Shown here: positions 1-64,000 of the stretch, piece by piece | Numbering within the stretch: position 1 is the first letter of the stretch | Layout: the number at the start of each line of letters is the position of its first letter | Assembly (NCBI GenBank): GCA_029098225.1 | Contig: JAQXNX010000032.1 | Span: forward strand, 62,001 to 126,000 | Direction: 5' to 3' | From: Spirochaetales bacterium | GTDB taxonomy: Bacteria; Spirochaetota; Spirochaetia; Treponematales; Treponemataceae | Length of the DNA stretch: 64,000 nucleotides | Notes under the pieces: generated by a model | Seen by the model: only the letters and a program-made list of their open reading frames with translations | The model's database searches: none | Told to the model about the DNA's origin: nothing | Made by a program: the position numbers and the translations under genes

Positions 1-585
1 TATAACTGCCACACAATTATTGTAATTACACATGATTTAAATGAAGCAATTAATAAAACAGATTTTACAATTCTTTTGCAGGAAGGCAAAATATTAAAAG
101 CCTGCCCTACCAGAGAAACTTCTGCAGAAGAAATTGAAAACCTGCTTTTTGGAATATCTGAAAAAATTGAATTTCCATCGGATTTTATTCAGGCAAATCT
201 TGATGAGAATTTGTTCTTTCAAAACAAAAATAAAAAAATTGCCTACATTCCTTCTGACAAAACTTTCCGGGCTTCAAATCCAAATCTTACAATTATGCAG
301 CTATTGTGTTCCAGACGTACAAATTTAAAAAAATCAGATGCAGTAGATTTTTCAAATCAGCTTTTAAAAAAAGCTGAAGTAAATATAAAATTAAAAGAAA
401 AAGTTTCTGCTCTTTCTGGTGGAATGCTTCAAAGATTAATTCTGGAAAAAGAACTTGCCGAACATCCGGAAACTATAGTTCTTTTTAATCCTTTACACGG
501 CCTTGATGCTGATGCGTCTAAAAGACTTTTTTCAAAACTTAAGAATCTTGCACAAAACGGCGTAAAAGTTATAATAAACTCTTAA
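1..585 (+). CDS. Nucleoside/simple-sugar ABC transporter ATPase (5' end outside window)
   Basis: This is the C-terminal part of a double-domain ABC ATPase that would power nucleoside or simple-sugar uptake from the cytoplasmic face. The frame is open from base 1, so the TTG at 76 is not the start. The first domain ends with a visible H-loop (VITHDLNEA) and the usual LLQEGKI strand. The second domain keeps an IAYIPSDK segment, a signature LSGGMLQR and a D-loop-like GLDADAS. Only about 30 residues separate the two domains where a Walker A segment should lie, and the protein stops at VIINS, before the second H-loop. The second nucleotide site therefore looks non-catalytic. It is followed after 2 nt by two permease genes of the Bmp/YufPQ/PnrDE type. 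The family is certain; the substrate is inferred from the neighbouring permeases. Confidence 0.85.
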   Translation, partial: YNCHTIIVITHDLNEAINKTDFTILLQEGKILKACPTRETSAEEIENLLFGISEKIEFPSDFIQANLDENLFFQNKNKKIAYIPSDKTFRASNPNLTIMQLLCSRRTNLKKSDAVDFSNQLLKKAEVNIKLKEKVSALSGGMLQRLILEKELAEHPETIVLFNPLHGLDADASKRLFSKLKNLAQNGVKVIINS

Positions 586-587
586 TA

Positions 588-1481
588 ATGAATTTCTATT
601 ACATAAGTTATGCATTGAATTTAGCAGCTCTTTACATGATTGCAGGAATTGGTTCCAGCTTTTCCATAAAATCAGGCGATTTAAATATTGGCGGTGAAGG
701 TCAGATTTATATTGGTGGCTTTGTTTGCGCTGTAATTTTGAATTACTTAAAAAATCTTCCATCTATTTTTGCTCTATTTATGGCAATTTTCTGTTCAATG
801 CTAGTAGCAGGAATTCTTATGCTTTTCTGCGCTCTATTAAAAAAAATAAAAGGTGCTGTAATTTTATTAACATCTTATATAGTTTCTGCTGCCATTATTC
901 CTCTGGTTGATGGCTTAATAGCCGGCCCCTTCCGGGGAAACAGCAATAATCTTTTATCTACAGAATATATCAATGAAAAATTCAGATTCATTTCGATTTT
1001 AAAACCAGGTCCTTTAAATATATCTTTTTTTATTGCAATTATTTTCTGTATTCTTGCCGGATTAGTAATTTATAAATCTTCTTACGGAAGACAATTATGC
1101 ATTTATGGAATCTCCGAAGAATATTCTAAATTTTCAAGCTTTAATACAACAAGACTTTCCTTTTCTTCTGCATTTGCAAGCGGAGCTTTTCATGGACTTT
1201 GCGGAGCCTTTGCCATATGCGGAACATATTATACCTGCCACAATGGATTCTATATTTCCATGGGATGGAACGCGCTTACATGTGCATTAATTGCAAGAAG
1301 CAATCCATTCTTATTATTTCCAACTTCTCTTTTTATGAGTTTTATGGTTACATATGCAAACCGCTACGCTCTTTATCATAATTTTTCTTTTGATATGAGC
1401 AGTCTCATTCAATCATTATTTTTATTATTAATCGCTTTTCCGATTTTTTCAGAAGGCAAAAAAAGGATAACTTCAAAATGA
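588..1481 (+). CDS. ABC transporter permease, nucleoside/sugar type (subunit 1)
   Basis: This is an integral inner-membrane permease of the branched-chain/ribose/nucleoside (BPD_transp_2) family, 297 residues with about eight hydrophobic segments. The segment LNIGGEGQIYIGG near residue 40 matches the NIGxEGQ hallmark of the YufP/BmpC and PnrD type of nucleoside permeases. The ATG lies 2 nt after the ATPase stop codon and the 3' end overlaps the next permease by 4 nt (ATGA), so the three genes are translationally coupled. It should form a heterodimeric channel with the following protein. The substrate-binding lipoprotein would be upstream of the window. The exact substrate cannot be read from sequence. 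Confidence 0.85.
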   Translation: MNFYYISYALNLAALYMIAGIGSSFSIKSGDLNIGGEGQIYIGGFVCAVILNYLKNLPSIFALFMAIFCSMLVAGILMLFCALLKKIKGAVILLTSYIVSAAIIPLVDGLIAGPFRGNSNNLLSTEYINEKFRFISILKPGPLNISFFIAIIFCILAGLVIYKSSYGRQLCIYGISEEYSKFSSFNTTRLSFSSAFASGAFHGLCGAFAICGTYYTCHNGFYISMGWNALTCALIARSNPFLLFPTSLFMSFMVTYANRYALYHNFSFDMSSLIQSLFLLLIAFPIFSEGKKRITSK

Positions 1482-2281
1482 TTTTTCACATTCTTTCTTT
1501 TTCATGTCCTTTATTACTCTGCTCTATGGGCGCACTTTTTAGTGAATTTGCCGGCTGTCTGGCTTTATTTCTTGACGGACTGATTACTTTTTCTGGTTTT
1601 ACAACTTATTCATTTACACTGCTTACTCATTCTTTTGTGCTTGGAACAATTCTTTCATTAACGCTTTCGCTTATCCTTATTTTTATGTTTGCCCTGATTA
1701 TAGAAAAGTTTAAAGCTAACAGGTTTATAGCTGCACTGGCCTTGAATCTGTTTTTTTCTGCATTAACAAGTTTATTTTCTTCCCTGATTTATAAAACCCG
1801 CGGTGTTCTTTCTTCTGAATTATTTAATTTTAATATTGCTAATACAAGAATATTTACAATATCAATTTCTATAATTCTTCTTACACTTGCTGTTTTATTT
1901 TTGAGTTTTACAAAAACCGGATTATACATAAGAATTACAGGAAGCGACAGCGATGTTCTTCTTGCAAAAGGGATTTCTCCTGCTTTTACAAGAATTCTTT
2001 CCTGGGAAATCTCAAGCCTTTTTGCAGCAATTTCCGGCTCACTGCTTGCTATGAGAATATGCTGCTTTGTACCAAATATTTCCAGCGGCCGCGGATGGAT
2101 GGCCCTTGCTGCTGTTTTTGTAGGGAAAAAGAAACCTTTACGGACAATAATTGCAGTTATAATTTTCTGTGCAGCAGATTTTTTTGCAACAAACATTCAG
2201 AATGTTATTCCTGGAATTCCATCTTCTCTTTTAATTTCTTTCCCTTATTTTATTGTGCTGCTTCTGATTCTTGTAAATTAA
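1478..2281 (+). CDS. ABC transporter permease, nucleoside/sugar type (subunit 2)
   Basis: This is the second permease of the transporter, 267 residues and almost wholly hydrophobic. Its N-terminal MGALFSEFAG segment corresponds to the LGGLFSERAGVVNIGLEG region of YufQ/PnrE-like permeases, but the NIGxEG part has drifted to LALFLDGL. GISPAFTRILSW and a Gly-rich stretch later in the protein fit the cytoplasmic coupling loop. The start overlaps the previous stop by 4 nt. The gene ends 2 nt from the converging TonB-like gene and no terminator hairpin is visible between them. Family assignment is firm; the purine-nucleoside role is inferred from similarity to the treponemal PnrABCDE system. Confidence 0.8.
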   Translation: MIFHILSFSCPLLLCSMGALFSEFAGCLALFLDGLITFSGFTTYSFTLLTHSFVLGTILSLTLSLILIFMFALIIEKFKANRFIAALALNLFFSALTSLFSSLIYKTRGVLSSELFNFNIANTRIFTISISIILLTLAVLFLSFTKTGLYIRITGSDSDVLLAKGISPAFTRILSWEISSLFAAISGSLLAMRICCFVPNISSGRGWMALAAVFVGKKKPLRTIIAVIIFCAADFFATNIQNVIPGIPSSLLISFPYFIVLLLILVN

Positions 2282-2283
2282 AA

Positions 2284-3477
2284 TTATTTCTTTTTTATAT
2301 GATATTCAAAAGAAGCCTGTGAAGTATTTGAAGCTGCTTCAAATAACCAGGTTTGTAAGGTTTCTTTTATTTCTTTTTTAACAATTTCGCTTAAGATAGA
2401 AGCCGGAGAAAAAATAATTGAAGCTTCAGAAATCTGACCACCTTGTGTAACTGTAAATGAAATTGTTACATCAATATTTGAATTAACCGTTCTGCAGGCA
2501 GCCTCTGAAAGATCTATTTTTGGTTCAGAAGGTTTAATTAAACAGCGGAAAGAGCCTCCTTTCATTTCCATTAAATACTGCCCGTTTCCACTAACCTTTG
2601 CCTTTACAGCTGTTTCGGAAGTAACTCCATTAGCAGCCTGTCCCTGAAATTTTGCTTCTGCAATTCCTGCAAGTTTACTTTTTGTATCACCAGAAGCTGA
2701 GCTTTGCTGTGCATTAGTTGATGAACTCTTACTTTCCTGTTTGTGATTCTGTGCGTTATCTGTTGTTGTTCCCGCAGTACCGGCAACTGAAGACGATGTT
2801 GCTACTATATTCTGTGTAGAAGAAGTTTGTGCAGGAGTATCTGGATCATCATCAAAATCATCATCATAAAACCAATCTGGAACCGATGATTTTGTAACAC
2901 TTGAAGTTTTTGTTCCAAAATCAACTCCATCTGTTAAATCAATTCCAGAAGGAACAAAAGGCTTGGAAGGCTCTGTTGTCTTTTTTACAGGTTCTGAATT
3001 AGTTTGCGTTACTGCAGATTTTTCAGTTGCTGTTTTTGTCGAGGCAGCAGGCTTTTGCTGTGCGGCCGGTTTTGACTGAACCTGCTCAGTTTTTGGAGGC
3101 GCTTTTTCAACCGGTTTTTCAACAGGCTTTGCAGGAGCAGGCTGTTCAACTGCTATTTGTTCTGCCGGCTGCGATGCTGCTTCAGCGGATGCCTGAGTTT
3201 CTGCCGATTCTGCACTTTGTGCTGCAGAAGCCGCAAGCGCCGGTGCTGTATCGACTTCAACCTCCTGTAAAGGTGTTGAAGATAAGATTATTTTTACTTC
3301 CTTAAATTCCGGCTCTTTTTCTTTAAATCTAATCAGGCACATGCAAAGAAGAAAAATCAGCCAGAAAAAAACAGTCCCTGCGATTCCAAGAATTTTGCTT
3401 GTAAAATGAGGCGAAGAATCTACACCAAACAAAGGAGTGCCTTTAAATCTGAATTGTTGTAACGGCAGCCGGCTCAT
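2284..3477 (-). CDS. TonB-like energy transducer
   Basis: This 397-residue protein is built like TonB. It has a short cytoplasmic N terminus and one membrane segment at about residues 28-50. A long low-complexity periplasmic stretch rich in Pro, Ala, Glu, Lys and Ser follows (residues 75-270), and it ends in a compact domain (about 305-397) with the pattern ISFTVTQGGQISEAS that resembles the TonB/TolA C-terminal fold. Its ATG overlaps the ExbD stop codon by 1 nt (TAATG), so it is co-translated with the ExbB/ExbD motor. It would transmit proton-motive-force energy to an outer-membrane partner, most obviously the barrel encoded three genes upstream. The C-terminal domain is divergent, so TonB versus TolA type cannot be decided. 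Confidence 0.75.
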   Translation of the reverse strand: MSRLPLQQFRFKGTPLFGVDSSPHFTSKILGIAGTVFFWLIFLLCMCLIRFKEKEPEFKEVKIILSSTPLQEVEVDTAPALAASAAQSAESAETQASAEAASQPAEQIAVEQPAPAKPVEKPVEKAPPKTEQVQSKPAAQQKPAASTKTATEKSAVTQTNSEPVKKTTEPSKPFVPSGIDLTDGVDFGTKTSSVTKSSVPDWFYDDDFDDDPDTPAQTSSTQNIVATSSSVAGTAGTTTDNAQNHKQESKSSSTNAQQSSASGDTKSKLAGIAEAKFQGQAANGVTSETAVKAKVSGNGQYLMEMKGGSFRCLIKPSEPKIDLSEAACRTVNSNIDVTISFTVTQGGQISEASIIFSPASILSEIVKKEIKETLQTWLFEAASNTSQASFEYHIKKK

Positions 3478-3893
3478 TATTTTTTCTCCGAAGTCGTTCG
3501 TAAATTTATCATGCTAAAGCCATTTTCGCGTATAACATCAAAAATAGAAACTACAGTTCCATTTGTTACTTCGCTGTCGGCTTCAAGAGAAACAGGAAAT
3601 TCATCTTTCTTAATATCTCCTGTATCAAAATTAGATAGCTCAACACTTAAAGCTGCCAGAGAAACCTGTTTATCATTAAAATAAAAATTTCCGTTACTCT
3701 GGGCAGTTATTGTTATTCCCTGAACGCTTGTACCTTCTGCAGTACGGCTTTGAGGAAGATTCAATTTTATGCCGGGCAAAATTGCAAAGGTTGTAGAAAC
3801 GAGGAAAAATATAATTAACTGAAAAACAACATCCAACATTGGTGTCATATCAACATTGGATCTTATCTGAGCACGTCTTTTTCGTAATCTCAT
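3477..3893 (-). CDS. exbD: ExbD/TolR-family proton-channel subunit
   Basis: This 138-residue protein is the usual length for ExbD/TolR. It has a basic cytoplasmic N terminus (RKRRAQIR) and one membrane helix at residues 21-40, with the essential proton-carrying aspartate in MTPMLDVVFQ (Asp21). A periplasmic domain follows. With ExbB it forms a proton-driven motor in the inner membrane. It lies 17 nt after exbB and overlaps the TonB-like gene by 1 nt. TolR is the alternative name; the absence of TolB and Pal genes nearby favours an ExbD-type label, but sequence alone does not separate the two. Confidence 0.88.
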   Translation of the reverse strand: MRLRKRRAQIRSNVDMTPMLDVVFQLIIFFLVSTTFAILPGIKLNLPQSRTAEGTSVQGITITAQSNGNFYFNDKQVSLAALSVELSNFDTGDIKKDEFPVSLEADSEVTNGTVVSIFDVIRENGFSMINLRTTSEKK

Positions 3894-3910
3894 ATAAACT
3901 CCAATTTAAA

Positions 3911-4522
3911 TTATGAAACTCTTCCTGTAAGACGTAATAAAACGCTTGTTACGTCCGATTCCATTTCTACAAGCCTGTGATTAACTCTCGAATTAAAAAA
4001 GTTATGGAATATAACAGACGGAATAGAAACACAAAGACCTGCAACGGTTGTTACAAGAGCTTCGGCAATAGCTCCAGCAAGTAAAGAAGGATCTCCCATA
4101 GTTCCTCCAGAACCAAGAATTCCAAAGGCTTTAATGTTTCCTGTAACAGTTCCCAAAAGTCCAAGGAGTGTAGAAATATTTGCAATTGTTCCCAAAGGAG
4201 TAAGCCAGTGTTCCAGACGTGGAACTACAAAATCCATTTCAGCTTCTACGGCTTCTCGCAAATCCTGCTCCTGATAGTATCTGCAGTCAACAGCTTTTTT
4301 AATTACCTGCGACATTGGAGTATCTGCCTGAGCGCAGGCTACAGCACAGGCTTCATAATTTCCTGCTCTGATAGAACCATCTAAATCGCTCATAAGTTTT
4401 AAATCTTTTTTCTTTATAGTGTAAAAATATACACAGCGTTCAATAATTATAAAGGTAGCAAAGATTCCGCAAAAAATAATTGGAATCATTAATAGCCCGC
4501 CAGATTTTAAAGTTTCAATCAT
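3911..4522 (-). CDS. exbB: ExbB/TolQ/MotA-family proton-channel subunit
   Basis: This 203-residue inner-membrane protein has three membrane helices: residues 10-28, and two in the C-terminal half around LLGLLGTVTGNI and EALVTTVAGLCVSIPSV. The threonine-bearing pattern GTVTGNIKAF and the small-residue-rich last helix are typical of ExbB/TolQ. A cytoplasmic loop carries the acidic stretch EQDLREAVEAEMDFV. It supplies the pore of the motor whose ExbD and TonB-like partners follow directly. It lies 20 nt downstream of the barrel gene in the same operon. Confidence 0.88.
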   Translation of the reverse strand: MIETLKSGGLLMIPIIFCGIFATFIIIERCVYFYTIKKKDLKLMSDLDGSIRAGNYEACAVACAQADTPMSQVIKKAVDCRYYQEQDLREAVEAEMDFVVPRLEHWLTPLGTIANISTLLGLLGTVTGNIKAFGILGSGGTMGDPSLLAGAIAEALVTTVAGLCVSIPSVIFHNFFNSRVNHRLVEMESDVTSVLLRLTGRVS

Positions 4523-4542
4523 AATTCACCTCATTTAAAAAA

Positions 4543-6243
4543 TTACAAAAAGAATTTCAAAAGTAAAGAAGCAGTTCCGCTTCTTCCAATATATTCACCG
4601 GCATAAACTCTTTTTTCTGCTTTTACCAGTTTTACAATATCGGTTGCATTAAGAACAACTCTTACAGCAGGAGTTATACCAATAAAACCTTCAAAGTTGA
4701 CTAAAGGTACAGTTAAAGAATTTTCAAAGCTGTATAAGCCCTGCAAATCTATACCCCAGCGCGCATTTTCGTCCTGCAAATTAAGCTGTAACCCTAAAAG
4801 TTGAATATTTTCCAGCAGCGGAACATCAAGCCAGTTTGAATGCCAGCTTCCAGAAAGAGTAAAAATTTTATAATGATAAGAAAGCGCGAATTCAGTTGTT
4901 AAAAGCTGCAGCTCTCTTTTTGAGTATCCATAAACACCACAGGTTCTGTAATCTTCAGTATAGTCAGCTTCCCAGGTGTTATTTCCTAAAGCGTTTCTTT
5001 TATACTCAACAAAGGCTTTTCCTGTGAAAGATGATTTTAAAGGAACAGATAAATTAAAGTTTCCATACCAGAAAGACGTTTCTTCCGGGATGAAAGAAAG
5101 GACAGAAAATTTATATTTATTCTCTAAGTCCCAGACTGAATTTGCGAATGACTGCATTCCACCTTCGGCTCCGATAGTAAACCGGCGGTTTGAAAAATAA
5201 ACAGGAATTGAATATTCTACACCAGCATTAAACGGAACAATTACATTCTGACCGTTCAAATAATTTCCAATGACAGCAGAAGCATTTCCATAAATCTTAG
5301 CACTATCATTCTGCCATTTTAATCCAACAGAAAAAACACCTCTATGAGACATTCTGGTTTCGTCATTTCCCAATATAATCTCTCTTTGAATTTCTGATTC
5401 TTCATTTTTAAATTTATTCATATATGCGAAATCTTTTTCCAGACCATACAAATTAGTATTAAACACATACTGGCCTGAAAGATAAGCAGAAAAATGCTTA
5501 AAATAAAAATCAGTAATAAGCTCAGGAGAAGCAAACAGATAACCGGCCTGATAAAGGAAGGAAGGAATATTTTCTATAGCTTTTATATCTGAAGTTTGTG
5601 AATATCTGTTATAAAAGCTGGAATTTAAATTTAATTTTAAATCAAAATTTTCATTAAATATAAAACCATAATCCATACCAAGCTTTATATAATCTTTATT
5701 TATGGAAGTAAATAACGGTGTTTTATTCTGAAAGCCTTCTGAATTGGAAAAATAATTTCCTTCCAGCTGCAGGGAAAAATTTCCGGCTACAAATTTTTTA
5801 TAGGCAAAAAGTTGTGTATCCCGGTCAAAATAATTCCCGTTCAAAGACTGGCCGACATAACCATTTGCGCTGTTATGAGAAAAATCAAGTTTAAATGGTT
5901 GAACTCCATTTATTGTATACAAAGAAAAATCGCAGTTAAATAAACATGGAAAACCGCCTCCAACCATTCCCTGAGCATACAGGCTTTTTTGATTTTCTTC
6001 CACAAGTGAAGACGATAATTCTGTGTCTTCCGGTTTTTCAATCTGTGGAAGCTGAGGAACAATATTTCCACTTCCGTCAATTTCAGTCACCCTGTTTTTA
6101 AAATCCGGAAGATCAGTTAATTCTACCGAAACTGAATCGTTTCCTATTGTTGTAGAAATATCAGGAAGTTCAATATCCTGTGCACTTAAAACAGAATTTA
6201 AGGATAATAAAAATATTAAAAAACTGAAAATATATTTTTTCAT
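4543..6243 (-). CDS. Outer-membrane beta-barrel protein in TonB/ExbBD operon
   Basis: This 566-residue protein has a clear signal peptide (about residues 1-21) and then a short acidic N-terminal extension of about 65 residues. Many alternating amphipathic strands rich in Tyr, Phe, Asn and Gly run to the end. The last residues, SLLLKFFL, end in an aromatic-rich strand as BAM-assembled barrels do, and the preceding YIGRSGTA resembles the end of TonB-dependent receptors. I see no recognisable plug domain between the signal peptide and barrel; the extension is too short for one. The position directly before exbB suggests it is the client of the ExbB/ExbD/TonB machine. Which compound or protein it handles cannot be told from sequence. 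Confidence 0.65.
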   Translation of the reverse strand: MKKYIFSFLIFLLSLNSVLSAQDIELPDISTTIGNDSVSVELTDLPDFKNRVTEIDGSGNIVPQLPQIEKPEDTELSSSLVEENQKSLYAQGMVGGGFPCLFNCDFSLYTINGVQPFKLDFSHNSANGYVGQSLNGNYFDRDTQLFAYKKFVAGNFSLQLEGNYFSNSEGFQNKTPLFTSINKDYIKLGMDYGFIFNENFDLKLNLNSSFYNRYSQTSDIKAIENIPSFLYQAGYLFASPELITDFYFKHFSAYLSGQYVFNTNLYGLEKDFAYMNKFKNEESEIQREIILGNDETRMSHRGVFSVGLKWQNDSAKIYGNASAVIGNYLNGQNVIVPFNAGVEYSIPVYFSNRRFTIGAEGGMQSFANSVWDLENKYKFSVLSFIPEETSFWYGNFNLSVPLKSSFTGKAFVEYKRNALGNNTWEADYTEDYRTCGVYGYSKRELQLLTTEFALSYHYKIFTLSGSWHSNWLDVPLLENIQLLGLQLNLQDENARWGIDLQGLYSFENSLTVPLVNFEGFIGITPAVRVVLNATDIVKLVKAEKRVYAGEYIGRSGTASLLLKFFL

Positions 6244-6258
6244 AATTACACTCCAATC

Positions 6259-9123
6259 TTACTTTAAGAGACTGTCTACTCTTTGGGCATATCGCGACTG
6301 CGGATAAAGGCTCTTTAACAATTCTGCAGTTTCTTTTGCATCAGCAATTAACTGATCCGAAACAAAAGTTTCTGTTGCACTGTAAAGAACCGAAGCCGCT
6401 CCATTTTCTTCTCCGCAAGTTCTATATAACTTTGCCGCATCCAGATAATATTTTGCCGCAAGAGAATTTTCTCCATTCGTCCTGTAATAATCGGCAATGA
6501 TTTCTGAATTCTGAGCAGCATATTTACTTTCATTTTTAGCTGTCTGCTTTGGAAGAATTTCCATTGCAAGTTCAAAGGCTTCATTTACAGTTAAAGGATT
6601 TTGTGAATAAAGTTGAACAAGTTCACTTCCAGAAATTCTACCTTCCAGAGTTTTAATTCCACCGTTCTTTTCATATTCAGATTTTTTTTCTACAATCTTT
6701 GGCGAAGTTCCTTTAACAATAAGTTCAAGCTCACTTATTTTTTTTGTAATTCCAGACACTTCTGATTCTTTTGGAAAATCTTTAAGCATTTGTTTTGCAA
6801 GTTCAAGCGCTAACGAATAATCAGTTTTAGCATAATACGAATTCAAAAGATTTGTACTTGCCTGGAAAGAATAAATTCCATCAGGAGAATTCTGAAGAAG
6901 TGTTTTACAGAACATTATGCTGCGTTCATATTCAGCAGTCTTATAAGCACATTCTCCTGCATAAAAAAGAACCTGAATATAATAGTCGCCATTCGGAAAT
7001 TTATAAATATAATTACTAAAACGATTTAAGGCAGATTCATAATCATTGTTTAGATAAAATAATTCTCCATTACGATACATTGCTTCCTGAACAAATGCAG
7101 ACTTAGGATTTTCTTTAATTAAACTCTGATACTCATTATCAGCAGAATTTATTTTTCCCTGCCGCTGATAAAGTTCTGCAAGAAGCATTTTTATACGTGC
7201 ATTAAATTCTTCCATGCCCTTTTCGTATTCAAGAAGAAATTTTTCAGCTTCGATAAAATCATTAAAATCACTATAAATTTCTGAAAGGAAAATCACTGCA
7301 TATTCTTTCTCATTTTGAGTTGCTGCTTTTTCCAGCAGCTTATTTGCATAATAATATGCATTTTTTGAATCTTTATTTAAGAGTGCATTTTTTGCAGCGT
7401 ACTCATAAGACTTAAAAATATTTTTTTCCTGCGGTGCTTCAGAAATATAACGCACAAAAGAAGAATAGGAATCTCTGTTTTCGCCAAGAGAAAATTCAGC
7501 AATTCCCTTGTAATAAAAACTCTGCGGAATAAAGCCCGTTTTTCCGGACTGATTTTTTATATATGAAGAAAAATGATTTTTAGCTTTTGTCCAGTCGTGC
7601 AGATTAATGCAGCACAAACCGGCAATGTATTCTTTTTCTAAATCTTCAGATTTTAGAATTTTTTCATAGGCAGAAGAATATTCGCCGCAATAAAAAAGTG
7701 CTTTAGCGTATTCTGCATAATCTGCTTTCTGCATTGAATTTTCTTCTTCAATTTTTTCATATACTTCACATGCTTTATTATACTCATTCATTTTACATAG
7801 CGCCGAAGCGTACAGATTCTGAACTTCGCTTAAAACCTTAGTGTATTCTTTCTGTTCATAATAATAAGCAGAGAGAATATATTTACAGGTGTAATCTGGA
7901 TTTTTTATTTTATTATAAAGCTCAGGAATTGATGAAAAATATTTTTTTTCTGTTTTCAAATTAAAAGCACAATTTAAAAGTTCAGAATAAACAGAATCGC
8001 AAATTTCATCTGAATCTTTTTTAAGAAAATCCTGAATTTCCTGTAAAATATTATATGCCTGAAGATAATTTTTATTTTCAATTAAAATTTTGGCCTTGTA
8101 AATTCCTGCAATTTTAGCATTAAGGTTTTCCTGATAGTTTTCACTTATCTTAGAAAAATATTCATCCGCTTTAGAAAAATTTTTGTTTTCAAACTGTTCA
8201 ATTCCTAAACGCAGATAAAATTCTTCTACAAGCTTTTCTTCATTCTGAAGATTAGAAATTGCATTTGCAAAAATTTCATTTGTACTATGACCAACATTAT
8301 GATTTTCCGAAAGCAGATATGCTTTTTTTAAGGCTATAACTGCAAGAGAGCCAGTTGAATTTTCAAAAACAATTGCATAATGATTATAAGCCTCTTTGTA
8401 TAATCCAAGAGACTCATAAGCCTGAGCAGTGTAAAGACAAAGCTGAAAATAAAAATCTTCTTCAAAATATTCTTTTGAAAGACTGTTAAATAAAGAAGTT
8501 ATTTTTTTATATTGCTTTAAGAAATCATAACAAATAAACAGACAATTCAAAGAGGAATTATATTGTGCCTGAGTATAATACTTTCCGTTTGAAATAATTA
8601 TTTCAAAATAATCAGCAGACTTCTCATACTCTTCAAGATAAAAAAGAGATTCAGCTGTATATAAAACTGCCAGATTTTCATATTCAATATTTTCATGAGC
8701 TAATGACTTCGATAATCGTGAAAAATAAATTAAAGCCTGATTATAATCCTTCTGATAAAATTTTGTTTTTCCAAGAAGAAATGTACATTTGTAATAAACT
8801 TCATTTCCTGTCTGCACGTGTTCCATTGTTTTTTTAAGCAGGATTTCTGCTTCATCATAATTCTGCATATAAACAAGCGCTTCGGCTTTATAAGAAAGGA
8901 CCAGAGGTGTATAAACTGAATCCGGATATTTTTCTAAGAATTCATTTGCAGTAGTTACAGTACCAGGATAAAACTTATTTTTATAAGCTGAATTAACTTC
9001 GTTATATAAGAGATTTTCATTTTCTATATAAGCTGAATCAAAATCAAAGTTTTCTGAAAATGCATTTTCTATATTTAAAAATAAAATCAAAGAAAATACA
9101 TAAAGAATTTTTTTAGTATTCAT
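6259..9123 (-). CDS. Large periplasmic TPR protein
   Basis: This 954-residue protein has a signal peptide (about 1-23) followed by tandem tetratricopeptide-like helical pairs through most of its length. Repeated Tyr/Ala patterns such as YYKGIAEFSLGE and AMYRNGELFYLNNDYESALN are visible. The layout resembles YbgF/CpoB- or BamD-like TPR scaffolds but is far longer. It has no lipobox Cys, so it is probably a soluble periplasmic protein. The gene starts 2 nt after the stop of the upstream gene and ends 15 nt before the barrel gene, so it belongs to the TonB/ExbBD operon. A scaffolding or coupling role in that envelope complex is an inference. Confidence 0.7.
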   Translation of the reverse strand: MNTKKILYVFSLILFLNIENAFSENFDFDSAYIENENLLYNEVNSAYKNKFYPGTVTTANEFLEKYPDSVYTPLVLSYKAEALVYMQNYDEAEILLKKTMEHVQTGNEVYYKCTFLLGKTKFYQKDYNQALIYFSRLSKSLAHENIEYENLAVLYTAESLFYLEEYEKSADYFEIIISNGKYYTQAQYNSSLNCLFICYDFLKQYKKITSLFNSLSKEYFEEDFYFQLCLYTAQAYESLGLYKEAYNHYAIVFENSTGSLAVIALKKAYLLSENHNVGHSTNEIFANAISNLQNEEKLVEEFYLRLGIEQFENKNFSKADEYFSKISENYQENLNAKIAGIYKAKILIENKNYLQAYNILQEIQDFLKKDSDEICDSVYSELLNCAFNLKTEKKYFSSIPELYNKIKNPDYTCKYILSAYYYEQKEYTKVLSEVQNLYASALCKMNEYNKACEVYEKIEEENSMQKADYAEYAKALFYCGEYSSAYEKILKSEDLEKEYIAGLCCINLHDWTKAKNHFSSYIKNQSGKTGFIPQSFYYKGIAEFSLGENRDSYSSFVRYISEAPQEKNIFKSYEYAAKNALLNKDSKNAYYYANKLLEKAATQNEKEYAVIFLSEIYSDFNDFIEAEKFLLEYEKGMEEFNARIKMLLAELYQRQGKINSADNEYQSLIKENPKSAFVQEAMYRNGELFYLNNDYESALNRFSNYIYKFPNGDYYIQVLFYAGECAYKTAEYERSIMFCKTLLQNSPDGIYSFQASTNLLNSYYAKTDYSLALELAKQMLKDFPKESEVSGITKKISELELIVKGTSPKIVEKKSEYEKNGGIKTLEGRISGSELVQLYSQNPLTVNEAFELAMEILPKQTAKNESKYAAQNSEIIADYYRTNGENSLAAKYYLDAAKLYRTCGEENGAASVLYSATETFVSDQLIADAKETAELLKSLYPQSRYAQRVDSLLK

Positions 9124-9125
9124 AA

Positions 9126-10508
9126 TTAATTATCAGATAAAACTGCTTCGCTACCTTTTGGGAAGAATCGTTCAGAGGCTTTTACTCTTGTTAAATAAAC
9201 AAAATCGCCGGCATAAAAAAGACAAAAATCATTTATAGAAATTTCCTTTCCTTTAATAAAAACACTACAGGCAAAGGCACCATTATCATTAAAGTACGGG
9301 AAGAAAACTACACATTCATTGAATACCTTCACTTCTGGAGTTACAGTTCTATCAGTTTCCCTGATTGCTCCAAAATAAAAGGTATTCGGCTCTGTTGCTG
9401 CAAGAACATACATTAAAGATTTTAAAACCGAAACTGTATAACCTGTATCTTCTATAAATGTAACAGTGTTGGAAACACCCTTTTCAGTAATTTTAGAAGC
9501 AAACGGATTTACCGTAACATTTACTCCAGACTGATTAAACATATATGTTGAACCAGAAAAAGCAGAAATTACTGCCGAAGATAGATTTCTTATCCAGTCA
9601 AGTGAAAAATACAAATTTGCTTTTTGAGAAAGTACTCCCTGATGTCCATTTTCTTTTACCTGAACTGTTTCCTGGAAAAGCGGCGTAAGCTTTATAAGAC
9701 CGTTAGAAACAGGTTCAACCAATCCGTCTGCAATCCACTTTGCAAAACCAGGATTAGAGAGATATAAAGTTTCTGATTTTTCATCTACATCTTCAAAAGC
9801 TTTTCCGCTTACTATATGAACAAGTTTTTCGTTTTCATCATAAACGGCATCTGGTGTCAATTCAATATTTGGAATACATTTGCGAATAACTGCAATCATC
9901 TGCTTTACGTTTGAATAAAGATCTGTATCTATAAGAACATATTCCCAAGGCAGCTTAGTTTGTGTAATTTTATAAACATCTTCAAAAGATGCTGAATAAA
10001 ATTTTTCGAATGGCATTCCGGTAGGAACTCCGCGAGCTGCATAATTTCCAAAAACTACCAGATCAGCAAGCGCCATTTTTCCATTTGGCGTGAACTGAAT
10101 ATATACATCGCTGTCAGCAAGAAAATAGTAACGGATTTTTATTGGTTCTCCATTTTTTTTATCCCTGACTAAAAGAAAACCACCTTTTGCTTCGCCCGGA
10201 TAAATTAACTGTTTTTCTCTATGAATTCCGGAATCTGTATAAACCTCTACAGTTATTTCTGTTCGTGGAGAAACATAAATCTGAAAAGTATCATCAGCTT
10301 CTTCTAAATATATCTGAAAATATTCACCGTTTGGATTTAACCTTATCTGCGGAATATTATTACGAACTGCTGATAATGGAGCAAAAAACCATTCTTCGCC
10401 AAGTCCACTTCTGATTTCTGATGAATCAGGTATTCCAAATCTGTTGTATGCAGCAAAAACAGAAAATGACAAAAATAAAACAGCGGCAAAACTGAATAAT
10501 TTTTTCAC
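9126..10508 (-). CDS. Secreted protein of unknown function, first gene of TonB/ExbBD operon
   Basis: I do not recognise this 460-residue family. It starts with a GTG at 10508, supported by an AGGAG ribosome site 6 nt upstream. It has a signal peptide (about residues 1-19, ending FSVFAA) and no lipobox. The rest is a mixed alpha/beta protein with strand-rich N and C regions and an acidic tone, with no membrane segments. It is the most upstream gene of the run that continues through the TPR protein, barrel and ExbB/ExbD/TonB, with a 2-nt gap to the TPR gene. A periplasmic accessory role for that system is plausible but only inferred from position. Confidence 0.6.
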   Translation of the reverse strand: MKKLFSFAAVLFLSFSVFAAYNRFGIPDSSEIRSGLGEEWFFAPLSAVRNNIPQIRLNPNGEYFQIYLEEADDTFQIYVSPRTEITVEVYTDSGIHREKQLIYPGEAKGGFLLVRDKKNGEPIKIRYYFLADSDVYIQFTPNGKMALADLVVFGNYAARGVPTGMPFEKFYSASFEDVYKITQTKLPWEYVLIDTDLYSNVKQMIAVIRKCIPNIELTPDAVYDENEKLVHIVSGKAFEDVDEKSETLYLSNPGFAKWIADGLVEPVSNGLIKLTPLFQETVQVKENGHQGVLSQKANLYFSLDWIRNLSSAVISAFSGSTYMFNQSGVNVTVNPFASKITEKGVSNTVTFIEDTGYTVSVLKSLMYVLAATEPNTFYFGAIRETDRTVTPEVKVFNECVVFFPYFNDNGAFACSVFIKGKEISINDFCLFYAGDFVYLTRVKASERFFPKGSEAVLSDN

Positions 10509-10557
10509 AGTTCACTCCTTTATGGCAGCGGTCGCTTACAAAGACACGGCTCGCTGT

Positions 10558-13500
10558 TTATGCATGTAAATGCGAAATTGTTTCTGCAGCAGGATCTGTA
10601 TCTGTTGCACCTGCCGCCAGACGAATTTCTGCATCTACCAGGCTTCCATCTTTTAGTCTAATTATGCCTTCTTCTACTTCATCCGGATGCTTTCCTACAG
10701 GAGCATTAGAAAGCAAAAGCTTAAGGCGATTCAACTGATTAACCTCAGAACTTCCTGGATCATAGTCAATTGCACTTATATTTGCAGCCGGGAATCGGCG
10801 GCGAAGCTCCTTTATCATTCCTTTTCCGGTAACATGATTAGGAAGACATGCAAACGGCTGAACACACGCAATGCTTGGAGCTCCTTCGTGAATCAACTCA
10901 ACCATCTCTGCAGTTAAAAACCATCCTTCGCCCGTAATGTTACCAATTTGAACAATATCATCTACACCTTTCATAAGTTTATAAATCGAAGATGGTGCTT
11001 CAAAACGACGACTTTTATTCAAATATTTTTTCATTTTATTGCGGTAAAGCTCAAGTCCCCATACAAGTAAGCGTGCATTACGCTCTGTTTTTGTAGGGAA
11101 AGCAAGCTGTTTATGTCGGAAAATTCCTGTACTGAAGGTGTAGAAGAAGAAATCCAGTAAATCTGGCATTACACATTCTGCACCTTCTTTTTCTATAGTT
11201 TCTACAATCTGATTATTTGCTGTAGGATGGAATTTTACAAGGATTTCTCCGACAACACCAACTCTAGGCTTTTTAATAGGCTTAAGCGGAAGCTTATCAA
11301 AATCATTGATAATATCTCGCAAAAGCTTATGGTACTTATGGCTTGAAACATGCTTTTCGAACATATTTTCTGCCTTGGTAGACCATTTTTCATATAACTG
11401 ATTAGCGCTTCCAGAAATTTCTTCGTAAGGACGTGTTCTGTAAAGCACACGCATTAAAACATCGCCAACAACAAGTGATTTTACAAGTGCATCCAAAAGA
11501 AGCGGGGTAATTTTAAATCCCGGATTTTTTTCAAAGCCCTGTGCTGAAAGTGAAAGAACTGGAACCTGAGACATTCCGGCATCATTTAATGCACGACGGA
11601 TAAAACCTATATAGTTCGTAGCACGACAGCCACCGCCTGTCTGAGTAATAATAAGTGCAACTTTGTCCAGATCATATTTTCCGCTTTCCAAAGCCGAAAT
11701 CATCTGACCGGCAACAAGAAGTGACGGATAACATGCATCGTTATTAACATATTTTAAGCCGGCTTCTACAGCCTTTGGATCTACTGCATCAAGGACAACA
11801 AATTTATAACCGCCGCTTGCAAAGGCCTTCTGCAAAATTCTAAAATGAATTGGAGACATCTGAGGTCCAATAATTGTGTAATTCTTCTTCATTTCTTCGG
11901 TAAAAATCACGCGATTATATGCTGAAGATTTTTTAACAGGTTTAACCTTTGATCTTCTTCTTGCTTTTACAGCAGCAATTAAAGAACGAATTCTGATTCG
12001 AACCGCTCCGAGATTACTTCCCTCATCAATCTTGATAAGAGTGTACATGCGGCTCTTGGCCCGTAAAATTTCATCTACCTGATCGGCAGTTACAGCATCA
12101 AGTCCGCAACCAAAGCTGGTAAGCTGTACAAGTTCCAGCGACGGCATTTCGCTTACAAACTGGGCGGCACGGTAAAGTCTGTTATGGTATACCCACTGGT
12201 CAATAATTCTGAGCGGGCGTTCAATATTTCCAAGATGAGCAACAGAATCTTCTGTAAGAACTGCAAGTCCAAGACCGTTAATCATCTCAGGAATACCATG
12301 GTTGATTTCCGGATCAAGATGATATGGACGTCCGGCAAGTACAATACCGCTTCCGCCCTTTGTAATTATTTCTTCAAGAGCTTCTTCACCCTTCTGGCGG
12401 ACTTCTTCACGGAATTTTTCCTGCTCTGCCCAGGCTTTTTCTACGGCAGAAAAAATCTGGGCACGGGTGAGTTTTTCAAACTTTGGAAGCAACTCTTCAC
12501 AAAGACGTTCTGCAAGGCGTTCCTTATCGTAAATCGGCAGGAATGGATCCATGTAAGTAACGGTAGGATCCTGTCTCAGCTCATCAACATTGTTACGGAG
12601 AACTTCAGGATAGCTTGTTACAATCGGACAGTTATAGTGATTTCCGGCTCCTGCATCTTCCTGATGTTCATAAGGTGCACAAGGATAGAAAATGAATTTT
12701 ATTCCACGCTGCAAAAGTGAAACCACATGACCATGACTGATTTTTCCAGGGTAGCAGACAGACTCAGACGGAATTGTTTCAAGTCCTTTTTCGTAAACAT
12801 TACGGCTTGAACGCTGGCTCAAAATTACACGGAAGCCAAGCTCGTTAAAGAAGGTAAACCAGAGAGGATAGTTTTCGTACATATTAAGTACGCGTGGAAT
12901 ACCAACATCTCCCATTGGAGCATCTTCGGGTTTACGCGGTACATAATTGAAAAGTCTTTTATATTTCCATTCAAAAAGATTTGGCAATGGACCTGCATCA
13001 TCTTCATCAAGTCCTGTATTCTTTTTGTTGCTTGCATCAATAACTTCGCCTTCAATTTCAGCACCACGTTCACAGCGGTTACCTGTAATGAAGGTTCGTT
13101 TTTCATCTCCTGTAGAGAAAGTATTAATAGTAAGGAGACAGTTATTCTGACATTTCCCGCAGCGGCGGAGATCAAGGTCTACATGGAAGTTTTCCAGCTG
13201 TTTGAGAGTTGCAATCTTTGAACGAACATCGTGAACTGTATCTTCCGGCTCGCCAGGCTTTGGCATCATTAAATCCTGCCACTGGTCGTAGGCGATGAGG
13301 GCAGAACCGTAAGCGCCCATAAGACCTGCAACGTCAGGACGGTAAACCTGAACGCCTGCAATTTTTTCAAAAGCACGGAGAATGGCATCATTAAAGAAGG
13401 TACCACCCTGAACTACAACTTTCTCGCCTATGTCGCTTGCCTTGCGGAGTTTGATAACCTTGAACAGGGCATTTTTGATTACGGAATAAGAAAGACCTGC

Positions 13501-15087
13501 AGCGATATCTGCAACAGAGGCACCTTCCTTCTGAGCCTGCTTAACGCGGGAGTTCATAAATACAGTACAACGTGAACCAAGGTCTACAGGCTTCTGCGCC
13601 ATAAGGGCAATCTTACCGAACTCTTTTACGTCCATGCCCATTGTGTTGGCAAAGTTGTCGAGGAAGGAACCACAGCCGGAAGAGCAGGCTTCGTTCAACT
13701 GAATACTGACAATTGCACCGTCCTTCATGCGGAGGCACTTCATATCCTGGCCGCCGATGTCGAGAAGGAATTCAACTCCTGGAACAAAGAAGTTTGCGGC
13801 ACGGAAGTGAGTGATTGTTTCAACTTCCCCGGAGTCTACGCCAAGAGCTGCCTGAAAAAGTGCTTCACCGTAACCGGTAGAAACTGCGCGGGCAATATAA
13901 ACATCCTCAGGAAGCTGGGCATATAAATCTTTAAGAACCTGAACTGCAAGCTCAACCGGATTTCCCTGATTGTGAGCGTAAAAGTCCCAGATAATACGGC
14001 CGTCTTTATCTATCAAACAAGCCTTAGTTGTTGTGGAACCGGAATCAAGACCAAGGAATACAGGACCGTGAGTCTTTTTCAAGTCGCCGCGCTTAGCCTT
14101 CTGCTCTGAGTGGCGGACTTCAAACTCGTCCAGTTCTGCCTGATTCTTAAAGAGCGGCTCAAGGCGCTGAACTTCAGAAAGCTCTGCACCAACAAGATTT
14201 TTAAGATTATCGCGGAATTCGGTGATTGTAGGAAACTTAAAGTCCTCTACACCTTCACCGTCGGCCGAACTGAACTTTCTCTCAGCGCCAAAAGCACAAC
14301 CGCTTGCGACAAAAAGCTGCGAATCTTCAGGAACAATAATTTCATCATCCTTTAGCTTAAGAGTCTCAACAAATCGCTGGCGCAGCTGGTCGAGAAAGTG
14401 CAAAGGTCCACCAAGGAAAGCAACATGACCGCGGATTGGCTTACCACAGGCAAGCCCCGAAATTGTCTGGCTGACAACTGCCTGGAAAATAGAAGCCGCA
14501 ATATCCTCGCGGCGGGCACCTTCATTAATCAAAGGCTGAATATCAGTTTTAGCAAATACACCACAGCGGGCAGCAATAGGATAAATCTGCTGCATACCCT
14601 TGGCAAGCTCATTCAATCCCATAGCATCAGTTTCAAGCAGGGCTGCCATCTGGTCAATAAAGGCACCAGTACCGCCGGCACAGGTTCCGTTCATGCGCTG
14701 CTCTACACCACCACGGAAATAAGTAATCTTGGCATCTTCACCGCCAAGCTCAATTACAACATCAGTCTGAGGAATAAGTTTTTTAACAGAAGTAGTAGCC
14801 GCAATAACTTCCTGAATAAAAGGAATGTTCAGCCACTGAGAAACAGAGAGACCGCCCGAACCGGTTACTTTTGCAGTTACAGTCCGTGAAGAACCGCCTT
14901 CTACATTCTTTTCAAGAAAATCAAGAGCCTTATTAACAACCGCAATAATTGTACTTCTTATATCTGCACGGTGACGCTGATAGTCGCCGTAAATTAATTT
15001 ATCATTATCATCTAAAACTGCAACTTTTACAGTTGTAGAACCTACGTCAATTCCCACCCGAATCGGTAGTAGTGTACTTCTTTCCAT
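10558..15087 (-). CDS. Giant 2-hydroxyacyl-CoA dehydratase activase fusion (BcrAD/BadFG x2 plus DUF2229/HgdB-like)
   Basis: This 1509-residue cytoplasmic protein carries two ASKHA-type activase domains. The first has GIDVGSTTVK at 12-21, ELGGEDAK at 113-120, and cysteines 136 and 175 in the iron-sulfur positions (GTCAGGTGAF, RCGVFAK). The second has GLDSGSTTTK at 346-355, cysteines 468/472 (NEACSSGCGSF) and Cys507. A Cys cluster RRCGKCQNNC (643, 646, 650) with RCERGAE (Cys672) follows. The C-terminal half is a DUF2229/HgdB-like region with conserved SVCYPGK, FGCGLDAV, NDACYPSL and QTGGGCRATNY. Such proteins use ATP to drive low-potential electron transfer in anaerobes; the reduced substrate of this long form is unknown. 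It lies 25 nt after the DUF4954-like gene. TATAAT boxes abut the ATG, so it may also have its own promoter. Confidence 0.85.
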   Translation of the reverse strand: MERSTLLPIRVGIDVGSTTVKVAVLDDNDKLIYGDYQRHRADIRSTIIAVVNKALDFLEKNVEGGSSRTVTAKVTGSGGLSVSQWLNIPFIQEVIAATTSVKKLIPQTDVVIELGGEDAKITYFRGGVEQRMNGTCAGGTGAFIDQMAALLETDAMGLNELAKGMQQIYPIAARCGVFAKTDIQPLINEGARREDIAASIFQAVVSQTISGLACGKPIRGHVAFLGGPLHFLDQLRQRFVETLKLKDDEIIVPEDSQLFVASGCAFGAERKFSSADGEGVEDFKFPTITEFRDNLKNLVGAELSEVQRLEPLFKNQAELDEFEVRHSEQKAKRGDLKKTHGPVFLGLDSGSTTTKACLIDKDGRIIWDFYAHNQGNPVELAVQVLKDLYAQLPEDVYIARAVSTGYGEALFQAALGVDSGEVETITHFRAANFFVPGVEFLLDIGGQDMKCLRMKDGAIVSIQLNEACSSGCGSFLDNFANTMGMDVKEFGKIALMAQKPVDLGSRCTVFMNSRVKQAQKEGASVADIAAGLSYSVIKNALFKVIKLRKASDIGEKVVVQGGTFFNDAILRAFEKIAGVQVYRPDVAGLMGAYGSALIAYDQWQDLMMPKPGEPEDTVHDVRSKIATLKQLENFHVDLDLRRCGKCQNNCLLTINTFSTGDEKRTFITGNRCERGAEIEGEVIDASNKKNTGLDEDDAGPLPNLFEWKYKRLFNYVPRKPEDAPMGDVGIPRVLNMYENYPLWFTFFNELGFRVILSQRSSRNVYEKGLETIPSESVCYPGKISHGHVVSLLQRGIKFIFYPCAPYEHQEDAGAGNHYNCPIVTSYPEVLRNNVDELRQDPTVTYMDPFLPIYDKERLAERLCEELLPKFEKLTRAQIFSAVEKAWAEQEKFREEVRQKGEEALEEIITKGGSGIVLAGRPYHLDPEINHGIPEMINGLGLAVLTEDSVAHLGNIERPLRIIDQWVYHNRLYRAAQFVSEMPSLELVQLTSFGCGLDAVTADQVDEILRAKSRMYTLIKIDEGSNLGAVRIRIRSLIAAVKARRRSKVKPVKKSSAYNRVIFTEEMKKNYTIIGPQMSPIHFRILQKAFASGGYKFVVLDAVDPKAVEAGLKYVNNDACYPSLLVAGQMISALESGKYDLDKVALIITQTGGGCRATNYIGFIRRALNDAGMSQVPVLSLSAQGFEKNPGFKITPLLLDALVKSLVVGDVLMRVLYRTRPYEEISGSANQLYEKWSTKAENMFEKHVSSHKYHKLLRDIINDFDKLPLKPIKKPRVGVVGEILVKFHPTANNQIVETIEKEGAECVMPDLLDFFFYTFSTGIFRHKQLAFPTKTERNARLLVWGLELYRNKMKKYLNKSRRFEAPSSIYKLMKGVDDIVQIGNITGEGWFLTAEMVELIHEGAPSIACVQPFACLPNHVTGKGMIKELRRRFPAANISAIDYDPGSSEVNQLNRLKLLLSNAPVGKHPDEVEEGIIRLKDGSLVDAEIRLAAGATDTDPAAETISHLHA

Positions 15088-15112
15088 ATTATATAATTTT
15101 ATCCATTATACG

Positions 15113-17317
15113 TTACTTAGTCAAATGAGCAAAAAATCCTTCCAGAGAAGAAATAAATTCAGAAGTTTCTTCTTTTAATTCAATTAAGAATGAATTATCA
15201 TCCAGAGCTCCAATTACATTTTCCATTTCTTTATGGCTTGAATAAACCATATTTCTATAATAATCGGTATAATCTTTCTCTCTCGACTGTAATGAAGCTT
15301 CATATATTTCGTTAGCAACAATTGTTACATCTTCCATAATATTTTTATAAACTTCATATGTAAATTCTTCAATCGGACGTGAATAAAGCATTTCCAGAAG
15401 ATAAAGCGCATAACGTGCCTTGTAATTTTCATATTCGTTCTGACATTCAGCATAATATTTATGAACTTCATCCCAGGAATTAATTGAACATTCTTTTATT
15501 TTTTCAAAAAGCTCCCTTACTTTCTGAGAAGGAATAATCTGGCCACCAACATTTTCCCATTCTGTATAAAGTGGAATATTTCTGATAAGCTTTATAACTT
15601 CTATTGTAAGCTGCTTTTTAATTTTATTTTTTTCAGCTGTTTTTTTGATATCTACCTGAGAAGTACAAAAATCCATTAAAGTTCTTGTCGCAAAATATTT
15701 TACAATTTTACGATACATAACGTAAGATTGAACCGGCTTAAAGATTGTTGCACCATATTTTTTCTGGCAGATAGAATCCTGCAAAGTAAAATCTGCATTG
15801 GGATTCTGATGAAGATAATCTTTTGCTTTTTGGAAAATCTGTTCTTTACGGCTGATTCCCTGAAGATAATTATTTTTTGATTTCTTAAGATAATCTGCAG
15901 TCAAGCCTATTATTCTTTCCAAAGCACTCATGATTTCCTGCATTGTATCAGGAGCAAGAGGATCAGTTTCAATATTTTGAATCTTTACGACACGTTTATC
16001 GCGCCTAAGGAATTTATTTTTATTTCTTGTAATGGCAAACATATCATACAAGAACCACCAGGCAGGTATAATACTTATACTTTGATTGCCATTATTTCCC
16101 GGACTCACCAGTGCAAAAGGATACGGAATATCAAGCTCATACTGATAGCTTCCTTTAGATACAAGAACAAAAGATGCAAATCTTGAATTATGTTTAAAGT
16201 CACTGCAAAGTCCAGGCCAGAATCCGCGTTTAGCATAAATTTCTCCATCCGGGCTGCGGCTGTTATGATTACTTCCTACTGTGGCACCGGCAGCAATATT
16301 ACTCTGTCCCATTACGGTAGTAGCAATGAGAAAAGAAGAATTATGATGCTGCTCATGGAACGGAAATATAAGATTATTTAAAATTTCACAGCAGGAAACA
16401 GTCGAATTATCACCAAGGACAGAGTTCAACAATCTGGCACCATATTTTATCTGGCAGTTACGGCCAATTACAAAACGAACGGCAATTGCCTGATAAAATA
16501 CACGGCTTCCATAACCAAGAATTCCGTTTACCATTTCAACGCCTTCACCAATCTGAGATGGCTCTTCTTCAGACGACAATATAGTTATATTCTTTAATTT
16601 AAATGCTCCTTTTATATAAGCGGCGTTTCCAATTTTTGCGTCTTTAATTATTTCGCAATTTTTTATTACAGAATCATTTCCGATTATTCCAAAGGTATCA
16701 AGTTCACCAGTATTACCATATTCGGTTAGCTGGATAAAACGTTCCAGAAGTTGAGTGTCTGCACGATAATGAGACCATAAATATGCATCAGCGGGGATCA
16801 TGCTTTCAAAAGGCAAAACAGCACGGCCATCATTTTCATTGGCAACACCAACCCAGATTCGGTTTTCTTCAGGTTCACCTTTTTTTAAAATTCCATTTCC
16901 AAATTTTGAATGCTTTGTACAGCTTAATTCTGAAACATTAAAAAGAATAACCCTGTCGCCAATCTGATAATTTTCAAAATATGAAACATTGCGAATTACA
17001 CAATCATTTCCTATAACAGCATTTCCAATTCTTGAACGTCTGAGGCCACAGGTAAGAACAAGATCATTATAATGCAGATTAACTTTTTGCAAACGACCAA
17101 GAATTACATAGCCAGAAAAAAAATTCATTCTTACAAGAGAAGCATCAAAATTTCCTTCGCCTTCTTCTACATAAAAATTCTGCCAGGTTTCATCGTCATT
17201 ATAATTCTGATTTTTTTGTAAAACAGAAATTTCCTGCCCTGTAAGATGACGTTTTCCTTTTAAAAGCTCTGAAGGAATTTTTATTTTTGTGTTTTCAAGA
17301 CGTTCTATTTTTACCAT
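15113..17317 (-). CDS. DUF4954-like left-handed beta-helix protein
   Basis: This is a 734-residue protein without a signal peptide. Residues about 75-360 contain hexapeptide-like repeats (for example NAVIGNDCVIRNV, NDSVIKNCEIIKDAKIG, NSVLGDNSTVSCCEIL), the hallmark of left-handed beta-helices seen in nucleotidyl- and acyltransferases. The C-terminal half is helical. Overall organisation resembles DUF4954 proteins of Bacteroidetes and treponemes, whose function is unknown. The promoter region is shared with the divergent M16 gene, and TATAAT ends 2 nt before its ATG. A sugar-nucleotide or acyltransferase role is possible but no catalytic residues are identified. Confidence 0.65.
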   Translation of the reverse strand: MVKIERLENTKIKIPSELLKGKRHLTGQEISVLQKNQNYNDDETWQNFYVEEGEGNFDASLVRMNFFSGYVILGRLQKVNLHYNDLVLTCGLRRSRIGNAVIGNDCVIRNVSYFENYQIGDRVILFNVSELSCTKHSKFGNGILKKGEPEENRIWVGVANENDGRAVLPFESMIPADAYLWSHYRADTQLLERFIQLTEYGNTGELDTFGIIGNDSVIKNCEIIKDAKIGNAAYIKGAFKLKNITILSSEEEPSQIGEGVEMVNGILGYGSRVFYQAIAVRFVIGRNCQIKYGARLLNSVLGDNSTVSCCEILNNLIFPFHEQHHNSSFLIATTVMGQSNIAAGATVGSNHNSRSPDGEIYAKRGFWPGLCSDFKHNSRFASFVLVSKGSYQYELDIPYPFALVSPGNNGNQSISIIPAWWFLYDMFAITRNKNKFLRRDKRVVKIQNIETDPLAPDTMQEIMSALERIIGLTADYLKKSKNNYLQGISRKEQIFQKAKDYLHQNPNADFTLQDSICQKKYGATIFKPVQSYVMYRKIVKYFATRTLMDFCTSQVDIKKTAEKNKIKKQLTIEVIKLIRNIPLYTEWENVGGQIIPSQKVRELFEKIKECSINSWDEVHKYYAECQNEYENYKARYALYLLEMLYSRPIEEFTYEVYKNIMEDVTIVANEIYEASLQSREKDYTDYYRNMVYSSHKEMENVIGALDDNSFLIELKEETSEFISSLEGFFAHLTK

Positions 17318-17347
17318 GTATTATAATTTAACCCATAATCAGTTTTA

Positions 17348-17376
17348 TTGCAAACTATCATTCTCTACTATATAAT
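17348..17376 (+). promoter_or_regulatory. Sigma70-type promoter giving a predicted leaderless mRNA (M16 gene)
   Basis: TTGCAA (17348-17353), a 17-nt spacer and TATAAT (17371-17376) lie 6 nt before the ATG at 17383, so the predicted transcription start falls on the start codon. TTGCAA is its own reverse complement and could also serve the divergent DUF4954-like gene. Confidence 0.7.
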
Positions 17377-17382
17377 TATTTT

Positions 17383-20247
17383 ATGATTTCAAAAAAAAGC
17401 TTTCTAAAGTTTTTCATTTTCCTATTTTTTGCAGCTGAAATTTCTGCCACTGAAAATTTTTCTTCTCCACAGCAGAATCTAAAAACCTTTACTTTAGAAA
17501 ACGGACTTGAAATTTATCTGCTTGAAGATTATTCCGAAGCACTTGTTCACATAGATTTTTCCTGCAAGGCTGGATTTTCTTATCAGAATCAGGATGATAT
17601 GGGATTTTTTAAGCTTTATTCGCGCTTAATTCCAGAAATTTTTACAGAACATGATTTTTCAGAAATTCAATGCAATGCTGATTCTACAAGATATAAATTA
17701 ACGGCAACGTATTCCCAGCTTGATTCTCTTTTTGATTCTCTTTCTCAAGTATTTTTTAATCCGCATTTTTCTGATGAAGTTATTTCTGCAGAATTTCAAA
17801 AATTAAAGAACGAAGTAACGGCAACCGCTGGGGAAATGTCTACATTTATAAATGCGTCTATAGATTCAAAAGTTTTTTCTGACGCTCCGTGGAAAAATGA
17901 CTCGGGAGTTTATCCACCGCTTTTTAAGAGAACAACAGAACAGACTGCAAGAAATAAAATTAAATATATTTCAGAAAATTTTTATATTCCCAAAAACTGT
18001 GCAATTTTTATATGGGGAAACATTAATGCAGAAAAACTTCTTGTAACTCTAAAAAATACATTCGGAAGATATTACAGTACAGCCCCTTCTCCAGCCATAA
18101 AAAAAGGAACTTTGGTAAATAAAAATAGAAAATACGTTCTTCACGATTCAGAAATTTCTACAGATTTAACACAGGTTGTAATTCAGTATACGCTGCTTGA
18201 TATGCATCAATGCAACTTATTAGCCGCAACACTTAATAATGATTATTCTTCATTCAAACAGAAGCTTTTGAATCTTACAGAATTAAATATTCCAGGCTCT
18301 GAATATATAAATGTTTCTTCGGTAAGCAAGGGCGGAAATTCGCGTTTAATAATTCAAACCTTAATTCAAAAACCCGAAGATAAAAATATAAAAATTTCTT
18401 CCAAAGAACAGGCTGAATTATTTTTAGAGAAGGCAATGAAAGCCGCGCTGGAAACTTCAGTATATGAATTTTCTCTTGCAAAAAAAATGATGAAATATGA
18501 TTTTCAGCAGAATATGGAAATTCAATCTTCCTTTATGGAAAATCTTTCGCAATTCTGGGCAATTGAAAAGCTAAATAAAAAATCTGATTCTGAACAGACA
18601 GCCTCAAATGAACTGGCTGATTCACTTAATTCTACATTTTTAGAAATTGATAACACAGATATTGAAGAGACAAAAAAAGCTTTTGAAGCTGAGTTTCCTT
18701 TCATTTTTGTAATAATAAATTCGAAGGACTATAAGGCAAATAAAAAAAATTATTCTTCCGCAGGCTTCGAAGAAATCAATCAGACAAATTCTTCCTGGTA
18801 TGTTCAGGAAATGTATAAAGAAATAAAAAATCAATTTGCTGTAGAAGCTAAAATAACTCCGGGCTCATATTCGTCTTTGGGCGGAAATACAGACAACGGA
18901 TTTTATGAAAAAAATATAAATCAGATAAAATCTTTTACCCTGGAAAACGGAATTAATGTTTATACAAAGCAGAATTATAATTCCAGAGATTGTACAATTA
19001 TGCTGATTATTTCCGGTGGAAAACTTGAATCCGCAGATGATAATGGATTTGAAGAAGTTATGATAAATATTTTATCTTCTATGATTCTGCGTACAATTAA
19101 TTCATATTATTCAAACGGGCTGTTTACACAACTTCCGGATGTAAGTGCAAAAACTGAACTTACACAAAGTTATATTTTATTAAACTATTCAAAAGAAGAT
19201 GAAGCTTTTTTATGCGATGCACTTTATAATGCAATAGTTTATGGAGAACTTCTTCCTGCAATGGCAGACCGGGCTGTTGCTTCCAGACAATATAAAAAAA
19301 GACTGGAAAATGGAAGTGCAGTGAATCAGCTTTTTGCAGGTGCAGTAAAAGAAATTTACGGAAGCGGAAGCTTTTATAATATTTTTGAAACAAAAAAAGA
19401 GATTCTTACAAAAACAGATTACACAAAAATTCTTGAAGCCTATCCAGCTTTTTTGGATTCAGGAAGATACAGCATAATTCTCTGCGGGAATTTTTCTGAG
19501 CATATATTCGAAGAGCTTAATAAAACACTTGGACAAATTCCGGCAGGCATTCATTCTGCAAAAGCTGCAGAAAATATTGAATGTAAAATTCCATCTGGAA
19601 AAACTTTGAACCTTAAAATTGAACATACCTTTCTGACAGATATTCCAGCAGAAGAAGCCGGCCCAATGCCTGCTGTTTTAATTCCGACGACTGAATTTTT
19701 AGATCCGATAATTTATATTCAAAAGGCACCTGAGCAGGGAACAAGAGAAGCAGCCTTATTCAACGCAATGGCCGAATTTATTGCAGATGAATTTAATTTA
19801 GCAGCTGAAAATAATAATAAAATTCAGGAAGCAACAGCTTCTGCAGAACTTCCGGAAAATAAAATGCCATTCTGCCAGATTAGAATTTTTAATGCAGCTC
19901 ACATAAAAGAAGCAGACAGCACATATAAATCAGTTATAAAAAGTATAAGAAAAAAATTGGAAACTTCGCAATCAAGCTCTAAAACCATTCAAAAAATAAA
20001 AGATACCTGGACCGAAAACAGAATGCAGGAAACTTCAGAAAATGCAGGAACAGCCAGATTAATGGAACAAAGTTTGAGAAAATGTTCACAAGGACAAAAA
20101 ACAGCAGATGCTGTTGAAAGCTCCGGATATTATTTAAAAGAATATAACTATATTCAAACCGCTACCGCAGAAGACTTTTTAAATATTCTGCAATACTTTC
20201 CCGAAACTCCTTCTTTCAGGATTTATTCAACAGATTCAAAAAAATAA
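17383..20247 (+). CDS. M16 (insulinase-like) peptidase homologue, probably inactive
   Basis: This 954-residue exported protein has a signal peptide (about 1-22) and two M16-type halves. Each half begins with the strand pattern TLENGLEIYLLED or TLENGINVYTKQN. A normal M16 peptidase carries HxxEH after the first strands. Here the equivalent stretch is GFFKLYSRL (around 74-82) in the first half and NGFEEVMINIL in the second, so the zinc ligands are absent in both. The second acidic helix region (EFQKLKNEV) is retained. It may act as a scaffold or regulatory subunit as in other non-catalytic M16 proteins. The gene stands alone between a strong promoter and a hairpin terminator. Confidence 0.75.
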   Translation: MISKKSFLKFFIFLFFAAEISATENFSSPQQNLKTFTLENGLEIYLLEDYSEALVHIDFSCKAGFSYQNQDDMGFFKLYSRLIPEIFTEHDFSEIQCNADSTRYKLTATYSQLDSLFDSLSQVFFNPHFSDEVISAEFQKLKNEVTATAGEMSTFINASIDSKVFSDAPWKNDSGVYPPLFKRTTEQTARNKIKYISENFYIPKNCAIFIWGNINAEKLLVTLKNTFGRYYSTAPSPAIKKGTLVNKNRKYVLHDSEISTDLTQVVIQYTLLDMHQCNLLAATLNNDYSSFKQKLLNLTELNIPGSEYINVSSVSKGGNSRLIIQTLIQKPEDKNIKISSKEQAELFLEKAMKAALETSVYEFSLAKKMMKYDFQQNMEIQSSFMENLSQFWAIEKLNKKSDSEQTASNELADSLNSTFLEIDNTDIEETKKAFEAEFPFIFVIINSKDYKANKKNYSSAGFEEINQTNSSWYVQEMYKEIKNQFAVEAKITPGSYSSLGGNTDNGFYEKNINQIKSFTLENGINVYTKQNYNSRDCTIMLIISGGKLESADDNGFEEVMINILSSMILRTINSYYSNGLFTQLPDVSAKTELTQSYILLNYSKEDEAFLCDALYNAIVYGELLPAMADRAVASRQYKKRLENGSAVNQLFAGAVKEIYGSGSFYNIFETKKEILTKTDYTKILEAYPAFLDSGRYSIILCGNFSEHIFEELNKTLGQIPAGIHSAKAAENIECKIPSGKTLNLKIEHTFLTDIPAEEAGPMPAVLIPTTEFLDPIIYIQKAPEQGTREAALFNAMAEFIADEFNLAAENNNKIQEATASAELPENKMPFCQIRIFNAAHIKEADSTYKSVIKSIRKKLETSQSSSKTIQKIKDTWTENRMQETSENAGTARLMEQSLRKCSQGQKTADAVESSGYYLKEYNYIQTATAEDFLNILQYFPETPSFRIYSTDSKK

Positions 20248-20265
20248 AAATACTGTTTAAAAACA

Positions 20266-20296
20266 AAAAACCTTTCTGCATAACAGAAAGGTTTTT
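20266..20296. terminator. Bidirectional intrinsic terminator
   Basis: An 8-bp stem, CCTTTCTG with CAGAAAGG around loop CATAA, is flanked by A-runs on the left and T-runs on the right. It can end the M16 transcript (+) and the tRNA-Asn transcript (-). Confidence 0.85.
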
Positions 20297-20298
20297 AG

Positions 20299-20371
20299 CG
20301 GCTCCTGCTGGGCTTGAACCAGCGACACATGGATTAACAGTCCATTGCTCTACCGACTGAGCTAAGGAACC
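20299..20371 (-). tRNA. tRNA-Asn (anticodon GTT)
   Basis: The reverse strand folds into a 73-nt cloverleaf. The 7-bp acceptor stem pairs GGTTCCT with AGGAGCC (one G-U), the D arm is AGCTC/GAGC, and the anticodon arm ATGGA/TCCAT carries loop CTGTTAA with anticodon GTT. The T arm is GCTGG-TTCAAGC-CCAGC. The discriminator base is G and CCA is not encoded. Confidence 0.95.
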
Positions 20372-20444
20372 ATTACGTTTGTTCAAACGTGAATATTATC
20401 ATATTGATTTTTTCAGTTTATGTCAATACTATAAAATTAAATTT

Positions 20445-21032
20445 ATGGGAAATATTGAAATAATTAATAGAGAAAAAACAGAATTAAGAAAAAAGATTAA
20501 ACTGGCATTAAAAGAAAATGCCTCTAAAATGCAGACTGAATCAGAGATTATCTGCAGAAAAATATTAGCGTCGGATGAATATAAAACTTCTGATGTAATT
20601 TTGTCTTACATGCCTCTTCCACAGGAAACAGATATTTTCCAGGTTACAAAACAGGCATTAGCAGATGGAAAAAAGGTTTTTATTCCACGAGTCTACCCGA
20701 ACGAAAAATCACCGGTTATAAAATTTCACGAATTTTCTACTCAACTGATAAACGAAAATGGAAACTATGGTATAAAAGAGCCTTCAGAAAGCGCTATGGA
20801 ATTTTCCTTTGCTTCCAAATGCAGAAAAATCCTTATTCTTGTGCCAGGAGTTGCATTTACTAAAACTGGAAAACGTCTTGGCCATGGAAAAGCTTATTAC
20901 GACTGTTTTCTTTCAAAATTACCCTCAGATAAAAAAATAATAAAAGCCGGAGTTTGCTTTAGTTTTCAAATTACAGAAGACATTCCATCCGAAAAACACG
21001 ATATTCTTATGGACCTAATTTTTTCCATATAG
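20445..21032 (+). CDS. 5-formyltetrahydrofolate cyclo-ligase family protein
   Basis: This enzyme converts 5-formyl-THF to 5,10-methenyl-THF using ATP and feeds one-carbon metabolism in the cytoplasm. The 195-residue protein from the ATG at 20445 has the family length. It shows the N-terminal basic helix (KTELRKKIK), VFIPRVYP, and the hallmark LVPGVAFTKTGKRLGHGKAYYD near residue 135. A longer frame from a TTG at 20379 exists, but it would run into the tRNA promoter region and adds an atypical extension, so it was not chosen. A TATAAA box ends 9 nt before the ATG. A hairpin terminator follows. Confidence 0.88.
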   Translation: MGNIEIINREKTELRKKIKLALKENASKMQTESEIICRKILASDEYKTSDVILSYMPLPQETDIFQVTKQALADGKKVFIPRVYPNEKSPVIKFHEFSTQLINENGNYGIKEPSESAMEFSFASKCRKILILVPGVAFTKTGKRLGHGKAYYDCFLSKLPSDKKIIKAGVCFSFQITEDIPSEKHDILMDLIFSI

Positions 21033-21040
21033 CTCAAAAA

Positions 21041-21073
21041 AAATGCGATGATTTTACAACCATCGCATTTTTT
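21041..21073. terminator. Bidirectional intrinsic terminator
   Basis: A 10-bp stem AAATGCGATG / CATCGCATTT with a 10-nt loop is flanked by an A-run (21036-21040) and T-run (to 21073). It lies between the converging cyclo-ligase and OmpA genes and can stop both. Confidence 0.85.
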
Positions 21074-21092
21074 AAAGTATTTTTGCAGATTT

Positions 21093-24000
21093 TTATTTCT
21101 GAAGAATAAATTCTACACGGCGGTTCTTCCAGTTATTGTCCTTATCTTTTGGATCTACAACCGGCTGTTTACCACCCATACCTTCTGTTGTAAGGGCAGA
21201 AGCACTTACGCCGCGTTTAATAAGGTAATTCTTAATTGCTTCGGCACGTTCCTTAGAAAGTGGAGTTGAAGCCTTACCCCAAACGTTCATATTATCAATT
21301 AATTCCTCATCAGGATTATCTGTAAGACGGTTAGCATGACCTGTAATTGTAACCTTATAATCCTTAAACTTCTTAAGAATGTCTGAAATACGATTCAAAA
21401 TCTGAATATTTTTTGCAGTCTGTTCTGCAGAAAGTTTTGCGTTTGCGTTCTGGAAGTTTGCAGCATCTGATTCAAAGATAATTGAAGGGACAGCCATTTT
21501 AAGAACGTTTCCATCACGGATTACAAGCACATCAACAGGAATTACACCTTCTACAGAGCTTGTCATTCCAAGAGTATCTGTTACTGTAAATACATAAGGA
21601 TAATCCATTGCTGACTGAACGCGCTCTGCGTTTCCATTTGCATCTTTCTGGACGTTACTTAAACCATCCCAAACAATTCTTTCTGTAATCTGATTCTTTC
21701 CGCTAACCTTCCAGAAATCCTTGCCCTTTGGATCTTTAATTGTAAATGACCAGTTTTTAATGCCAGCCTTTGTTTCTCCTCTAAGACGGAGATACAAATC
21801 ATCATCTATACCATCGTTATCCGGACTAAAGAATTCAGGAGCCTTCTGAACAGAAAGAACAGGAGCTGTTGCTGTACAAACAAATGGAGAAGAAACTGCA
21901 CTTACTGTATTTCCGTTAGTATAAGAAATTTCCAGAGTTCCGAGGAAGGTTCCTTCGCAAGCTTTATTTTCTTTGTCTGCACCATTCCAGTTTACAGTTG
22001 CAGGAAGATTCTTTGTATCTTTATCTGTAATTGTGTAAACTGCTGTTCCGTCTTCTTTTCTTACGCTAAAGTTCCATGAAAGAATACTGTCTTTCACACT
22101 TGCTGTAATATCGAATTTCTGGAAGTCAAGGTAATTATCACCGTTTGGAGAAATTCCTTCGTATTCAGCAGTTACGTAAGCTCGTGTTTCGCGGTTATCA
22201 AGAACAATATCTTTAAGCTCAGTACTAAAGCTGTTTCCTGCATCATCTGTAGAGTGAAGGATAATACTGTATTTTCCGTTTGCAAGAATGTTACCGGAAT
22301 CATCTGTTCCGTTCCATTCAAAGTCTTCTGCTTTACCGGTCCAGGTGTAGCGGTTTACGCTCTTATCCTTTGAATCACGGATTTCAGCAGTCCATAATTT
22401 TTCTGAAGATGATTCCTTTATAGATACCGGAATTGATTTTTGATTTCCGTTTCCACCAGGCGCAAAAGATGTCCAAGGAATTTCTGCAGTTAATTTTGGA
22501 GCAACTGTATCGAGTTCAAAACTCTGAGTAGAAGCTGAAGCTGTAGAACCGTTTGCTGCAACTACAGAAAGCTGAGCTGAATAAGTTCCATCTGAACAAA
22601 GAATTTTATCGTTGTCCTTTCCATCCCAGACAAAAGAAGGTGGAAGCTTAGAATTCTGCTTTATAGAATATACAGTTTTTCCAGTTTTATCCTTAATAGA
22701 AAAATCATAAGAAGCAACATCTTTTGTAGCTGTTACAGGAGTAAATGAAATTGTATCTTTAACCTTGTTTCCGTTTGGAGAGAAAGCAGTATCTGACATA
22801 GCAAGAAGAAGCTGAGTTTCTGAATTATCAAATGTAACTGCCTGACCAGATTCTCCACCGCCAATGTTTCCTGCAAGATCTGAACCTGTCAAAACAAAAA
22901 CATACTGACCTTTTTCTGCTATATTTCCATTATCATTAATACCGTTCCAGGTTATTTTTTCAGGAGGATACTTTCCAAAATCAAAAGACTTTACAGTTGT
23001 CTTTTTGTCGGAAGTCATAATTGCACCTGTCCAGCCGGAAATTGGAGCGCCTGATTCTGGAACAGTCATAATAGTAAAGGTTACTGTATCTTTTGAACCG
23101 CCACCAAAGACCTTATCCGAAGCAGAAATCTGTGCCGAAGGCTTTTTGGTATCGAGGATAAGAGCTGGAGAAGAAATCTTTGCAGGTTCATATCCGTTCA
23201 GATATTTTGCAGAAAGAGTTGCCTTGTATTCTCCATCCTTTAATAATTTTCCATCATCACCTGTTCCATCAAAAACAATAGAAGCCGGAGGAATTAATCC
23301 GTTTTTATCGTTATTATAGGTTTTTACAGTTGAACCTTTTTCGTCGGTAATAATAACTGCCCATTCAACAAGACGGTTAGCAGTTTTTTCATCCGGAACA
23401 GGAATTGTTAAGTCAAATGTAACATTCTGAAGTTTACTGTCTGTTTTTGGAGAAAAATAGCGTGTTCCGCTAACAAAAATATTTGTAGCAGGCTTATCAG
23501 CAGAATAAATAATATTAGAAATTCCAGTTTTAGGAGCTGTATTTCCGGCTTTATCTGTAGCAGTAATTTCGTATGAATATACACCGTCCATTACCTGAGC
23601 ACCGGAATCATCAGTTCCGTTCCATGAAAATTCAGCAGGTTCAGATACTGTCCATTTTTGTGTTTTTACAGCATTTCCTTCTGAATTTTTGAAAACACCA
23701 ATCCATTCATCTTCTTTTGAACCTGTCTGGCGGATTTTAAAGGTTGATTTTGCACCTTCACCAAAAATCTTATCGCCCGGCTGTGCAACTTCAATTTCTG
23801 GAGCTACAGTATCAATTATAACTTCATATTCTTTTGTCTGACCTTTATTTCCGTTATCATCTGTAGCTGTTACATAGTAAAAATATCGGCCATCAGGAGC
23901 AGTTTCTCCATTGTTCATAGCTCCATTCCAGGTAACTTCTGCCGGAATAGAAACACCCTGCTTTGGAGTTACAAGCTGCTTAAAGAATGATTTGAATCCA

Positions 24001-24230
24001 ATCTTTTCCGGCAGAGAAACTTTATTTTCAATAGTTCGTATAACATTATGGTTTTCATCCATAATAACAAGGCTCCAGGCCTGAACATAACGTTTATCAG
24101 AAATATTCAATGGAATTACAAGTTCATCCTGAACACCATCGTTATTTGGTGAAATATATTTTACAGGCGCACCAAAAATTGAAGAAACAAAAAATAAACA
24201 AACGCTTATTAATAAAATCTTTCTTTTCAT
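21093..24230 (-). CDS. OmpA-family protein with FlgD-like Ig repeats
   Basis: This 1045-residue protein has a signal peptide (about 1-20) followed by about eight repeats of roughly 100-130 residues. Each repeat carries the FlgD/gliding-type Ig signature WNGxxDxGxxxxxGxYxY (for example FSWNGTDDSGAQVMDGVYSY). The C-terminal domain (about 925-1045) is OmpA-like: FESDAANF, VTITGHANR, LSKERAEAIKNYLIKRGV, and NRRVEFILQK. That domain normally binds peptidoglycan in the periplasm, anchoring the outer envelope. The phrase SPNNDGVQDEL near the N terminus recurs as SPNGNKVKDT and SPDNDGIDDDL. It lies 14 nt downstream of a FadL-like barrel gene and is closed by a hairpin terminator. A structural or adhesin-like role is inferred. 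Confidence 0.8.
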   Translation of the reverse strand: MKRKILLISVCLFFVSSIFGAPVKYISPNNDGVQDELVIPLNISDKRYVQAWSLVIMDENHNVIRTIENKVSLPEKIGFKSFFKQLVTPKQGVSIPAEVTWNGAMNNGETAPDGRYFYYVTATDDNGNKGQTKEYEVIIDTVAPEIEVAQPGDKIFGEGAKSTFKIRQTGSKEDEWIGVFKNSEGNAVKTQKWTVSEPAEFSWNGTDDSGAQVMDGVYSYEITATDKAGNTAPKTGISNIIYSADKPATNIFVSGTRYFSPKTDSKLQNVTFDLTIPVPDEKTANRLVEWAVIITDEKGSTVKTYNNDKNGLIPPASIVFDGTGDDGKLLKDGEYKATLSAKYLNGYEPAKISSPALILDTKKPSAQISASDKVFGGGSKDTVTFTIMTVPESGAPISGWTGAIMTSDKKTTVKSFDFGKYPPEKITWNGINDNGNIAEKGQYVFVLTGSDLAGNIGGGESGQAVTFDNSETQLLLAMSDTAFSPNGNKVKDTISFTPVTATKDVASYDFSIKDKTGKTVYSIKQNSKLPPSFVWDGKDNDKILCSDGTYSAQLSVVAANGSTASASTQSFELDTVAPKLTAEIPWTSFAPGGNGNQKSIPVSIKESSSEKLWTAEIRDSKDKSVNRYTWTGKAEDFEWNGTDDSGNILANGKYSIILHSTDDAGNSFSTELKDIVLDNRETRAYVTAEYEGISPNGDNYLDFQKFDITASVKDSILSWNFSVRKEDGTAVYTITDKDTKNLPATVNWNGADKENKACEGTFLGTLEISYTNGNTVSAVSSPFVCTATAPVLSVQKAPEFFSPDNDGIDDDLYLRLRGETKAGIKNWSFTIKDPKGKDFWKVSGKNQITERIVWDGLSNVQKDANGNAERVQSAMDYPYVFTVTDTLGMTSSVEGVIPVDVLVIRDGNVLKMAVPSIIFESDAANFQNANAKLSAEQTAKNIQILNRISDILKKFKDYKVTITGHANRLTDNPDEELIDNMNVWGKASTPLSKERAEAIKNYLIKRGVSASALTTEGMGGKQPVVDPKDKDNNWKNRRVEFILQK

Positions 24231-24244
24231 ATTCTCTACCTCCC

Positions 24245-25324
24245 CTAGTCTTCCATATCAATCAAAATGATTTTTGGAGGTTCTTTATCTTTCATGCCAA
24301 GATCAATATCTACAGCGGCAGAACCTGCATGAATGTTTTCATACATATTTTTATATGCAGTAGAAACAGTCATTTCGCTCTGACTCCAGCCATTGCTTTC
24401 CATATAATCGTTATTATGTACATCAAATGAGAACTTAAAGCTTAAGCCAATAGAAGGCAGAAGATTGTAATTGCATAAAAATTTATTCTGCGATGCACGG
24501 ATTGTCTCTATAAGATTGAATTTCTCGCCTATACTTACAAAGAATGTATCTTTAATAGCAAACTGAGTATTAAAATCTACTATTAAATTTTGAAAGCATG
24601 GAGTTGTAAAATCAATTGAAACACCAAGCTCTACATCATCAGTTTTAATAAACGAGCCGGCAACACCAGCCTTTACGGTTGCTATTGTAGGATACTGAGA
24701 AATTTCTGAGAAAATATCTGAACCAATAGACTGAACATTAATAAAGTTCTTTCCAAGATTCAAAACACTTACACCATAACGGAAATTTTTAATAAAGCCT
24801 AAATCGCCATACTTGTACAAAAAGCCAAGATTTGCACCAAGTGCCCAGTCTGTTTCATGTCCCCAGGTAATTCCACCAGAAAGGCTTGCACCAACATTCA
24901 ATTTATCTGTAATTTCCTTAGAAAGTCCTGCCTTTGCATTTATATTATTTCCCAGAGGAAGTTCAGGAAAAGGCACAAAAATACCATTTACATAACCAGA
25001 AAAAATATACAATTTAAAAGGAATAAGAATTCCACTTTGAAAAGCATTTCCTATATGCAAATTTGTATATTCAGAAGTTGAATACATAAAAGTATAACCT
25101 GCATTTAGATTAACACGCTGCTCATCGGCAGTAAGAGCCGGGTTTGCAACAATTGCATCTGGACCTGCAGAAAAAATAGCACCGCCAGTTACAGAAAGTT
25201 TGCCCGAAAGTGCCTCTGCTCCTGCCAAATCTTCCATGTTCTCTGAACCAACAGGAGGATTATAAGCCGCAACACTGGTTAAAAGAGCCCCGGAAGCAAC
25301 TAAAACTGCAATTAATTTTTTCAT
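24245..25324 (-). CDS. FadL/UPF0164-like outer-membrane protein
   Basis: This 359-residue protein has a signal peptide (about 1-20, ending TSVAA). The NPA motif (IVANPALTAD) near residue 60 and an alternating strand pattern are typical of the UPF0164/FadL-like barrels of treponemes. The start was set to 25324 because GGGAG lies 8 nt upstream; an ATG five codons further upstream would overlap that site. The last residues (ILIDMED) are not a standard beta-signal, so a periplasmic tail is possible. Gene order places it first in an operon with the OmpA/Ig protein, 14 nt downstream. Transport of a hydrophobic ligand is known for FadL but is only inferred here. Confidence 0.6.
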   Translation of the reverse strand: MKKLIAVLVASGALLTSVAAYNPPVGSENMEDLAGAEALSGKLSVTGGAIFSAGPDAIVANPALTADEQRVNLNAGYTFMYSTSEYTNLHIGNAFQSGILIPFKLYIFSGYVNGIFVPFPELPLGNNINAKAGLSKEITDKLNVGASLSGGITWGHETDWALGANLGFLYKYGDLGFIKNFRYGVSVLNLGKNFINVQSIGSDIFSEISQYPTIATVKAGVAGSFIKTDDVELGVSIDFTTPCFQNLIVDFNTQFAIKDTFFVSIGEKFNLIETIRASQNKFLCNYNLLPSIGLSFKFSFDVHNNDYMESNGWSQSEMTVSTAYKNMYENIHAGSAAVDIDLGMKDKEPPKIILIDMED

Positions 25325-25396
25325 ATAAAATTCTCCCATAATATCTTTTGCAATTTAATAGAAATATTATAATATAATTGAACATTAAAAACAATC

Positions 25397-25425
25397 TTGA
25401 ATTAAAAACTGAATTGGCTTATAGT
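25397..25425 (+). promoter_or_regulatory. Sigma70-type promoter giving a predicted leaderless mRNA
   Basis: TTGAAT (25397-25402), a 17-nt spacer and TATAGT (25420-25425) end 6 nt before the ATG at 25432. An overlapping TATAAT at 25425-25430 is too close to the start codon to be the preferred -10. Confidence 0.6.
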
Positions 25426-25431
25426 ATAATT

Positions 25432-26994
25432 ATGGCAGAAAAAGAAACTAAACAAGGCAGCGGAAAATCCACTCAGCAGAAAGAAAGCTTTTTTCAGAGT
25501 ATTTTTTCTTCTCTATTTAAATCTTCAAATCCGGAAGCAGAAAAAAAACGCAAATTAAAGCTTATAGCAAAAAACATATCTAAAACTAAGTTTCACAATT
25601 TTTACAAGCCTGGCTCTGTAGAAATGCTTGCTCCATTCGGAAAATTTATGTTCGATTTATACAAGGCAATTTCTCAGGCTCAGATTATGTTTAAAAATAC
25701 ACAGAATCCTGCTGTTTTTAATCGCCAGATAGTTAATTTTTCTCTTTCAGATCATCAGCTTGCACTTCTTGAAGAGCTGGATGAAAAAAATATTATTGAG
25801 CAGACAAAAACAAAAAATGTTCTTCAGGTTCAAAAAGAATTTGAACAAAAGCTTCAGGACTTTAGAAATGAATTTGATTCTACTCGGGCAGCAAAAGCTG
25901 AAAACCTTTCTAAGGCATTTTCTTTATTTAAAGACTTCTGCTGCTTTGATTATTACATGGTATTAAAAAAATACGATGCATCTTATCAGGAATTTTCTTT
26001 TGATGCGGTCCCAAGACTGGATAAAATTAATGCAGAATACATTGTTGATGACTTAAAGGATTTTCTTACAGTTGCATATGCGATTACTGATGATACAATT
26101 GCCTGGACAGATTTATTCGATATGATTAAATCTACTCAAAACAGAGATTTAGTTTCTCCTGGAAACTGGAAAAAAATTGTTGCAAGAATTAAGAGCATTC
26201 AGCTTTCTAAATCTCTGGATTATATTATTCAGCATATTTCTCAGGATCCTTCTTACGAAACTCATGTAAAATATTCCGTTCCTTCTATTCTTGAGCCGTT
26301 TATGGACCAGATAGAAAATGAAACAAGGAATCTTTTAAATAAAATAGAAACAGACCAGAAGGAAGCAAAATCAAGTTCAATCTGCATGCAGATTTTTGGA
26401 AGTGCCAATCCTCAGAGCATGAAATATTATGTTTCTGCTTATAATTCTGTACTGGAGAAAAAAGGACTGAATATTCTTGAATATGCAGAACCATTAAATT
26501 ATCTTAAGGTATTCCTTCTTGAATTTGTAAAAACTGTAATCCGCGAGTTTTATGATGTAGTAGTTATCCGCGGACAATGGGATGCAACACTTTCGGCTCC
26601 AATGTCAAATGCTTATCAGGAACTATTAAAGGCTTCTGATGAAATTACACGCTTTGATGAGAACTTTGCCGATGACGGAGCTTTTGGCCAGAAAATAAAA
26701 ACACTTCTCCCAAAAACTGCCCACGATGCCGGCGCCGAAAATATTATTAACCGCGTAATTGCAGACACAAATGATCTTGCACGCGGCTATATAATTCAGG
26801 CTACTCAAAATCTTATTACAATAGGAAAAACAATCAAGCAGCTTATAGAAGATTATGCCCTTCCAAAGCCGGTTCTTGTTCAGAACTGGAAAGAACTGGA
26901 AAAATTTATTGAAACTCCAATGAAAGAATTCAGCGTAAACATCTACAAAAAGATTTATCTTTTTGTTCAGCTTATGCAGACTTATATTCAGTAA
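25432..26994 (+). CDS. Conserved treponemal cytoplasmic protein of unknown function
   Basis: I do not recognise this 520-residue protein confidently; it resembles DUF5312-type proteins of treponemes. It has no signal peptide or membrane span. The N terminus is Lys/Ser-rich (KETKQGSGKSTQQKES), followed by a Lys-rich patch and then a largely helical protein with possible coiled coil around residues 120-165. The ATG at 25432 is preferred over one 18 codons upstream because a good promoter fits just before it and the added residues fall inside that promoter. A GC-rich repeat follows its 3' end. No function is proposed. Confidence 0.6.
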   Translation: MAEKETKQGSGKSTQQKESFFQSIFSSLFKSSNPEAEKKRKLKLIAKNISKTKFHNFYKPGSVEMLAPFGKFMFDLYKAISQAQIMFKNTQNPAVFNRQIVNFSLSDHQLALLEELDEKNIIEQTKTKNVLQVQKEFEQKLQDFRNEFDSTRAAKAENLSKAFSLFKDFCCFDYYMVLKKYDASYQEFSFDAVPRLDKINAEYIVDDLKDFLTVAYAITDDTIAWTDLFDMIKSTQNRDLVSPGNWKKIVARIKSIQLSKSLDYIIQHISQDPSYETHVKYSVPSILEPFMDQIENETRNLLNKIETDQKEAKSSSICMQIFGSANPQSMKYYVSAYNSVLEKKGLNILEYAEPLNYLKVFLLEFVKTVIREFYDVVVIRGQWDATLSAPMSNAYQELLKASDEITRFDENFADDGAFGQKIKTLLPKTAHDAGAENIINRVIADTNDLARGYIIQATQNLITIGKTIKQLIEDYALPKPVLVQNWKELEKFIETPMKEFSVNIYKKIYLFVQLMQTYIQ

Positions 26995-27011
26995 AATCTT
27001 TTCTTGAATTC

Positions 27012-27130
27012 GGGCGCATTTTTGCTGTCGCAAAAAACAGGCTTTCCGCGCTTCGCCGACTAACCGCGGCTCATCCCTCCGCAAAGCTCCGGGACGCCTT
27101 CGGCGGCGCTCCAATCCTTTGCGCGGAGAT
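27012..27130. repeat. GC-rich intergenic palindromic repeat
   Basis: This stretch is far more GC-rich than its surroundings. It contains nested inverted repeats: TTTTTGC/GCAAAAA at 27019-27036, and CTCCGCAAAG (27077-27086) with CTTTGCGCGGAG (27117-27128) enclosing a GCC-TTC-GGC hairpin. The start, GGGCGCATTT, recurs at about 56802 and a GGCTT-CC-GCGCT core recurs at 44461-44582. It lies between two converging genes. Confidence 0.65.
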
Positions 27131-27134
27131 TTTA

Positions 27135-29519
27135 TTACAGACTATCTAATTCTTCATATTCCTGTGCAAAACCAGTAAGAGAGAAATATGTCTTATTTTT
27201 CTGCTGGATTTGCTTTTGCTCAACTTCAGAAACTTCTGAAAGAACTTCGAGTTCTTCTTCTGTCTTAACGGCAGCAGACTGCTTTTCTAAGAAAGGAGGA
27301 ATAAAAACTGTAAAATCGTAATCAGCTGTAGAATTGCGGGAAACATATCCTGTACCAATTCCAAGCGGTTCAGCAAAAAGATTTTCTACAGTTGCAAAGT
27401 CTTCGCCAGGGAAATATGAATCATTATCCCCCGGATGATATTCATATCGGTAATTATTTCCCAGCGCCATTATCTGCGCTTTAAAATTTTCATCTGCTGA
27501 ATTTTCATCACTGACGTTTTCTTCTGCCTCTTCTAATTCTTCTACTTCTTCCAGATCCTCAACGTCTTCAACTTCTTCTGCTTCTTCAATCGGTTCTGCA
27601 TCGTCCAACTCTTCTACCGGTTCAGCATCTCCAAGATCCTCAACGTCTTCAGCATTTTCAGTCGCTTCTATATCTTCAACCGGCTCGGCATTGTCCAGTT
27701 CTTCTACCGGCTCAGCATCTCCAAGATCTTCAACGTCTTCAACTTCTTCTGCATCTTCAATAGGTTCTGCATCGTCCAAATCTTCTACCGGCTCGGCATC
27801 TTCAAGATTCTCAACGTCTTCAACAGCTTCAGCATCCTCAACAGGTTCTGCATCGTCTAGTTCTTCTACCGGCTCGGCATCTTCCAGATTCTCAACATCT
27901 TCAACAGCTTCAGCATCCTCAATCGGCTCGGCATCATCTAATTCTTCAATCGGCTCTGCAGCATCTAATTCTTCTGCATCATCAATTTCTTCTACACTGG
28001 CGGCAGGAACCTGAACAGGAGCCTTCTGAGCTTCTGCAGCTTTAATTCTTTTTGCCGTAGACACTTCGGTCAAAACTTCATCAAGCATTTTACGGATTTC
28101 TGCAAGCAGAAGAGAATTATCCTGTACTGCTGAATTTGTATTCTGGATTACTGCGCCATCAGTTGATTTTTCTTTATCAGAATTATTATCTGCATTCACT
28201 TTTCTTTCATTTCCAAGAGCGCTGAATATTTCTTCCCAGCTCTGATCTAAAATCAAATCAAGCTTTTTCTGCTTTTTCTTTGAATGCACATTCAAGCTTT
28301 TTAAAATATCTGTAGATAAATCTGCCTTACGTGATTTTAATTTCTTAACAATTTCATAAAAATCAAGAGTTTCGTTCTTTTCCAGATATTCTTCTATAAT
28401 TTCCAGCTGAAGCTTTTTTACCCTTTTTTGCAGGACAAGCTCAGGATTTCTTTTAAAGCTGAAAATTAAAAATATAACCAAAAAGATTGTAATAAATGTG
28501 CTTATATAAATTAAAAGCTTTAATTCATCCGTTAATTCAAACAGCTCGCTTGAATATAATCCACTAAAATAAAATGAATTCTGAAGCGAACTGTTTATAA
28601 TTACAAGAAAATGAGAATCATCCAGCTTTGCTATTTTTTCTGGTGCATCAAAAACACCAAATTTTTTTGAACGAATCAGACTGAACGAAGATGCATCGGC
28701 ATCAAGTTTTTTTGCATCACTTTCTTTTTTCCAGAAATCAAGAATTTTATCCTTTATCTGAGAAAAATATCCATCCGGGAAATTTGTTATAAAGCCGCCG
28801 GAAAGATTCTGGTCATCAGAAATCATTGCAAAATTCTGACTTTGAGCAATTAAATTTTTATCAGCCAGAGATTTTTTTAGCTTAGTAAAATCTATATAAA
28901 AAATTGCCGCGCCTGAATAAATTCCATCTATCCAGTAAAATGGAATAGAAATTATAATTTCATTTCTCTGAGAATCAAAAAGAACCTTTGATTTATCTTC
29001 ATAAGAATTTTTAGAGATTAAGTCGAACGCAAGGATATCTGCATCCTTCTGGACATCAGGATAATTCTTGTACGTTTTAGAAATTCCGTTTTGAGTTAAA
29101 ATATCTGTATCATCAAACGTAGAAAAATGGATGATTCTTGCATTCCGATCTACAATTCTTATGCCTTTTAATTCAGGAATATCATAAAAAAGCTTTTCTG
29201 TCAGCCTGCGGCGTTCTACTGTATCAGCTTCGGACGGATTTTGAACGTAATAGCTTCTTACGGAAGCATTTTTGATATAAGGATCTTCACCTTTTTCTAT
29301 TATATTGAGAACATCTTTTATGTAATTTTCTATGCTGGTAGAAATTTCGTCTAACTGATCCGTTTTTTCCTGAATTTTGCTCTGCGAATAAAAATCAGCT
29401 TCAATTTCTGAAAATAACGAAGTATGAAGCAGCAGCGCCGCAAATGCAAACAGAACCAGTGAAAACAAAAAACTAAAAGCAACTTTCTGGCCAGAAGTCA
29501 TTTTAATATTTATCGGCAT
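27135..29519 (-). CDS. Membrane protein with Cache-like periplasmic domain and acidic tandem repeats
   Basis: This 794-residue protein has a membrane segment at about 10-32, a periplasmic domain of about 300 residues (patterns like LKGIRIVDRNARIIHFST and GAAIFYIDFTKLK fit a double Cache sensor), and a second membrane segment near 333-352. A basic helical cytoplasmic part follows. Residues about 505-665 are acidic tandem repeats with a 27-residue unit (DAEPVEELDDAEPVEDAE...). The C terminus is Asp/Glu-rich with a hydrophobic end. There is no kinase, MCP or GGDEF domain, so how a signal would be passed on is unclear. The start codon has TATAAT almost touching it; a second ATG lies six codons in. 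Divergent from hflX. Confidence 0.65.
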   Translation of the reverse strand: MPINIKMTSGQKVAFSFLFSLVLFAFAALLLHTSLFSEIEADFYSQSKIQEKTDQLDEISTSIENYIKDVLNIIEKGEDPYIKNASVRSYYVQNPSEADTVERRRLTEKLFYDIPELKGIRIVDRNARIIHFSTFDDTDILTQNGISKTYKNYPDVQKDADILAFDLISKNSYEDKSKVLFDSQRNEIIISIPFYWIDGIYSGAAIFYIDFTKLKKSLADKNLIAQSQNFAMISDDQNLSGGFITNFPDGYFSQIKDKILDFWKKESDAKKLDADASSFSLIRSKKFGVFDAPEKIAKLDDSHFLVIINSSLQNSFYFSGLYSSELFELTDELKLLIYISTFITIFLVIFLIFSFKRNPELVLQKRVKKLQLEIIEEYLEKNETLDFYEIVKKLKSRKADLSTDILKSLNVHSKKKQKKLDLILDQSWEEIFSALGNERKVNADNNSDKEKSTDGAVIQNTNSAVQDNSLLLAEIRKMLDEVLTEVSTAKRIKAAEAQKAPVQVPAASVEEIDDAEELDAAEPIEELDDAEPIEDAEAVEDVENLEDAEPVEELDDAEPVEDAEAVEDVENLEDAEPVEDLDDAEPIEDAEEVEDVEDLGDAEPVEELDNAEPVEDIEATENAEDVEDLGDAEPVEELDDAEPIEEAEEVEDVEDLEEVEELEEAEENVSDENSADENFKAQIMALGNNYRYEYHPGDNDSYFPGEDFATVENLFAEPLGIGTGYVSRNSTADYDFTVFIPPFLEKQSAAVKTEEELEVLSEVSEVEQKQIQQKNKTYFSLTGFAQEYEELDSL
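27530..27980 (-). repeat. In-frame tandem 81-bp repeat coding acidic 27-residue units
   Basis: About five copies of an 81-nt unit lie inside the preceding membrane protein gene. The unit encodes 27 residues starting DAEPVEELDDAEPVED. Copies differ by a few substitutions and one has a short in-frame extension. All preserve the reading frame, so copy-number changes would shorten or lengthen the protein without breaking it. Confidence 0.8.
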
Positions 29520-29543
29520 TATATATTTTTTCTAAAGAATTAT

Positions 29544-29572
29544 TTGCCTGTTCGTGTTTTTTGGTTTATAGT
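29544..29572 (+). promoter_or_regulatory. Sigma70-type promoter giving a predicted leaderless mRNA (hflX)
   Basis: TTGCCT (29544-29549), a 17-nt spacer and TATAGT (29567-29572) end 7 nt before the ATG at 29580. Confidence 0.6.
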
Positions 29573-29579
29573 TAACATA

Positions 29580-30824
29580 ATGATTGACGTAGAAAAAGAA
29601 ACACAGACTAAACCGCGTGCATTGCTGGTTGGTGAACCTGGAAATAATCTTCAGGAATTAAAATTGCTGGTTATTACTCTGGAAATGGATGTAGTTCAGC
29701 GGCTTACTTTAAACCGGCTGGAAGTTCATCCTGTTTACGGAATGGGTAAAGGAAAAGCACTGGAAATTGCCGAGCTTGCTAAGCAGATTCAGGCAGATTA
29801 CATTATTTTTGACTTTAACCTTGAACCAAGAAAGCAGAGAAACTGGGAAGAACTTACAAATATTTCCTGCATTGACCGTCAGGAAGTAATTATAAGAATT
29901 TTTGCCCAACGCGCACAGACAAAAGAAGCTGCTTTACAGGTTGAACTTGCAAGATTATCTTATTCACTTCCACGTTTGAGCCATATGCAGGGTGATTTTT
30001 CGCGTCAACGTGGTGGAGCTTTTGGTGCAAAGGGTTCTGGAGAAACTCAGCTTGAATTAAATCAGCGGCAGATTAGAGATAGAATTGCTGCATTAAAGAA
30101 AGAACTTGCTGAAGTTGAGCTAAATAGAAAAACACAGCGCAAACAACGCGGAAAAGTTCCATCCTGTGCGCTTGTAGGCTATACAAATGCAGGAAAATCT
30201 TCTCTTCTTAATGCCCTTACCGGTTCAGATGCTCTTGTAGAAAATAAATTATTTGCTACACTTGATCCTCTAACACGAAAACTTCCTCTTAATGAAAGCA
30301 GTGGAGTTTTAATAACCGATACAGTAGGATTTATAAGCAATCTTCCGCATCATTTAATAGATGCATTTAAATCTACACTTGAAGAAGCTATAAAAGCAGA
30401 TTTGCTTTTACTTGTTCTGGATTCTTCTGATCCGGAAGCTGAAGCTCAATACGAAACCGTATGTAACGTACTTGATGATATTGGTGCAGATAAAAATCCT
30501 AGAATTCTTCTATTGAATAAGATAGATAAAACTGATGAAAACACTGAACAATTGTCTTCCCTTCGCTTAAAATTCCCTAATGCAATTTGTATCAGTGCAA
30601 AAGAAGAAATAGGTTTTCTTGAATTAAAAGACAGGATTTACGAAATGCTTTTTGGAGAAATCGGGAACTACATTCTTCCAGTTTCTCAACAGGCTCTGCT
30701 GAGCGAATTAAAAAAAGCAGGCTGTATTCAAAGCGAAGAATGGCTGGATGATGGAGTTCATATAAAAGCAAGGGCTACAGGAAGACTTTTAGCCCTTTTA
30801 ACTCCATTTTACACAGGAAAATAA
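29580..30824 (+). CDS. hflX: GTPase HflX
   Basis: HflX is a ribosome-associated GTPase that rescues or splits stalled ribosomes. The 414-residue protein shows the HflX-specific segment SRQRGGAFGAKGSGETQLEL, a P-loop GYTNAGKSS, DTVGFI (G3), NKID (G4) and SAKE (G5). The ATG at 29580 is chosen because the frame further upstream (TTG at 29544) is actually the -35 box of a good promoter. It is followed after 14 nt by a FliL-like gene. Confidence 0.93.
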   Translation: MIDVEKETQTKPRALLVGEPGNNLQELKLLVITLEMDVVQRLTLNRLEVHPVYGMGKGKALEIAELAKQIQADYIIFDFNLEPRKQRNWEELTNISCIDRQEVIIRIFAQRAQTKEAALQVELARLSYSLPRLSHMQGDFSRQRGGAFGAKGSGETQLELNQRQIRDRIAALKKELAEVELNRKTQRKQRGKVPSCALVGYTNAGKSSLLNALTGSDALVENKLFATLDPLTRKLPLNESSGVLITDTVGFISNLPHHLIDAFKSTLEEAIKADLLLLVLDSSDPEAEAQYETVCNVLDDIGADKNPRILLLNKIDKTDENTEQLSSLRLKFPNAICISAKEEIGFLELKDRIYEMLFGEIGNYILPVSQQALLSELKKAGCIQSEEWLDDGVHIKARATGRLLALLTPFYTGK

Positions 30825-30838
30825 ATTATCTGGAGGAC

Positions 30839-31351
30839 GTGAACTCAAATATGCAGCAGGAATCTCCAAAAATTAAAATTTTTAATGCAATTTTAGTTTC
30901 TCTGATTATTTTAACCGTTATTGTAATTTTTATTGGCGTTATATATGCAAAAGTAAAAGCAAGCCCAAAGCATATAGAAAAAATGCTTCATAACGGAACT
31001 GCAATCAGTTTAACTCCGCCTTTAAATACTTCAGAAACAGCATATTACGAAGTTGGAAGAATAAGAATTACTACAGAAAAAGAAGATGGCAGCGAAATTT
31101 CTCCTGTTCTGGTTATTTCACCCTGGCTTTCTTATCCAAAAGAAGATTCTGTTTTTTATGAAGAAATTGCAAGGAAAGTTCCTGCCATAAAAGGAATTAT
31201 GCAGTCATATTTTTCTTCCAAAACAAAAAATGAACTTTTACAGGAAACCGAAGAAGTCATAGAAAAAAAACTCGTTGCAGAAATTAATGCACAGTTTACT
31301 TTGGGAAAAATATCTGATATTTATTTTACCGATTATATTTTTCTTGAATAA
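30839..31351 (+). CDS. FliL-like membrane protein
   Basis: This 170-residue protein has a single membrane helix (about residues 18-40) and a periplasmic domain ending IYFTDYIFLE. That ending matches the FliL family, whose members usually end VYFTEFxxQ and associate with the flagellar stator. Its second half (IMQSYFSSKTKNELLQ, VIEKKLVAEINAQF) also follows the FliL pattern of a helix pair before the final strand. A GGAGG site at 30832-30836 is very near a GTG at 30839 (2 nt) and 14 nt from the ATG at 30851, so the true start is uncertain. It is not among flagellar genes. It could be a FliL paralogue serving another motor, such as the ExbB/ExbD-type one. Confidence 0.6.
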   Translation: MNSNMQQESPKIKIFNAILVSLIILTVIVIFIGVIYAKVKASPKHIEKMLHNGTAISLTPPLNTSETAYYEVGRIRITTEKEDGSEISPVLVISPWLSYPKEDSVFYEEIARKVPAIKGIMQSYFSSKTKNELLQETEEVIEKKLVAEINAQFTLGKISDIYFTDYIFLE

Positions 31352-31442
31352 TTGGTATGTCCCTGCCTGACGGTGCTACAAATAAATAATTGACAGCTTT
31401 TTAATGTTTTCCGGGTAAAAATCCTATTTCATGCTATGCCTG

Positions 31443-33395
31443 TTATTTATAATCTGGCGTATTATCTGCTGCCTGCAACGCAGCAGCTGCCAGATCTGAA
31501 ATATATTGAGCTTCTGCAGCCTTTTCTTTTGTTGTTCCGCTTACGCCCAAAGACTTTCGCTGTAAATCTTTCTTTTCGTTTCTGCGCTCAAGGAGCTGCT
31601 TTGCATTCATTAAAATTCCTGCTGCGACATCGGCATTAACATGCAAACATTGAGCAATAGCACTTTCTTCGGATTTTGCAAGATTTTCAAGTGTAATAAA
31701 TTCACGCTGTAAAACAAGAGCCCTCTTTTCTCCAATATCAGGTATTTCCAGAAAGATTGTTTGTGTGTTTTCTTTTGTTCGCAAACGCTGATTTCTGCTT
31801 GTTGCAACCCGGTGTGTTTCATCGCGAACTCTCTGAAGAAGCCTCAAACCGTCTGAACGTTTTGGAAGCCTGATTGGTGTACTGTTTCCAGGCCTGTAAA
31901 TTTCTTCATCACGCTTTGCAAGACCGGCAATAGGAATATCAAGTCCAAGTGAAAGAAGAATTTCTTCTACAGCATTTACCTGCCCTATTCCACCATCAAT
32001 CAAAAGCAAATCAGGCAATTCTTCATTATCATTTAAAAGTCTTGTATAACGCCTGGAAACAGCTTCCTTCATGGAAGCAAAATCATCTATTAGACCATCT
32101 GTTGTTTTCAGACGGAAATATTTGTAATTCTTTTTATCCGGATTACCATTATAAAAGCTTATAAGAGAAGCAACCGGGAATTTTCCACCGATATGCGCAA
32201 TATCAAAGCCTTCAATTCGCACAGGAAGATTTTCAAGTCCCAGTTTTTCCTTTAATTCCTGCATTGCCGGCATATCTCCGCGCGCACGCATGCGACGTAT
32301 AATATCTTCTTTTGCATTTTGTTTTGCCATCTGCAAAGCAGCTACATCGCGTGGAGCATCATGAGATTCTACAATAATAATTTTTGACTCACTCTTCATT
32401 TCTTCTTTGAGCCATTTAGAAATTAAACCGCTTTGTTCTGCTGCTGTAGGCGGAATATATATATATGGTGGAATTTGTACCGGATCTTCATAATAACAGG
32501 CCATAAATTCGCCAACCAGATCAATATCATCATTCAAAGACTCAACATGATAATTTTCGCGGCCAAGAAGCTTTCCAGAACGTATTTTTAATACAGTAAA
32601 ACTTACAAGTTCACCTTCGCTGTAATAAGCAATGTAATCTCTGTCATCAGAATCAAAGCTTTCAACCACATTTTGATTCTGCAAAATCATCAGCGCTTTA
32701 ATTGCATCACGCATTCTGGCAGCTTTTTCAAAGTCCAAAGCAGCCGCAGCAGCCTTCATTTCTGCAGTTAAGCGTGAAATATTTTCTTCACCTTTTTCCT
32801 TAAGTAAACTCTTAATTTCACCGATGTATTCATTGTAGGATTGTTTTGAAATTTTTTTACAGCAGGGAGCCTTACATTGCTTCATATGATAGTAAAGACA
32901 AGGCGTATCTCTATTGCGAAGAGTCTTACAATGACGCACCGGATAAAGCTTAAAAATTGACTCTATAAAGGTATCAAGTGCAGTTACATCAGGAAATGGT
33001 CCAAAATAGGTTGAACCATCTTGAACAATATAGCGGGTTTTAAAGATTTTGGGGAAATCTTCATTTGTAATCCGCAAAACCGGATACGATTTTCCGTCTT
33101 TAAGGTCAATATTGTATCTTGGTGAATATTTTTTAATAAGGTTGTTTTCCAACAGCAGAGCTTCGTACTCGTTAGTTGTTGTGATATATTCAATAGATTT
33201 GGCGTGGGAGATTAAAAGTCTGGTTTTAATTGTTTGTTGTCCAGAAAAATAAGAACACAGACGATTTTTAAGATTTTTTGCTTTTCCTACGTAAATTACG
33301 GTGTCCTGGGCGTTTTTCCATAAATAGACACCGCTAGATAAAGGAGCTTTCAGAGCTGTTTCATGAAGTATTTCATGGGAAGTTTTGTCTGTCAT
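31443..33395 (-). CDS. uvrC: UvrABC system subunit C
   Basis: UvrC makes the dual incision in nucleotide excision repair. The 650-residue protein has the N-terminal GIY-YIG nuclease domain (SGVYLWKN near 21, VIYVGKAKNLKNRL near 34), a UVR motif around residues 205-240 (AAAALDFEKAARMRDAIKAL) and the C-terminal endonuclease half containing FDIAHIGG and LIDGGIGQV. A helix-hairpin-helix end (IPDIGEKRA) follows. The four zinc-like cysteines C155/C165/C173/C178-type pattern CKTLRNRDTPCLYYHMKQC is typical of the family. Start codon ATG at 33395, 3 nt from the divergent gene's ATG. Confidence 0.96.
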   Translation of the reverse strand: MTDKTSHEILHETALKAPLSSGVYLWKNAQDTVIYVGKAKNLKNRLCSYFSGQQTIKTRLLISHAKSIEYITTTNEYEALLLENNLIKKYSPRYNIDLKDGKSYPVLRITNEDFPKIFKTRYIVQDGSTYFGPFPDVTALDTFIESIFKLYPVRHCKTLRNRDTPCLYYHMKQCKAPCCKKISKQSYNEYIGEIKSLLKEKGEENISRLTAEMKAAAAALDFEKAARMRDAIKALMILQNQNVVESFDSDDRDYIAYYSEGELVSFTVLKIRSGKLLGRENYHVESLNDDIDLVGEFMACYYEDPVQIPPYIYIPPTAAEQSGLISKWLKEEMKSESKIIIVESHDAPRDVAALQMAKQNAKEDIIRRMRARGDMPAMQELKEKLGLENLPVRIEGFDIAHIGGKFPVASLISFYNGNPDKKNYKYFRLKTTDGLIDDFASMKEAVSRRYTRLLNDNEELPDLLLIDGGIGQVNAVEEILLSLGLDIPIAGLAKRDEEIYRPGNSTPIRLPKRSDGLRLLQRVRDETHRVATSRNQRLRTKENTQTIFLEIPDIGEKRALVLQREFITLENLAKSEESAIAQCLHVNADVAAGILMNAKQLLERRNEKKDLQRKSLGVSGTTKEKAAEAQYISDLAAAALQAADNTPDYK

Positions 33396-33398
33396 TTT

Positions 33399-34931
33399 AT
33401 GTTAGAAAATTGTAGCAGAAAAACAAGGATTTTAAAAGTCTCGATTGCAGGTTTTATAATGCTTTTTGCAAATTCATTATTTGCAAAGGATATTATTCTT
33501 GGAGGAAAAGAAGGCTGGCCTGTTTTTCAAAAATCAGAAAATCTTACCACAGGAAAAGGTCGTTTTGGGTATGAATGTATAGAACTTGCTACAAATTCAT
33601 TTGATGCCGATTTTGATACAGATCTTCTAATAAATTTTGAAAATTCAGAAAATCCTATTGCCGCAGGTGATTACAGGATTTTAACAAATAATCTAAAACC
33701 TTCCACTAATACAAAAAATGATAAATTAGCCGGTTTAAGCCGTAACATTGGTGGGTTAAGTATTGCAGGAAATCCGGGAACTTTCTTTGGTTCTGAAGGT
33801 TTGAACGGTTCATTTTCCATTGAATTCTGGATTTATCCTTCTGTTGTAGAAAACGGAGAAATTCTTTTAAGCTGGGAATCTTCGCGCCTGGAAGAAGGAA
33901 AACTTATTCATCAGCTTTTAAATGCAATTTTTAACAAAGGGCATATTGAATGGACTCTTTCAAATTTCTTTGATTCAGATTTTATTTCTCCGGATTGCAA
34001 AGAAATTACTTTGAATGGAACTTCAAATATTATTCCAAATTCATGGAGTTATCATGCTCTTTCTTTTGATGCAGAAACAGGAATTCTTGAGTACATTGTA
34101 AACGGAATTACTGAAAGTCTTATTTATGTTACTTCTACAAAAGATGAAAGCGGCGAAGTAGCATTAGTTAATCTAGGAACGCCAGCAGAAGTTGAACTTT
34201 GTAAAGGATATACAGGCTTAATTGATGAGATAAGAATTATAAGAAGACCATTCTCTTCTCCAGATTTTCAGTCTGCTGAAAATGCTGGAAAAACCGGTCA
34301 TACACAGTATGCACCTCAGGGTGGACTTTTTATTACTAAACCGATAATGGTTTCTACCGGTTCAAAATTGAAAATGCTTAAGGCAGAAATGAATGTGCCG
34401 GCACAAACAGAAATCTGTTATTATGTGCGCTCTGGAAACAATTTTTATGACTGGACACAAAATCCGCCGGAGTGGATTCCTGTTGTAAGTGGGGAACCTG
34501 TTACAAATATCACAGGACTTTACTTTCAGGTTATGGCAGAGCTTTTACCAGACGGCGATGGCTCAATTAGTCCAAGCTTAACTCAGTTGACTTTATCATT
34601 TGAAGAAATTCCTTCTCCACTTCCACCATTTATTGTAAAAGCCGAAGCAGGAAATGGAAGTGTTACAGTCAGCTGGAATTACTCAGTAGATGATACAGCA
34701 GGCGGTTATTATCTTTACTATGGAAACCGTCCGGGAGAATATTTAGGAAGAATTGCAATTGAAGGATTTTCTCCGATTAATGTAGGAAATAAATCTTCAT
34801 TTACAGTTACAGGTCTTGAAAACGGAAAGATTTATTACTTTGCCATTGCCGCATATTCTGCACTAGATGATAGCGTAATCGGTGAAAAATCTAAGGAAGT
34901 TTTTGCAAGACCTCTTGCAAGATTAAAGTGA
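33399..34931 (+). CDS. Exported LamG/concanavalin-like plus fibronectin III protein
   Basis: This 510-residue protein has a basic start and signal peptide (about 1-29, ending ANSLFAK). A LamG/concanavalin-like domain at about 140-290 shows the pattern FSIEFWIYPS ... GLIDEIRIIRRPF. A C-terminal fibronectin III domain (about 415-510) has GSVTVSWN and GLENGKIYYFAI. It is probably a periplasmic or surface protein binding glycans. The ATG at 33399 is chosen because upstream ATGs would overlap the start of uvrC. It is followed after 22 nt by the acidic TPR gene, suggesting an operon. Confidence 0.65.
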   Translation: MLENCSRKTRILKVSIAGFIMLFANSLFAKDIILGGKEGWPVFQKSENLTTGKGRFGYECIELATNSFDADFDTDLLINFENSENPIAAGDYRILTNNLKPSTNTKNDKLAGLSRNIGGLSIAGNPGTFFGSEGLNGSFSIEFWIYPSVVENGEILLSWESSRLEEGKLIHQLLNAIFNKGHIEWTLSNFFDSDFISPDCKEITLNGTSNIIPNSWSYHALSFDAETGILEYIVNGITESLIYVTSTKDESGEVALVNLGTPAEVELCKGYTGLIDEIRIIRRPFSSPDFQSAENAGKTGHTQYAPQGGLFITKPIMVSTGSKLKMLKAEMNVPAQTEICYYVRSGNNFYDWTQNPPEWIPVVSGEPVTNITGLYFQVMAELLPDGDGSISPSLTQLTLSFEEIPSPLPPFIVKAEAGNGSVTVSWNYSVDDTAGGYYLYYGNRPGEYLGRIAIEGFSPINVGNKSSFTVTGLENGKIYYFAIAAYSALDDSVIGEKSKEVFARPLARLK

Positions 34932-34953
34932 GTTCCAATAGAGGGGAATATAT

Positions 34954-37900
34954 ATGGAAAAAAATCTGATTTTGACAAAAGCTCAGAATGCTGTTCTTGC
35001 GCATGACTGGTCTACAGCAGCTCGTCTTTACAAAGACTTATTAAAGACAGATGCTTCGAATGTTGATTACTTAAAGGAACTGGGAAGCATTTATGTAAAA
35101 GCTGGAGAAGACGAAAAAGCAATTCCATATTATGAGCAGATAATTACATTTTATCCTCATTATATTGAAGCAATGAACAGTCTTGGAGCAATTTATCGAA
35201 GACTTAAAAGATATGATGAATCTATTCAGATTTTGCAGCGCGCTCTAGAAGAAAATCGCGATGTTCCAAGTGTAAATTATAATCTTGGCTTTACATATAA
35301 AGAAATGGGAAATTACGAAGACGCTATTGATTCCTTTGAGTCTGTAATTTCTGAAAATCCTGATGATGTTCTTGCCTACAACCATCTTGGTTCTATTTAT
35401 CTGGCACAGAAAAATTATAGTAAGTCGATTACTTCATATAAGAGAGGACTTCAGGTAGATCCAAATCATCCTATTTTAAATTACAATCTTGCCCGCTGTT
35501 ACGAAGAAGCTAAAAGCTATCCTGATGCTATACGTTGTTATGAAATTGCACTTAAAACAAGGCCAGGCTGGACTGATGCAATTCAGGACTTCAGCAGGCT
35601 GCTGGTAAAATGTCAACTTACAAAACAGGCTCAGGATATTGTTGAACAGTCTATCAAGCTGCATCCGGCAGATTCAGGACTTTTATATTTACTCGGCGAT
35701 ATTTATCTTAACCAGTTTGATTATGACAATGCTTCAAAAACATTTACTAAGGCAGAAAAAATTGATCCGAACAATGTAAGAATTCTTACAGGCTTAGCAC
35801 AAGCTTTGGAAAATGGAGACAAGGTTGAGCTTGCTCTGGATAAAATTCTTGCTGCAATGGAAAAAGAACCTGAAAACCGTGATATTAAAAAACAATATGT
35901 ACATACACTTTTAACTGCACAACATTATGATCAGGCTTTGGATCATGTAAAAGAACTCTACGAAAATGACGGCGAAAAAGATCTTCAGGTTTTGGATTTA
36001 TATGGTCAATATTATATTTGCCGTGGTGATGATCAGGCAGCAAATTTTTACTATGACAAAATTAAAAAAATAAATCACACATACCGTGATTACATGTTAG
36101 GTGCTGCTAACCGCTACGTTCAAACAGGAAACTATGATAAGGCAGAAGAAATTGCAAAATCTTATGTTTCGAGAAATGAAAATAATCAGGTTGGACATAA
36201 CACTCTTGGAAAAATTTATGAAAAGCAGGGAAATTTTGAAAAGGCAAAATACGAATATTCCCGCGGAACTTCTCCACAAAATCCTAATGCAATAGCAATA
36301 AAAGGAATTAAAAACGCAGAGCTTGAACTTGAAAGAAATCCGGTTTCACCTTCTCCAGTAATTGAAGCAACAAATGTTGAAGCTCAAATTTCTGATGATA
36401 CACCACAGACTGAAGAAAAAACAGAAGCAGAAGAAACAGCTGTTTATTCAGGCTCAAATTTTCCTCCTCACCTTGAAGCAGAAGAATCGGATATTTTTGC
36501 AGAAGACAAAGTTCCGGGAAGTGAAGATGAACCTGAAGAAGAAAATCAGGATGAAGAAGAGAAAGAAAATACAGAACTTTCCGGACTTGCAGAAGGCGTA
36601 GACCGCACAAAATATGGAGACAATCTCCCACTTTCTGATGCGCTTGTAGAAGATGATGCAGACTTTTGGAGCGAGTTTGCTGATGATGCAGATAAAGCAA
36701 ATCCATTTGAAGACAACGGAACAAATAATTCAGAAGAAAAATCTGATTCCACAGAAGATAACTATAATCCATTTGATGACTCTCAATTTGATGATCCGAT
36801 AATTGAAGAACCAAAATTTCAGTTTACACAAGAACCTGCAGCTCAGGAAGAAATGGAAGAAGAAATTCCTGCTCCAGTTCCTCCAGTTGAACAGGCTGCT
36901 CCAAAATCAGTTCCTCAGGCTGCACCTCAGCCGGCTCCTTTTGCACAGCCATATATGCAGCCGGAAAAATCAGAATATGAAAGACAGCTGGAACAGAAGC
37001 TTCAGGAAGCAACAATGAATTCTGCAGAACATGCATTGCAGACAGCCTTAAATACTCAAAAAATTGCTCAGCAGATGCTTGATGAACAGAAACGACTTTC
37101 AGAACAATTTGAACAGGAAAAGGAACAAATTAAGGCAGAAAGCGAAAAACTGATTTTAGATACAATTAATAAAAAAATGGAAGAGAAAAATCAGGAGGCA
37201 CAGAACATGGCAGAAGAAAAACCGACAGAAGAAACTGCCGCAGCAGAAGACTTTATTGCAGAGCCTGAATTCGATGAAGAAATTCCTGCAGAAGAGGAAG
37301 CTTCTGCCACTGATGAACAAATTTCCGATGAAGAAGAAATTCCTGCAGACAGCGCAGAAGAGGATATTCCTGCTGAAGAAGAAATTTCTGCAGACAGCGC
37401 CGACGAGGATATTTCTGCCGAAGAAGATATTCCCGTAGAAGAGGAAGCTCCTGCCACTGATGAACAAAATTCCGATGAAGAAGAAATTCCTGCAGACAGC
37501 ACTGAAGAGGATATTTCTGCCGAAGAAGATATTTCTGCCGATGAGGAAATTCTCGCAGACAGCGCCGAAGAAGATATTTCTGCCGAAGAGGATATTCCTG
37601 CAAATGAAGACACGTCTGCCATGGTCGAAGAAATTCCAGGCACAGAAAATATTCCAGAAGAAGACGACTTTGACTCTGTAGATGAATATGCTGCTATGGC
37701 AAAGGCTTCAGATATGCCGCAGGAAAATGCGACAATTAAATTTGAAACTTTACCTTCTGCAAAGGGACCTGTTGATGAAGAACCATTCCTTACAGTTGAT
37801 GAAATTTTAAACGGAACTGATTCTTCTGACACAGAAGAAATTCTCGCAGACAGCGCTGAAAAAGAATTTTCTGCTGGTGATGAAATTCCTGCCGGAGAAG

Positions 37901-38685
37901 GCATTCCTGCCATGGAAGACACAATTGCCGGAGAAGAAATTTCTGCCGTAGAAGACACAATTGCCGACGAAGAAATTCCTGATAACGGAGAAGAAATTCC
38001 TGCCGTAGAAGACACATCTGCCGGTGAAGAAATTCCTGATAACGAAGAAGACACATCTGGTACAGCAGAAGAAATTCCTGCTGAAAATGAAGCATCTGAC
38101 TCAGAAAACATTTCCGACGAAGTTTCTGTAAACTACGATATTGATGAAGATAAATTTCTTAGCACCGAAGAACTCATTCAGGCGCAGGGAGAACTTGTTA
38201 AGCAGGAAAAACTCCATGACTATCTTGAAAATTCAAATGACGCTTCTATCGAAATGCTGGGAAAAATAGAGCAGATTCTCAGCAATCAGGACATGTCAAA
38301 AGAATATGCAGAACAGATTGAACTATTTAAAAAGCTTAGAACCCTAAGTACTTTCCTTCCGGAAAAAGAAAGAAACAGTGTTTTCTCTTGCAAAATTAGA
38401 GTAATGATTGAATATGTTATTTCTAAAATGTCTGGAAGGCCAGGTTTGCTTATGACTGCAGAAGAACTGATAAAATCAGGAGTCCTTGGAGCCGAATATG
38501 ATGACCGATTAACAGTTCAATCTAACAAAGAGCTTACAAATGAACTGATTAAAGAAGTGCTTCAAAATATGAAGATTCTTGCACAGGACCTTGAAGATAA
38601 AGAGCTTTCAAAATCTCTTATAATCAGTGCAGACGGAATCCTTGAACAAATTGATTTGATTAGTCAGAAAGGAGAAATCTTTTAA
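34954..38685 (+). CDS. TPR protein with long acidic low-complexity region
   Basis: This 1243-residue protein has no signal peptide. Residues 1 to about 450 form roughly eleven TPR units (repeated YNLGxxYxExGxYExAIxxFE-like pattern). Residues about 460-1060 are extremely Glu/Asp/Ala-rich with degenerate repeats of IPADSAEEDISAEEDI type, plus a Gln-rich coiled-coil stretch near 675-745. A conserved helical domain closes the protein (about 1065-1243). A GAGGGG ribosome site lies about 9 nt before the ATG. Its stop abuts the stop of the converging lipoprotein gene. A scaffold or adaptor function in the cytoplasm is inferred. Antiparallel Ser-rich frames in this region are shadows of the acidic repeats. 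Confidence 0.7.
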   Translation: MEKNLILTKAQNAVLAHDWSTAARLYKDLLKTDASNVDYLKELGSIYVKAGEDEKAIPYYEQIITFYPHYIEAMNSLGAIYRRLKRYDESIQILQRALEENRDVPSVNYNLGFTYKEMGNYEDAIDSFESVISENPDDVLAYNHLGSIYLAQKNYSKSITSYKRGLQVDPNHPILNYNLARCYEEAKSYPDAIRCYEIALKTRPGWTDAIQDFSRLLVKCQLTKQAQDIVEQSIKLHPADSGLLYLLGDIYLNQFDYDNASKTFTKAEKIDPNNVRILTGLAQALENGDKVELALDKILAAMEKEPENRDIKKQYVHTLLTAQHYDQALDHVKELYENDGEKDLQVLDLYGQYYICRGDDQAANFYYDKIKKINHTYRDYMLGAANRYVQTGNYDKAEEIAKSYVSRNENNQVGHNTLGKIYEKQGNFEKAKYEYSRGTSPQNPNAIAIKGIKNAELELERNPVSPSPVIEATNVEAQISDDTPQTEEKTEAEETAVYSGSNFPPHLEAEESDIFAEDKVPGSEDEPEEENQDEEEKENTELSGLAEGVDRTKYGDNLPLSDALVEDDADFWSEFADDADKANPFEDNGTNNSEEKSDSTEDNYNPFDDSQFDDPIIEEPKFQFTQEPAAQEEMEEEIPAPVPPVEQAAPKSVPQAAPQPAPFAQPYMQPEKSEYERQLEQKLQEATMNSAEHALQTALNTQKIAQQMLDEQKRLSEQFEQEKEQIKAESEKLILDTINKKMEEKNQEAQNMAEEKPTEETAAAEDFIAEPEFDEEIPAEEEASATDEQISDEEEIPADSAEEDIPAEEEISADSADEDISAEEDIPVEEEAPATDEQNSDEEEIPADSTEEDISAEEDISADEEILADSAEEDISAEEDIPANEDTSAMVEEIPGTENIPEEDDFDSVDEYAAMAKASDMPQENATIKFETLPSAKGPVDEEPFLTVDEILNGTDSSDTEEILADSAEKEFSAGDEIPAGEGIPAMEDTIAGEEISAVEDTIADEEIPDNGEEIPAVEDTSAGEEIPDNEEDTSGTAEEIPAENEASDSENISDEVSVNYDIDEDKFLSTEELIQAQGELVKQEKLHDYLENSNDASIEMLGKIEQILSNQDMSKEYAEQIELFKKLRTLSTFLPEKERNSVFSCKIRVMIEYVISKMSGRPGLLMTAEELIKSGVLGAEYDDRLTVQSNKELTNELIKEVLQNMKILAQDLEDKELSKSLIISADGILEQIDLISQKGEIF

Positions 38686-39972
38686 TTAATCGAACCCTTT
38701 TTTTCGCCATTCTTTCTCATAAAATTCAATTGTTGGCGAAACATTTGGATCCGAAGCTCTTATATAATTCTCAAGATAAGGCACAATAACCAGAGACTTA
38801 TAACTTTCCCATCTGGCAGGAAGTTTTTGTGGAACAGTAAGCATATTAGATGGAGGAAGATTAGAAAGCAACGCTGTATAAAAAAGCGGAATTACATGTT
38901 CTGTAACATCAGTTAGTGCAGAAAATCCCCCGGCTATTCCAAAAAGTCCAGTTTCAAGTTTTTCATGCTGTTTACGTTCCAGAATTATCTTCTGATTATC
39001 CGATGTAAAAAACCAGGAAACAAATTCTGTAGCACCAGTTATATTTCGACAGTCACTGCCAATTCCAAGCATTACAAAAGAATCTTCAAGATGAATTTTA
39101 TTATCCTGAACAATCCATCTGAAATCTATATCCAGTTCCTGCTCATTTGCCAGCTTAAAAAATTCATCGCTGGTTGTATAAGAAAATAATGTACGTTCAG
39201 AGGTTACCTGACGGTAATATGGCATGAACAGATATTTAAAAGAAAAATCCTCTTCCGTCTGTGCAGAAGCGTTAGAAGAAATTGTCCAATCACGTAAAAA
39301 ATCAGCTGCGTTTTTTAAGTAAACGTTATTCCAGACTATCTGATTTTTTTCCAGATGGAAATTTGTATTATATATTCTTGTTACTAAATACAAAAAACCT
39401 TCATTACTTAATGGAGTAAAACCCATTCGCGAATAAAAACCTTTTTCATTTTTTTTGTTATAGGTTTCTGAAATGTTTTTTATTTCCTGCGGTGTAAGAA
39501 TATAATTTTGAGAAATAAAAGAACGGTTTTCTTCTGAAAAAATAATTATTGGCAAATTAAAGCTTACAGGAAATAAATACTGAACTTTTCCCTTTTTACC
39601 AGCTTCCAGTAACTGAGGGTAAAAAATATCGGAAGAAATTAAACCGTTATCAAAAAAATAATCAAGCCGCTTAAAATTTTTATTAACTGAATCTGAACGG
39701 AGCCATGAACCAATAACTATATCCGGAGGAAGCTCATCTTTAGCTGGAGGAAGCGACAATGCAGGATTATCTTTATAAACAAGAACAGCTTTAACATCTT
39801 CATGAGCACTATTGAACAGTTCAACATATTGAGCAAATTCACTGCAACTAGTCCAGATAATAATGCGTTTTTGTTCTGTTACTGAAGCTCTTTCTTTTTT
39901 GCAGGAAATACAAAAAAGAGAAATCAGCAAAAAAGAAAGAAAAAATAATTTATTACAGTTTTTCTGCAACAT
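38686..39972 (-). CDS. Extracellular solute-binding-like lipoprotein
   Basis: This 428-residue protein has a lipoprotein signal peptide (LFFLSFLLISLFCISCKK, lipidated Cys near residue 24) and then a periplasmic binding-protein-like body. IIIWTSCSEFAQYVELFNSAH follows the sugar-binding (MalE-type) N-terminal pattern. The ATG at 39972 overlaps the upstream aminotransferase by 20 nt; a longer frame to 40029 adds residues with no signal-peptide benefit. No permease or ATPase gene is adjacent, so its transport partner, if any, is elsewhere. Confidence 0.65.
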   Translation of the reverse strand: MLQKNCNKLFFLSFLLISLFCISCKKERASVTEQKRIIIWTSCSEFAQYVELFNSAHEDVKAVLVYKDNPALSLPPAKDELPPDIVIGSWLRSDSVNKNFKRLDYFFDNGLISSDIFYPQLLEAGKKGKVQYLFPVSFNLPIIIFSEENRSFISQNYILTPQEIKNISETYNKKNEKGFYSRMGFTPLSNEGFLYLVTRIYNTNFHLEKNQIVWNNVYLKNAADFLRDWTISSNASAQTEEDFSFKYLFMPYYRQVTSERTLFSYTTSDEFFKLANEQELDIDFRWIVQDNKIHLEDSFVMLGIGSDCRNITGATEFVSWFFTSDNQKIILERKQHEKLETGLFGIAGGFSALTDVTEHVIPLFYTALLSNLPPSNMLTVPQKLPARWESYKSLVIVPYLENYIRASDPNVSPTIEFYEKEWRKKGFD

Positions 39973-41242
39973 CGTATATGCTCGTATAAACAGACTCAAT
40001 TTTATCTTCATCAATACTTGAGAATGCAACTCTAAGCGTATTTTTATCTATCTGAATAATTCCTATGCCAACCTCTTTTAATAAAGCTTTGCGGATTTCT
40101 TCTGCGTTTCCAGTCTTTACATTAAAACTCATAAAGTATCCGGAATTAAAAGGTAACGGCTCAAGAACATCAGACTTTCTTGAATTAACAAAGGCACGAA
40201 CTGCATCATAACGTCGTTTAAGCATTTTCTTAAGTTCTGCCTTCTGAGCATCATGATCAGAATCCTTCATTGCATGAAGGACAAGACTCTGTGCTGGTGT
40301 AGAAGAACAGGAAACTGAAGAACGAATTGCTCCCATAAACTTTGTAGTAAGAGCTGTGTACTGTGTTTCTGTCATTCCTTTAGAAGCAAAACTTATAAAT
40401 CCTGCGCGGAAGCCCCATGCAAAATCTTCTTTTGTAGGTCCGTCTGCTTTAATAGCAAGAATATTTTCATGCATATCAGCAAAGTATGCAAACAAAGACT
40501 GCCTTTCAATATCGTCTTCATAGTTTAATCCAAAGTATGCATCATCGCTAAGAACCAGAACTTTTGTTCCATTTTCTGCAAGCTCTTTTACAATTTTACA
40601 GATTTCTTCTGCTTCAGATTTTGTAGGGCTGTAACCGGAAGGATTCTGAGGGAAATTCAAAAGCACTCTGACTGAACCATATTTTTTTGCATCTTCTGTC
40701 ATTGCGCGTTTTAAATCTGCAATATTGAATTTTCCATTTTCAAAGCATTTGAACTGATGGAACTCTGCACCACGGCGGGCGCAGGCAATTAATTCATAAT
40801 TATCCCAGCAAGGATCTGCCGCAAGAAGAGGCTTTTCTTCATCTACAAATAAATCAGCTACATAAGAAAGAGCAGCTGTAAGTCCTGGAACAAGAATTGG
40901 TGTAGAAAAAGTTTTTTCTTTTAATGAAGGATTTTTCTGTATGATTTTTTCTTTCCATAAAGCACGTAAATCTGGATTACCAGCTGTCTTTGCATAAGCA
41001 ACAGTTTCTCTTGAATTCAGAGATGGTATAATTTTCTTGTAAGATTCAAGTTCAATAGGCGTTCCATTCTGAACTGCCATTCCAATTGTACCATTTGCAA
41101 AAGATGCATCTTTTGCTGCTTCACCACCCTGAGAAATAATTCCGTTAGGAAAGTAAAGTCTTTTTCCCATATCTGACAACAGTGCTTCTGCTGTAGAACC
41201 TTTCAAATCATCATTTAATTTTTGCGCTAATGGATTAATCAT
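39953..41242 (-). CDS. Fold-type I aminotransferase (class I/II)
   Basis: This 429-residue PLP enzyme has NFPQNPSG (substrate/PLP Asn), LSDDAYFGL (PLP-binding Asp), and KADGPTKEDFAWGFRAGF, in which the lysine of PTKEDF is the likely Schiff base and the following Arg binds the phosphate. The family includes aspartate and LL-diaminopimelate aminotransferases; the substrate cannot be read from sequence. TTGACA-N17-GATAAT lies 10 nt before the ATG. Confidence 0.8.
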   Translation of the reverse strand: MINPLAQKLNDDLKGSTAEALLSDMGKRLYFPNGIISQGGEAAKDASFANGTIGMAVQNGTPIELESYKKIIPSLNSRETVAYAKTAGNPDLRALWKEKIIQKNPSLKEKTFSTPILVPGLTAALSYVADLFVDEEKPLLAADPCWDNYELIACARRGAEFHQFKCFENGKFNIADLKRAMTEDAKKYGSVRVLLNFPQNPSGYSPTKSEAEEICKIVKELAENGTKVLVLSDDAYFGLNYEDDIERQSLFAYFADMHENILAIKADGPTKEDFAWGFRAGFISFASKGMTETQYTALTTKFMGAIRSSVSCSSTPAQSLVLHAMKDSDHDAQKAELKKMLKRRYDAVRAFVNSRKSDVLEPLPFNSGYFMSFNVKTGNAEEIRKALLKEVGIGIIQIDKNTLRVAFSSIDEDKIESVYTSIYDVAEKL

Positions 41243-41252
41243 AATAGAAGAT

Positions 41253-41281
41253 ATTATCTAAAAATGGGTGGTTAATGTCAA
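41253..41281 (-). promoter_or_regulatory. Sigma70-type promoter near the aminotransferase start
   Basis: On the reverse strand, consensus TTGACA (41281-41276), a 17-nt spacer and GATAAT (41258-41253) end 10 nt before the ATG at 41242. The predicted leader is only about 3-4 nt. Confidence 0.7.
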
Positions 41282-41341
41282 TCATAAGTAGAAAATTCAC
41301 TACTTCCCCCAAAAAAAATTTTCTGATAAAATCCATGCATT

Positions 41342-42697
41342 ATGAATTCTTCTCTTACAGAAAATAAAATGGGCATTATGCCAGTCGGAAAGCTTTTAAT
41401 TCAAATTTCACTTCCGATGATGATTTCCATGCTGGTACAGGCACTCTATAATATTGTAGACAGCATTTTTGTATCTAAAATTTCTGAAAATGCTCTTACA
41501 GCTGTTTCGCTTGCATTCCCTATTCAAAACCTTATGATTTCTACTGCAGTTGGAACAGGAGTTGGTATTAACTCTCTGCTTTCTATGAGACTTGGTCAGA
41601 AAGATCAGGAAGCTGTAGATAATACTGCAATGAACGGTATTTTTATTATTGTAATCACCTGCATTATTTTTACAGTGCTTGGTTTTATAGTTCCGCGCCC
41701 TTATTTTGAATCTCAGACAGATAATATTGAAATTATTAATTTTGGTGTTGATTATTTAAGAATATGTATGATCATTTCTTTTGGTCTTTTTGGTGCTGTT
41801 ACTTTTGAACGTCTTTTGCAGTCCACAGGAAGAACTGTTCTTTCTATGATTTCTCAGCTTACCGGTGCAATTATAAACTGTATCTTAGATCCAATTATGA
41901 TTTTTGGATTGCTCGGTTGTCCGCGTATGGGAATTGCCGGAGCAGCCTGGGCAACTGTTATTGGTCAGATTGCGGCTACAATTGTTTCTCTTACCTTAAA
42001 TCTTACTCACAATAAAGAAATATGCTTCCGTGTAAAAGAATTCCGGCCAAGCCTTAAAATTATTGGCGGAATTTACAAGGTTGGTGTTCCTTCTATTTTG
42101 CTTGGTTCTATTGGATCGTTCCTTACATATCTTTTAAATAAAATTCTGGCAACTTTCTCTACAACAGCAATTGCAGTTTATGGAGTTTATTTTAAGCTTC
42201 AGAGTTTTATTTTTATGCCGGTATTCGGTTTGAACAACGGTATTGTTCCTATTGTTGCTTACAATTACGGTGCTAAACACAAAGAAAGAATTATAAAATC
42301 TATAAAGCTTTGTGCTTTTGCTGCGGCATGTATTATGACAGCCGGACTTTTGATTTTCGAACTTCTTCCAAAAATTCTTTTGGGCTGGTTTGAAGCTTCG
42401 GAAGAAATGCTGGCTATTGGAATTCCGGCACTTCGCATTATTGCGCTACACTTCCCGCTTGCTGCTGTTTCTATTACATTTATTTCTGTTTTCCAGGCAC
42501 TAGGCCGTGGTTTCTTTAGTATGATGGCTTCTTTTGTGCGACAGATTTTTGTTCTGCTTCCTGCAGCTTATCTTTTGTCGCTTACAGGAAACGTAAACAA
42601 TATATGGTGGGCCTTTATAATGGCAGAAGCGGCATCCCTCATAACTTGTGCCTGGGGATACCGCAGTGTATATAAAACGCAAATAAAAACTCTTTAG
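41342..42697 (+). CDS. MATE-family multidrug/sodium efflux transporter
   Basis: This 451-residue inner-membrane protein has twelve predicted helices and the MATE pattern. It opens with the common PVGKLLIQISLPMMISMLVQ and has VDSIFVSKISENALTAVSLAFP in the first helices; the second half repeats the layout. MATE transporters export drugs or metabolites using Na+ or H+. The substrate is not predictable. The last 4 bp overlap the convergent barrel gene, with no terminator between. A TAAAAT box lies 9 nt before the ATG. Confidence 0.9.
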   Translation: MNSSLTENKMGIMPVGKLLIQISLPMMISMLVQALYNIVDSIFVSKISENALTAVSLAFPIQNLMISTAVGTGVGINSLLSMRLGQKDQEAVDNTAMNGIFIIVITCIIFTVLGFIVPRPYFESQTDNIEIINFGVDYLRICMIISFGLFGAVTFERLLQSTGRTVLSMISQLTGAIINCILDPIMIFGLLGCPRMGIAGAAWATVIGQIAATIVSLTLNLTHNKEICFRVKEFRPSLKIIGGIYKVGVPSILLGSIGSFLTYLLNKILATFSTTAIAVYGVYFKLQSFIFMPVFGLNNGIVPIVAYNYGAKHKERIIKSIKLCAFAAACIMTAGLLIFELLPKILLGWFEASEEMLAIGIPALRIIALHFPLAAVSITFISVFQALGRGFFSMMASFVRQIFVLLPAAYLLSLTGNVNNIWWAFIMAEAASLITCAWGYRSVYKTQIKTL

Positions 42698-44448
42698 AAT
42701 TTATATTCAGCACTTATGCTTGCAAAACTGTTTTTCTTCCAGGCAGCAAATTCAGAATCGTTATCTTTTGTAACAATAACCATTCCAGTTGCTGTAAAAG
42801 AAAGACCGTCTGCAGGCTTATAAATAATCTTTGGCATAGCAATAAAATCTCCGTATTCAATTCCATAAATAAAGGTAACTTCTGGAGCGACTTTACCGTT
42901 CAAAAATGAAGTAGTAAAGTTTACAGCAGTTTTATTGTTTGAATAAACTCCTTTTTTGCTATAGTCAACATCTGCATAGTGATTTACAACATTTGTATCG
43001 CAGTCGGAACCATGCAATATGTATGTTCCATATTCCTGTACGTTCAGATTTGCATTCCAGAATGGAAGGTCAATATCAAAGCCACCAAGCCAGCTTATTG
43101 AATTATTGTGGATCCATGGATTTGTTCCATCTGTATCGTCTGTCAGATTAAAAGCACCTTCTCCGCGCAAATTAAAATGCCACAAAACAGTTGATGCTTC
43201 CAGACCAAATGTCTGTTTTTTATCATAAGCTAAAAATTTTTCTTCCTCAGTTACTGTTCCATTTTTAAGGTATGCATTAAGGAATGTATTTATTTTTTCT
43301 GCATTTACAGAAGGCTGCTTATACCAGCCGTTATAATAGCTTATTCCCATATCAACCATTCCAACAGTCCAGGTTGCACGGCCACCAAACTGACCATACT
43401 GGAGAGTCCAGAGATTCGGATAAATTGCATTTGGATTTGCAGAAAGTGTATTAGCATTTGCCAGAGCAAGAGTATATTCTGTTTCTGCAGCCGTAAGCTC
43501 AGATTTTACATAACCAGAATATCTTTCTCCAAGAATTGATGAACCAGCCAGCTGCTGATTATCTAGCTGATTCGGATCTTTTCCATTTGCAATACACCAG
43601 TCAACAATTTCCTGTGAAGTATAGTTCTTGATTTTTCCAGAAGAAACAGCAGAAGTTACCATAGAGCTTAATGCTGCCTTAGCTGAATCATCGTTGTCGG
43701 CGACCATTGCCTTTAAAGTTGCAGCCTGATTTGCTTCTGTTCTGGCTTTTTCCAGACGCTCTGTAGAAGCAGCTACACGAGCTTTTGCAAGGCTTGTTAC
43801 GCTGTCTGTTAAAGCACTAACCTGAGCAGGAGCCCAGCGTCCATTTGCTGCAAAACGATCTGTTGGAAGAAGTGGTGTATAAACAGCTTCTATGTTCATA
43901 TTTGCAAACGGCATGCTATAAACAGCACGTAACATTGGAGTACTTATACGTCGGTCAAGATAATCTGGAATAATAAAATCTGTGTAATCGTCTGCATTAA
44001 AATTATCGATTACATGAAGTTTATCTCCTTTTCCCCATACAACCTTCATTTTACCGGCTTCGGCAGTTAAGTTTCCAAAATATCCGCGAAGGACCAATTC
44101 GTCTATAACATCAACGGGATGATTTTTTATAATATCTTCATCTCCACGAAGCTTTAATTCTACATCTGATTTTGAGCCATTATATTTAAGAGAAATTACA
44201 GCCTTTGGTAAAGCCATAAGGCTTACATCTGAACCTTTAGGATTTTCAATCCAGAAAAGATCTCCTACATAACCGCGAACCTCAGTAGAAACTGTAGCAC
44301 CAGCTTCCAGTGAAGAAGAGGAACCTGAACCAAAGCTGTCTGATTCAAAGGAATCTCCTCCAAAATCATCAAACTCTTGTGCGGCGACATTGCCTGAGAT
44401 AAGAACGGCAGCCGCAAAAAGAAATAAAAATTTATTTGTCTTTTTCAT
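42694..44448 (-). CDS. Outer-membrane barrel of the RND/LolA-like operon
   Basis: This 584-residue protein has a signal peptide (about 1-22) and then an N-terminal acidic/Phe/Ser-Gly stretch (DDFGGDSFESDSFGSG, residues 26-41). Beta strands typical of DUF1302-like barrels follow (GKMKVVWGKGD, PDYLDRRISTPMLRAVYSMP). A helical insert at about residues 215-320 is Ala- and Glu-rich. The last residues SISAEYKF are a plausible beta-signal. A GAGG ribosome site precedes the ATG. It lies in the operon order RND, LolA-like, barrel. It could receive the cargo extracted by the RND exporter; this is inferred. Confidence 0.65.
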   Translation of the reverse strand: MKKTNKFLFLFAAAVLISGNVAAQEFDDFGGDSFESDSFGSGSSSSLEAGATVSTEVRGYVGDLFWIENPKGSDVSLMALPKAVISLKYNGSKSDVELKLRGDEDIIKNHPVDVIDELVLRGYFGNLTAEAGKMKVVWGKGDKLHVIDNFNADDYTDFIIPDYLDRRISTPMLRAVYSMPFANMNIEAVYTPLLPTDRFAANGRWAPAQVSALTDSVTSLAKARVAASTERLEKARTEANQAATLKAMVADNDDSAKAALSSMVTSAVSSGKIKNYTSQEIVDWCIANGKDPNQLDNQQLAGSSILGERYSGYVKSELTAAETEYTLALANANTLSANPNAIYPNLWTLQYGQFGGRATWTVGMVDMGISYYNGWYKQPSVNAEKINTFLNAYLKNGTVTEEEKFLAYDKKQTFGLEASTVLWHFNLRGEGAFNLTDDTDGTNPWIHNNSISWLGGFDIDLPFWNANLNVQEYGTYILHGSDCDTNVVNHYADVDYSKKGVYSNNKTAVNFTTSFLNGKVAPEVTFIYGIEYGDFIAMPKIIYKPADGLSFTATGMVIVTKDNDSEFAAWKKNSFASISAEYKF

Positions 44449-44460
44449 ATCTTTGCCTCA

Positions 44461-44582
44461 ATTAAAAATGCGTTAGCGCTGGAAGCCCCTGCAAAGCAGC
44501 CGACCGCAACAAAGTGAGGACGGTGAGCGTTAGCGAAGGGCGGACATAGCGGCCGCCCGCGAAGCGGGCGGTAACGCCAGAT
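44461..44582. repeat. GC-rich intergenic repeat between LolA-like and barrel genes
   Basis: This 122-bp spacer is GC-rich in an otherwise AT-rich region. It contains GCCCGC/GCGGGC-type hairpins (CCGCCCGCGAAGCGGGCGG) and several GCGTTAGCG-like repeats. The reverse complement has a GGCTTCC-GCGCTAACGC core similar to GGCTTTCC-GCGCTTCGCC at 27.04 kb. It occupies the full spacer between two genes of one operon. Confidence 0.65.
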
Positions 44583-45374
44583 TTATTTTCCTGTTGTAAG
44601 GAAATTCTGTGTAAAGTAGCGGGAAGGAATTTCCTGATCAAGAGCCACAACCTTTGCAATTTTTAATGTTGTGCTGTGACCTGTCTGAACATTTGTCAAT
44701 TTATTTTCCATAGGCATGTCGTAGCCCTGAATTTTCTGAATATCAAGAACCTCAAGAACTTTTACAAGCTTATCATTTTTGTCGTACATTTCTGTGTGAA
44801 TCGGATACATGGTTTCTTTATCAACCCAGACCATGCGGTAATTATACTGAGTTCCTTTTTTATCGATTGGAATTTCCTTGATTACATAACAATCATAAGT
44901 TTTTCCACTTTCTACAGTCATAGATTCTTCGCGAAGATATTCATGCTCATCTTCAGAAACATCTCGTGTAGAAAGATCGTCGTAAGTTGCATCTGAACCC
45001 ATAAATGCTTTTGAGCCTTCACTAGAATTTACACGACGAACAGATTTTAAAGCAGGAAGATAAATATGTTTTTCATCCGGTCCATTGTCGTTTGTAATCT
45101 GTAAAAAGCGGGTTCCCTTATTTGTGCCGGTTTTAAAATCCATTACAATATAAGTTTTACCATCTTCTTCTTTTCCATACTCGCGGAAGCCGTTAGAATC
45201 CTGAGTTCCCTTTTTATCGGTAAGAATCATATAAACATCTGTTACAGAAAAGGCAGGCTTTTTAAAATCTGCAACCTTTTCCATAATTTCAGTTCCCTTT
45301 GCATCTGCAAATGCAAAACCATTCAATGCAGCAAGAGCTGCAAACATCAATGTAAATTTTTTTGTTGTTTTCAT
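44583..45374 (-). CDS. LolA-like outer-membrane lipoprotein-sorting protein
   Basis: This 263-residue protein has a signal peptide (about 1-22) and the LolA_like pattern: KTGTNKGTRFLQITN, EKHIYLPALKSVRRV, GSDATYDDLSTRDV, YRMVWVDKETMYPIHTEMYD and IQKIQGYDMPMENKL. Such proteins bind lipid moieties in the periplasm and commonly sit next to MMPL/RND exporters. The ATG at 45374 is chosen for its AGGAG site 6 nt upstream; a longer frame to 45470 runs through the repeat element. It lies between the RND gene and the barrel gene. Confidence 0.8.
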   Translation of the reverse strand: MKTTKKFTLMFAALAALNGFAFADAKGTEIMEKVADFKKPAFSVTDVYMILTDKKGTQDSNGFREYGKEEDGKTYIVMDFKTGTNKGTRFLQITNDNGPDEKHIYLPALKSVRRVNSSEGSKAFMGSDATYDDLSTRDVSEDEHEYLREESMTVESGKTYDCYVIKEIPIDKKGTQYNYRMVWVDKETMYPIHTEMYDKNDKLVKVLEVLDIQKIQGYDMPMENKLTNVQTGHSTTLKIAKVVALDQEIPSRYFTQNFLTTGK

Positions 45375-45388
45375 AATTTGTTCTCCTA

Positions 45389-45480
45389 TATTCAGCAAGG
45401 AGGGGGAAGTCTCCCCCTGCGCTTGCACTTTGTTGCAAGCTACCCTCTCTGCGGGGGAACTCCCCCGCAACGCCCCCGTT
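45389..45480. repeat. GC-rich palindromic element (type seen inside NUDIX gene)
   Basis: The element has GGAGGGGGAAGTCTCCCCC on the left, CGCTTGCACTTTGTTGCAAGC as a central hairpin, GCGGGGGAACTCCCCCGC and a CGCCCCCGTTA end. It lies between the RND stop and the LolA-like gene. A divergent copy is at about 51350-51455, inside a coding gene, in the opposite orientation relative to the plus strand. Confidence 0.75.
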
Positions 45481-48325
45481 ATTTAGACGATTTCTTACTT
45501 ATAAACTTTGGTGCATACATATTCAAAAATCCCGGAATAACTGTCATAGCCAGGAAGCTTGAAGTAAACATTACAATTGCAACCAGAATTCCTATGTAGC
45601 GCAAAACTACAAACTTACTAAAGCACAGAACCAGGAAGCCGAATCCAACTGCAATTGCATTTGTAACTATTCCATGGCCGCTCTTACGGAAAGTCATTCT
45701 TGTAACTTCATCAAGATCATCACTCTTTGAACGTTCTTCTTTATAAGTTGTAAGGAAATGAATTGTATAATCTATTCCAACTCCAACTGCTACAGATGCA
45801 ATAATACTTGTTACAAGATCAAGATTAATTCCAGCAAAGCCCATTACCATGTAGTTCAGAATAATTGCAAGTGCAAGCGGAACCGCACCAAGCAAACCTG
45901 CCCAGCCGCTCTTAAAGGCTACAGCAATTATTATGAATACACAGAGCAGCGAAATTAAAAGACTTGTAAGCTGACTTGAAACAATCATCTTTGTCATTGT
46001 ATATTCCATTTCTGCAGTTCCTGTAGCTTCCAGTGAGTAGCCTTCAGGGAAGTGGTTTTCTGCAAACTTTTGAGCGGCAGCGATTATTTCTCCTGTTGTC
46101 TGTGTGGAATGGTTTCTAAGCTGAACAGTAATTCGCATTATCTGAGGATTCATATCATCATCTACAAAGCGGTCTAAGGAACCGGAAAGTAATGTAAGAT
46201 AGCCCTGTACAACTCCAGATAATTCTTCGCGGCTTGCAACCGGATATTTTGTATAATCATATGGAATTTCGTAATAAGCAGTTCCGTTATAATTAACCTG
46301 CTTCTGAAGTTCATTTACAATATCTTCAACCTTTGCTGTTTTTCCACCGGCAGAAATATATGCCCTATTGAGCATATTAATTACTTCTTCAACTGTGGCT
46401 GTCTGTTCAAGTGCAACAGAATAAGCTTTATTTGGATCTTCCCAGTTTGAAGCATCAAAAGCTGTTTCTTCGGAATCGGCAAACTCGTCATCTCCAAAAC
46501 TGTCAAAGGTGTCGTCTGCAAAAATATCTTCTCCGGAGTCTGCAAAGGTGTCGCTTGCAAAACTATCCTCGCCAAAATCTGCAAAGTCTGCAAAACTGTC
46601 AGATTCAAAACTATCTTCTTCAGAATAATCTGCAATAACTGTATCTTCTGCACTTGCAGGAACATGCCAGACCTGATTAATTCTTTTTATGAAATCTGTA
46701 AAAGAAACGATTTTTCCTACATCAGGAAATTCTTCCTGCATATAATTTTGTAAGTCATCAACGGCCTTAAGAATTTCTGGATTAGTAAGACTTCCCTTTT
46801 CCGGGCCTTTGACATTCAGATAAAGACTGTTAGTTCCGGCAAACTGCTTATCAATATAATTCATATCCTGGCGCATATCGCAGCTTTCCGGGAAATAATT
46901 TACAAGAGCAGTATCAATTTTCAACATTCTGAGTCCGGCAACAGAAACCCCAATCATTACAATAATTGAAAGATAAAGTCTTGTTTTTGAACCACAGAAG
47001 AAATGATAAATCTGGTATAGTGTATCGCCCTGAGCTTCGTCTTCTGTTTTTCCACCACGAAGGCGTGCAGCCTGCTCAATTTTACGTGCAAGCTTTTCTG
47101 TAAGATGATGCTTTTTATTTCGGCTTGACTGAACCTTTTTAAAGTCTTTAAGCAGAAGAATTGCCGGAATAAAAGTAATTGCAAGTAAAAGTGAAATTGC
47201 TACACCAACAGCTGTAAATACTGCAAAGCTGTGCAGAGGAGCAATCGGGCTGGAAATTAAAGAAATAAAACCTATAATTGTTGTAATGCCTGCAAGGAAA
47301 ACAGCGCTCATAACTTCGTGAAGTCCATTGAAAACTGCTTCCTTATATTTTTCCTGAGTAAGCTCTCCTTCGGTCATATCAAGTGCAACATAATAATGAG
47401 TAAGAACGTGAATTCCGTAAGCAGAACCAACAGCAATTAATGCAACCGGAATTACCGAAGAAACCAGTGTAAATGTAACATGGAATAAAGACATTAAACC
47501 CATTGTCCAGCTTGTAGCCATAACTACAGTAATTAAAGGAAGTAAAGTTCCATCCATAGTTTTAAAGCTGAAGTAAAGCGAAAGTAAAACAACAACAATT
47601 ACAAGCGGAATAAGACGAGCCAGATCGGCAAGCATGAACACTCGGGAATTCTGCATTACAACAGGATTTCCATATATTTTTACATCAAGATTGTGACCGG
47701 CAGTCGCTTCATTAACAATTTTAGTAACAGCATTTAATGCACCTTCCTGCATTTCGGCTTCGCTTCTGATTTTCTTTTTTCCAAGCTGTGCAGCAAGCTC
47801 TGCTTCGTAATCAGTATCATAAGATGCAAGTGTAATCTGAAGCTGAGTACCTGTAAGATTGTCATTTACAATTACACGATTATACATTGCATCCCACTCA
47901 TTCAAACGTCTTTCCAGCTGTTCAATATCTTCGGGAGAACCGGTATATGACTCTGGAATAAGCTGACTTGCAGAGATAGAACCATCAGATTCACAGACGA
48001 AATCTATATGAGTAAGAGAATCTACGTCCGAAACCTCTCTAAGCTCAAGAGAGCGATCTGTAATGTCACGGATTACATCAATATATTCTGGAGTAAGAAT
48101 TGAACCATTTTTAGCCTCCAGACTTACACCAATTACCATCATGCTTCCAAACTGATCTTCTGTCTCCGAAAGACGTGTATAAGAAGCATCTTTTTGAGGA
48201 AGAAACTGACGGATTGAATTATCAATTGCCAGATCCTTAATAAAAAAGCCGAGAACACCGGTAATTATTACACAAGCTGCAATAATCAGGCGAGGCCTTT
48301 TAAAAAAACGTTTTGCAAATTTCAA
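45479..48325 (-). CDS. RND/MMPL-family exporter
   Basis: This 948-residue inner-membrane protein has two repeats of six membrane helices (first block about 215-390, second about 760-945) and large periplasmic loops. The pattern GSAYGIHVLTHYYV in the first half and GVGIDYTIHFLT in the second fit the predicted-exporter RND/MMPL family. The periplasmic loop at about 565-632 carries an acidic insertion with repeats (DSFESDSF, EDSFASDTF, DDTFDSF). The start is TTG, supported by GGAGG 6 nt upstream. It heads the operon with LolA-like and barrel genes and is divergent from an ArsR gene. The cargo is unknown; family members often move lipids or hydrophobic compounds. Confidence 0.85.
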   Translation of the reverse strand: MKFAKRFFKRPRLIIAACVIITGVLGFFIKDLAIDNSIRQFLPQKDASYTRLSETEDQFGSMMVIGVSLEAKNGSILTPEYIDVIRDITDRSLELREVSDVDSLTHIDFVCESDGSISASQLIPESYTGSPEDIEQLERRLNEWDAMYNRVIVNDNLTGTQLQITLASYDTDYEAELAAQLGKKKIRSEAEMQEGALNAVTKIVNEATAGHNLDVKIYGNPVVMQNSRVFMLADLARLIPLVIVVVLLSLYFSFKTMDGTLLPLITVVMATSWTMGLMSLFHVTFTLVSSVIPVALIAVGSAYGIHVLTHYYVALDMTEGELTQEKYKEAVFNGLHEVMSAVFLAGITTIIGFISLISSPIAPLHSFAVFTAVGVAISLLLAITFIPAILLLKDFKKVQSSRNKKHHLTEKLARKIEQAARLRGGKTEDEAQGDTLYQIYHFFCGSKTRLYLSIIVMIGVSVAGLRMLKIDTALVNYFPESCDMRQDMNYIDKQFAGTNSLYLNVKGPEKGSLTNPEILKAVDDLQNYMQEEFPDVGKIVSFTDFIKRINQVWHVPASAEDTVIADYSEEDSFESDSFADFADFGEDSFASDTFADSGEDIFADDTFDSFGDDEFADSEETAFDASNWEDPNKAYSVALEQTATVEEVINMLNRAYISAGGKTAKVEDIVNELQKQVNYNGTAYYEIPYDYTKYPVASREELSGVVQGYLTLLSGSLDRFVDDDMNPQIMRITVQLRNHSTQTTGEIIAAAQKFAENHFPEGYSLEATGTAEMEYTMTKMIVSSQLTSLLISLLCVFIIIAVAFKSGWAGLLGAVPLALAIILNYMVMGFAGINLDLVTSIIASVAVGVGIDYTIHFLTTYKEERSKSDDLDEVTRMTFRKSGHGIVTNAIAVGFGFLVLCFSKFVVLRYIGILVAIVMFTSSFLAMTVIPGFLNMYAPKFISKKSSK
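46440..46635 (-). repeat. Acidic/Phe repeat insertion in RND exporter
   Basis: About 65 residues rich in Asp, Glu, Ser and Phe, built of short DSF/DTF motifs, interrupt the second periplasmic loop. The eight-residue motif DSFESDSF (residues 571-578) is identical to one in the operon's barrel protein (residues 32-39). Confidence 0.75.
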
Positions 48326-48363
48326 TGTGTGCCTCCAGTATTGTTACATTAAAACGTTCATTT

Positions 48364-48395
48364 GTTTATTCGTTTAATTTCTTAAACGCTTAAAC
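48364..48395. promoter_or_regulatory. 32-bp palindrome, candidate operator between RND and arsR-like genes
   Basis: The sequence reads GTTTA-TT-CGTTTAA-TTTC-TTAAACG-CT-TAAAC. Both the inner 7-bp and outer 5-bp arms are perfect inverted repeats. It lies upstream of both divergent genes and is the best candidate binding site for the ArsR-family regulator. Confidence 0.65.
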
Positions 48396-48474
48396 ATATT
48401 GACAAATATAATAACATTAATAATAATCGTCAACAGAATTTTGAAAAAAAATGAAAAAATAATTATCTGGACGT

Positions 48475-48503
48475 TTGACAGAATAAAAACTGTACTTTAA
48501 GAT
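48475..48503 (+). promoter_or_regulatory. Promoter of the ArsR-family gene
   Basis: TTGACA (48475-48480), a 17-nt spacer and TAAGAT (48498-48503) precede the ATG at 48518. A second possible promoter, TTGACA at 48399-48404 with AATAAT at 48422-48427, lies next to the palindrome. Confidence 0.55.
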
Positions 48504-48517
48504 AAAAGAAGAAAAAA

Positions 48518-48874
48518 ATGATTACTATTGAAGAACTTCATAAAACAAGAGAAATTCTGCACTCTCTTCTCCCTCTTTTTATAGCATTAGGAGATGAATT
48601 TCGACAGCAATTATTATTAGATATTGCTGCCGCAGGAGAAAAAGGCATTAATGTTACAGATTTAGCTGACTCTGCCAGACTTTCGCGCCCGGCAATTTCT
48701 CACCATTTAAAAGTGTTAAAAGATATGGGATTAATAACCCCTCAAAAAACCGGTACACAGATTTTTTACAAAATATCAATTCATAAAGACTTGGAAAAGC
48801 TTTCCGCTTTTATAAATTCAATTAAAACTGTAATAGAAAGCATAAAAAACGAAAATTCAGAAGAAAAAAATTAA
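48518..48874 (+). CDS. ArsR-family winged-helix regulator without metal-site cysteines
   Basis: This 118-residue protein has the ArsR winged helix-turn-helix: VTDLADSARLSRPAISHHLK is helix 3/4 and MGLITPQKTGTQIFYKIS the wing. The usual metal-binding CxC on the recognition helix (ELCVCDL-type) is absent, so it probably does not sense arsenic or similar metals. It is divergent from the RND operon with a 32-bp palindrome between them, so it is likely its repressor. It ends 1 nt before the converging small gene. Confidence 0.85.
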   Translation: MITIEELHKTREILHSLLPLFIALGDEFRQQLLLDIAAAGEKGINVTDLADSARLSRPAISHHLKVLKDMGLITPQKTGTQIFYKISIHKDLEKLSAFINSIKTVIESIKNENSEEKN

Positions 48875-49288
48875 TTATCTCATTCCCTGAAGCTTTGATT
48901 TTAAATCATAGCAGCGGTCTTTTAATCTGCGCACTTCGTTTAAACTACTCATAATTTTTGCAGTCATGTATACATCTACAATACCAGAATCAAAAAAGAA
49001 ATCAGCAAAAGTTGCAAAACCGCCGATCTGCATTCTATAGTCGTTTGGAACAGAAATGTTACCAAGAGTACGCTGAAGCTCCTGCATTAAATAATTTACT
49101 CGATCCATAGAATATTTTGCATTATTAAGCTTTGAATGTTTTATTAAATCTACTAATAAGCCGCCACCAAGGACATCTAAAAAACCCCAGGTTCTGGCAG
49201 AAGAAAGATGACGTTCTGCTTCGTCAAGACATGTAATAAGCTGATCTGTTAAATTTATTGCCTGATTAATCTGAAGACTGTTTTCCAT
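48875..49288 (-). CDS. Small conserved protein of unknown function
   Basis: This 137-residue helical protein has no signal peptide or membrane span. Characteristic phrases are SSARTWGFLDVLGGGLLVD and LIKHSKLNNAKYSMD. I recall similar phrases in short Firmicutes/Clostridia proteins without assigned function, but cannot verify this. The ATG has TTTTCA-N17-TATAAT ending 7 nt before it. No function is proposed. Confidence 0.6.
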   Translation of the reverse strand: MENSLQINQAINLTDQLITCLDEAERHLSSARTWGFLDVLGGGLLVDLIKHSKLNNAKYSMDRVNYLMQELQRTLGNISVPNDYRMQIGGFATFADFFFDSGIVDVYMTAKIMSSLNEVRRLKDRCYDLKSKLQGMR

Positions 49289-49295
49289 AGGAATT

Positions 49296-49324
49296 ATTAT
49301 AGCTTAGTTGCGGGAATCTGAAAA
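49296..49324 (-). promoter_or_regulatory. Sigma70-type promoter giving a predicted leaderless mRNA
   Basis: On the reverse strand, TTTTCA (49324-49319), a 17-nt spacer and TATAAT (49301-49296) end 7 nt before the ATG at 49288. Confidence 0.6.
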
Positions 49325-49343
49325 GTCATATACTATATTTATT

Positions 49344-49754
49344 ATGAATTATGATGAATTAATAAAAACAGCTGTCGAAATGACAAAAAAATCTTATGCC
49401 CCTTATTCACATTTTCATGTTGGAGCAGCTTTACTTGCAAAAGACGGAAAAGTATGGACTGGCTGTAATATAGAAAATGCAGCATACGGACCAAGTAACT
49501 GCGCAGAACGCACTGCAATTTTTAAGGCAGTAAGCGAAGGCTGCAAAGAATTTTCTGCAATTGCTATTATGGGCGGCCCCGAAGACGAAAATGGAAATGT
49601 AAAAATAGGAGATTTTTGTTCCCCATGCGGAGTTTGCCGTCAGGTACTTTCTGAATTCTGTGATAAGGATTTTAAAATAATATTAGCAAACGGAAAGGGC
49701 GAGCAGAAAATATGTACACTTGGCGAATTGCTTCCCTTAAGTTTTTCTTTATAA
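49344..49754 (+). CDS. cdd: Cytidine deaminase
   Basis: This enzyme deaminates cytidine and deoxycytidine for pyrimidine salvage. The 136-residue protein is the small tetrameric type, with zinc and catalytic residues in CNIENAAYGPSNCAERTAIF and PCGVCRQVL. The ATG at 49344 is preferred over an ORF start 12 codons upstream because the family begins near here and a TATACT box ends 9 nt before it. TTGCGG at 49308 would be its -35 with a 15-nt spacer. Confidence 0.95.
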   Translation: MNYDELIKTAVEMTKKSYAPYSHFHVGAALLAKDGKVWTGCNIENAAYGPSNCAERTAIFKAVSEGCKEFSAIAIMGGPEDENGNVKIGDFCSPCGVCRQVLSEFCDKDFKIILANGKGEQKICTLGELLPLSFSL

Positions 49755-49755
49755 T
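49728..49755 (+). promoter_or_regulatory. Promoter inside the end of cdd, for the NusG-II gene
   Basis: TTGCTT (49728-49733), a 16-nt spacer and TATAAT (49750-49755) overlap the last codons and stop of cdd and end 10 nt before the ATG at 49766. Confidence 0.5.
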
Positions 49756-49765
49756 GTAGCTTTAT

Positions 49766-50143
49766 ATGAACGGGAAAAAAGCTGTTATTCATTTTAAGCC
49801 TCTTGATTTTTTAATTCTGCTGATTATTGTTTTTTTTGCAGTTTTCTCTTTCCTTAAAACCTCAGAAAAAGATGCTGATAAAATACTTGTAACTGCAAAC
49901 GGCGATAAATATATATTTCCGATTAATAAAAATTCCACTTATGAAGTTCAGGGTAAGCTTGGCATTACGAAAATTGAAGTAAAAGACAATCAGGTAAGAA
50001 TTATAGATTCTCCCTGCCCTAATAAAACCTGTATTGCAATGGGCTATGCAAGAGTAATAATCTGTCTTCCAAATGATGTAATGATTCAGAAAATTTCTTC
50101 AGGAAAAAAAATACAGGAGGAGCTTGATGGAATTGCAAAATAA
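49766..50143 (+). CDS. NusG domain II-containing membrane-anchored protein
   Basis: This 125-residue protein has one N-terminal membrane helix (about 12-30) followed by a periplasmic NusG_II-type domain: VTANGDKYIFPINKNSTYEV and SPCPNKTCIAMGYA. It is normally found next to Gx transporters, as here, where it overlaps the next gene by 17 nt. The family's role is unclear. Confidence 0.8.
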   Translation: MNGKKAVIHFKPLDFLILLIIVFFAVFSFLKTSEKDADKILVTANGDKYIFPINKNSTYEVQGKLGITKIEVKDNQVRIIDSPCPNKTCIAMGYARVIICLPNDVMIQKISSGKKIQEELDGIAK

Positions 50144-51119
50144 AAAAGATAAAATTGCCTTTCTGGCTTCTCTTTCACTTATTTATTCTTATATAGAGTT
50201 TCTTCTGCCAAGACCAGTTCCTTTTTTGCGTTTAGGCTTTTCCAATGCAATAATTCTTTCTGCACTATTTTTAGATTTTCCTTCATTTTTTATTTTATGC
50301 ATAATTAAAGCAGTCTGTTCTTCTTTTATTTCCGGAATTTTGTTTTCTCCTTTTTTTATAATTTCATTTACACAGTCTGTCTCTGCCGGTCTTATAATGT
50401 ACGGTGCAAAAAAATTAAAAATATTTTCTGTATATGGAATCTCTCTTCTTGGTGCTGCCTGTAGTGCAGTTGTACAGATTTATTTATGCAGTCTTTATTT
50501 GGGAAAAGGCACAATTAATCTTTTATGGATTATGCTTAGCTTTTCTGTTTTCTCTGGAATTATTACAGCCTGGCTTTCACAAAAGATTGAACTTCCTGAA
50601 TCTTTTGATTTTGCAGAAAATACTTCCGGAGCAATAGAAACCGGTAGTTCAAGACAAAAAAAAATCTCTTCAATTTTAAAAATTATTTTTATCCTTATTT
50701 TTTCCTGTATGATTTTTGCAACAGGAAATATTTTTTTACTTATTTTGCTGTTAATTCTGTCTTTTATAATTCAACTGATTTCTCGAAGACGTTTTATTGT
50801 TATGCCTCATATTTTTATGTGGCTTTTTGTTTTTCTTTCTTCAATTTTTGTTCCAGCAGGAAAAATAATTTTTTCATTCTGGAAAATTACAATTACCGAC
50901 GGAGCAATTAATTCTGCATTAATGAAAGCGTTAAAGCTTTCTTCTTCTATGATGCTTTCGCAGGCGGCCTCTACAATCAATTTTGAAGGAAATTCTATTA
51001 TTGCTAAAACTCTAAAAAATTATAGCCGGATAATTAATAAACTGAATTTAAAAAACCGTAAATGGAATTTTTCAGAGCCGTTAAATTGTCTTACTCAATT
51101 CAAATCAAATTCAATTTAA
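50127..51119 (+). CDS. Gx transporter (heptaprenyl diphosphate synthase component I-like) with EcfT-like C-terminal half
   Basis: The first 165 residues are a Gx-type membrane protein (KIAFLASLSLIYSYIEFLLP, FLRLGFSNAIILSALFLDFP, KAVCSSFISG). This family belongs to the fold group of ECF transporter S-components. The C-terminal half (about 180-330) has more membrane helices and ends with GAINSALMKALKLSSSMMLS and IIAKTLKNYSRIINKLN, which resemble the coupling helices of EcfT. The ATG at 50127 has AGGAGG 6 nt upstream; it overlaps the NusG-II gene by 17 nt. The 3' end overlaps the convergent NUDIX gene by 9 bp. Substrate unknown. Confidence 0.75.
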   Translation: MELQNKKDKIAFLASLSLIYSYIEFLLPRPVPFLRLGFSNAIILSALFLDFPSFFILCIIKAVCSSFISGILFSPFFIISFTQSVSAGLIMYGAKKLKIFSVYGISLLGAACSAVVQIYLCSLYLGKGTINLLWIMLSFSVFSGIITAWLSQKIELPESFDFAENTSGAIETGSSRQKKISSILKIIFILIFSCMIFATGNIFLLILLLILSFIIQLISRRRFIVMPHIFMWLFVFLSSIFVPAGKIIFSFWKITITDGAINSALMKALKLSSSMMLSQAASTINFEGNSIIAKTLKNYSRIINKLNLKNRKWNFSEPLNCLTQFKSNSI

Positions 51120-51698
51120 AACTGACTGAATTAAAACGCTGTTCTTATAAATAAGCTTTAATGAAAAAAATGGAGAGTTAGAAAAAACTAACTTAAGGAA
51201 AATTTCATCGCCTTCCCAATGTGGAAGCTCATTCATTTTTGAAATTTCAACCCACTCAAGCTCGCCTTCATCGCAGTCATTTTTCAATTCGCCCGAAAAT
51301 TTTCTTACGCGAAATACGTGCATAAATTCTGTATAAGAGTTTTCGGAAAACCGGGGTGTTACGGGGGCGTTTATCTGATTGTGTTTTCCCCCGTTAGAAA
51401 GGGGTGTGTCTAAAACCGCCTGCGGGTTTAGACCAGGGGAAAGGCTTTTCCCCTCCTTTAAATCTACAAAGGTTACAATTCCACAATATTCAAGATCTTC
51501 ATGTAAAAGCTCAAGGCCTGTTTCTTCTTTTACTTCGCGGATTACACAGTCCTGAGGACTTTCACAGTTTTCAAATTTTCCGCCGATGCCAATCCACTTA
51601 TCATGATTATAATCATTTTCTTTTTTTGTCCGATGCAGCATTAAAACTTTATCTTCTTTTTGTATATAACAGATTGTCGTGTTTACCAGAGTTTTCAT
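51111..51698 (-). CDS. NUDIX hydrolase with in-frame repeat insertion
   Basis: This 195-residue enzyme should hydrolyse nucleotide or related diphosphates, with a MutT/YtkD-like layout. The Nudix box is intact at residues 40-62 (G..E46...REVKEETGL). After FVDLKE (about residue 80) there are about 35 unusual residues (Gly/Pro/Ser/Asn-rich, roughly 83-117) before the family resumes at EFMHVFRVRKFSGEL. The DNA of this stretch is a GC-rich palindromic repeat. The gene starts in a 4-bp ATGA overlap with the response regulator stop, so it is the third gene of the kinase operon. Confidence 0.75.
   Translation of the reverse strand: MKTLVNTTICYIQKEDKVLMLHRTKKENDYNHDKWIGIGGKFENCESPQDCVIREVKEETGLELLHEDLEYCGIVTFVDLKEGKSLSPGLNPQAVLDTPLSNGGKHNQINAPVTPRFSENSYTEFMHVFRVRKFSGELKNDCDEGELEWVEISKMNELPHWEGDEIFLKLVFSNSPFFSLKLIYKNSVLIQSVLN
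51350..51455. repeat. GC-rich palindromic element inserted in coding sequence
   Basis: The plus strand reads GGGGGCGTT..., TTTTCCCCCGTTAG, GGGGTGTG, a central TCTAAAACC...GGGTTTAGA hairpin, then CAGGGGAAAGGC and TTTTCCCCTCC. The order of blocks matches the reverse complement of the element at 45389-45480 with changed hairpin arms. It encodes part of the NUDIX protein in frame. Confidence 0.75.
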
Positions 51699-52444
51699 TT
51701 ATTCACCTTATATAAAATACTTGGTCTTCCGCCTGTACTGTAATTTATATCTTCTTTAATAATTTTTTTCTGTACAAGATAATTCATATAAGTTCTTACT
51801 GTTACAATTGAAATTCCAATTGCATCAGAAATCATATCTACAGTATTCCATTCTGTATTTTTATTAAGATATGATTCAATAAGTAAAAGTGTTTTTCGCT
51901 GAATTCCTTTTGGAAGAGTTTCTTTTCCTAAAAGCGAATTTATAGATAATGTTTTTTTGCCGTCCTCTTCTGATGAAGAAGAATCCTGAACTTTTCCCTG
52001 CACAGCCGCAGCAGAATTTGAAATTAAGCTGTCTACACAATTCTGATCCATAACAGGATTTTCTTTTAACAAAGATTTTTTTGCGGCAAATTTTTCCAGA
52101 GAAACATTAAAGCGTTCAAAATTAAATGGCTTAATTAAATAATCAAGAACGCCAAGATGAACAGTTTCTTCTATCGTTTGTGTATCATTTGCTGCAGTTA
52201 CCATAATTACTTCTACAGCAATTTTTAATTCACGAATTTTTTTTAAGGTTTCAGTTCCTGTCATAACCGGCATATAAACATCAAGAAGTACAAGATCAAC
52301 AGAATTTTCCTGTAAAAAAGTAATTGCTTCCTGTCCGTTCCTGCAATTTCCTGCTACAACAAAGTCTGGATTTTTTGCAACATACTGACTATTTATCATT
52401 GCGACCATCGGATCGTCTTCTACAATCAAAACATTGTAACTCAT
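51695..52444 (-). CDS. Response regulator, CitB/DcuR type
   Basis: This 249-residue protein has a receiver domain with Asp10/Asp11, phospho-acceptor Asp55 (LVLLDVYMP) and Lys105 (DYLIKPF), followed by a C-terminal winged-helix/HTH segment (IGISIVTVRTYMNYLVQKK). It belongs to the citrate/C4-dicarboxylate-sensing CitB/DcuR group. It lies 1 nt after the kinase gene and overlaps the NUDIX gene by 4 bp. Confidence 0.9.
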   Translation of the reverse strand: MSYNVLIVEDDPMVAMINSQYVAKNPDFVVAGNCRNGQEAITFLQENSVDLVLLDVYMPVMTGTETLKKIRELKIAVEVIMVTAANDTQTIEETVHLGVLDYLIKPFNFERFNVSLEKFAAKKSLLKENPVMDQNCVDSLISNSAAAVQGKVQDSSSSEEDGKKTLSINSLLGKETLPKGIQRKTLLLIESYLNKNTEWNTVDMISDAIGISIVTVRTYMNYLVQKKIIKEDINYSTGGRPSILYKVNK

Positions 52445-52445
52445 A

Positions 52446-53696
52446 TTATTTTTCTAACCTGACCATAAAGCAGGTTCCTCTACCCTCTTGAGATTCATAA
52501 GAAATATGACCACCCATACTTTCTACCAGCTGCTTTGTATGGTAAAGGCCAATTCCTCTTTCGGACCCCTTTGTTGAAAAGCCCTTTTCAAAAATTTTAT
52601 TTCCAATTTCTTTTGGAATTCCTCCACCGCTGTCTTTAACTGTTATTAAAAGACTTCCCGGTTTTGTATAAACGCCAAAAATCAGTTCTTTTACTTCATC
52701 AAAATTATGTTCTTTTAAGTTCATTTCATCAAGTGCATTATCAATTAAATTTCCAGTAATTGTTACAAGAGCTTCAGAAGGAACATCTATATCTCTGCTT
52801 CTAAAACAGATTCCATCCTGCAGAATAAATTTTACGTCACATTCAGAAGCCCGTGCGATCTTACCTACTATCAAAGCAGCAAAGGAAGGATTTTCTATTG
52901 AGTTCATTACACTGTGAATTGTCTGCCCCTGAATCATGCTTATACTCTGAATATAAGAGGCTGCCTTCTCATATTCACCAATCTGAATCAAGCCTAAAAT
53001 TACATGAAGCTTATTTGTAAAATCGTGATTATTTGCGCGCATTGAATCTACAAGAATTTTTGTTCCCTCAAAATCTTCTGTAAACAATAAAAATTCTTTT
53101 TTAATCTTTTTAGAAATAACAAAACAAATCATTATTTCTATTAAAATTGCAAAAAGTGTTACAAAGAAAAATAAAGATAAAATTCTTAAAGAAACAGTTG
53201 TCATAGAAGTTTTTAAACAGATTGTCATTATAAAGCCGCAGTATCTTCCATACTGATCATAAACGGCTGAATAAGTTCTTCGCTGCGGACCAGAAGGTCC
53301 AATATCATTTTCTGTATAAAACCTTGTTGTATGAATAGAAAAATCAGGAATGGTACCGTCGTATTTTGTATTAATTAATTCATGATGAGTATGATAAACA
53401 CGATTTAAATCCTTATCGACTATAGAAATAATATCTACTTCTGAAAGCTCGGAAACAACATTATCCATATATGAACAAATTTCTTCCTGCGAATATTGTC
53501 TTATAAAGCCGTAAATCCTTGTAATTAAATCTGATGTATTTTGAAGATTCTGATTAAAATCTTTTTCCATGGAATTTAAATTAATAAAGGCTCCGCCAAG
53601 ACTCATAAGAACTGTAATTGAAATAATAAGAATAAGCTGAATTTTCTGAATCTCTTTTCGTAATAAATTTAAATTCCCTGATTTTTTACCTTTCAT
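52446..53696 (-). CDS. Sensor histidine kinase, CitA/DcuS type, lacking cytoplasmic PAS
   Basis: This 416-residue kinase has two membrane helices (about 17-38 and 168-193) enclosing a periplasmic domain of about 130 residues. The His224 box (RANNHDFTNKLHVI) matches the SpoOB-type site of DcuS/CitA, followed by N-box TITGNLIDNALDE and G boxes (VKDSGGGIP, SERGIGLYHTK). After the second helix there is no cytoplasmic PAS domain, which most CitA/DcuS kinases have. GAGG precedes the ATG. It is co-transcribed with the regulator that follows. The ligand could be a carboxylate but is not determined. Confidence 0.85.
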   Translation of the reverse strand: MKGKKSGNLNLLRKEIQKIQLILIISITVLMSLGGAFINLNSMEKDFNQNLQNTSDLITRIYGFIRQYSQEEICSYMDNVVSELSEVDIISIVDKDLNRVYHTHHELINTKYDGTIPDFSIHTTRFYTENDIGPSGPQRRTYSAVYDQYGRYCGFIMTICLKTSMTTVSLRILSLFFFVTLFAILIEIMICFVISKKIKKEFLLFTEDFEGTKILVDSMRANNHDFTNKLHVILGLIQIGEYEKAASYIQSISMIQGQTIHSVMNSIENPSFAALIVGKIARASECDVKFILQDGICFRSRDIDVPSEALVTITGNLIDNALDEMNLKEHNFDEVKELIFGVYTKPGSLLITVKDSGGGIPKEIGNKIFEKGFSTKGSERGIGLYHTKQLVESMGGHISYESQEGRGTCFMVRLEK

Positions 53697-53849
53697 AAAA
53701 TCCTCACATGAAACTCTGCATCAAAACGCAGAATACCCCAAAACAATTATAATTTTTATTTAAAAAAAAATCGCCTTTTGAAAGTTAAAAAAATTTTTTG
53801 TTTATTAATTTGTTAATACTTTCTAAACATTTTCTTTTCTTTCAAAAAA

Positions 53850-53877
53850 TTGTATTTATTTTTCATCGCGCTATAAT
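53850..53877 (+). promoter_or_regulatory. Promoter of the PQ-loop/SGNH gene
   Basis: TTGTAT (53850-53855), a 16-nt spacer and TATAAT (53872-53877) precede the gene. The predicted leader of about 60 nt contains a GC-rich stretch around 53896-53925 and an AGGAG site 7 nt before the ATG. Confidence 0.6.
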
Positions 53878-53945
53878 GCAGTCATAAATTAAAAAGACCG
53901 AGGCTTGCGCGACCGCTACCGCGGAGGTTTATAAGGAGTTTTTGC

Positions 53946-54914
53946 ATGAATTTTGCACATTTATTTGAAGCATCAATGTTGATTTGTTTTGGTTTTTCCT
54001 GGCCTTTAAACGTAATAAAGGCTTACAAGGCTCGAACCGCAAAAGGAACCAGCCTTCCATTTATCATTCTTATTATTACAGGGTACATTGCTGGAATTAC
54101 AGCAAAAATTATAAATGGACAATTCAATTACGTACTTGCAGTTTATTTTATTAATCTTGCAATTGTAATGATGAACATTTTTATTTACATAAGGAATAAA
54201 TCTTTGGACAAAAAAGCCGCACTTGCAAATGAATTAAAAGTTTCAAAGATAAATATAAAAGGAATTGAAGAAAAGGAGGATGTTATGACAAATTACACAA
54301 ACTCATTGGATGAATTAATCAATAGAAAATCAAAGGCTATTGAAAAGAAAAATGCAGTTATTCTTTTGGGAGGCGCAAAAGACATGGATATCCCTGTTGC
54401 AAATCTCGCAAAAGATTTCAACTTTAATTTCCCAATCTACAATAAGAGTGAGAAAAATCTTTCGGTTTCTTCCATTATGGATTTCTATTTGAATAGAATT
54501 GAAGCTTCTAAACCGGAAGGAATCTTGATTCATCTTGGAGAAAATGACACTTCTCTCTTTACAAGCGATCCATCCAGCTTTGATAACTATTATCTGAACT
54601 TTATTGAATATCTTAAGCGCGCAAATAGAACTTGCAGAATTGCAGTTGTTTCTGTCGACAATCAGAATAACGATAAAACATTAAAGCTTATGAATGCACA
54701 CATAAAAGCAATTGCCGAAGCAGAAAAAGTTTCTTTCATCAGTCTGGAAAATGCTAAACTCTGGAATCCGGAAGCTACAAAAGCTGCAAGCGAATTTGCA
54801 TACAACATGGGACTCAAAATCAGAAAACCATTACGCGATGTAGCAGAAATATTATACAGCTATGCATATAACAATGTTGTAGAAATCGATCATTCTGAAA
54901 ACAAAACCGCATAG
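53946..54914 (+). CDS. PQ-loop/SemiSWEET-like domain fused to an SGNH-like domain
   Basis: This 322-residue protein starts with three membrane helices (about residues 1-86) and a PQ-loop-type phrase FSWPLNVIKAYKARTAKGTS, typical of SemiSWEET transporters. A Lys-rich linker follows, then a soluble domain (about 115-315). It has ILIHLGENDTSLF (His196, Gly198, Asn200, Asp201), matching block III of SGNH hydrolases. The first SGNH block is degenerate (LLGGAKD instead of GDSL). An internal ATG at 54285 (Met114) is preceded by AGGAGG. The gene is divergent from the kinase operon. Function unknown; lipid or sugar modification is possible. Confidence 0.65.
   Translation: MNFAHLFEASMLICFGFSWPLNVIKAYKARTAKGTSLPFIILIITGYIAGITAKIINGQFNYVLAVYFINLAIVMMNIFIYIRNKSLDKKAALANELKVSKINIKGIEEKEDVMTNYTNSLDELINRKSKAIEKKNAVILLGGAKDMDIPVANLAKDFNFNFPIYNKSEKNLSVSSIMDFYLNRIEASKPEGILIHLGENDTSLFTSDPSSFDNYYLNFIEYLKRANRTCRIAVVSVDNQNNDKTLKLMNAHIKAIAEAEKVSFISLENAKLWNPEATKAASEFAYNMGLKIRKPLRDVAEILYSYAYNNVVEIDHSENKTA
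54274..54287 (+). promoter_or_regulatory. Strong internal ribosome binding site and start codon
   Basis: AGGAGG (54274-54279) is followed after 5 nt by an in-frame ATG (54285). It would yield a 209-residue soluble SGNH-like protein, 54285-54914, in addition to or instead of the fused form. Confidence 0.65.
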
Positions 54915-54947
54915 AATAAAACAGCACAAAAAGAATCACATACCCCT

Positions 54948-54988
54948 GACCGCCGTTTGAATCGACTCTTGAACGGCGGTCTTTTTTT
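54948..54988 (+). terminator. Intrinsic terminator after PQ-loop/SGNH gene
   Basis: A 10-bp stem GACCGCCGTT / AACGGCGGTC with a 14-nt loop is followed by seven T residues. Confidence 0.9.
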
Positions 54989-55010
54989 GTAATTAAATGT
55001 AACTTAATTA

Positions 55011-55034
55011 TGCGGCATTATTTGTGCGGCATTA
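55011..55034. repeat. 10-bp direct repeat upstream of HD-GYP promoter
   Basis: TGCGGCATTA occurs at 55011-55020 and 55025-55034, 14 nt apart start to start, just upstream of the -35 box at 55049. The spacing suggests a regulator binding site, but the bound protein is unknown. Confidence 0.45.
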
Positions 55035-55048
55035 ATTATCTGCCATCA

Positions 55049-55077
55049 TTTACAAAAATAAAAATATGGCCGATAAT
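55049..55077 (+). promoter_or_regulatory. Sigma70-type promoter giving a predicted leaderless mRNA (HD-GYP gene)
   Basis: TTTACA (55049-55054), a 17-nt spacer and GATAAT (55072-55077) end 7 nt before the ATG at 55085. Confidence 0.6.
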
Positions 55078-55084
55078 TAAATAA

Positions 55085-56770
55085 ATGGAAAAATTTTATT
55101 CAACGCTTTTTTTTATTTCTTGTCTGCTGGCAGGAATATATATAATATTATGGCGTAAACGCTATAGCGTATATTTTACTTTAATTTTTATTCTGATACC
55201 GCTTGCAATACGAGGATATATCCTTAAAGAAAATGCAATAATTCTGCCGCAGGCAATAAGTGGATTAATACTAAATTTTTGCGGTGGACTATTTCTATTG
55301 CTTTTTATAATGTATGCAATTTTTGATTTATGTAATCTGAAGACAAATAAAAAATTACGTACATCTTTATTCATTCTTTCTTCTTTAATGTGCATACCTA
55401 TTATTACGATAGGACATGGAACTATTTTTTATAAAAGCATTAAGTTAGTCTTCAATAACGGAGTTCCCACAGTCATAAAAGAATACGGATTTTTTCATAC
55501 AGTATATTATGTTCTAATAATTTTATATCTGCTTGTTACTATAGGAACAATAATTTACAGTCTTAAAAAGAAAAATGACGTTTCTGTAAAGAATTTAATT
55601 ATTCTTCTGCTTTGCGAATTTCTTACAGCTATTTTTTATCTTTCTAAACGATTTTTAAATTTACAGATTGAACTGGCTCCACTAGGTTATGTTTTTAGTG
55701 AAGTAATTTTTCTTATTATTATTCAACGATTGTCTCTATATGATGTTTCTGAAAATGCTATAGACACAATTGCAAGAGATGGAGTAACAGGCTTTATTTC
55801 TTTTGATAAGAATTTTATATATATAGCATCAAACTCTCTGGCAAAAAATATTTTTCCTGAACTTAAAGAAATAAGAATTGATTCAAAGGCAAATAAGAAT
55901 GAAAAAATAAACATAGAATTAATTTCCAGAATCCTTGATTTCCTTGAAGATAGTTCTAAAGATCATTTTTTTAAACAGTATGAAGAAAAAATATATCAGA
56001 TAAATATTAATTATCTTTATAACGGAAAGAAAAAATCAGGCTACTTAATTTATATTACTGATGACACTCAGGATCAAAAATATATATCTTTGATGAAAAC
56101 TTTTAATGAAAGGCTTCAAGCCGAAGTTTCTCAAAAAACTGAGCACATAATTGATATGCACAATCAGTTTATTATGGGAATGGCAACTATGGTAGAAAGC
56201 CGTGATAATTCAACTGGCGGTCACATTAAGAGAACAAGTCAGGGCGTAAAATTTCTTATTGAAGAAATTGTCAAAAAGAATGAATTTAATCTCTCTGAAG
56301 AATTCTGCAAAAATATAATAAAGGCTGCTCCAATGCATGATCTTGGAAAAATAGCTGTTGATGATGCCATTTTAAGAAAACCCGGAAGATTTACAGATGA
56401 AGAATTTGAAAAGATGAAGCTTCATGCTTCAGAAGGTGCAAAAATTGTACATGAGATATTAAAGAATACAGAAGATGAGAACTTTAGAATTCTTGCAGAA
56501 AATGTAGCACATTATCATCATGAACGCTGGGATGGAACAGGGTATCCGGAAGGCTTAAAAGGAGAGCAAATTCCTCTGGAAGCCAGAATTATGGCAATTG
56601 CAGATGTCTATGATGCACTTGTAAGCAAACGCGTTTATAAAGAAAGCATGAGCTTTGAAGCTGCAGATAAAATAATTATGGAAAGTTTTGGCAAACACTT
56701 TGACAAAGCTCTGGAGCCATATTACATTGCAGCACGTTCTAAGCTGGAAGAATATTATTCCGGTTTATAA
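55085..56770 (+). CDS. HD-GYP cyclic-di-GMP phosphodiesterase with N-terminal membrane domain
   Basis: This 561-residue protein has about seven N-terminal membrane helices (residues 1-220, histidine-kinase 7TM-like), a PAS-like stretch (about 230-335) and a C-terminal HD-GYP domain. His418-Asp419 (MHDLGKIAV), HYHHERWDG and Gly486-Tyr487-Pro488 (DGTGYPEGL) are intact, so it should cleave cyclic di-GMP. It is followed by the GC-rich repeat region. Confidence 0.88.
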   Translation: MEKFYSTLFFISCLLAGIYIILWRKRYSVYFTLIFILIPLAIRGYILKENAIILPQAISGLILNFCGGLFLLLFIMYAIFDLCNLKTNKKLRTSLFILSSLMCIPIITIGHGTIFYKSIKLVFNNGVPTVIKEYGFFHTVYYVLIILYLLVTIGTIIYSLKKKNDVSVKNLIILLLCEFLTAIFYLSKRFLNLQIELAPLGYVFSEVIFLIIIQRLSLYDVSENAIDTIARDGVTGFISFDKNFIYIASNSLAKNIFPELKEIRIDSKANKNEKINIELISRILDFLEDSSKDHFFKQYEEKIYQININYLYNGKKKSGYLIYITDDTQDQKYISLMKTFNERLQAEVSQKTEHIIDMHNQFIMGMATMVESRDNSTGGHIKRTSQGVKFLIEEIVKKNEFNLSEEFCKNIIKAAPMHDLGKIAVDDAILRKPGRFTDEEFEKMKLHASEGAKIVHEILKNTEDENFRILAENVAHYHHERWDGTGYPEGLKGEQIPLEARIMAIADVYDALVSKRVYKESMSFEAADKIIMESFGKHFDKALEPYYIAARSKLEEYYSGL

Positions 56771-56800
56771 GAAAAATATTTAAATAATAAAACGAGGGGC

Positions 56801-56865
56801 GCATTTATGGCTTGATAAACGAAGATGAATCAATTCTCAGCCGCAGCCCTCCGATTGATAAATAA
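56801..56865. repeat. Degenerate GC-rich repeat
   Basis: GGGCGCATTT at about 56803 and CCGCAGCCCTCCG at about 56841 match blocks of the repeat at 27012-27130, with a more AT-rich interior. It lies in the 128-bp spacer between the converging HD-GYP and purN genes and has GAGGGGC/GCCCTC complementary ends. Confidence 0.5.
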
Positions 56866-56898
56866 AATTTTCCCAAAAAGAATAATTTTTTTCCAGTT

Positions 56899-57528
56899 TT
56901 ACTCACAAAGCATCAATAGGCCTTCAACTATTGCTTCATGTTCTTTTGGAGCAATTCTTTCATAAAGGGAATCGGGTGTATCATCAGGAAGAACAGGAAC
57001 CTTCTTTTGAATTAAAATTTTTCCACCATCACATTCACTGCTTACAAGATGAATTGTACAACCGCTTTCTTTTTCACCACTTGCAAGAACTGCTTCATGA
57101 ACATGATGTCCCCACATTCCAACTCCACCAAACTTTGGCAAAAGCGCAGGATGAAGATTTATAATTTTACCTTCGTATTCGCGAAGAATATCTCCACATA
57201 AAACTGTAAGCCAGCCAGCCTGAACAATTGCCTGAACTTTATTTTCTTTACAATATTCAAAAACTGCATTAGAAACAGCAAGTCGTTTTTCATCTCGGGA
57301 AGCAGCTTTTGCATTCTCCGCACCCATTACAGAATATGGACTTGTTATTTTGGAAGGAATACCTGCCTTAGCAGCCCGCTCCAATGCATAAGCATCTTTA
57401 TGATCACTAATTACACAGACAATTTCATACGGACAGGCTGTCTCATTATTTTTCTGATAATCAATTAACGCCTGTAAATTAGTTCCACCACCACTTACCA
57501 AAACTGCAGTTCTTAATTTATTAATCAT
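56899..57528 (-). CDS. purN: Phosphoribosylglycinamide formyltransferase
   Basis: PurN transfers a formyl group from 10-formyl-THF to GAR in purine synthesis. The 209-residue protein has the family length, with VLVSGGGTNLQALID at the start, NLHPALLPKFGG (Asn/His active site) and a DGGKIL-type end motif. TTGAAG-N17-TATAAT ends 6 nt before the ATG. Confidence 0.93.
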   Translation of the reverse strand: MINKLRTAVLVSGGGTNLQALIDYQKNNETACPYEIVCVISDHKDAYALERAAKAGIPSKITSPYSVMGAENAKAASRDEKRLAVSNAVFEYCKENKVQAIVQAGWLTVLCGDILREYEGKIINLHPALLPKFGGVGMWGHHVHEAVLASGEKESGCTIHLVSSECDGGKILIQKKVPVLPDDTPDSLYERIAPKEHEAIVEGLLMLCE

Positions 57529-57534
57529 AGGTGC

Positions 57535-57563
57535 ATTATATAAAATTATAGATTTTTCTTCAA
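57535..57563 (-). promoter_or_regulatory. Sigma70-type promoter giving a predicted leaderless mRNA (purN)
   Basis: On the reverse strand, TTGAAG (57563-57558), a 17-nt spacer and TATAAT (57540-57535) end 6 nt before the ATG at 57528. The divergent birA has TATAGT at 57567-57572, 11 nt before its own ATG. Confidence 0.65.
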
Positions 57564-57583
57564 TTTTATAGTATCAATATTGT

Positions 57584-58699
57584 ATGGCAACAAAAGATAA
57601 AGTCCTCAATCTCTTATCTAAATCAAACGGAAAAAACATTTCTGGAGAAGAACTTGCAGCTGAATGTGGAGTAAGCCGGGCCGCAATCTGGAAAGCTGTA
57701 AATGCACTTAGAGCCGAAGGTTGTAAAATTGAAGGCACAACTAATGGCGGATATGTTATTTCTGATTCAGATATTTTTTCAGAAGAAATTTTTAAAGAAA
57801 AATTCTTTTCACGTTATCCTGATTTTTCAGATTGTCATATTGAATGTTTTAAAGAAATAGATTCAACAAATACTCATGCTAAACGCCTGCTTGCAGAAAG
57901 TGGAAATCTTAGAGACTCTGCCGGAAAGCTTACACAGGCCGGAATAAAACTTCATAAAGCCGTTTTAATTGCAGAAAAGCAAACTGCCGGCCGTGGAAGA
58001 ATAGGAAGAACTTTTGTTTCGCCAGAAAAAGCAGGAATATATTTTTCTATAATTTATGCGCCACAAGGTGGAATAAAAGATCCAGCAAGACTCACTGCCG
58101 GCTCAGCTGTGGCAGTTTGCAGAGCAATAAAAAGAATTTTCAAATCGATTAATCTTGAACCAAAAATTAAATGGATTAATGACATTTTTTTGGATAATAA
58201 AAAAATCTGCGGAATTGGAACTGAAGGAATTGCAAATTTTGAAAGCGGGCTGATTGAATCCGCAATTATTGGAATCGGAGTTAATATTCGCATTAATAAA
58301 GAAATTGCAGGAACTGCGCTTGAAAAAATTGCCGGATCGATTGAAGAAGCAATTATTTCTAAAGCTTCGGTTGATGAAAATTCAAGCATCAATTTGCCAA
58401 ATTTAAACCGTGCCGATATTGCTTCAGAAATAATCGGTGAAGTTTTAAACATTCTTCAGGAAGATTCAAAAAGTACTCAGGCTCATAAAAAAATAATTCA
58501 GGAATACAAAGAGAACTCATTTTTAACCGGTAAGAAAATTACAGTTTTCCCACTAATCGGTGATAAAAAATCCAGTTATAAGGCAACAGTTACAGACATA
58601 GATGAAAATGCCGGTCTTGTGGTAACTCTTTCAAACGGAACAACAAGAACTCTTCGTTCCGGAGAAGTAAGCTTAAAGTCTGGAGAATTTGTTACCTGA
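57584..58699 (+). CDS. birA: Bifunctional biotin protein ligase/repressor
   Basis: BirA attaches biotin to carboxylases and represses biotin genes when biotin is plentiful. The 371-residue protein is the two-function form: an N-terminal helix-turn-helix (LAAECGVSRAAIWKAVNALR, about 25-44), the catalytic GRGRIGR loop (about 131-137) and KWINDIFLDNKKICGIGTE, then a C-terminal SH3-like domain. A BirA operator-like sequence upstream of bioY fits its regulatory role. Its 3' end overlaps ecfT by 8 bp. Confidence 0.93.
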   Translation: MATKDKVLNLLSKSNGKNISGEELAAECGVSRAAIWKAVNALRAEGCKIEGTTNGGYVISDSDIFSEEIFKEKFFSRYPDFSDCHIECFKEIDSTNTHAKRLLAESGNLRDSAGKLTQAGIKLHKAVLIAEKQTAGRGRIGRTFVSPEKAGIYFSIIYAPQGGIKDPARLTAGSAVAVCRAIKRIFKSINLEPKIKWINDIFLDNKKICGIGTEGIANFESGLIESAIIGIGVNIRINKEIAGTALEKIAGSIEEAIISKASVDENSSINLPNLNRADIASEIIGEVLNILQEDSKSTQAHKKIIQEYKENSFLTGKKITVFPLIGDKKSSYKATVTDIDENAGLVVTLSNGTTRTLRSGEVSLKSGEFVT

Positions 58700-59360
58700 T
58701 TTTTTTCTGTCTTATAGAAATTGCACGTGCAGAATTATAAGCCTGCTTCATTCCAACAGAAATAAAAACAGGTAAAAGAACAGCAATCATTTTAAGTGAC
58801 TTTTTTCCACCACGGGACTTCCAGGCTAAAACAGCCTGATTCCAGTTTCTTGATATTTGTGGAATAAAACATATAAAAAGGGAAACAGTTTGCGCAAGCG
58901 GAGTATATTCTGCATTTTTTATGTGAAAGAATTTTCTAAGTTTGAATTCAATAAATTCAAGTCCTTCTCTAAGCTGCAAAGAAGTTGAGGTTTTAAAAAT
59001 AAGTGAAGCGCTCTGCATTACACAAAGTAATTTTATTAAAAGAAAACAGGTTTCTTTTTCGAGATTGAATGAAATTACTGTACCTGACGTAAAATGTGCT
59101 ATAAGAGTTCCTGCAATTTTTGCAAAAAAAATAAATACCGCATAATATAAAACTGCACGCAAATCTGCAAGCTGTTCACGCAAGGTAAAACGAAGTAGAA
59201 AACTAACTAACGTTTGTAAGGTTAATAAAGTAAGAGCAAAACCGAATGGAAGTTGAAAAACAGCAATACTCAAAAATGGAATAAAAATGATTTTAATCCA
59301 TGAGGGTAACTTATGCAAAAAAGAATTTCCTGACTTATATGAGAATGCTGTATTTTTCAT
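58692..59360 (-). CDS. bioN: ECF transporter transmembrane component (EcfT/BioN)
   Basis: This 222-residue membrane protein has five to six helices and the EcfT-type coupling region (NWNQAVLAWKSRGGKKSLKM). With BioY and the ATPase it forms a biotin uptake complex. Start codon overlaps the ATPase stop by 1 nt (TAATG). It ends in an 8-bp overlap with the convergent birA. Confidence 0.85.
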   Translation of the reverse strand: MKNTAFSYKSGNSFLHKLPSWIKIIFIPFLSIAVFQLPFGFALTLLTLQTLVSFLLRFTLREQLADLRAVLYYAVFIFFAKIAGTLIAHFTSGTVISFNLEKETCFLLIKLLCVMQSASLIFKTSTSLQLREGLEFIEFKLRKFFHIKNAEYTPLAQTVSLFICFIPQISRNWNQAVLAWKSRGGKKSLKMIAVLLPVFISVGMKQAYNSARAISIRQKKIR

Positions 59361-60118
59361 TACCAGACCAAATCCTCAATCCGTTCATATTTTACCAGCG
59401 GATTTCTTATATTCCATTCTTCAATATTTTGGTTAATTCCTTCCTGCGGATTTCCATCAAAAACTTTTTTTCCACGGAATAAAACAATAAAACGCTCAGC
59501 AAGACCAAGACATTTTTCAAGCTCATGAGTTAAAATAATTACAGTTTTTCCATCAGCCTTTAATTTTCTGATAAGGGCATTTACCTGTTTTACACCACAA
59601 AAATCTAAATTGGCATAAGGTTCATCCAGAATAATAATTTTAAGATTCATTGCAAGCATACAGGCAACTGCTAAGCGTCGTTTTTCTCCACCGGATAGAA
59701 ACCTTGCAGGAAAATCAGATTTTTCGGTAAGTCCTGTTTTTTCCAAAGCATCTTTTACTGCGTTCTGAACCTCAGACTTTTTCCAGCCAAGATTTTTTGG
59801 TCCAAAAGCTATATCCTCTGCAGGAGTTTCTCCAAGAATCTGTGTTTCCGCTTCCTGAAAAACAAGTCCTGCACGTTCTGAAACATAAACTCCATTATCA
59901 ATACAAGATTCTGACGCACTTGCACTTAGTCCATTATCACCTTCCATCAAGCCAGCAATAATAGACATAAGTACACTTTTACCAGAACCATTTTCTCCGC
60001 CAACAATAACACATTCTCCTTCAAAAATTTCAATGGATACATTGTCCAGAGCTTTTTTAATTCCGGAGGATGTATTAAATGTTTTTGATAAATTATTTAT
60101 TTTTATTATTGTCTTCAT
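59360..60118 (-). CDS. bioM: ECF transporter ATPase (EcfA/BioM)
   Basis: This 252-residue ABC ATPase has Walker A GGENGSGKS, signature LSGGEKRRLAVA, Walker B IIILDEPYANLD and an H-loop LTHELEK. It energises biotin uptake with BioY and EcfT. The ATG at 60118 is chosen over a TTG five codons upstream; it overlaps bioY by 26 nt. Confidence 0.9.
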   Translation of the reverse strand: MKTIIKINNLSKTFNTSSGIKKALDNVSIEIFEGECVIVGGENGSGKSVLMSIIAGLMEGDNGLSASASESCIDNGVYVSERAGLVFQEAETQILGETPAEDIAFGPKNLGWKKSEVQNAVKDALEKTGLTEKSDFPARFLSGGEKRRLAVACMLAMNLKIIILDEPYANLDFCGVKQVNALIRKLKADGKTVIILTHELEKCLGLAERFIVLFRGKKVFDGNPQEGINQNIEEWNIRNPLVKYERIEDLVW

Positions 60119-60701
60119 ACAAATACTGTGCAAGAACAGGTCGAAGCTTTAATGCAATAGGAATTGCAATTACAGTCTTTAAGATATCACCAGGGATATA
60201 CGGAATTACACATGCGCCTAAGGTGTAAGCCAGAGCAGTTTTATCTGCAGGCACTTTTCCGTTTGCAGTTGCCCAAAAAGCAAATCTGATAACTCCAGGA
60301 ATATATATAACTATCATTCCGGCAAAAACAGCAATAGAAATTCTCAACACATTTTTCCATGTTATTTTTTTCTGCATTACTGAAGGCTTTCCTGCTATCA
60401 AGCCTGCAATAAACGCACCAAATAAATAGCCGATTAAAAATCCGCCTGTTGGACCAAGCCATACTGCAATTCCACCTGTTCCACCAGAATATACAGGAAG
60501 GCCAATAAGTCCTGCAATTAAAAATAAAGCTGCAGGCGCTCCGCTAAGAATTCCCCCAAGAAGAACTGCACATAAAATGCAAAGCCCGTTCTGCAAAACA
60601 ACAGGAATCACCCCAAGAGGAATTCGAATAAAACAACCAACACAAATAACAGCCGCAAATAATGCGACGAAAGAAGATCTTAAAGCAATTTTATTTTTCA
60701 T
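60093..60701 (-). CDS. bioY: Biotin-specific S component BioY
   Basis: This 202-residue membrane protein has six helices and BioY hallmarks: IPLGVIPVVLQN, LIGLPVYSGGTGGIAVWLGP and TGGFLIGYLFGAFIAG. It binds biotin for the ECF complex. The start is ATG 60701 rather than TTG 60710, because the promoter (TTTACA-N17-TATATT) ends 7 nt before 60701 and the longer frame would overlap it. Operon order bioY-bioM-bioN. Confidence 0.9.
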   Translation of the reverse strand: MKNKIALRSSFVALFAAVICVGCFIRIPLGVIPVVLQNGLCILCAVLLGGILSGAPAALFLIAGLIGLPVYSGGTGGIAVWLGPTGGFLIGYLFGAFIAGLIAGKPSVMQKKITWKNVLRISIAVFAGMIVIYIPGVIRFAFWATANGKVPADKTALAYTLGACVIPYIPGDILKTVIAIPIALKLRPVLAQYLYEDNNKNK

Positions 60702-60708
60702 AAAAAGC

Positions 60709-60737
60709 AATATAACAGATATACAAATAATTGTAAA
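60709..60737 (-). promoter_or_regulatory. bioY promoter, predicted leaderless
   Basis: On the reverse strand, TTTACA (60737-60732), a 17-nt spacer and TATATT (60714-60709) end 7 nt before the ATG at 60701. The -35 is embedded in one half-site of the BirA operator. Confidence 0.65.
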
Positions 60738-60763
60738 CCTATTATATCGATTTAAGTTTACAT
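60731..60763. promoter_or_regulatory. Candidate BirA operator upstream of bioY
   Basis: On the plus strand, TTGTAAACC (60731-60739), a 15-nt spacer and AGTTTACAT (60755-60763). The BirA consensus is TTGTAAACC-N14/15-GGTTTACAA; the first half is exact and the second has two mismatches. It overlaps the -35 of the bioY promoter, so binding would block transcription. Confidence 0.8.
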
Positions 60764-62551
60764 TTCAGCTGTAACAATTCGTGCATGCAGACTTTGCAAC
60801 AATGCGGCTGCTTCTTTAAGCTTCTGTGCGGTATTATTCATAGAACTTGTAGATGCCGAGAAGTTTTCAATTCCAGAAGAAATCTGTCGTACAGTAGCAA
60901 CAATCTGATCGAAAGCTGTAGACTGCTGATTAATTATTTCCTTAATCTGATTAGATGATTCTACTGTAATTTCTGAAGAGCTCTGAATATCGTTAAATTT
61001 TTCTTTTAACTTTTCTGAAAGTTCAAGACCTTCACGAATCTTTTCTGTTCCAGACTCGGAAGTAATTATAAGATTATCTGAAGAATGCTGAATCTCTGTA
61101 ATTTTGTCCTTAATCTGATCAACAGAATTTGTTATTCCTGCAGCGAGTCTTCGAACTTCATTCGCAACTATATGGAAATTCTTTCCGCTATCGCCTGCAC
61201 TGGAAGCTTCAAGTTCAGCATTAAAAGCAATTATTCTTGTCTGTTCTGCAATATCATTAATAATTTTTACAATTTCCCAGATACTTCCAATTTTTTCGCC
61301 TAGCTCACGTATTCCAGAAATAGTAGAAACATTTGCATCTGTAATTTCAGTCATTTGATCAAGATTTGACTGAAGAGTTTCAAAGCCGGCATTAACATTA
61401 TTTTCTGTTCCTTCTGCAACAGCAGTTACATCAGCAATTTTATCTACAATATTTCGAGTCTGGCGATCAGTATCTTCCATAGTTGCAAGAATTTCTTTTA
61501 CACCAGTAGACTGTTCCAGAGAAGTAGATGCCGTTGATTGAGAAATTTCAGAAAGCTCGCCTGTAGGAACAAGCATCGTCTGACCAATCATACGTATGTC
61601 TTCAAGAATTGAACGGAACAAAAGCACTATCTGATTTATAAGATGAAGATTATAGGAAACTTCATTTTCATAATCGGTAGAAGCAAGATTTACTGTAAAT
61701 ATATCATTCTTAATAATGTGCAGCATTGAAGACTGCAGTTTATCAGAAGAAACTAAAATACTGCTCAAAAATGAATAAACAGAAGCAATTCCAATAACAA
61801 TATTAATAGCAAGAACAACAGCAAGTCGAGAAAGCTGATTTCCCCTTAAACCTAAATCTTCAGAAGATGCAGCTGGTAAAAATCCGGCAGCAGCAGGAAC
61901 ATTGTTATAATAATAAACATAGAACAATGCCATAGAAAGAAGGATTCCCCACAAAACTGGAATTGTACAGTAGAAAGTAAATGTGCGCTGATAAGAAGTT
62001 CCAAAGAACTGTTTTTCTTTGAGAATTTTCTGATCAATTCCTTCTTCTACAAGCTCGCAGGCATATCGTGCACAAATTGAACGACTGTATGAAAGAGCAA
62101 GAAGAGAAGCAAGATAGGCTCCTAAAAGACAAGCTGCAAGGCTTACCGCATTTACAGCTATATTCATGTCCAGTAAAAGCTTATATGCAAAGGCAAGAAG
62201 AAATGAACAGATTACAAAATAAATAAGGGCTTCGGTCTGCTTTCTTGCCGGCATTTTATGAATATTTTTAAAAAGTGCAGTGCGTTCTTCCAGAGTCATT
62301 CCTTCAGTTTTCCATTTAATGATTCTTTTGGAAATTCCACCCATCAAAAAATGATTTGTTATTCTGGAAAAAACAAACTGAGCAAAAAATATAGAAACTA
62401 TTACTCCAAGAATTAAAAGAAAATGCTCCTTAATGCTTAGATTTAAAATAAAAGCAGAATATGCGAGAATAATTAATCCGCAGGAAATGTCAGGTAAGAC
62501 ACTTCTGTAGTACATTTCGTTTTCAAATGAAAGATTTTTATCCTTAGTCAT
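60758..62551 (-). CDS. Methyl-accepting chemotaxis-like protein with multi-helix membrane domain
   Basis: This 597-residue protein starts with a cytoplasmic tail and about six membrane helices (residues 20-275) with little periplasmic exposure. The C-terminal MCP signalling domain has the hairpin tip IIAFNAELEASSAGDSGKN and VANEVRRLAAGITNSVDQIK. The tip sequence is of the spirochaete type rather than the common NAAIEAARAGE. The domain may sense intracellular or membrane cues. Its ATG overlaps the upstream paralogue's stop by 1 nt (TAATG). Confidence 0.85.
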   Translation of the reverse strand: MTKDKNLSFENEMYYRSVLPDISCGLIILAYSAFILNLSIKEHFLLILGVIVSIFFAQFVFSRITNHFLMGGISKRIIKWKTEGMTLEERTALFKNIHKMPARKQTEALIYFVICSFLLAFAYKLLLDMNIAVNAVSLAACLLGAYLASLLALSYSRSICARYACELVEEGIDQKILKEKQFFGTSYQRTFTFYCTIPVLWGILLSMALFYVYYYNNVPAAAGFLPAASSEDLGLRGNQLSRLAVVLAINIVIGIASVYSFLSSILVSSDKLQSSMLHIIKNDIFTVNLASTDYENEVSYNLHLINQIVLLFRSILEDIRMIGQTMLVPTGELSEISQSTASTSLEQSTGVKEILATMEDTDRQTRNIVDKIADVTAVAEGTENNVNAGFETLQSNLDQMTEITDANVSTISGIRELGEKIGSIWEIVKIINDIAEQTRIIAFNAELEASSAGDSGKNFHIVANEVRRLAAGITNSVDQIKDKITEIQHSSDNLIITSESGTEKIREGLELSEKLKEKFNDIQSSSEITVESSNQIKEIINQQSTAFDQIVATVRQISSGIENFSASTSSMNNTAQKLKEAAALLQSLHARIVTAEM

Positions 62552-64000
62552 TATTTCACCTCGCTTTCTGTTTTTTCTTCATTTGCTGCATCTTCAGGCT
62601 GAAGCTTCTTCAGGTTATCAGAAACTGTACAAAGATTTTGTGCCGATTCACTGATTTTTTGAGTAGATGTAGAGAAGGATTCAGCTGCCTGAGAAATCTG
62701 TCGCAATGTAATAACAATCTGGGCAAATGAAGCTGTTTGTTGTTCAATAATTTTTTTGATATCTTCTGAAGCATAATCCATGGTTTCTGAAGAAGCTTTA
62801 AGCTCTTCAAAACGCTGATTAAGTTCATTAATAATTTGTGTTCCATTAAAAATCTTGCTGCTTCCATTTTGTGAAGAAATTAGCAGAGCATCTGATGAAT
62901 GCTGAATTTCTGTAAGCCGGTTACGAATTTCATTTGTTGACTGAATTGTGCTGTTTGTAAGTCGCCGAATTTCGTTTGCAACAAGAGAGAAATTTTCGCC
63001 TACATCGCCGGCACTCGAAGCCTCAAGCTCAGCATTAAATGCAATAATATTTGTCTGATCTGCAATATCATTGATAATTCTTGCAATATCTGAAATTCCG
63101 CTGATTTTTTCTGTAAGCTTTTTAATTCCTTCTACGGTAATATCATTAGCTGCTTTAATTTCATCAAGCTTCTGCATATTCTGTTTAAGAATATCAAAAC
63201 CGTCCAGAATATTATCTGTTGTTTTTTTAGCAACAATAGAAACTTCCCCAATTTTTTCTGCGATATTTTTTGAAAGCGCATCTGTTTCTTCCATAGCAGA
63301 AAGAAGCTCCTTAATTCCGGAATTCTGTTCAAGAGAAGTAACTGCTGTTTCGCGCGAAATTACAGAAAGTTCATTGCTGGATTCTATTACATCCATACTG
63401 ATTCTCTGACTTTCCTTAAGAATTTTCTGCAGAATAGAAACTATAGTATTTATAAGATATACATTGTACATAAATTCATTTGAAAGGTCAGTTGATGCAA
63501 ATTTTACTTTATGAAGATTTTCTTTATTCATTCCACCCAAAAGTTCACGCATGTTATTAATTGAACGCATCATTCTTTTAAAAAGGGATGTAGAATAAAC
63601 AAAATAAGAAATTCCACAGCTAACACCAATAATTATTAGTTTTGTAAAAACTAATTTTGTAGGAATATCTGAAATATAAGCACGCCATGCAAGTACAAAG
63701 AAAAATATTCCTGTTATTAAAATTGGCGCAAAAATATGAAGAATTGTAATTACAGTAGATTTAGTTCCAAAGGTATGTCGTTTTTCTACTTCTTCTTTTG
63801 AAACTCCCTTTGCAACAATTTCTGAAGCATGACGCGAACAAATCTGCTGTGCTACTCCTGTAATAGCATGAACCGAAGCAAAGTAAGTTCCAACAAACAA
63901 CATGGCAGAAAACAGAATTACAGAATCTAAACTTAGATTTGCAAAATTTGCAACTAAAGCAGTCCAGATTGCACCAAAGCCCATAAATAAAACAAAGGTT
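62551..64000 (-). CDS. Second methyl-accepting chemotaxis-like protein (5' end outside window)
   Basis: This is a tandem paralogue of the MCP downstream. The frame is open to the window edge on the reverse strand, so the ATG at 63984 is not the likely start; about 110 N-terminal residues seem missing by alignment with its neighbour. It has the rest of the multi-helix membrane region, then the same signalling tip (IIAFNAELEASSAGDVGEN, VANEIRRLTNST). The last residues are Glu/Asp-rich. Tandem genes with a TAATG junction suggest coupled expression and possibly heterodimers. Confidence 0.85.
   Translation of the reverse strand, partial: TFVLFMGFGAIWTALVANFANLSLDSVILFSAMLFVGTYFASVHAITGVAQQICSRHASEIVAKGVSKEEVEKRHTFGTKSTVITILHIFAPILITGIFFFVLAWRAYISDIPTKLVFTKLIIIGVSCGISYFVYSTSLFKRMMRSINNMRELLGGMNKENLHKVKFASTDLSNEFMYNVYLINTIVSILQKILKESQRISMDVIESSNELSVISRETAVTSLEQNSGIKELLSAMEETDALSKNIAEKIGEVSIVAKKTTDNILDGFDILKQNMQKLDEIKAANDITVEGIKKLTEKISGISDIARIINDIADQTNIIAFNAELEASSAGDVGENFSLVANEIRRLTNSTIQSTNEIRNRLTEIQHSSDALLISSQNGSSKIFNGTQIINELNQRFEELKASSETMDYASEDIKKIIEQQTASFAQIVITLRQISQAAESFSTSTQKISESAQNLCTVSDNLKKLQPEDAANEEKTESEVK

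Follow-up and report, generated by a model that had tools for sequence, protein, structure and literature searches.

Comparison of related loci supports the view that a merged gene in rumen and gut Treponema makes a free second protein besides the joined one. The gene was studied in the window, the whole 64,000-nt stretch of DNA analysed here, where it joins a PQ-loop-like membrane part through a linker to a domain with the SGNH fold. Within the linker are a Shine-Dalgarno sequence (SD) and an in-frame ATG and, as far as sequence comparison can tell, selection is preserving this start signal of a former second gene inside the fused one. Taken as a whole, the locus is probably an operon whose two genes have fused and yet continue to function separately. 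Ordinary annotation gives one 322-aa protein, and so the predicted second product would be missed.

The fused gene and its relatives

The features of the locus are collected in Table 1. An AlphaFold2 model of the fused protein (pLDDT 88 overall) has long helices at residues 3-29, 37-56 and 62-104, a disordered stretch at 105-120 (pLDDT < 50) and, over about 134-312, an SGNH fold predicted with confidence, and Pfam matched both parts, each below its gathering score only. The model and these matches bear out the in-frame fusion of a three-helix part to an SGNH-like soluble domain proposed in an earlier, sequence-only reading, which had also placed AGGAGG and ATG (54274-54287) on the domain border; both do sit in the linker. 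No match was returned by an NCBIfam profile search with the fused protein, by a search of a plasmid collection, or by an Rfam scan of 53600-55200. The transcript is probably monocistronic, since a terminator-like hairpin and T run lie just downstream of the gene. Positively charged loops mark the cytosolic side of membrane proteins (the positive-inside rule), and the TM1-TM2 loop and the segment behind TM3 carry positive residues here, which suggests a cytosolic C-terminus, so that the SGNH domain of the full-length protein is predicted to face the cytosol.

Table 1. Features of the fused gene and its upstream region, in window coordinates
Feature	Position	Strand	Remarks
DcuR-like response regulator	51695..52444	-	NF007750 E 1.6e-48, below cut-off
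DcuS/MalK-like sensor histidine kinase, divergent	52446..53696	-	NF008298 E 1e-58, below cut-off
Operator-like box 1, CTTTTGAAAG	53775..53784	.	genus consensus CTTTTNNAAGTAAAAA
Operator-like box 2, CTTTCAAAAAATTG	53839..53852	+	sole exact copy in genome
Likely promoter, TTGTAT-N16-TATAAT	53850..53877	+	inferred; read from sequence and conserved TAT-AT consensus
SD for full-length start, AAGGAG	53933..53938	+	anti-SD pairing -8.8
Fused ORF: PQ-loop-like membrane part, linker and pseudo-SGNH domain	53946..54914	+	322 aa
Three-helix PQ-loop/SemiSWEET-like part, residues 1-104	53946..54257	+	AlphaFold2 helices, sub-threshold Pfam PQ-loop, stand-alone homologues across phylum
Linker, about residues 105-133, housing the internal initiation site	54258..54344	+	pLDDT < 50 at 105-120; little conserved save SD and ATG
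Internal SD, AGGAGG	54274..54279	+	in-frame codons AAG GAG GAT
Internal in-frame ATG, Met114 (codon 114), within linker	54285..54287	+	5 nt after SD
Predicted free soluble form, pseudo-SGNH	54285..54914	+	209 aa; separate gene in relatives
SGNH-fold core	54345..54881	+	Ala144 at nucleophile, Ser168 replacing Block II Gly, Asn200 kept, without Block V DxxH
Hairpin and T run, intrinsic-terminator-like, directly 3' of fused gene	54948..54981	+	

Of 200 genomes of the genus, 131 gave a match. Parsing gave 84 fused loci and 34 with two adjacent genes (split), a tally in which the window's own gene and a few of the split loci figure twice and the frameshifted gene of T. berlinense counts as one 'split' locus. 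These adjacent pairs answer a check suggested by the sequence-only reading, namely whether related genomes carry the two domains as separate genes. Intergenic distances in these pairs span -4 to about +114 nt; a good SD of its own usually precedes the second (SGNH) gene. Among the best matches listed for a phylum sample of 393 genomes, the pair, split or fused, was confined to the window's own family; outside it mainly the PQ part was seen, with no SGNH gene beside it, in the few outside loci read, and rarer cases are possible. Related loci occur in T. bryantii NK4A124, in T. berlinense, and in rumen and horse-gut Treponema assemblies. Many of the genomes are metagenome assemblies, and the fused state recurs in dozens of these and in one isolate; in T. 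bryantii (NK4A124), a cultured species, the gene is fused and its internal site reads AAGGAGG...ATG.

A quick tree of 111 loci, made from both domains with the linker omitted and rooted at the midpoint, has in its best form two changes between the split and fused states. Split loci lie on both sides of the midpoint root. Clade A holds 71 fused rows and is sister to four split loci, clade B holds 11 rows, and linker length differs between these clades. On this evidence the ancestral state appears to be the split one, and fusion is more likely to have happened twice than once, with a single fusion origin not rejected (p-AU 0.18). The loci would then display an evolutionary path, from separate genes to overlapping genes, to a fused gene with an inner start, and finally to a fused gene in which the inner start has been lost; this path shows how one gene may come to make two proteins, and offers natural controls on each branch.

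Reduced forms were also seen. The SGNH part of T. berlinense (L023 and L201) is frameshifted and shortened, with the PQ part intact. A natural core-less form is present in two genomes (L020:1303-1827, - strand, and L094:3001-3525), in which the PQ part is kept, most of the SGNH core is deleted and the tail downstream of it, DFAYCMGL..., is retained.

Conservation of the internal start site

In the window gene, the internal SD is predicted to pair more strongly with the anti-SD (-11.6 kcal/mol) than the SD of the full-length start does (-8.8). As a control, 2036 ATGs lying in frame inside other long ORFs, of the window and of related loci, were scored; pairing of -9 kcal/mol or lower was found at 0.6% of them, and -11.6 was reached at 0.1%. 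Another ATG, at 54280, is out of frame. Predicted RNA folding leaves the internal start slightly more open than the gene average (0.59 vs 0.49 unpaired), a difference so small that accessibility adds little to the case.

Across the relatives, an internal SD of -9 kcal/mol or lower is present in 63 of 83 fused genes. In 50 genes of clade A, GGAGG and ATG stand at 1.9-2.0 bits and linker third positions mostly at 0.1-0.6 bits. The Glu within the SD is encoded by GAG in 49 of 49 cases, against 0-17% GAG at eight further Glu positions that are conserved in these genes, and the Lys by AAG in 33 of 33, against 21-70% AAG at other Lys residues, the codon controls likewise being drawn from the window and related loci. 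Clade B forms its SD from other residues (AGG AGG, as Arg codons; AAG GAG; AGG GGG) and provides a second case, with synonymous P values of 0.004-0.06, the lowest of them 0.004-0.009. By these measures the in-frame SD and start at the domain border are conserved beyond chance, the pattern by which a gene within a gene would be recognized.

The internal SD and ATG might nonetheless be an unused relic of the former second gene, only the full-length protein being made. The site clearly derives from the start of a separate gene, and some fused genes manage without it. Decay would be expected of a relic and is indeed seen in several lineages, yet synonymous third positions are fixed in the 50 diverse clade-A genes, and clade B keeps its SD strength through changed amino acids; we consider a relic unlikely.

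Alternatively, AGGAGG could act as a ribosome pause that helps helix 3 enter the membrane or the two domains fold, an idea in keeping with its position only a few codons past the last predicted helix. Pausing would need no ATG, yet the ATG at its fixed spacing is equally conserved, and what happens in genes that have lost it bears on the matter directly. All 50 genes with the internal Met use GAG for the SD Glu; genes without the ATG often retain the Glu pair, coded GAA GAA (L046, L061, L062, L012, L015, L077 and others). The counts, 50 GAG with Met versus 10 GAA and 1 GAG without, give a Fisher value of 1e-10, with relatedness ignored and with a search pattern that hit a non-homologous Glu pair in two genes, L015 and L077; the homologous site is GAA in both. 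Because Glu is kept and its SD codon relaxes once the start is gone, initiation can be separated both from protein constraint and from ribosome pausing, and the pause explanation is scarcely credible.

A working internal start is the most probable reading. The second, free soluble form proposed in the sequence-only reading gains strong comparative support from the conserved site, the synonymous-codon selection, the disappearance of SD and ATG together, and the separate gene in relatives; absence of the site from close relatives, which had been named as the finding that would speak against it, did not occur. The free form would be dispensable in eleven fused genes of one subclade and in four others, since a good internal site is absent there, and two genomes without most of the SGNH core, together with the frameshifted SGNH part of T. 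berlinense, also count against a need for it. Nested among fused genes without the usual site, the subclade L081-L086 has a different strong site, GAGGAGGTCTTTATG, nearer the membrane part, which is possibly a regained internal start.

The membrane part and the pseudo-SGNH domain

When searched alone, the first part matched Pfam PQ-loop with E 0.0035 and 17.5 bits against a cut-off of 22, and the best split relative (21.6 bits) is below this as well. Its resemblance to a three-helix repeat lies in the number and length of the AlphaFold2 helices, not in a fold match; the structural matches shown span only residues 130-313, so that the lack of a SemiSWEET among them does not bear on the PQ part. 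SemiSWEETs act as sugar-transporting dimers with a Trp/Asn pocket, and the alignment that phmmer gave to one of them, 4x5m, was weak (E 0.064). Of the Pro-Gln motif in TM1, Pro20 is kept and the Gln is Leu (SWPLN). Stand-alone homologues of the PQ part occur across the phylum. The type of regulator beside the gene hints, weakly, that a carrier of this kind would have a carboxylate rather than a sugar as substrate.

The second part matched Pfam Lipase_GDSL_2 (E 1.2e-5, below the gathering score), and its predicted structure has the SGNH alpha/beta/alpha fold. Foldseek and VIA-align found TesA, acetyl xylan esterases and sialate O-acetylesterase, the alignment to acetyl xylan esterase having Z 14.9 and rmsd 2.9 over 143 residues. 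Block III (GEND) is present and Block I (GGA) degenerate, just as the sequence-only reading had it. The catalytic residues tell of extensive loss. At the nucleophile position the window protein has Ala144; Ser stands there in 24 of 82 fused genes, and the column across 111 rows is mostly T, S, G, A or N. The Block II Gly of the oxyanion hole is Ser168 in the window and Ser in 111 of 111 rows. The Block III Asn is Asn200 in the window, yet is found in just 31 of 82 fused genes, and the Block III Asp is nearly invariant. For the Block V DxxH, no D..H occurs within the C-terminal 60 residues of the domain in the window, and across the 111 rows DxxH is absent from the correct place, the few D..H strings elsewhere being scattered. 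Measured against the definition of SGNH hydrolases (PMC9487903), the domain has the SGNH fold but is not an SGNH hydrolase.

Could the domain still work in the cytosol as an esterase or acyltransferase whose active site is atypical, coupled to transport? The fold matches esterases, the nearly invariant Block III Asp and the Asn of the window protein are in its favour, and active SGNH proteins may miss single elements, SpOatA having Ser for the Block II Gly and PatB1 being without the Block III Asn (PMC9487903). What is seen here goes further, with a variable nucleophile column, Ser in Block II everywhere and no positioned DxxH, and the joint loss of nucleophile, acid and base is incompatible with the known mechanism. 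No active SGNH case with all these elements missing together was found in the open literature. An atypical enzyme is highly improbable, and the reading as an active esterase was rejected on the active-site columns.

It is most likely, then, that the SGNH fold is used without catalysis. Ser168 and Asn250 are present in every row and Lys294-Pro295 in every fused gene; the domain must do something, as it is well conserved despite the lost catalytic residues. In L205, a split relative from another genus, Block II (NRGISG) is more typical, and the comparison points to descent of the pseudo-SGNH domain from an active enzyme. Between the two options raised earlier, non-enzymatic use of the fold is supported by the missing nucleophile Ser, Block II Gly and DxxH; a coupling of sugar movement with ester chemistry found no support, given the missing catalytic residues, the predicted cytosolic location of the domain, and the failure to find a full PQ motif or a link to sugar.

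Divergent regulator, proposed mechanism and comparable systems

The divergent kinase and response regulator upstream of the fused gene fall short of the NCBIfam cut-offs (DcuS, 199 of 520 bits; DcuR, 165 of 262 bits), and are called DcuSR-like, not DcuSR; the matches to DcuS-type models extend over the kinase half only. A divergent kinase of this type precedes the pair in 83 of 94 clade-1 loci, whether the two genes are split or fused. A second, all-split clade (L025, L026, L027 and L108-L128) has a divergent LysR-type regulator at the kinase's place in 20 of 24 loci, and four genomes (G017, G083, G124 and G142) carry a LysR-type second copy of the pair alongside the clade-1 copy.

A search with CTTTTNNAAGTAAAAA and CTTTCNAAAAATTG, allowing at most two mismatches each, located two boxes, mostly 45-49 nt apart, between the kinase and the PQ-SGNH gene (53697-53945 in the window). 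Both boxes occur at 76 of the 84 loci with a kinase, at 9 of the 16 that have no kinase next to the gene and at none of the 24 in the LysR-linked clade, and we read them as the putative operator of a dedicated two-component system. When box 2 was used to look for further regulon members, one exact genomic copy was found, and one-mismatch matches were at background level. The likely promoter of Table 1 was not listed by a consensus promoter scan.

These observations can be assembled into a proposed mechanism. The ancestral pair would have been a two-gene operon for a small three-helix membrane protein of PQ-loop type and a catalytically dead cytosolic partner with the SGNH fold. With the separating stop lost, the joined frame would have come to enclose the ribosome-binding site and start of the second gene, both of them kept. 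Initiation at 53946 would then give a membrane protein that holds its tethered pseudo-SGNH domain in the cytosol, and initiation at 54285 the identical domain in free form. The two forms probably assemble, the free one adding cytosolic copies of the partner or exchanging with the tethered one, and the role of the pseudo-SGNH partner is most likely regulation or sensing, not ester hydrolysis. Transcription is probably set by the divergent DcuSR-like system via the conserved two-box operator.

Genes within genes that depend on an internal translation start have been described for SctQ/YscQ-SpaO (PMC4295842, PMC13059759), Cas10d/Cas11d and Cas11b (PMC11899642) and RpnL/RpnS (PMC10327210), and in SctQ/YscQ the internally started fragment is required for assembly (PMC4295842). 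As in SctQ/YscQ-SpaO, Cas10d/Cas11d and RpnL/RpnS, a single ORF with an in-frame internal start is predicted to supply its C-terminal domain both tethered and free; unlike in those systems, the long form is a membrane protein, and the short product is a prediction from sequence. An origin by operon fusion is visible here because the gene for the short product is still separate in relatives. A gene within a gene arising in this way appears to be new, and the domain pair was not found described in open papers.

The membrane part resembles SemiSWEET/PQ-loop (MtN3) transporters (4X5M; PMC4309421) in its three predicted helices of the right length, its weak PQ-loop match and its conserved TM1 Pro, and differs from them in lacking the Gln of the motif, in scoring below the Pfam cut-off and in having a C-terminal soluble partner. 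Surveys of SemiSWEETs report fusions among SWEET units (PMC5972207, PMC5742349), and neither mentions lipase or Treponema in its text. With SGNH/GDSL hydrolases (TesA, acetyl xylan esterases, and the sialate O-acetylesterase 6njc/6xpm) the second domain shares the fold over about 140-150 residues (Z 13-15); unlike them, it has no nucleophile, Block II Gly or DxxH, and is predicted to be cytosolic and membrane-tethered. It would add a conserved bacterial family that keeps the SGNH fold without its catalytic residues. The OSK domain of Oskar has no catalysis and binds RNA. It is SGNH-like and of bacterial ancestry (PMC7250577), and was likewise recruited into a fused protein, in an unrelated context; the SGNH protein of the split relative L205 matches OSK weakly (E 5e-4). 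The kinase and regulator are like DcuSR/DpiBA in matching DcuS/MalK and DcuR models and unlike them in the sub-threshold scores, the match of the kinase half only, and the probable target, which is the PQ-SGNH gene.

A bolder proposal, possible rather than probable, is that a PQ-loop carrier with a dedicated dead SGNH subunit, tethered and free from one fused gene and under its own two-component system, represents a new class of regulated small carriers, and a case in which operon fusion, and not a new start in an old gene, created a gene within a gene, perhaps twice.

Elsewhere in the window, two other genes have acidic repeats. A 1243-aa protein (34954-38685) begins with TPR-like repeats in its N-terminal part and has a long acidic stretch encoded by tandem DNA repeats, with EEIPAEE-like units at 37272-38080, and a 794-aa membrane protein (27135-29519) has an acidic repeat region, EDAEPVEELDDAEP..., encoded by DNA tandem repeats at 27519-27993.
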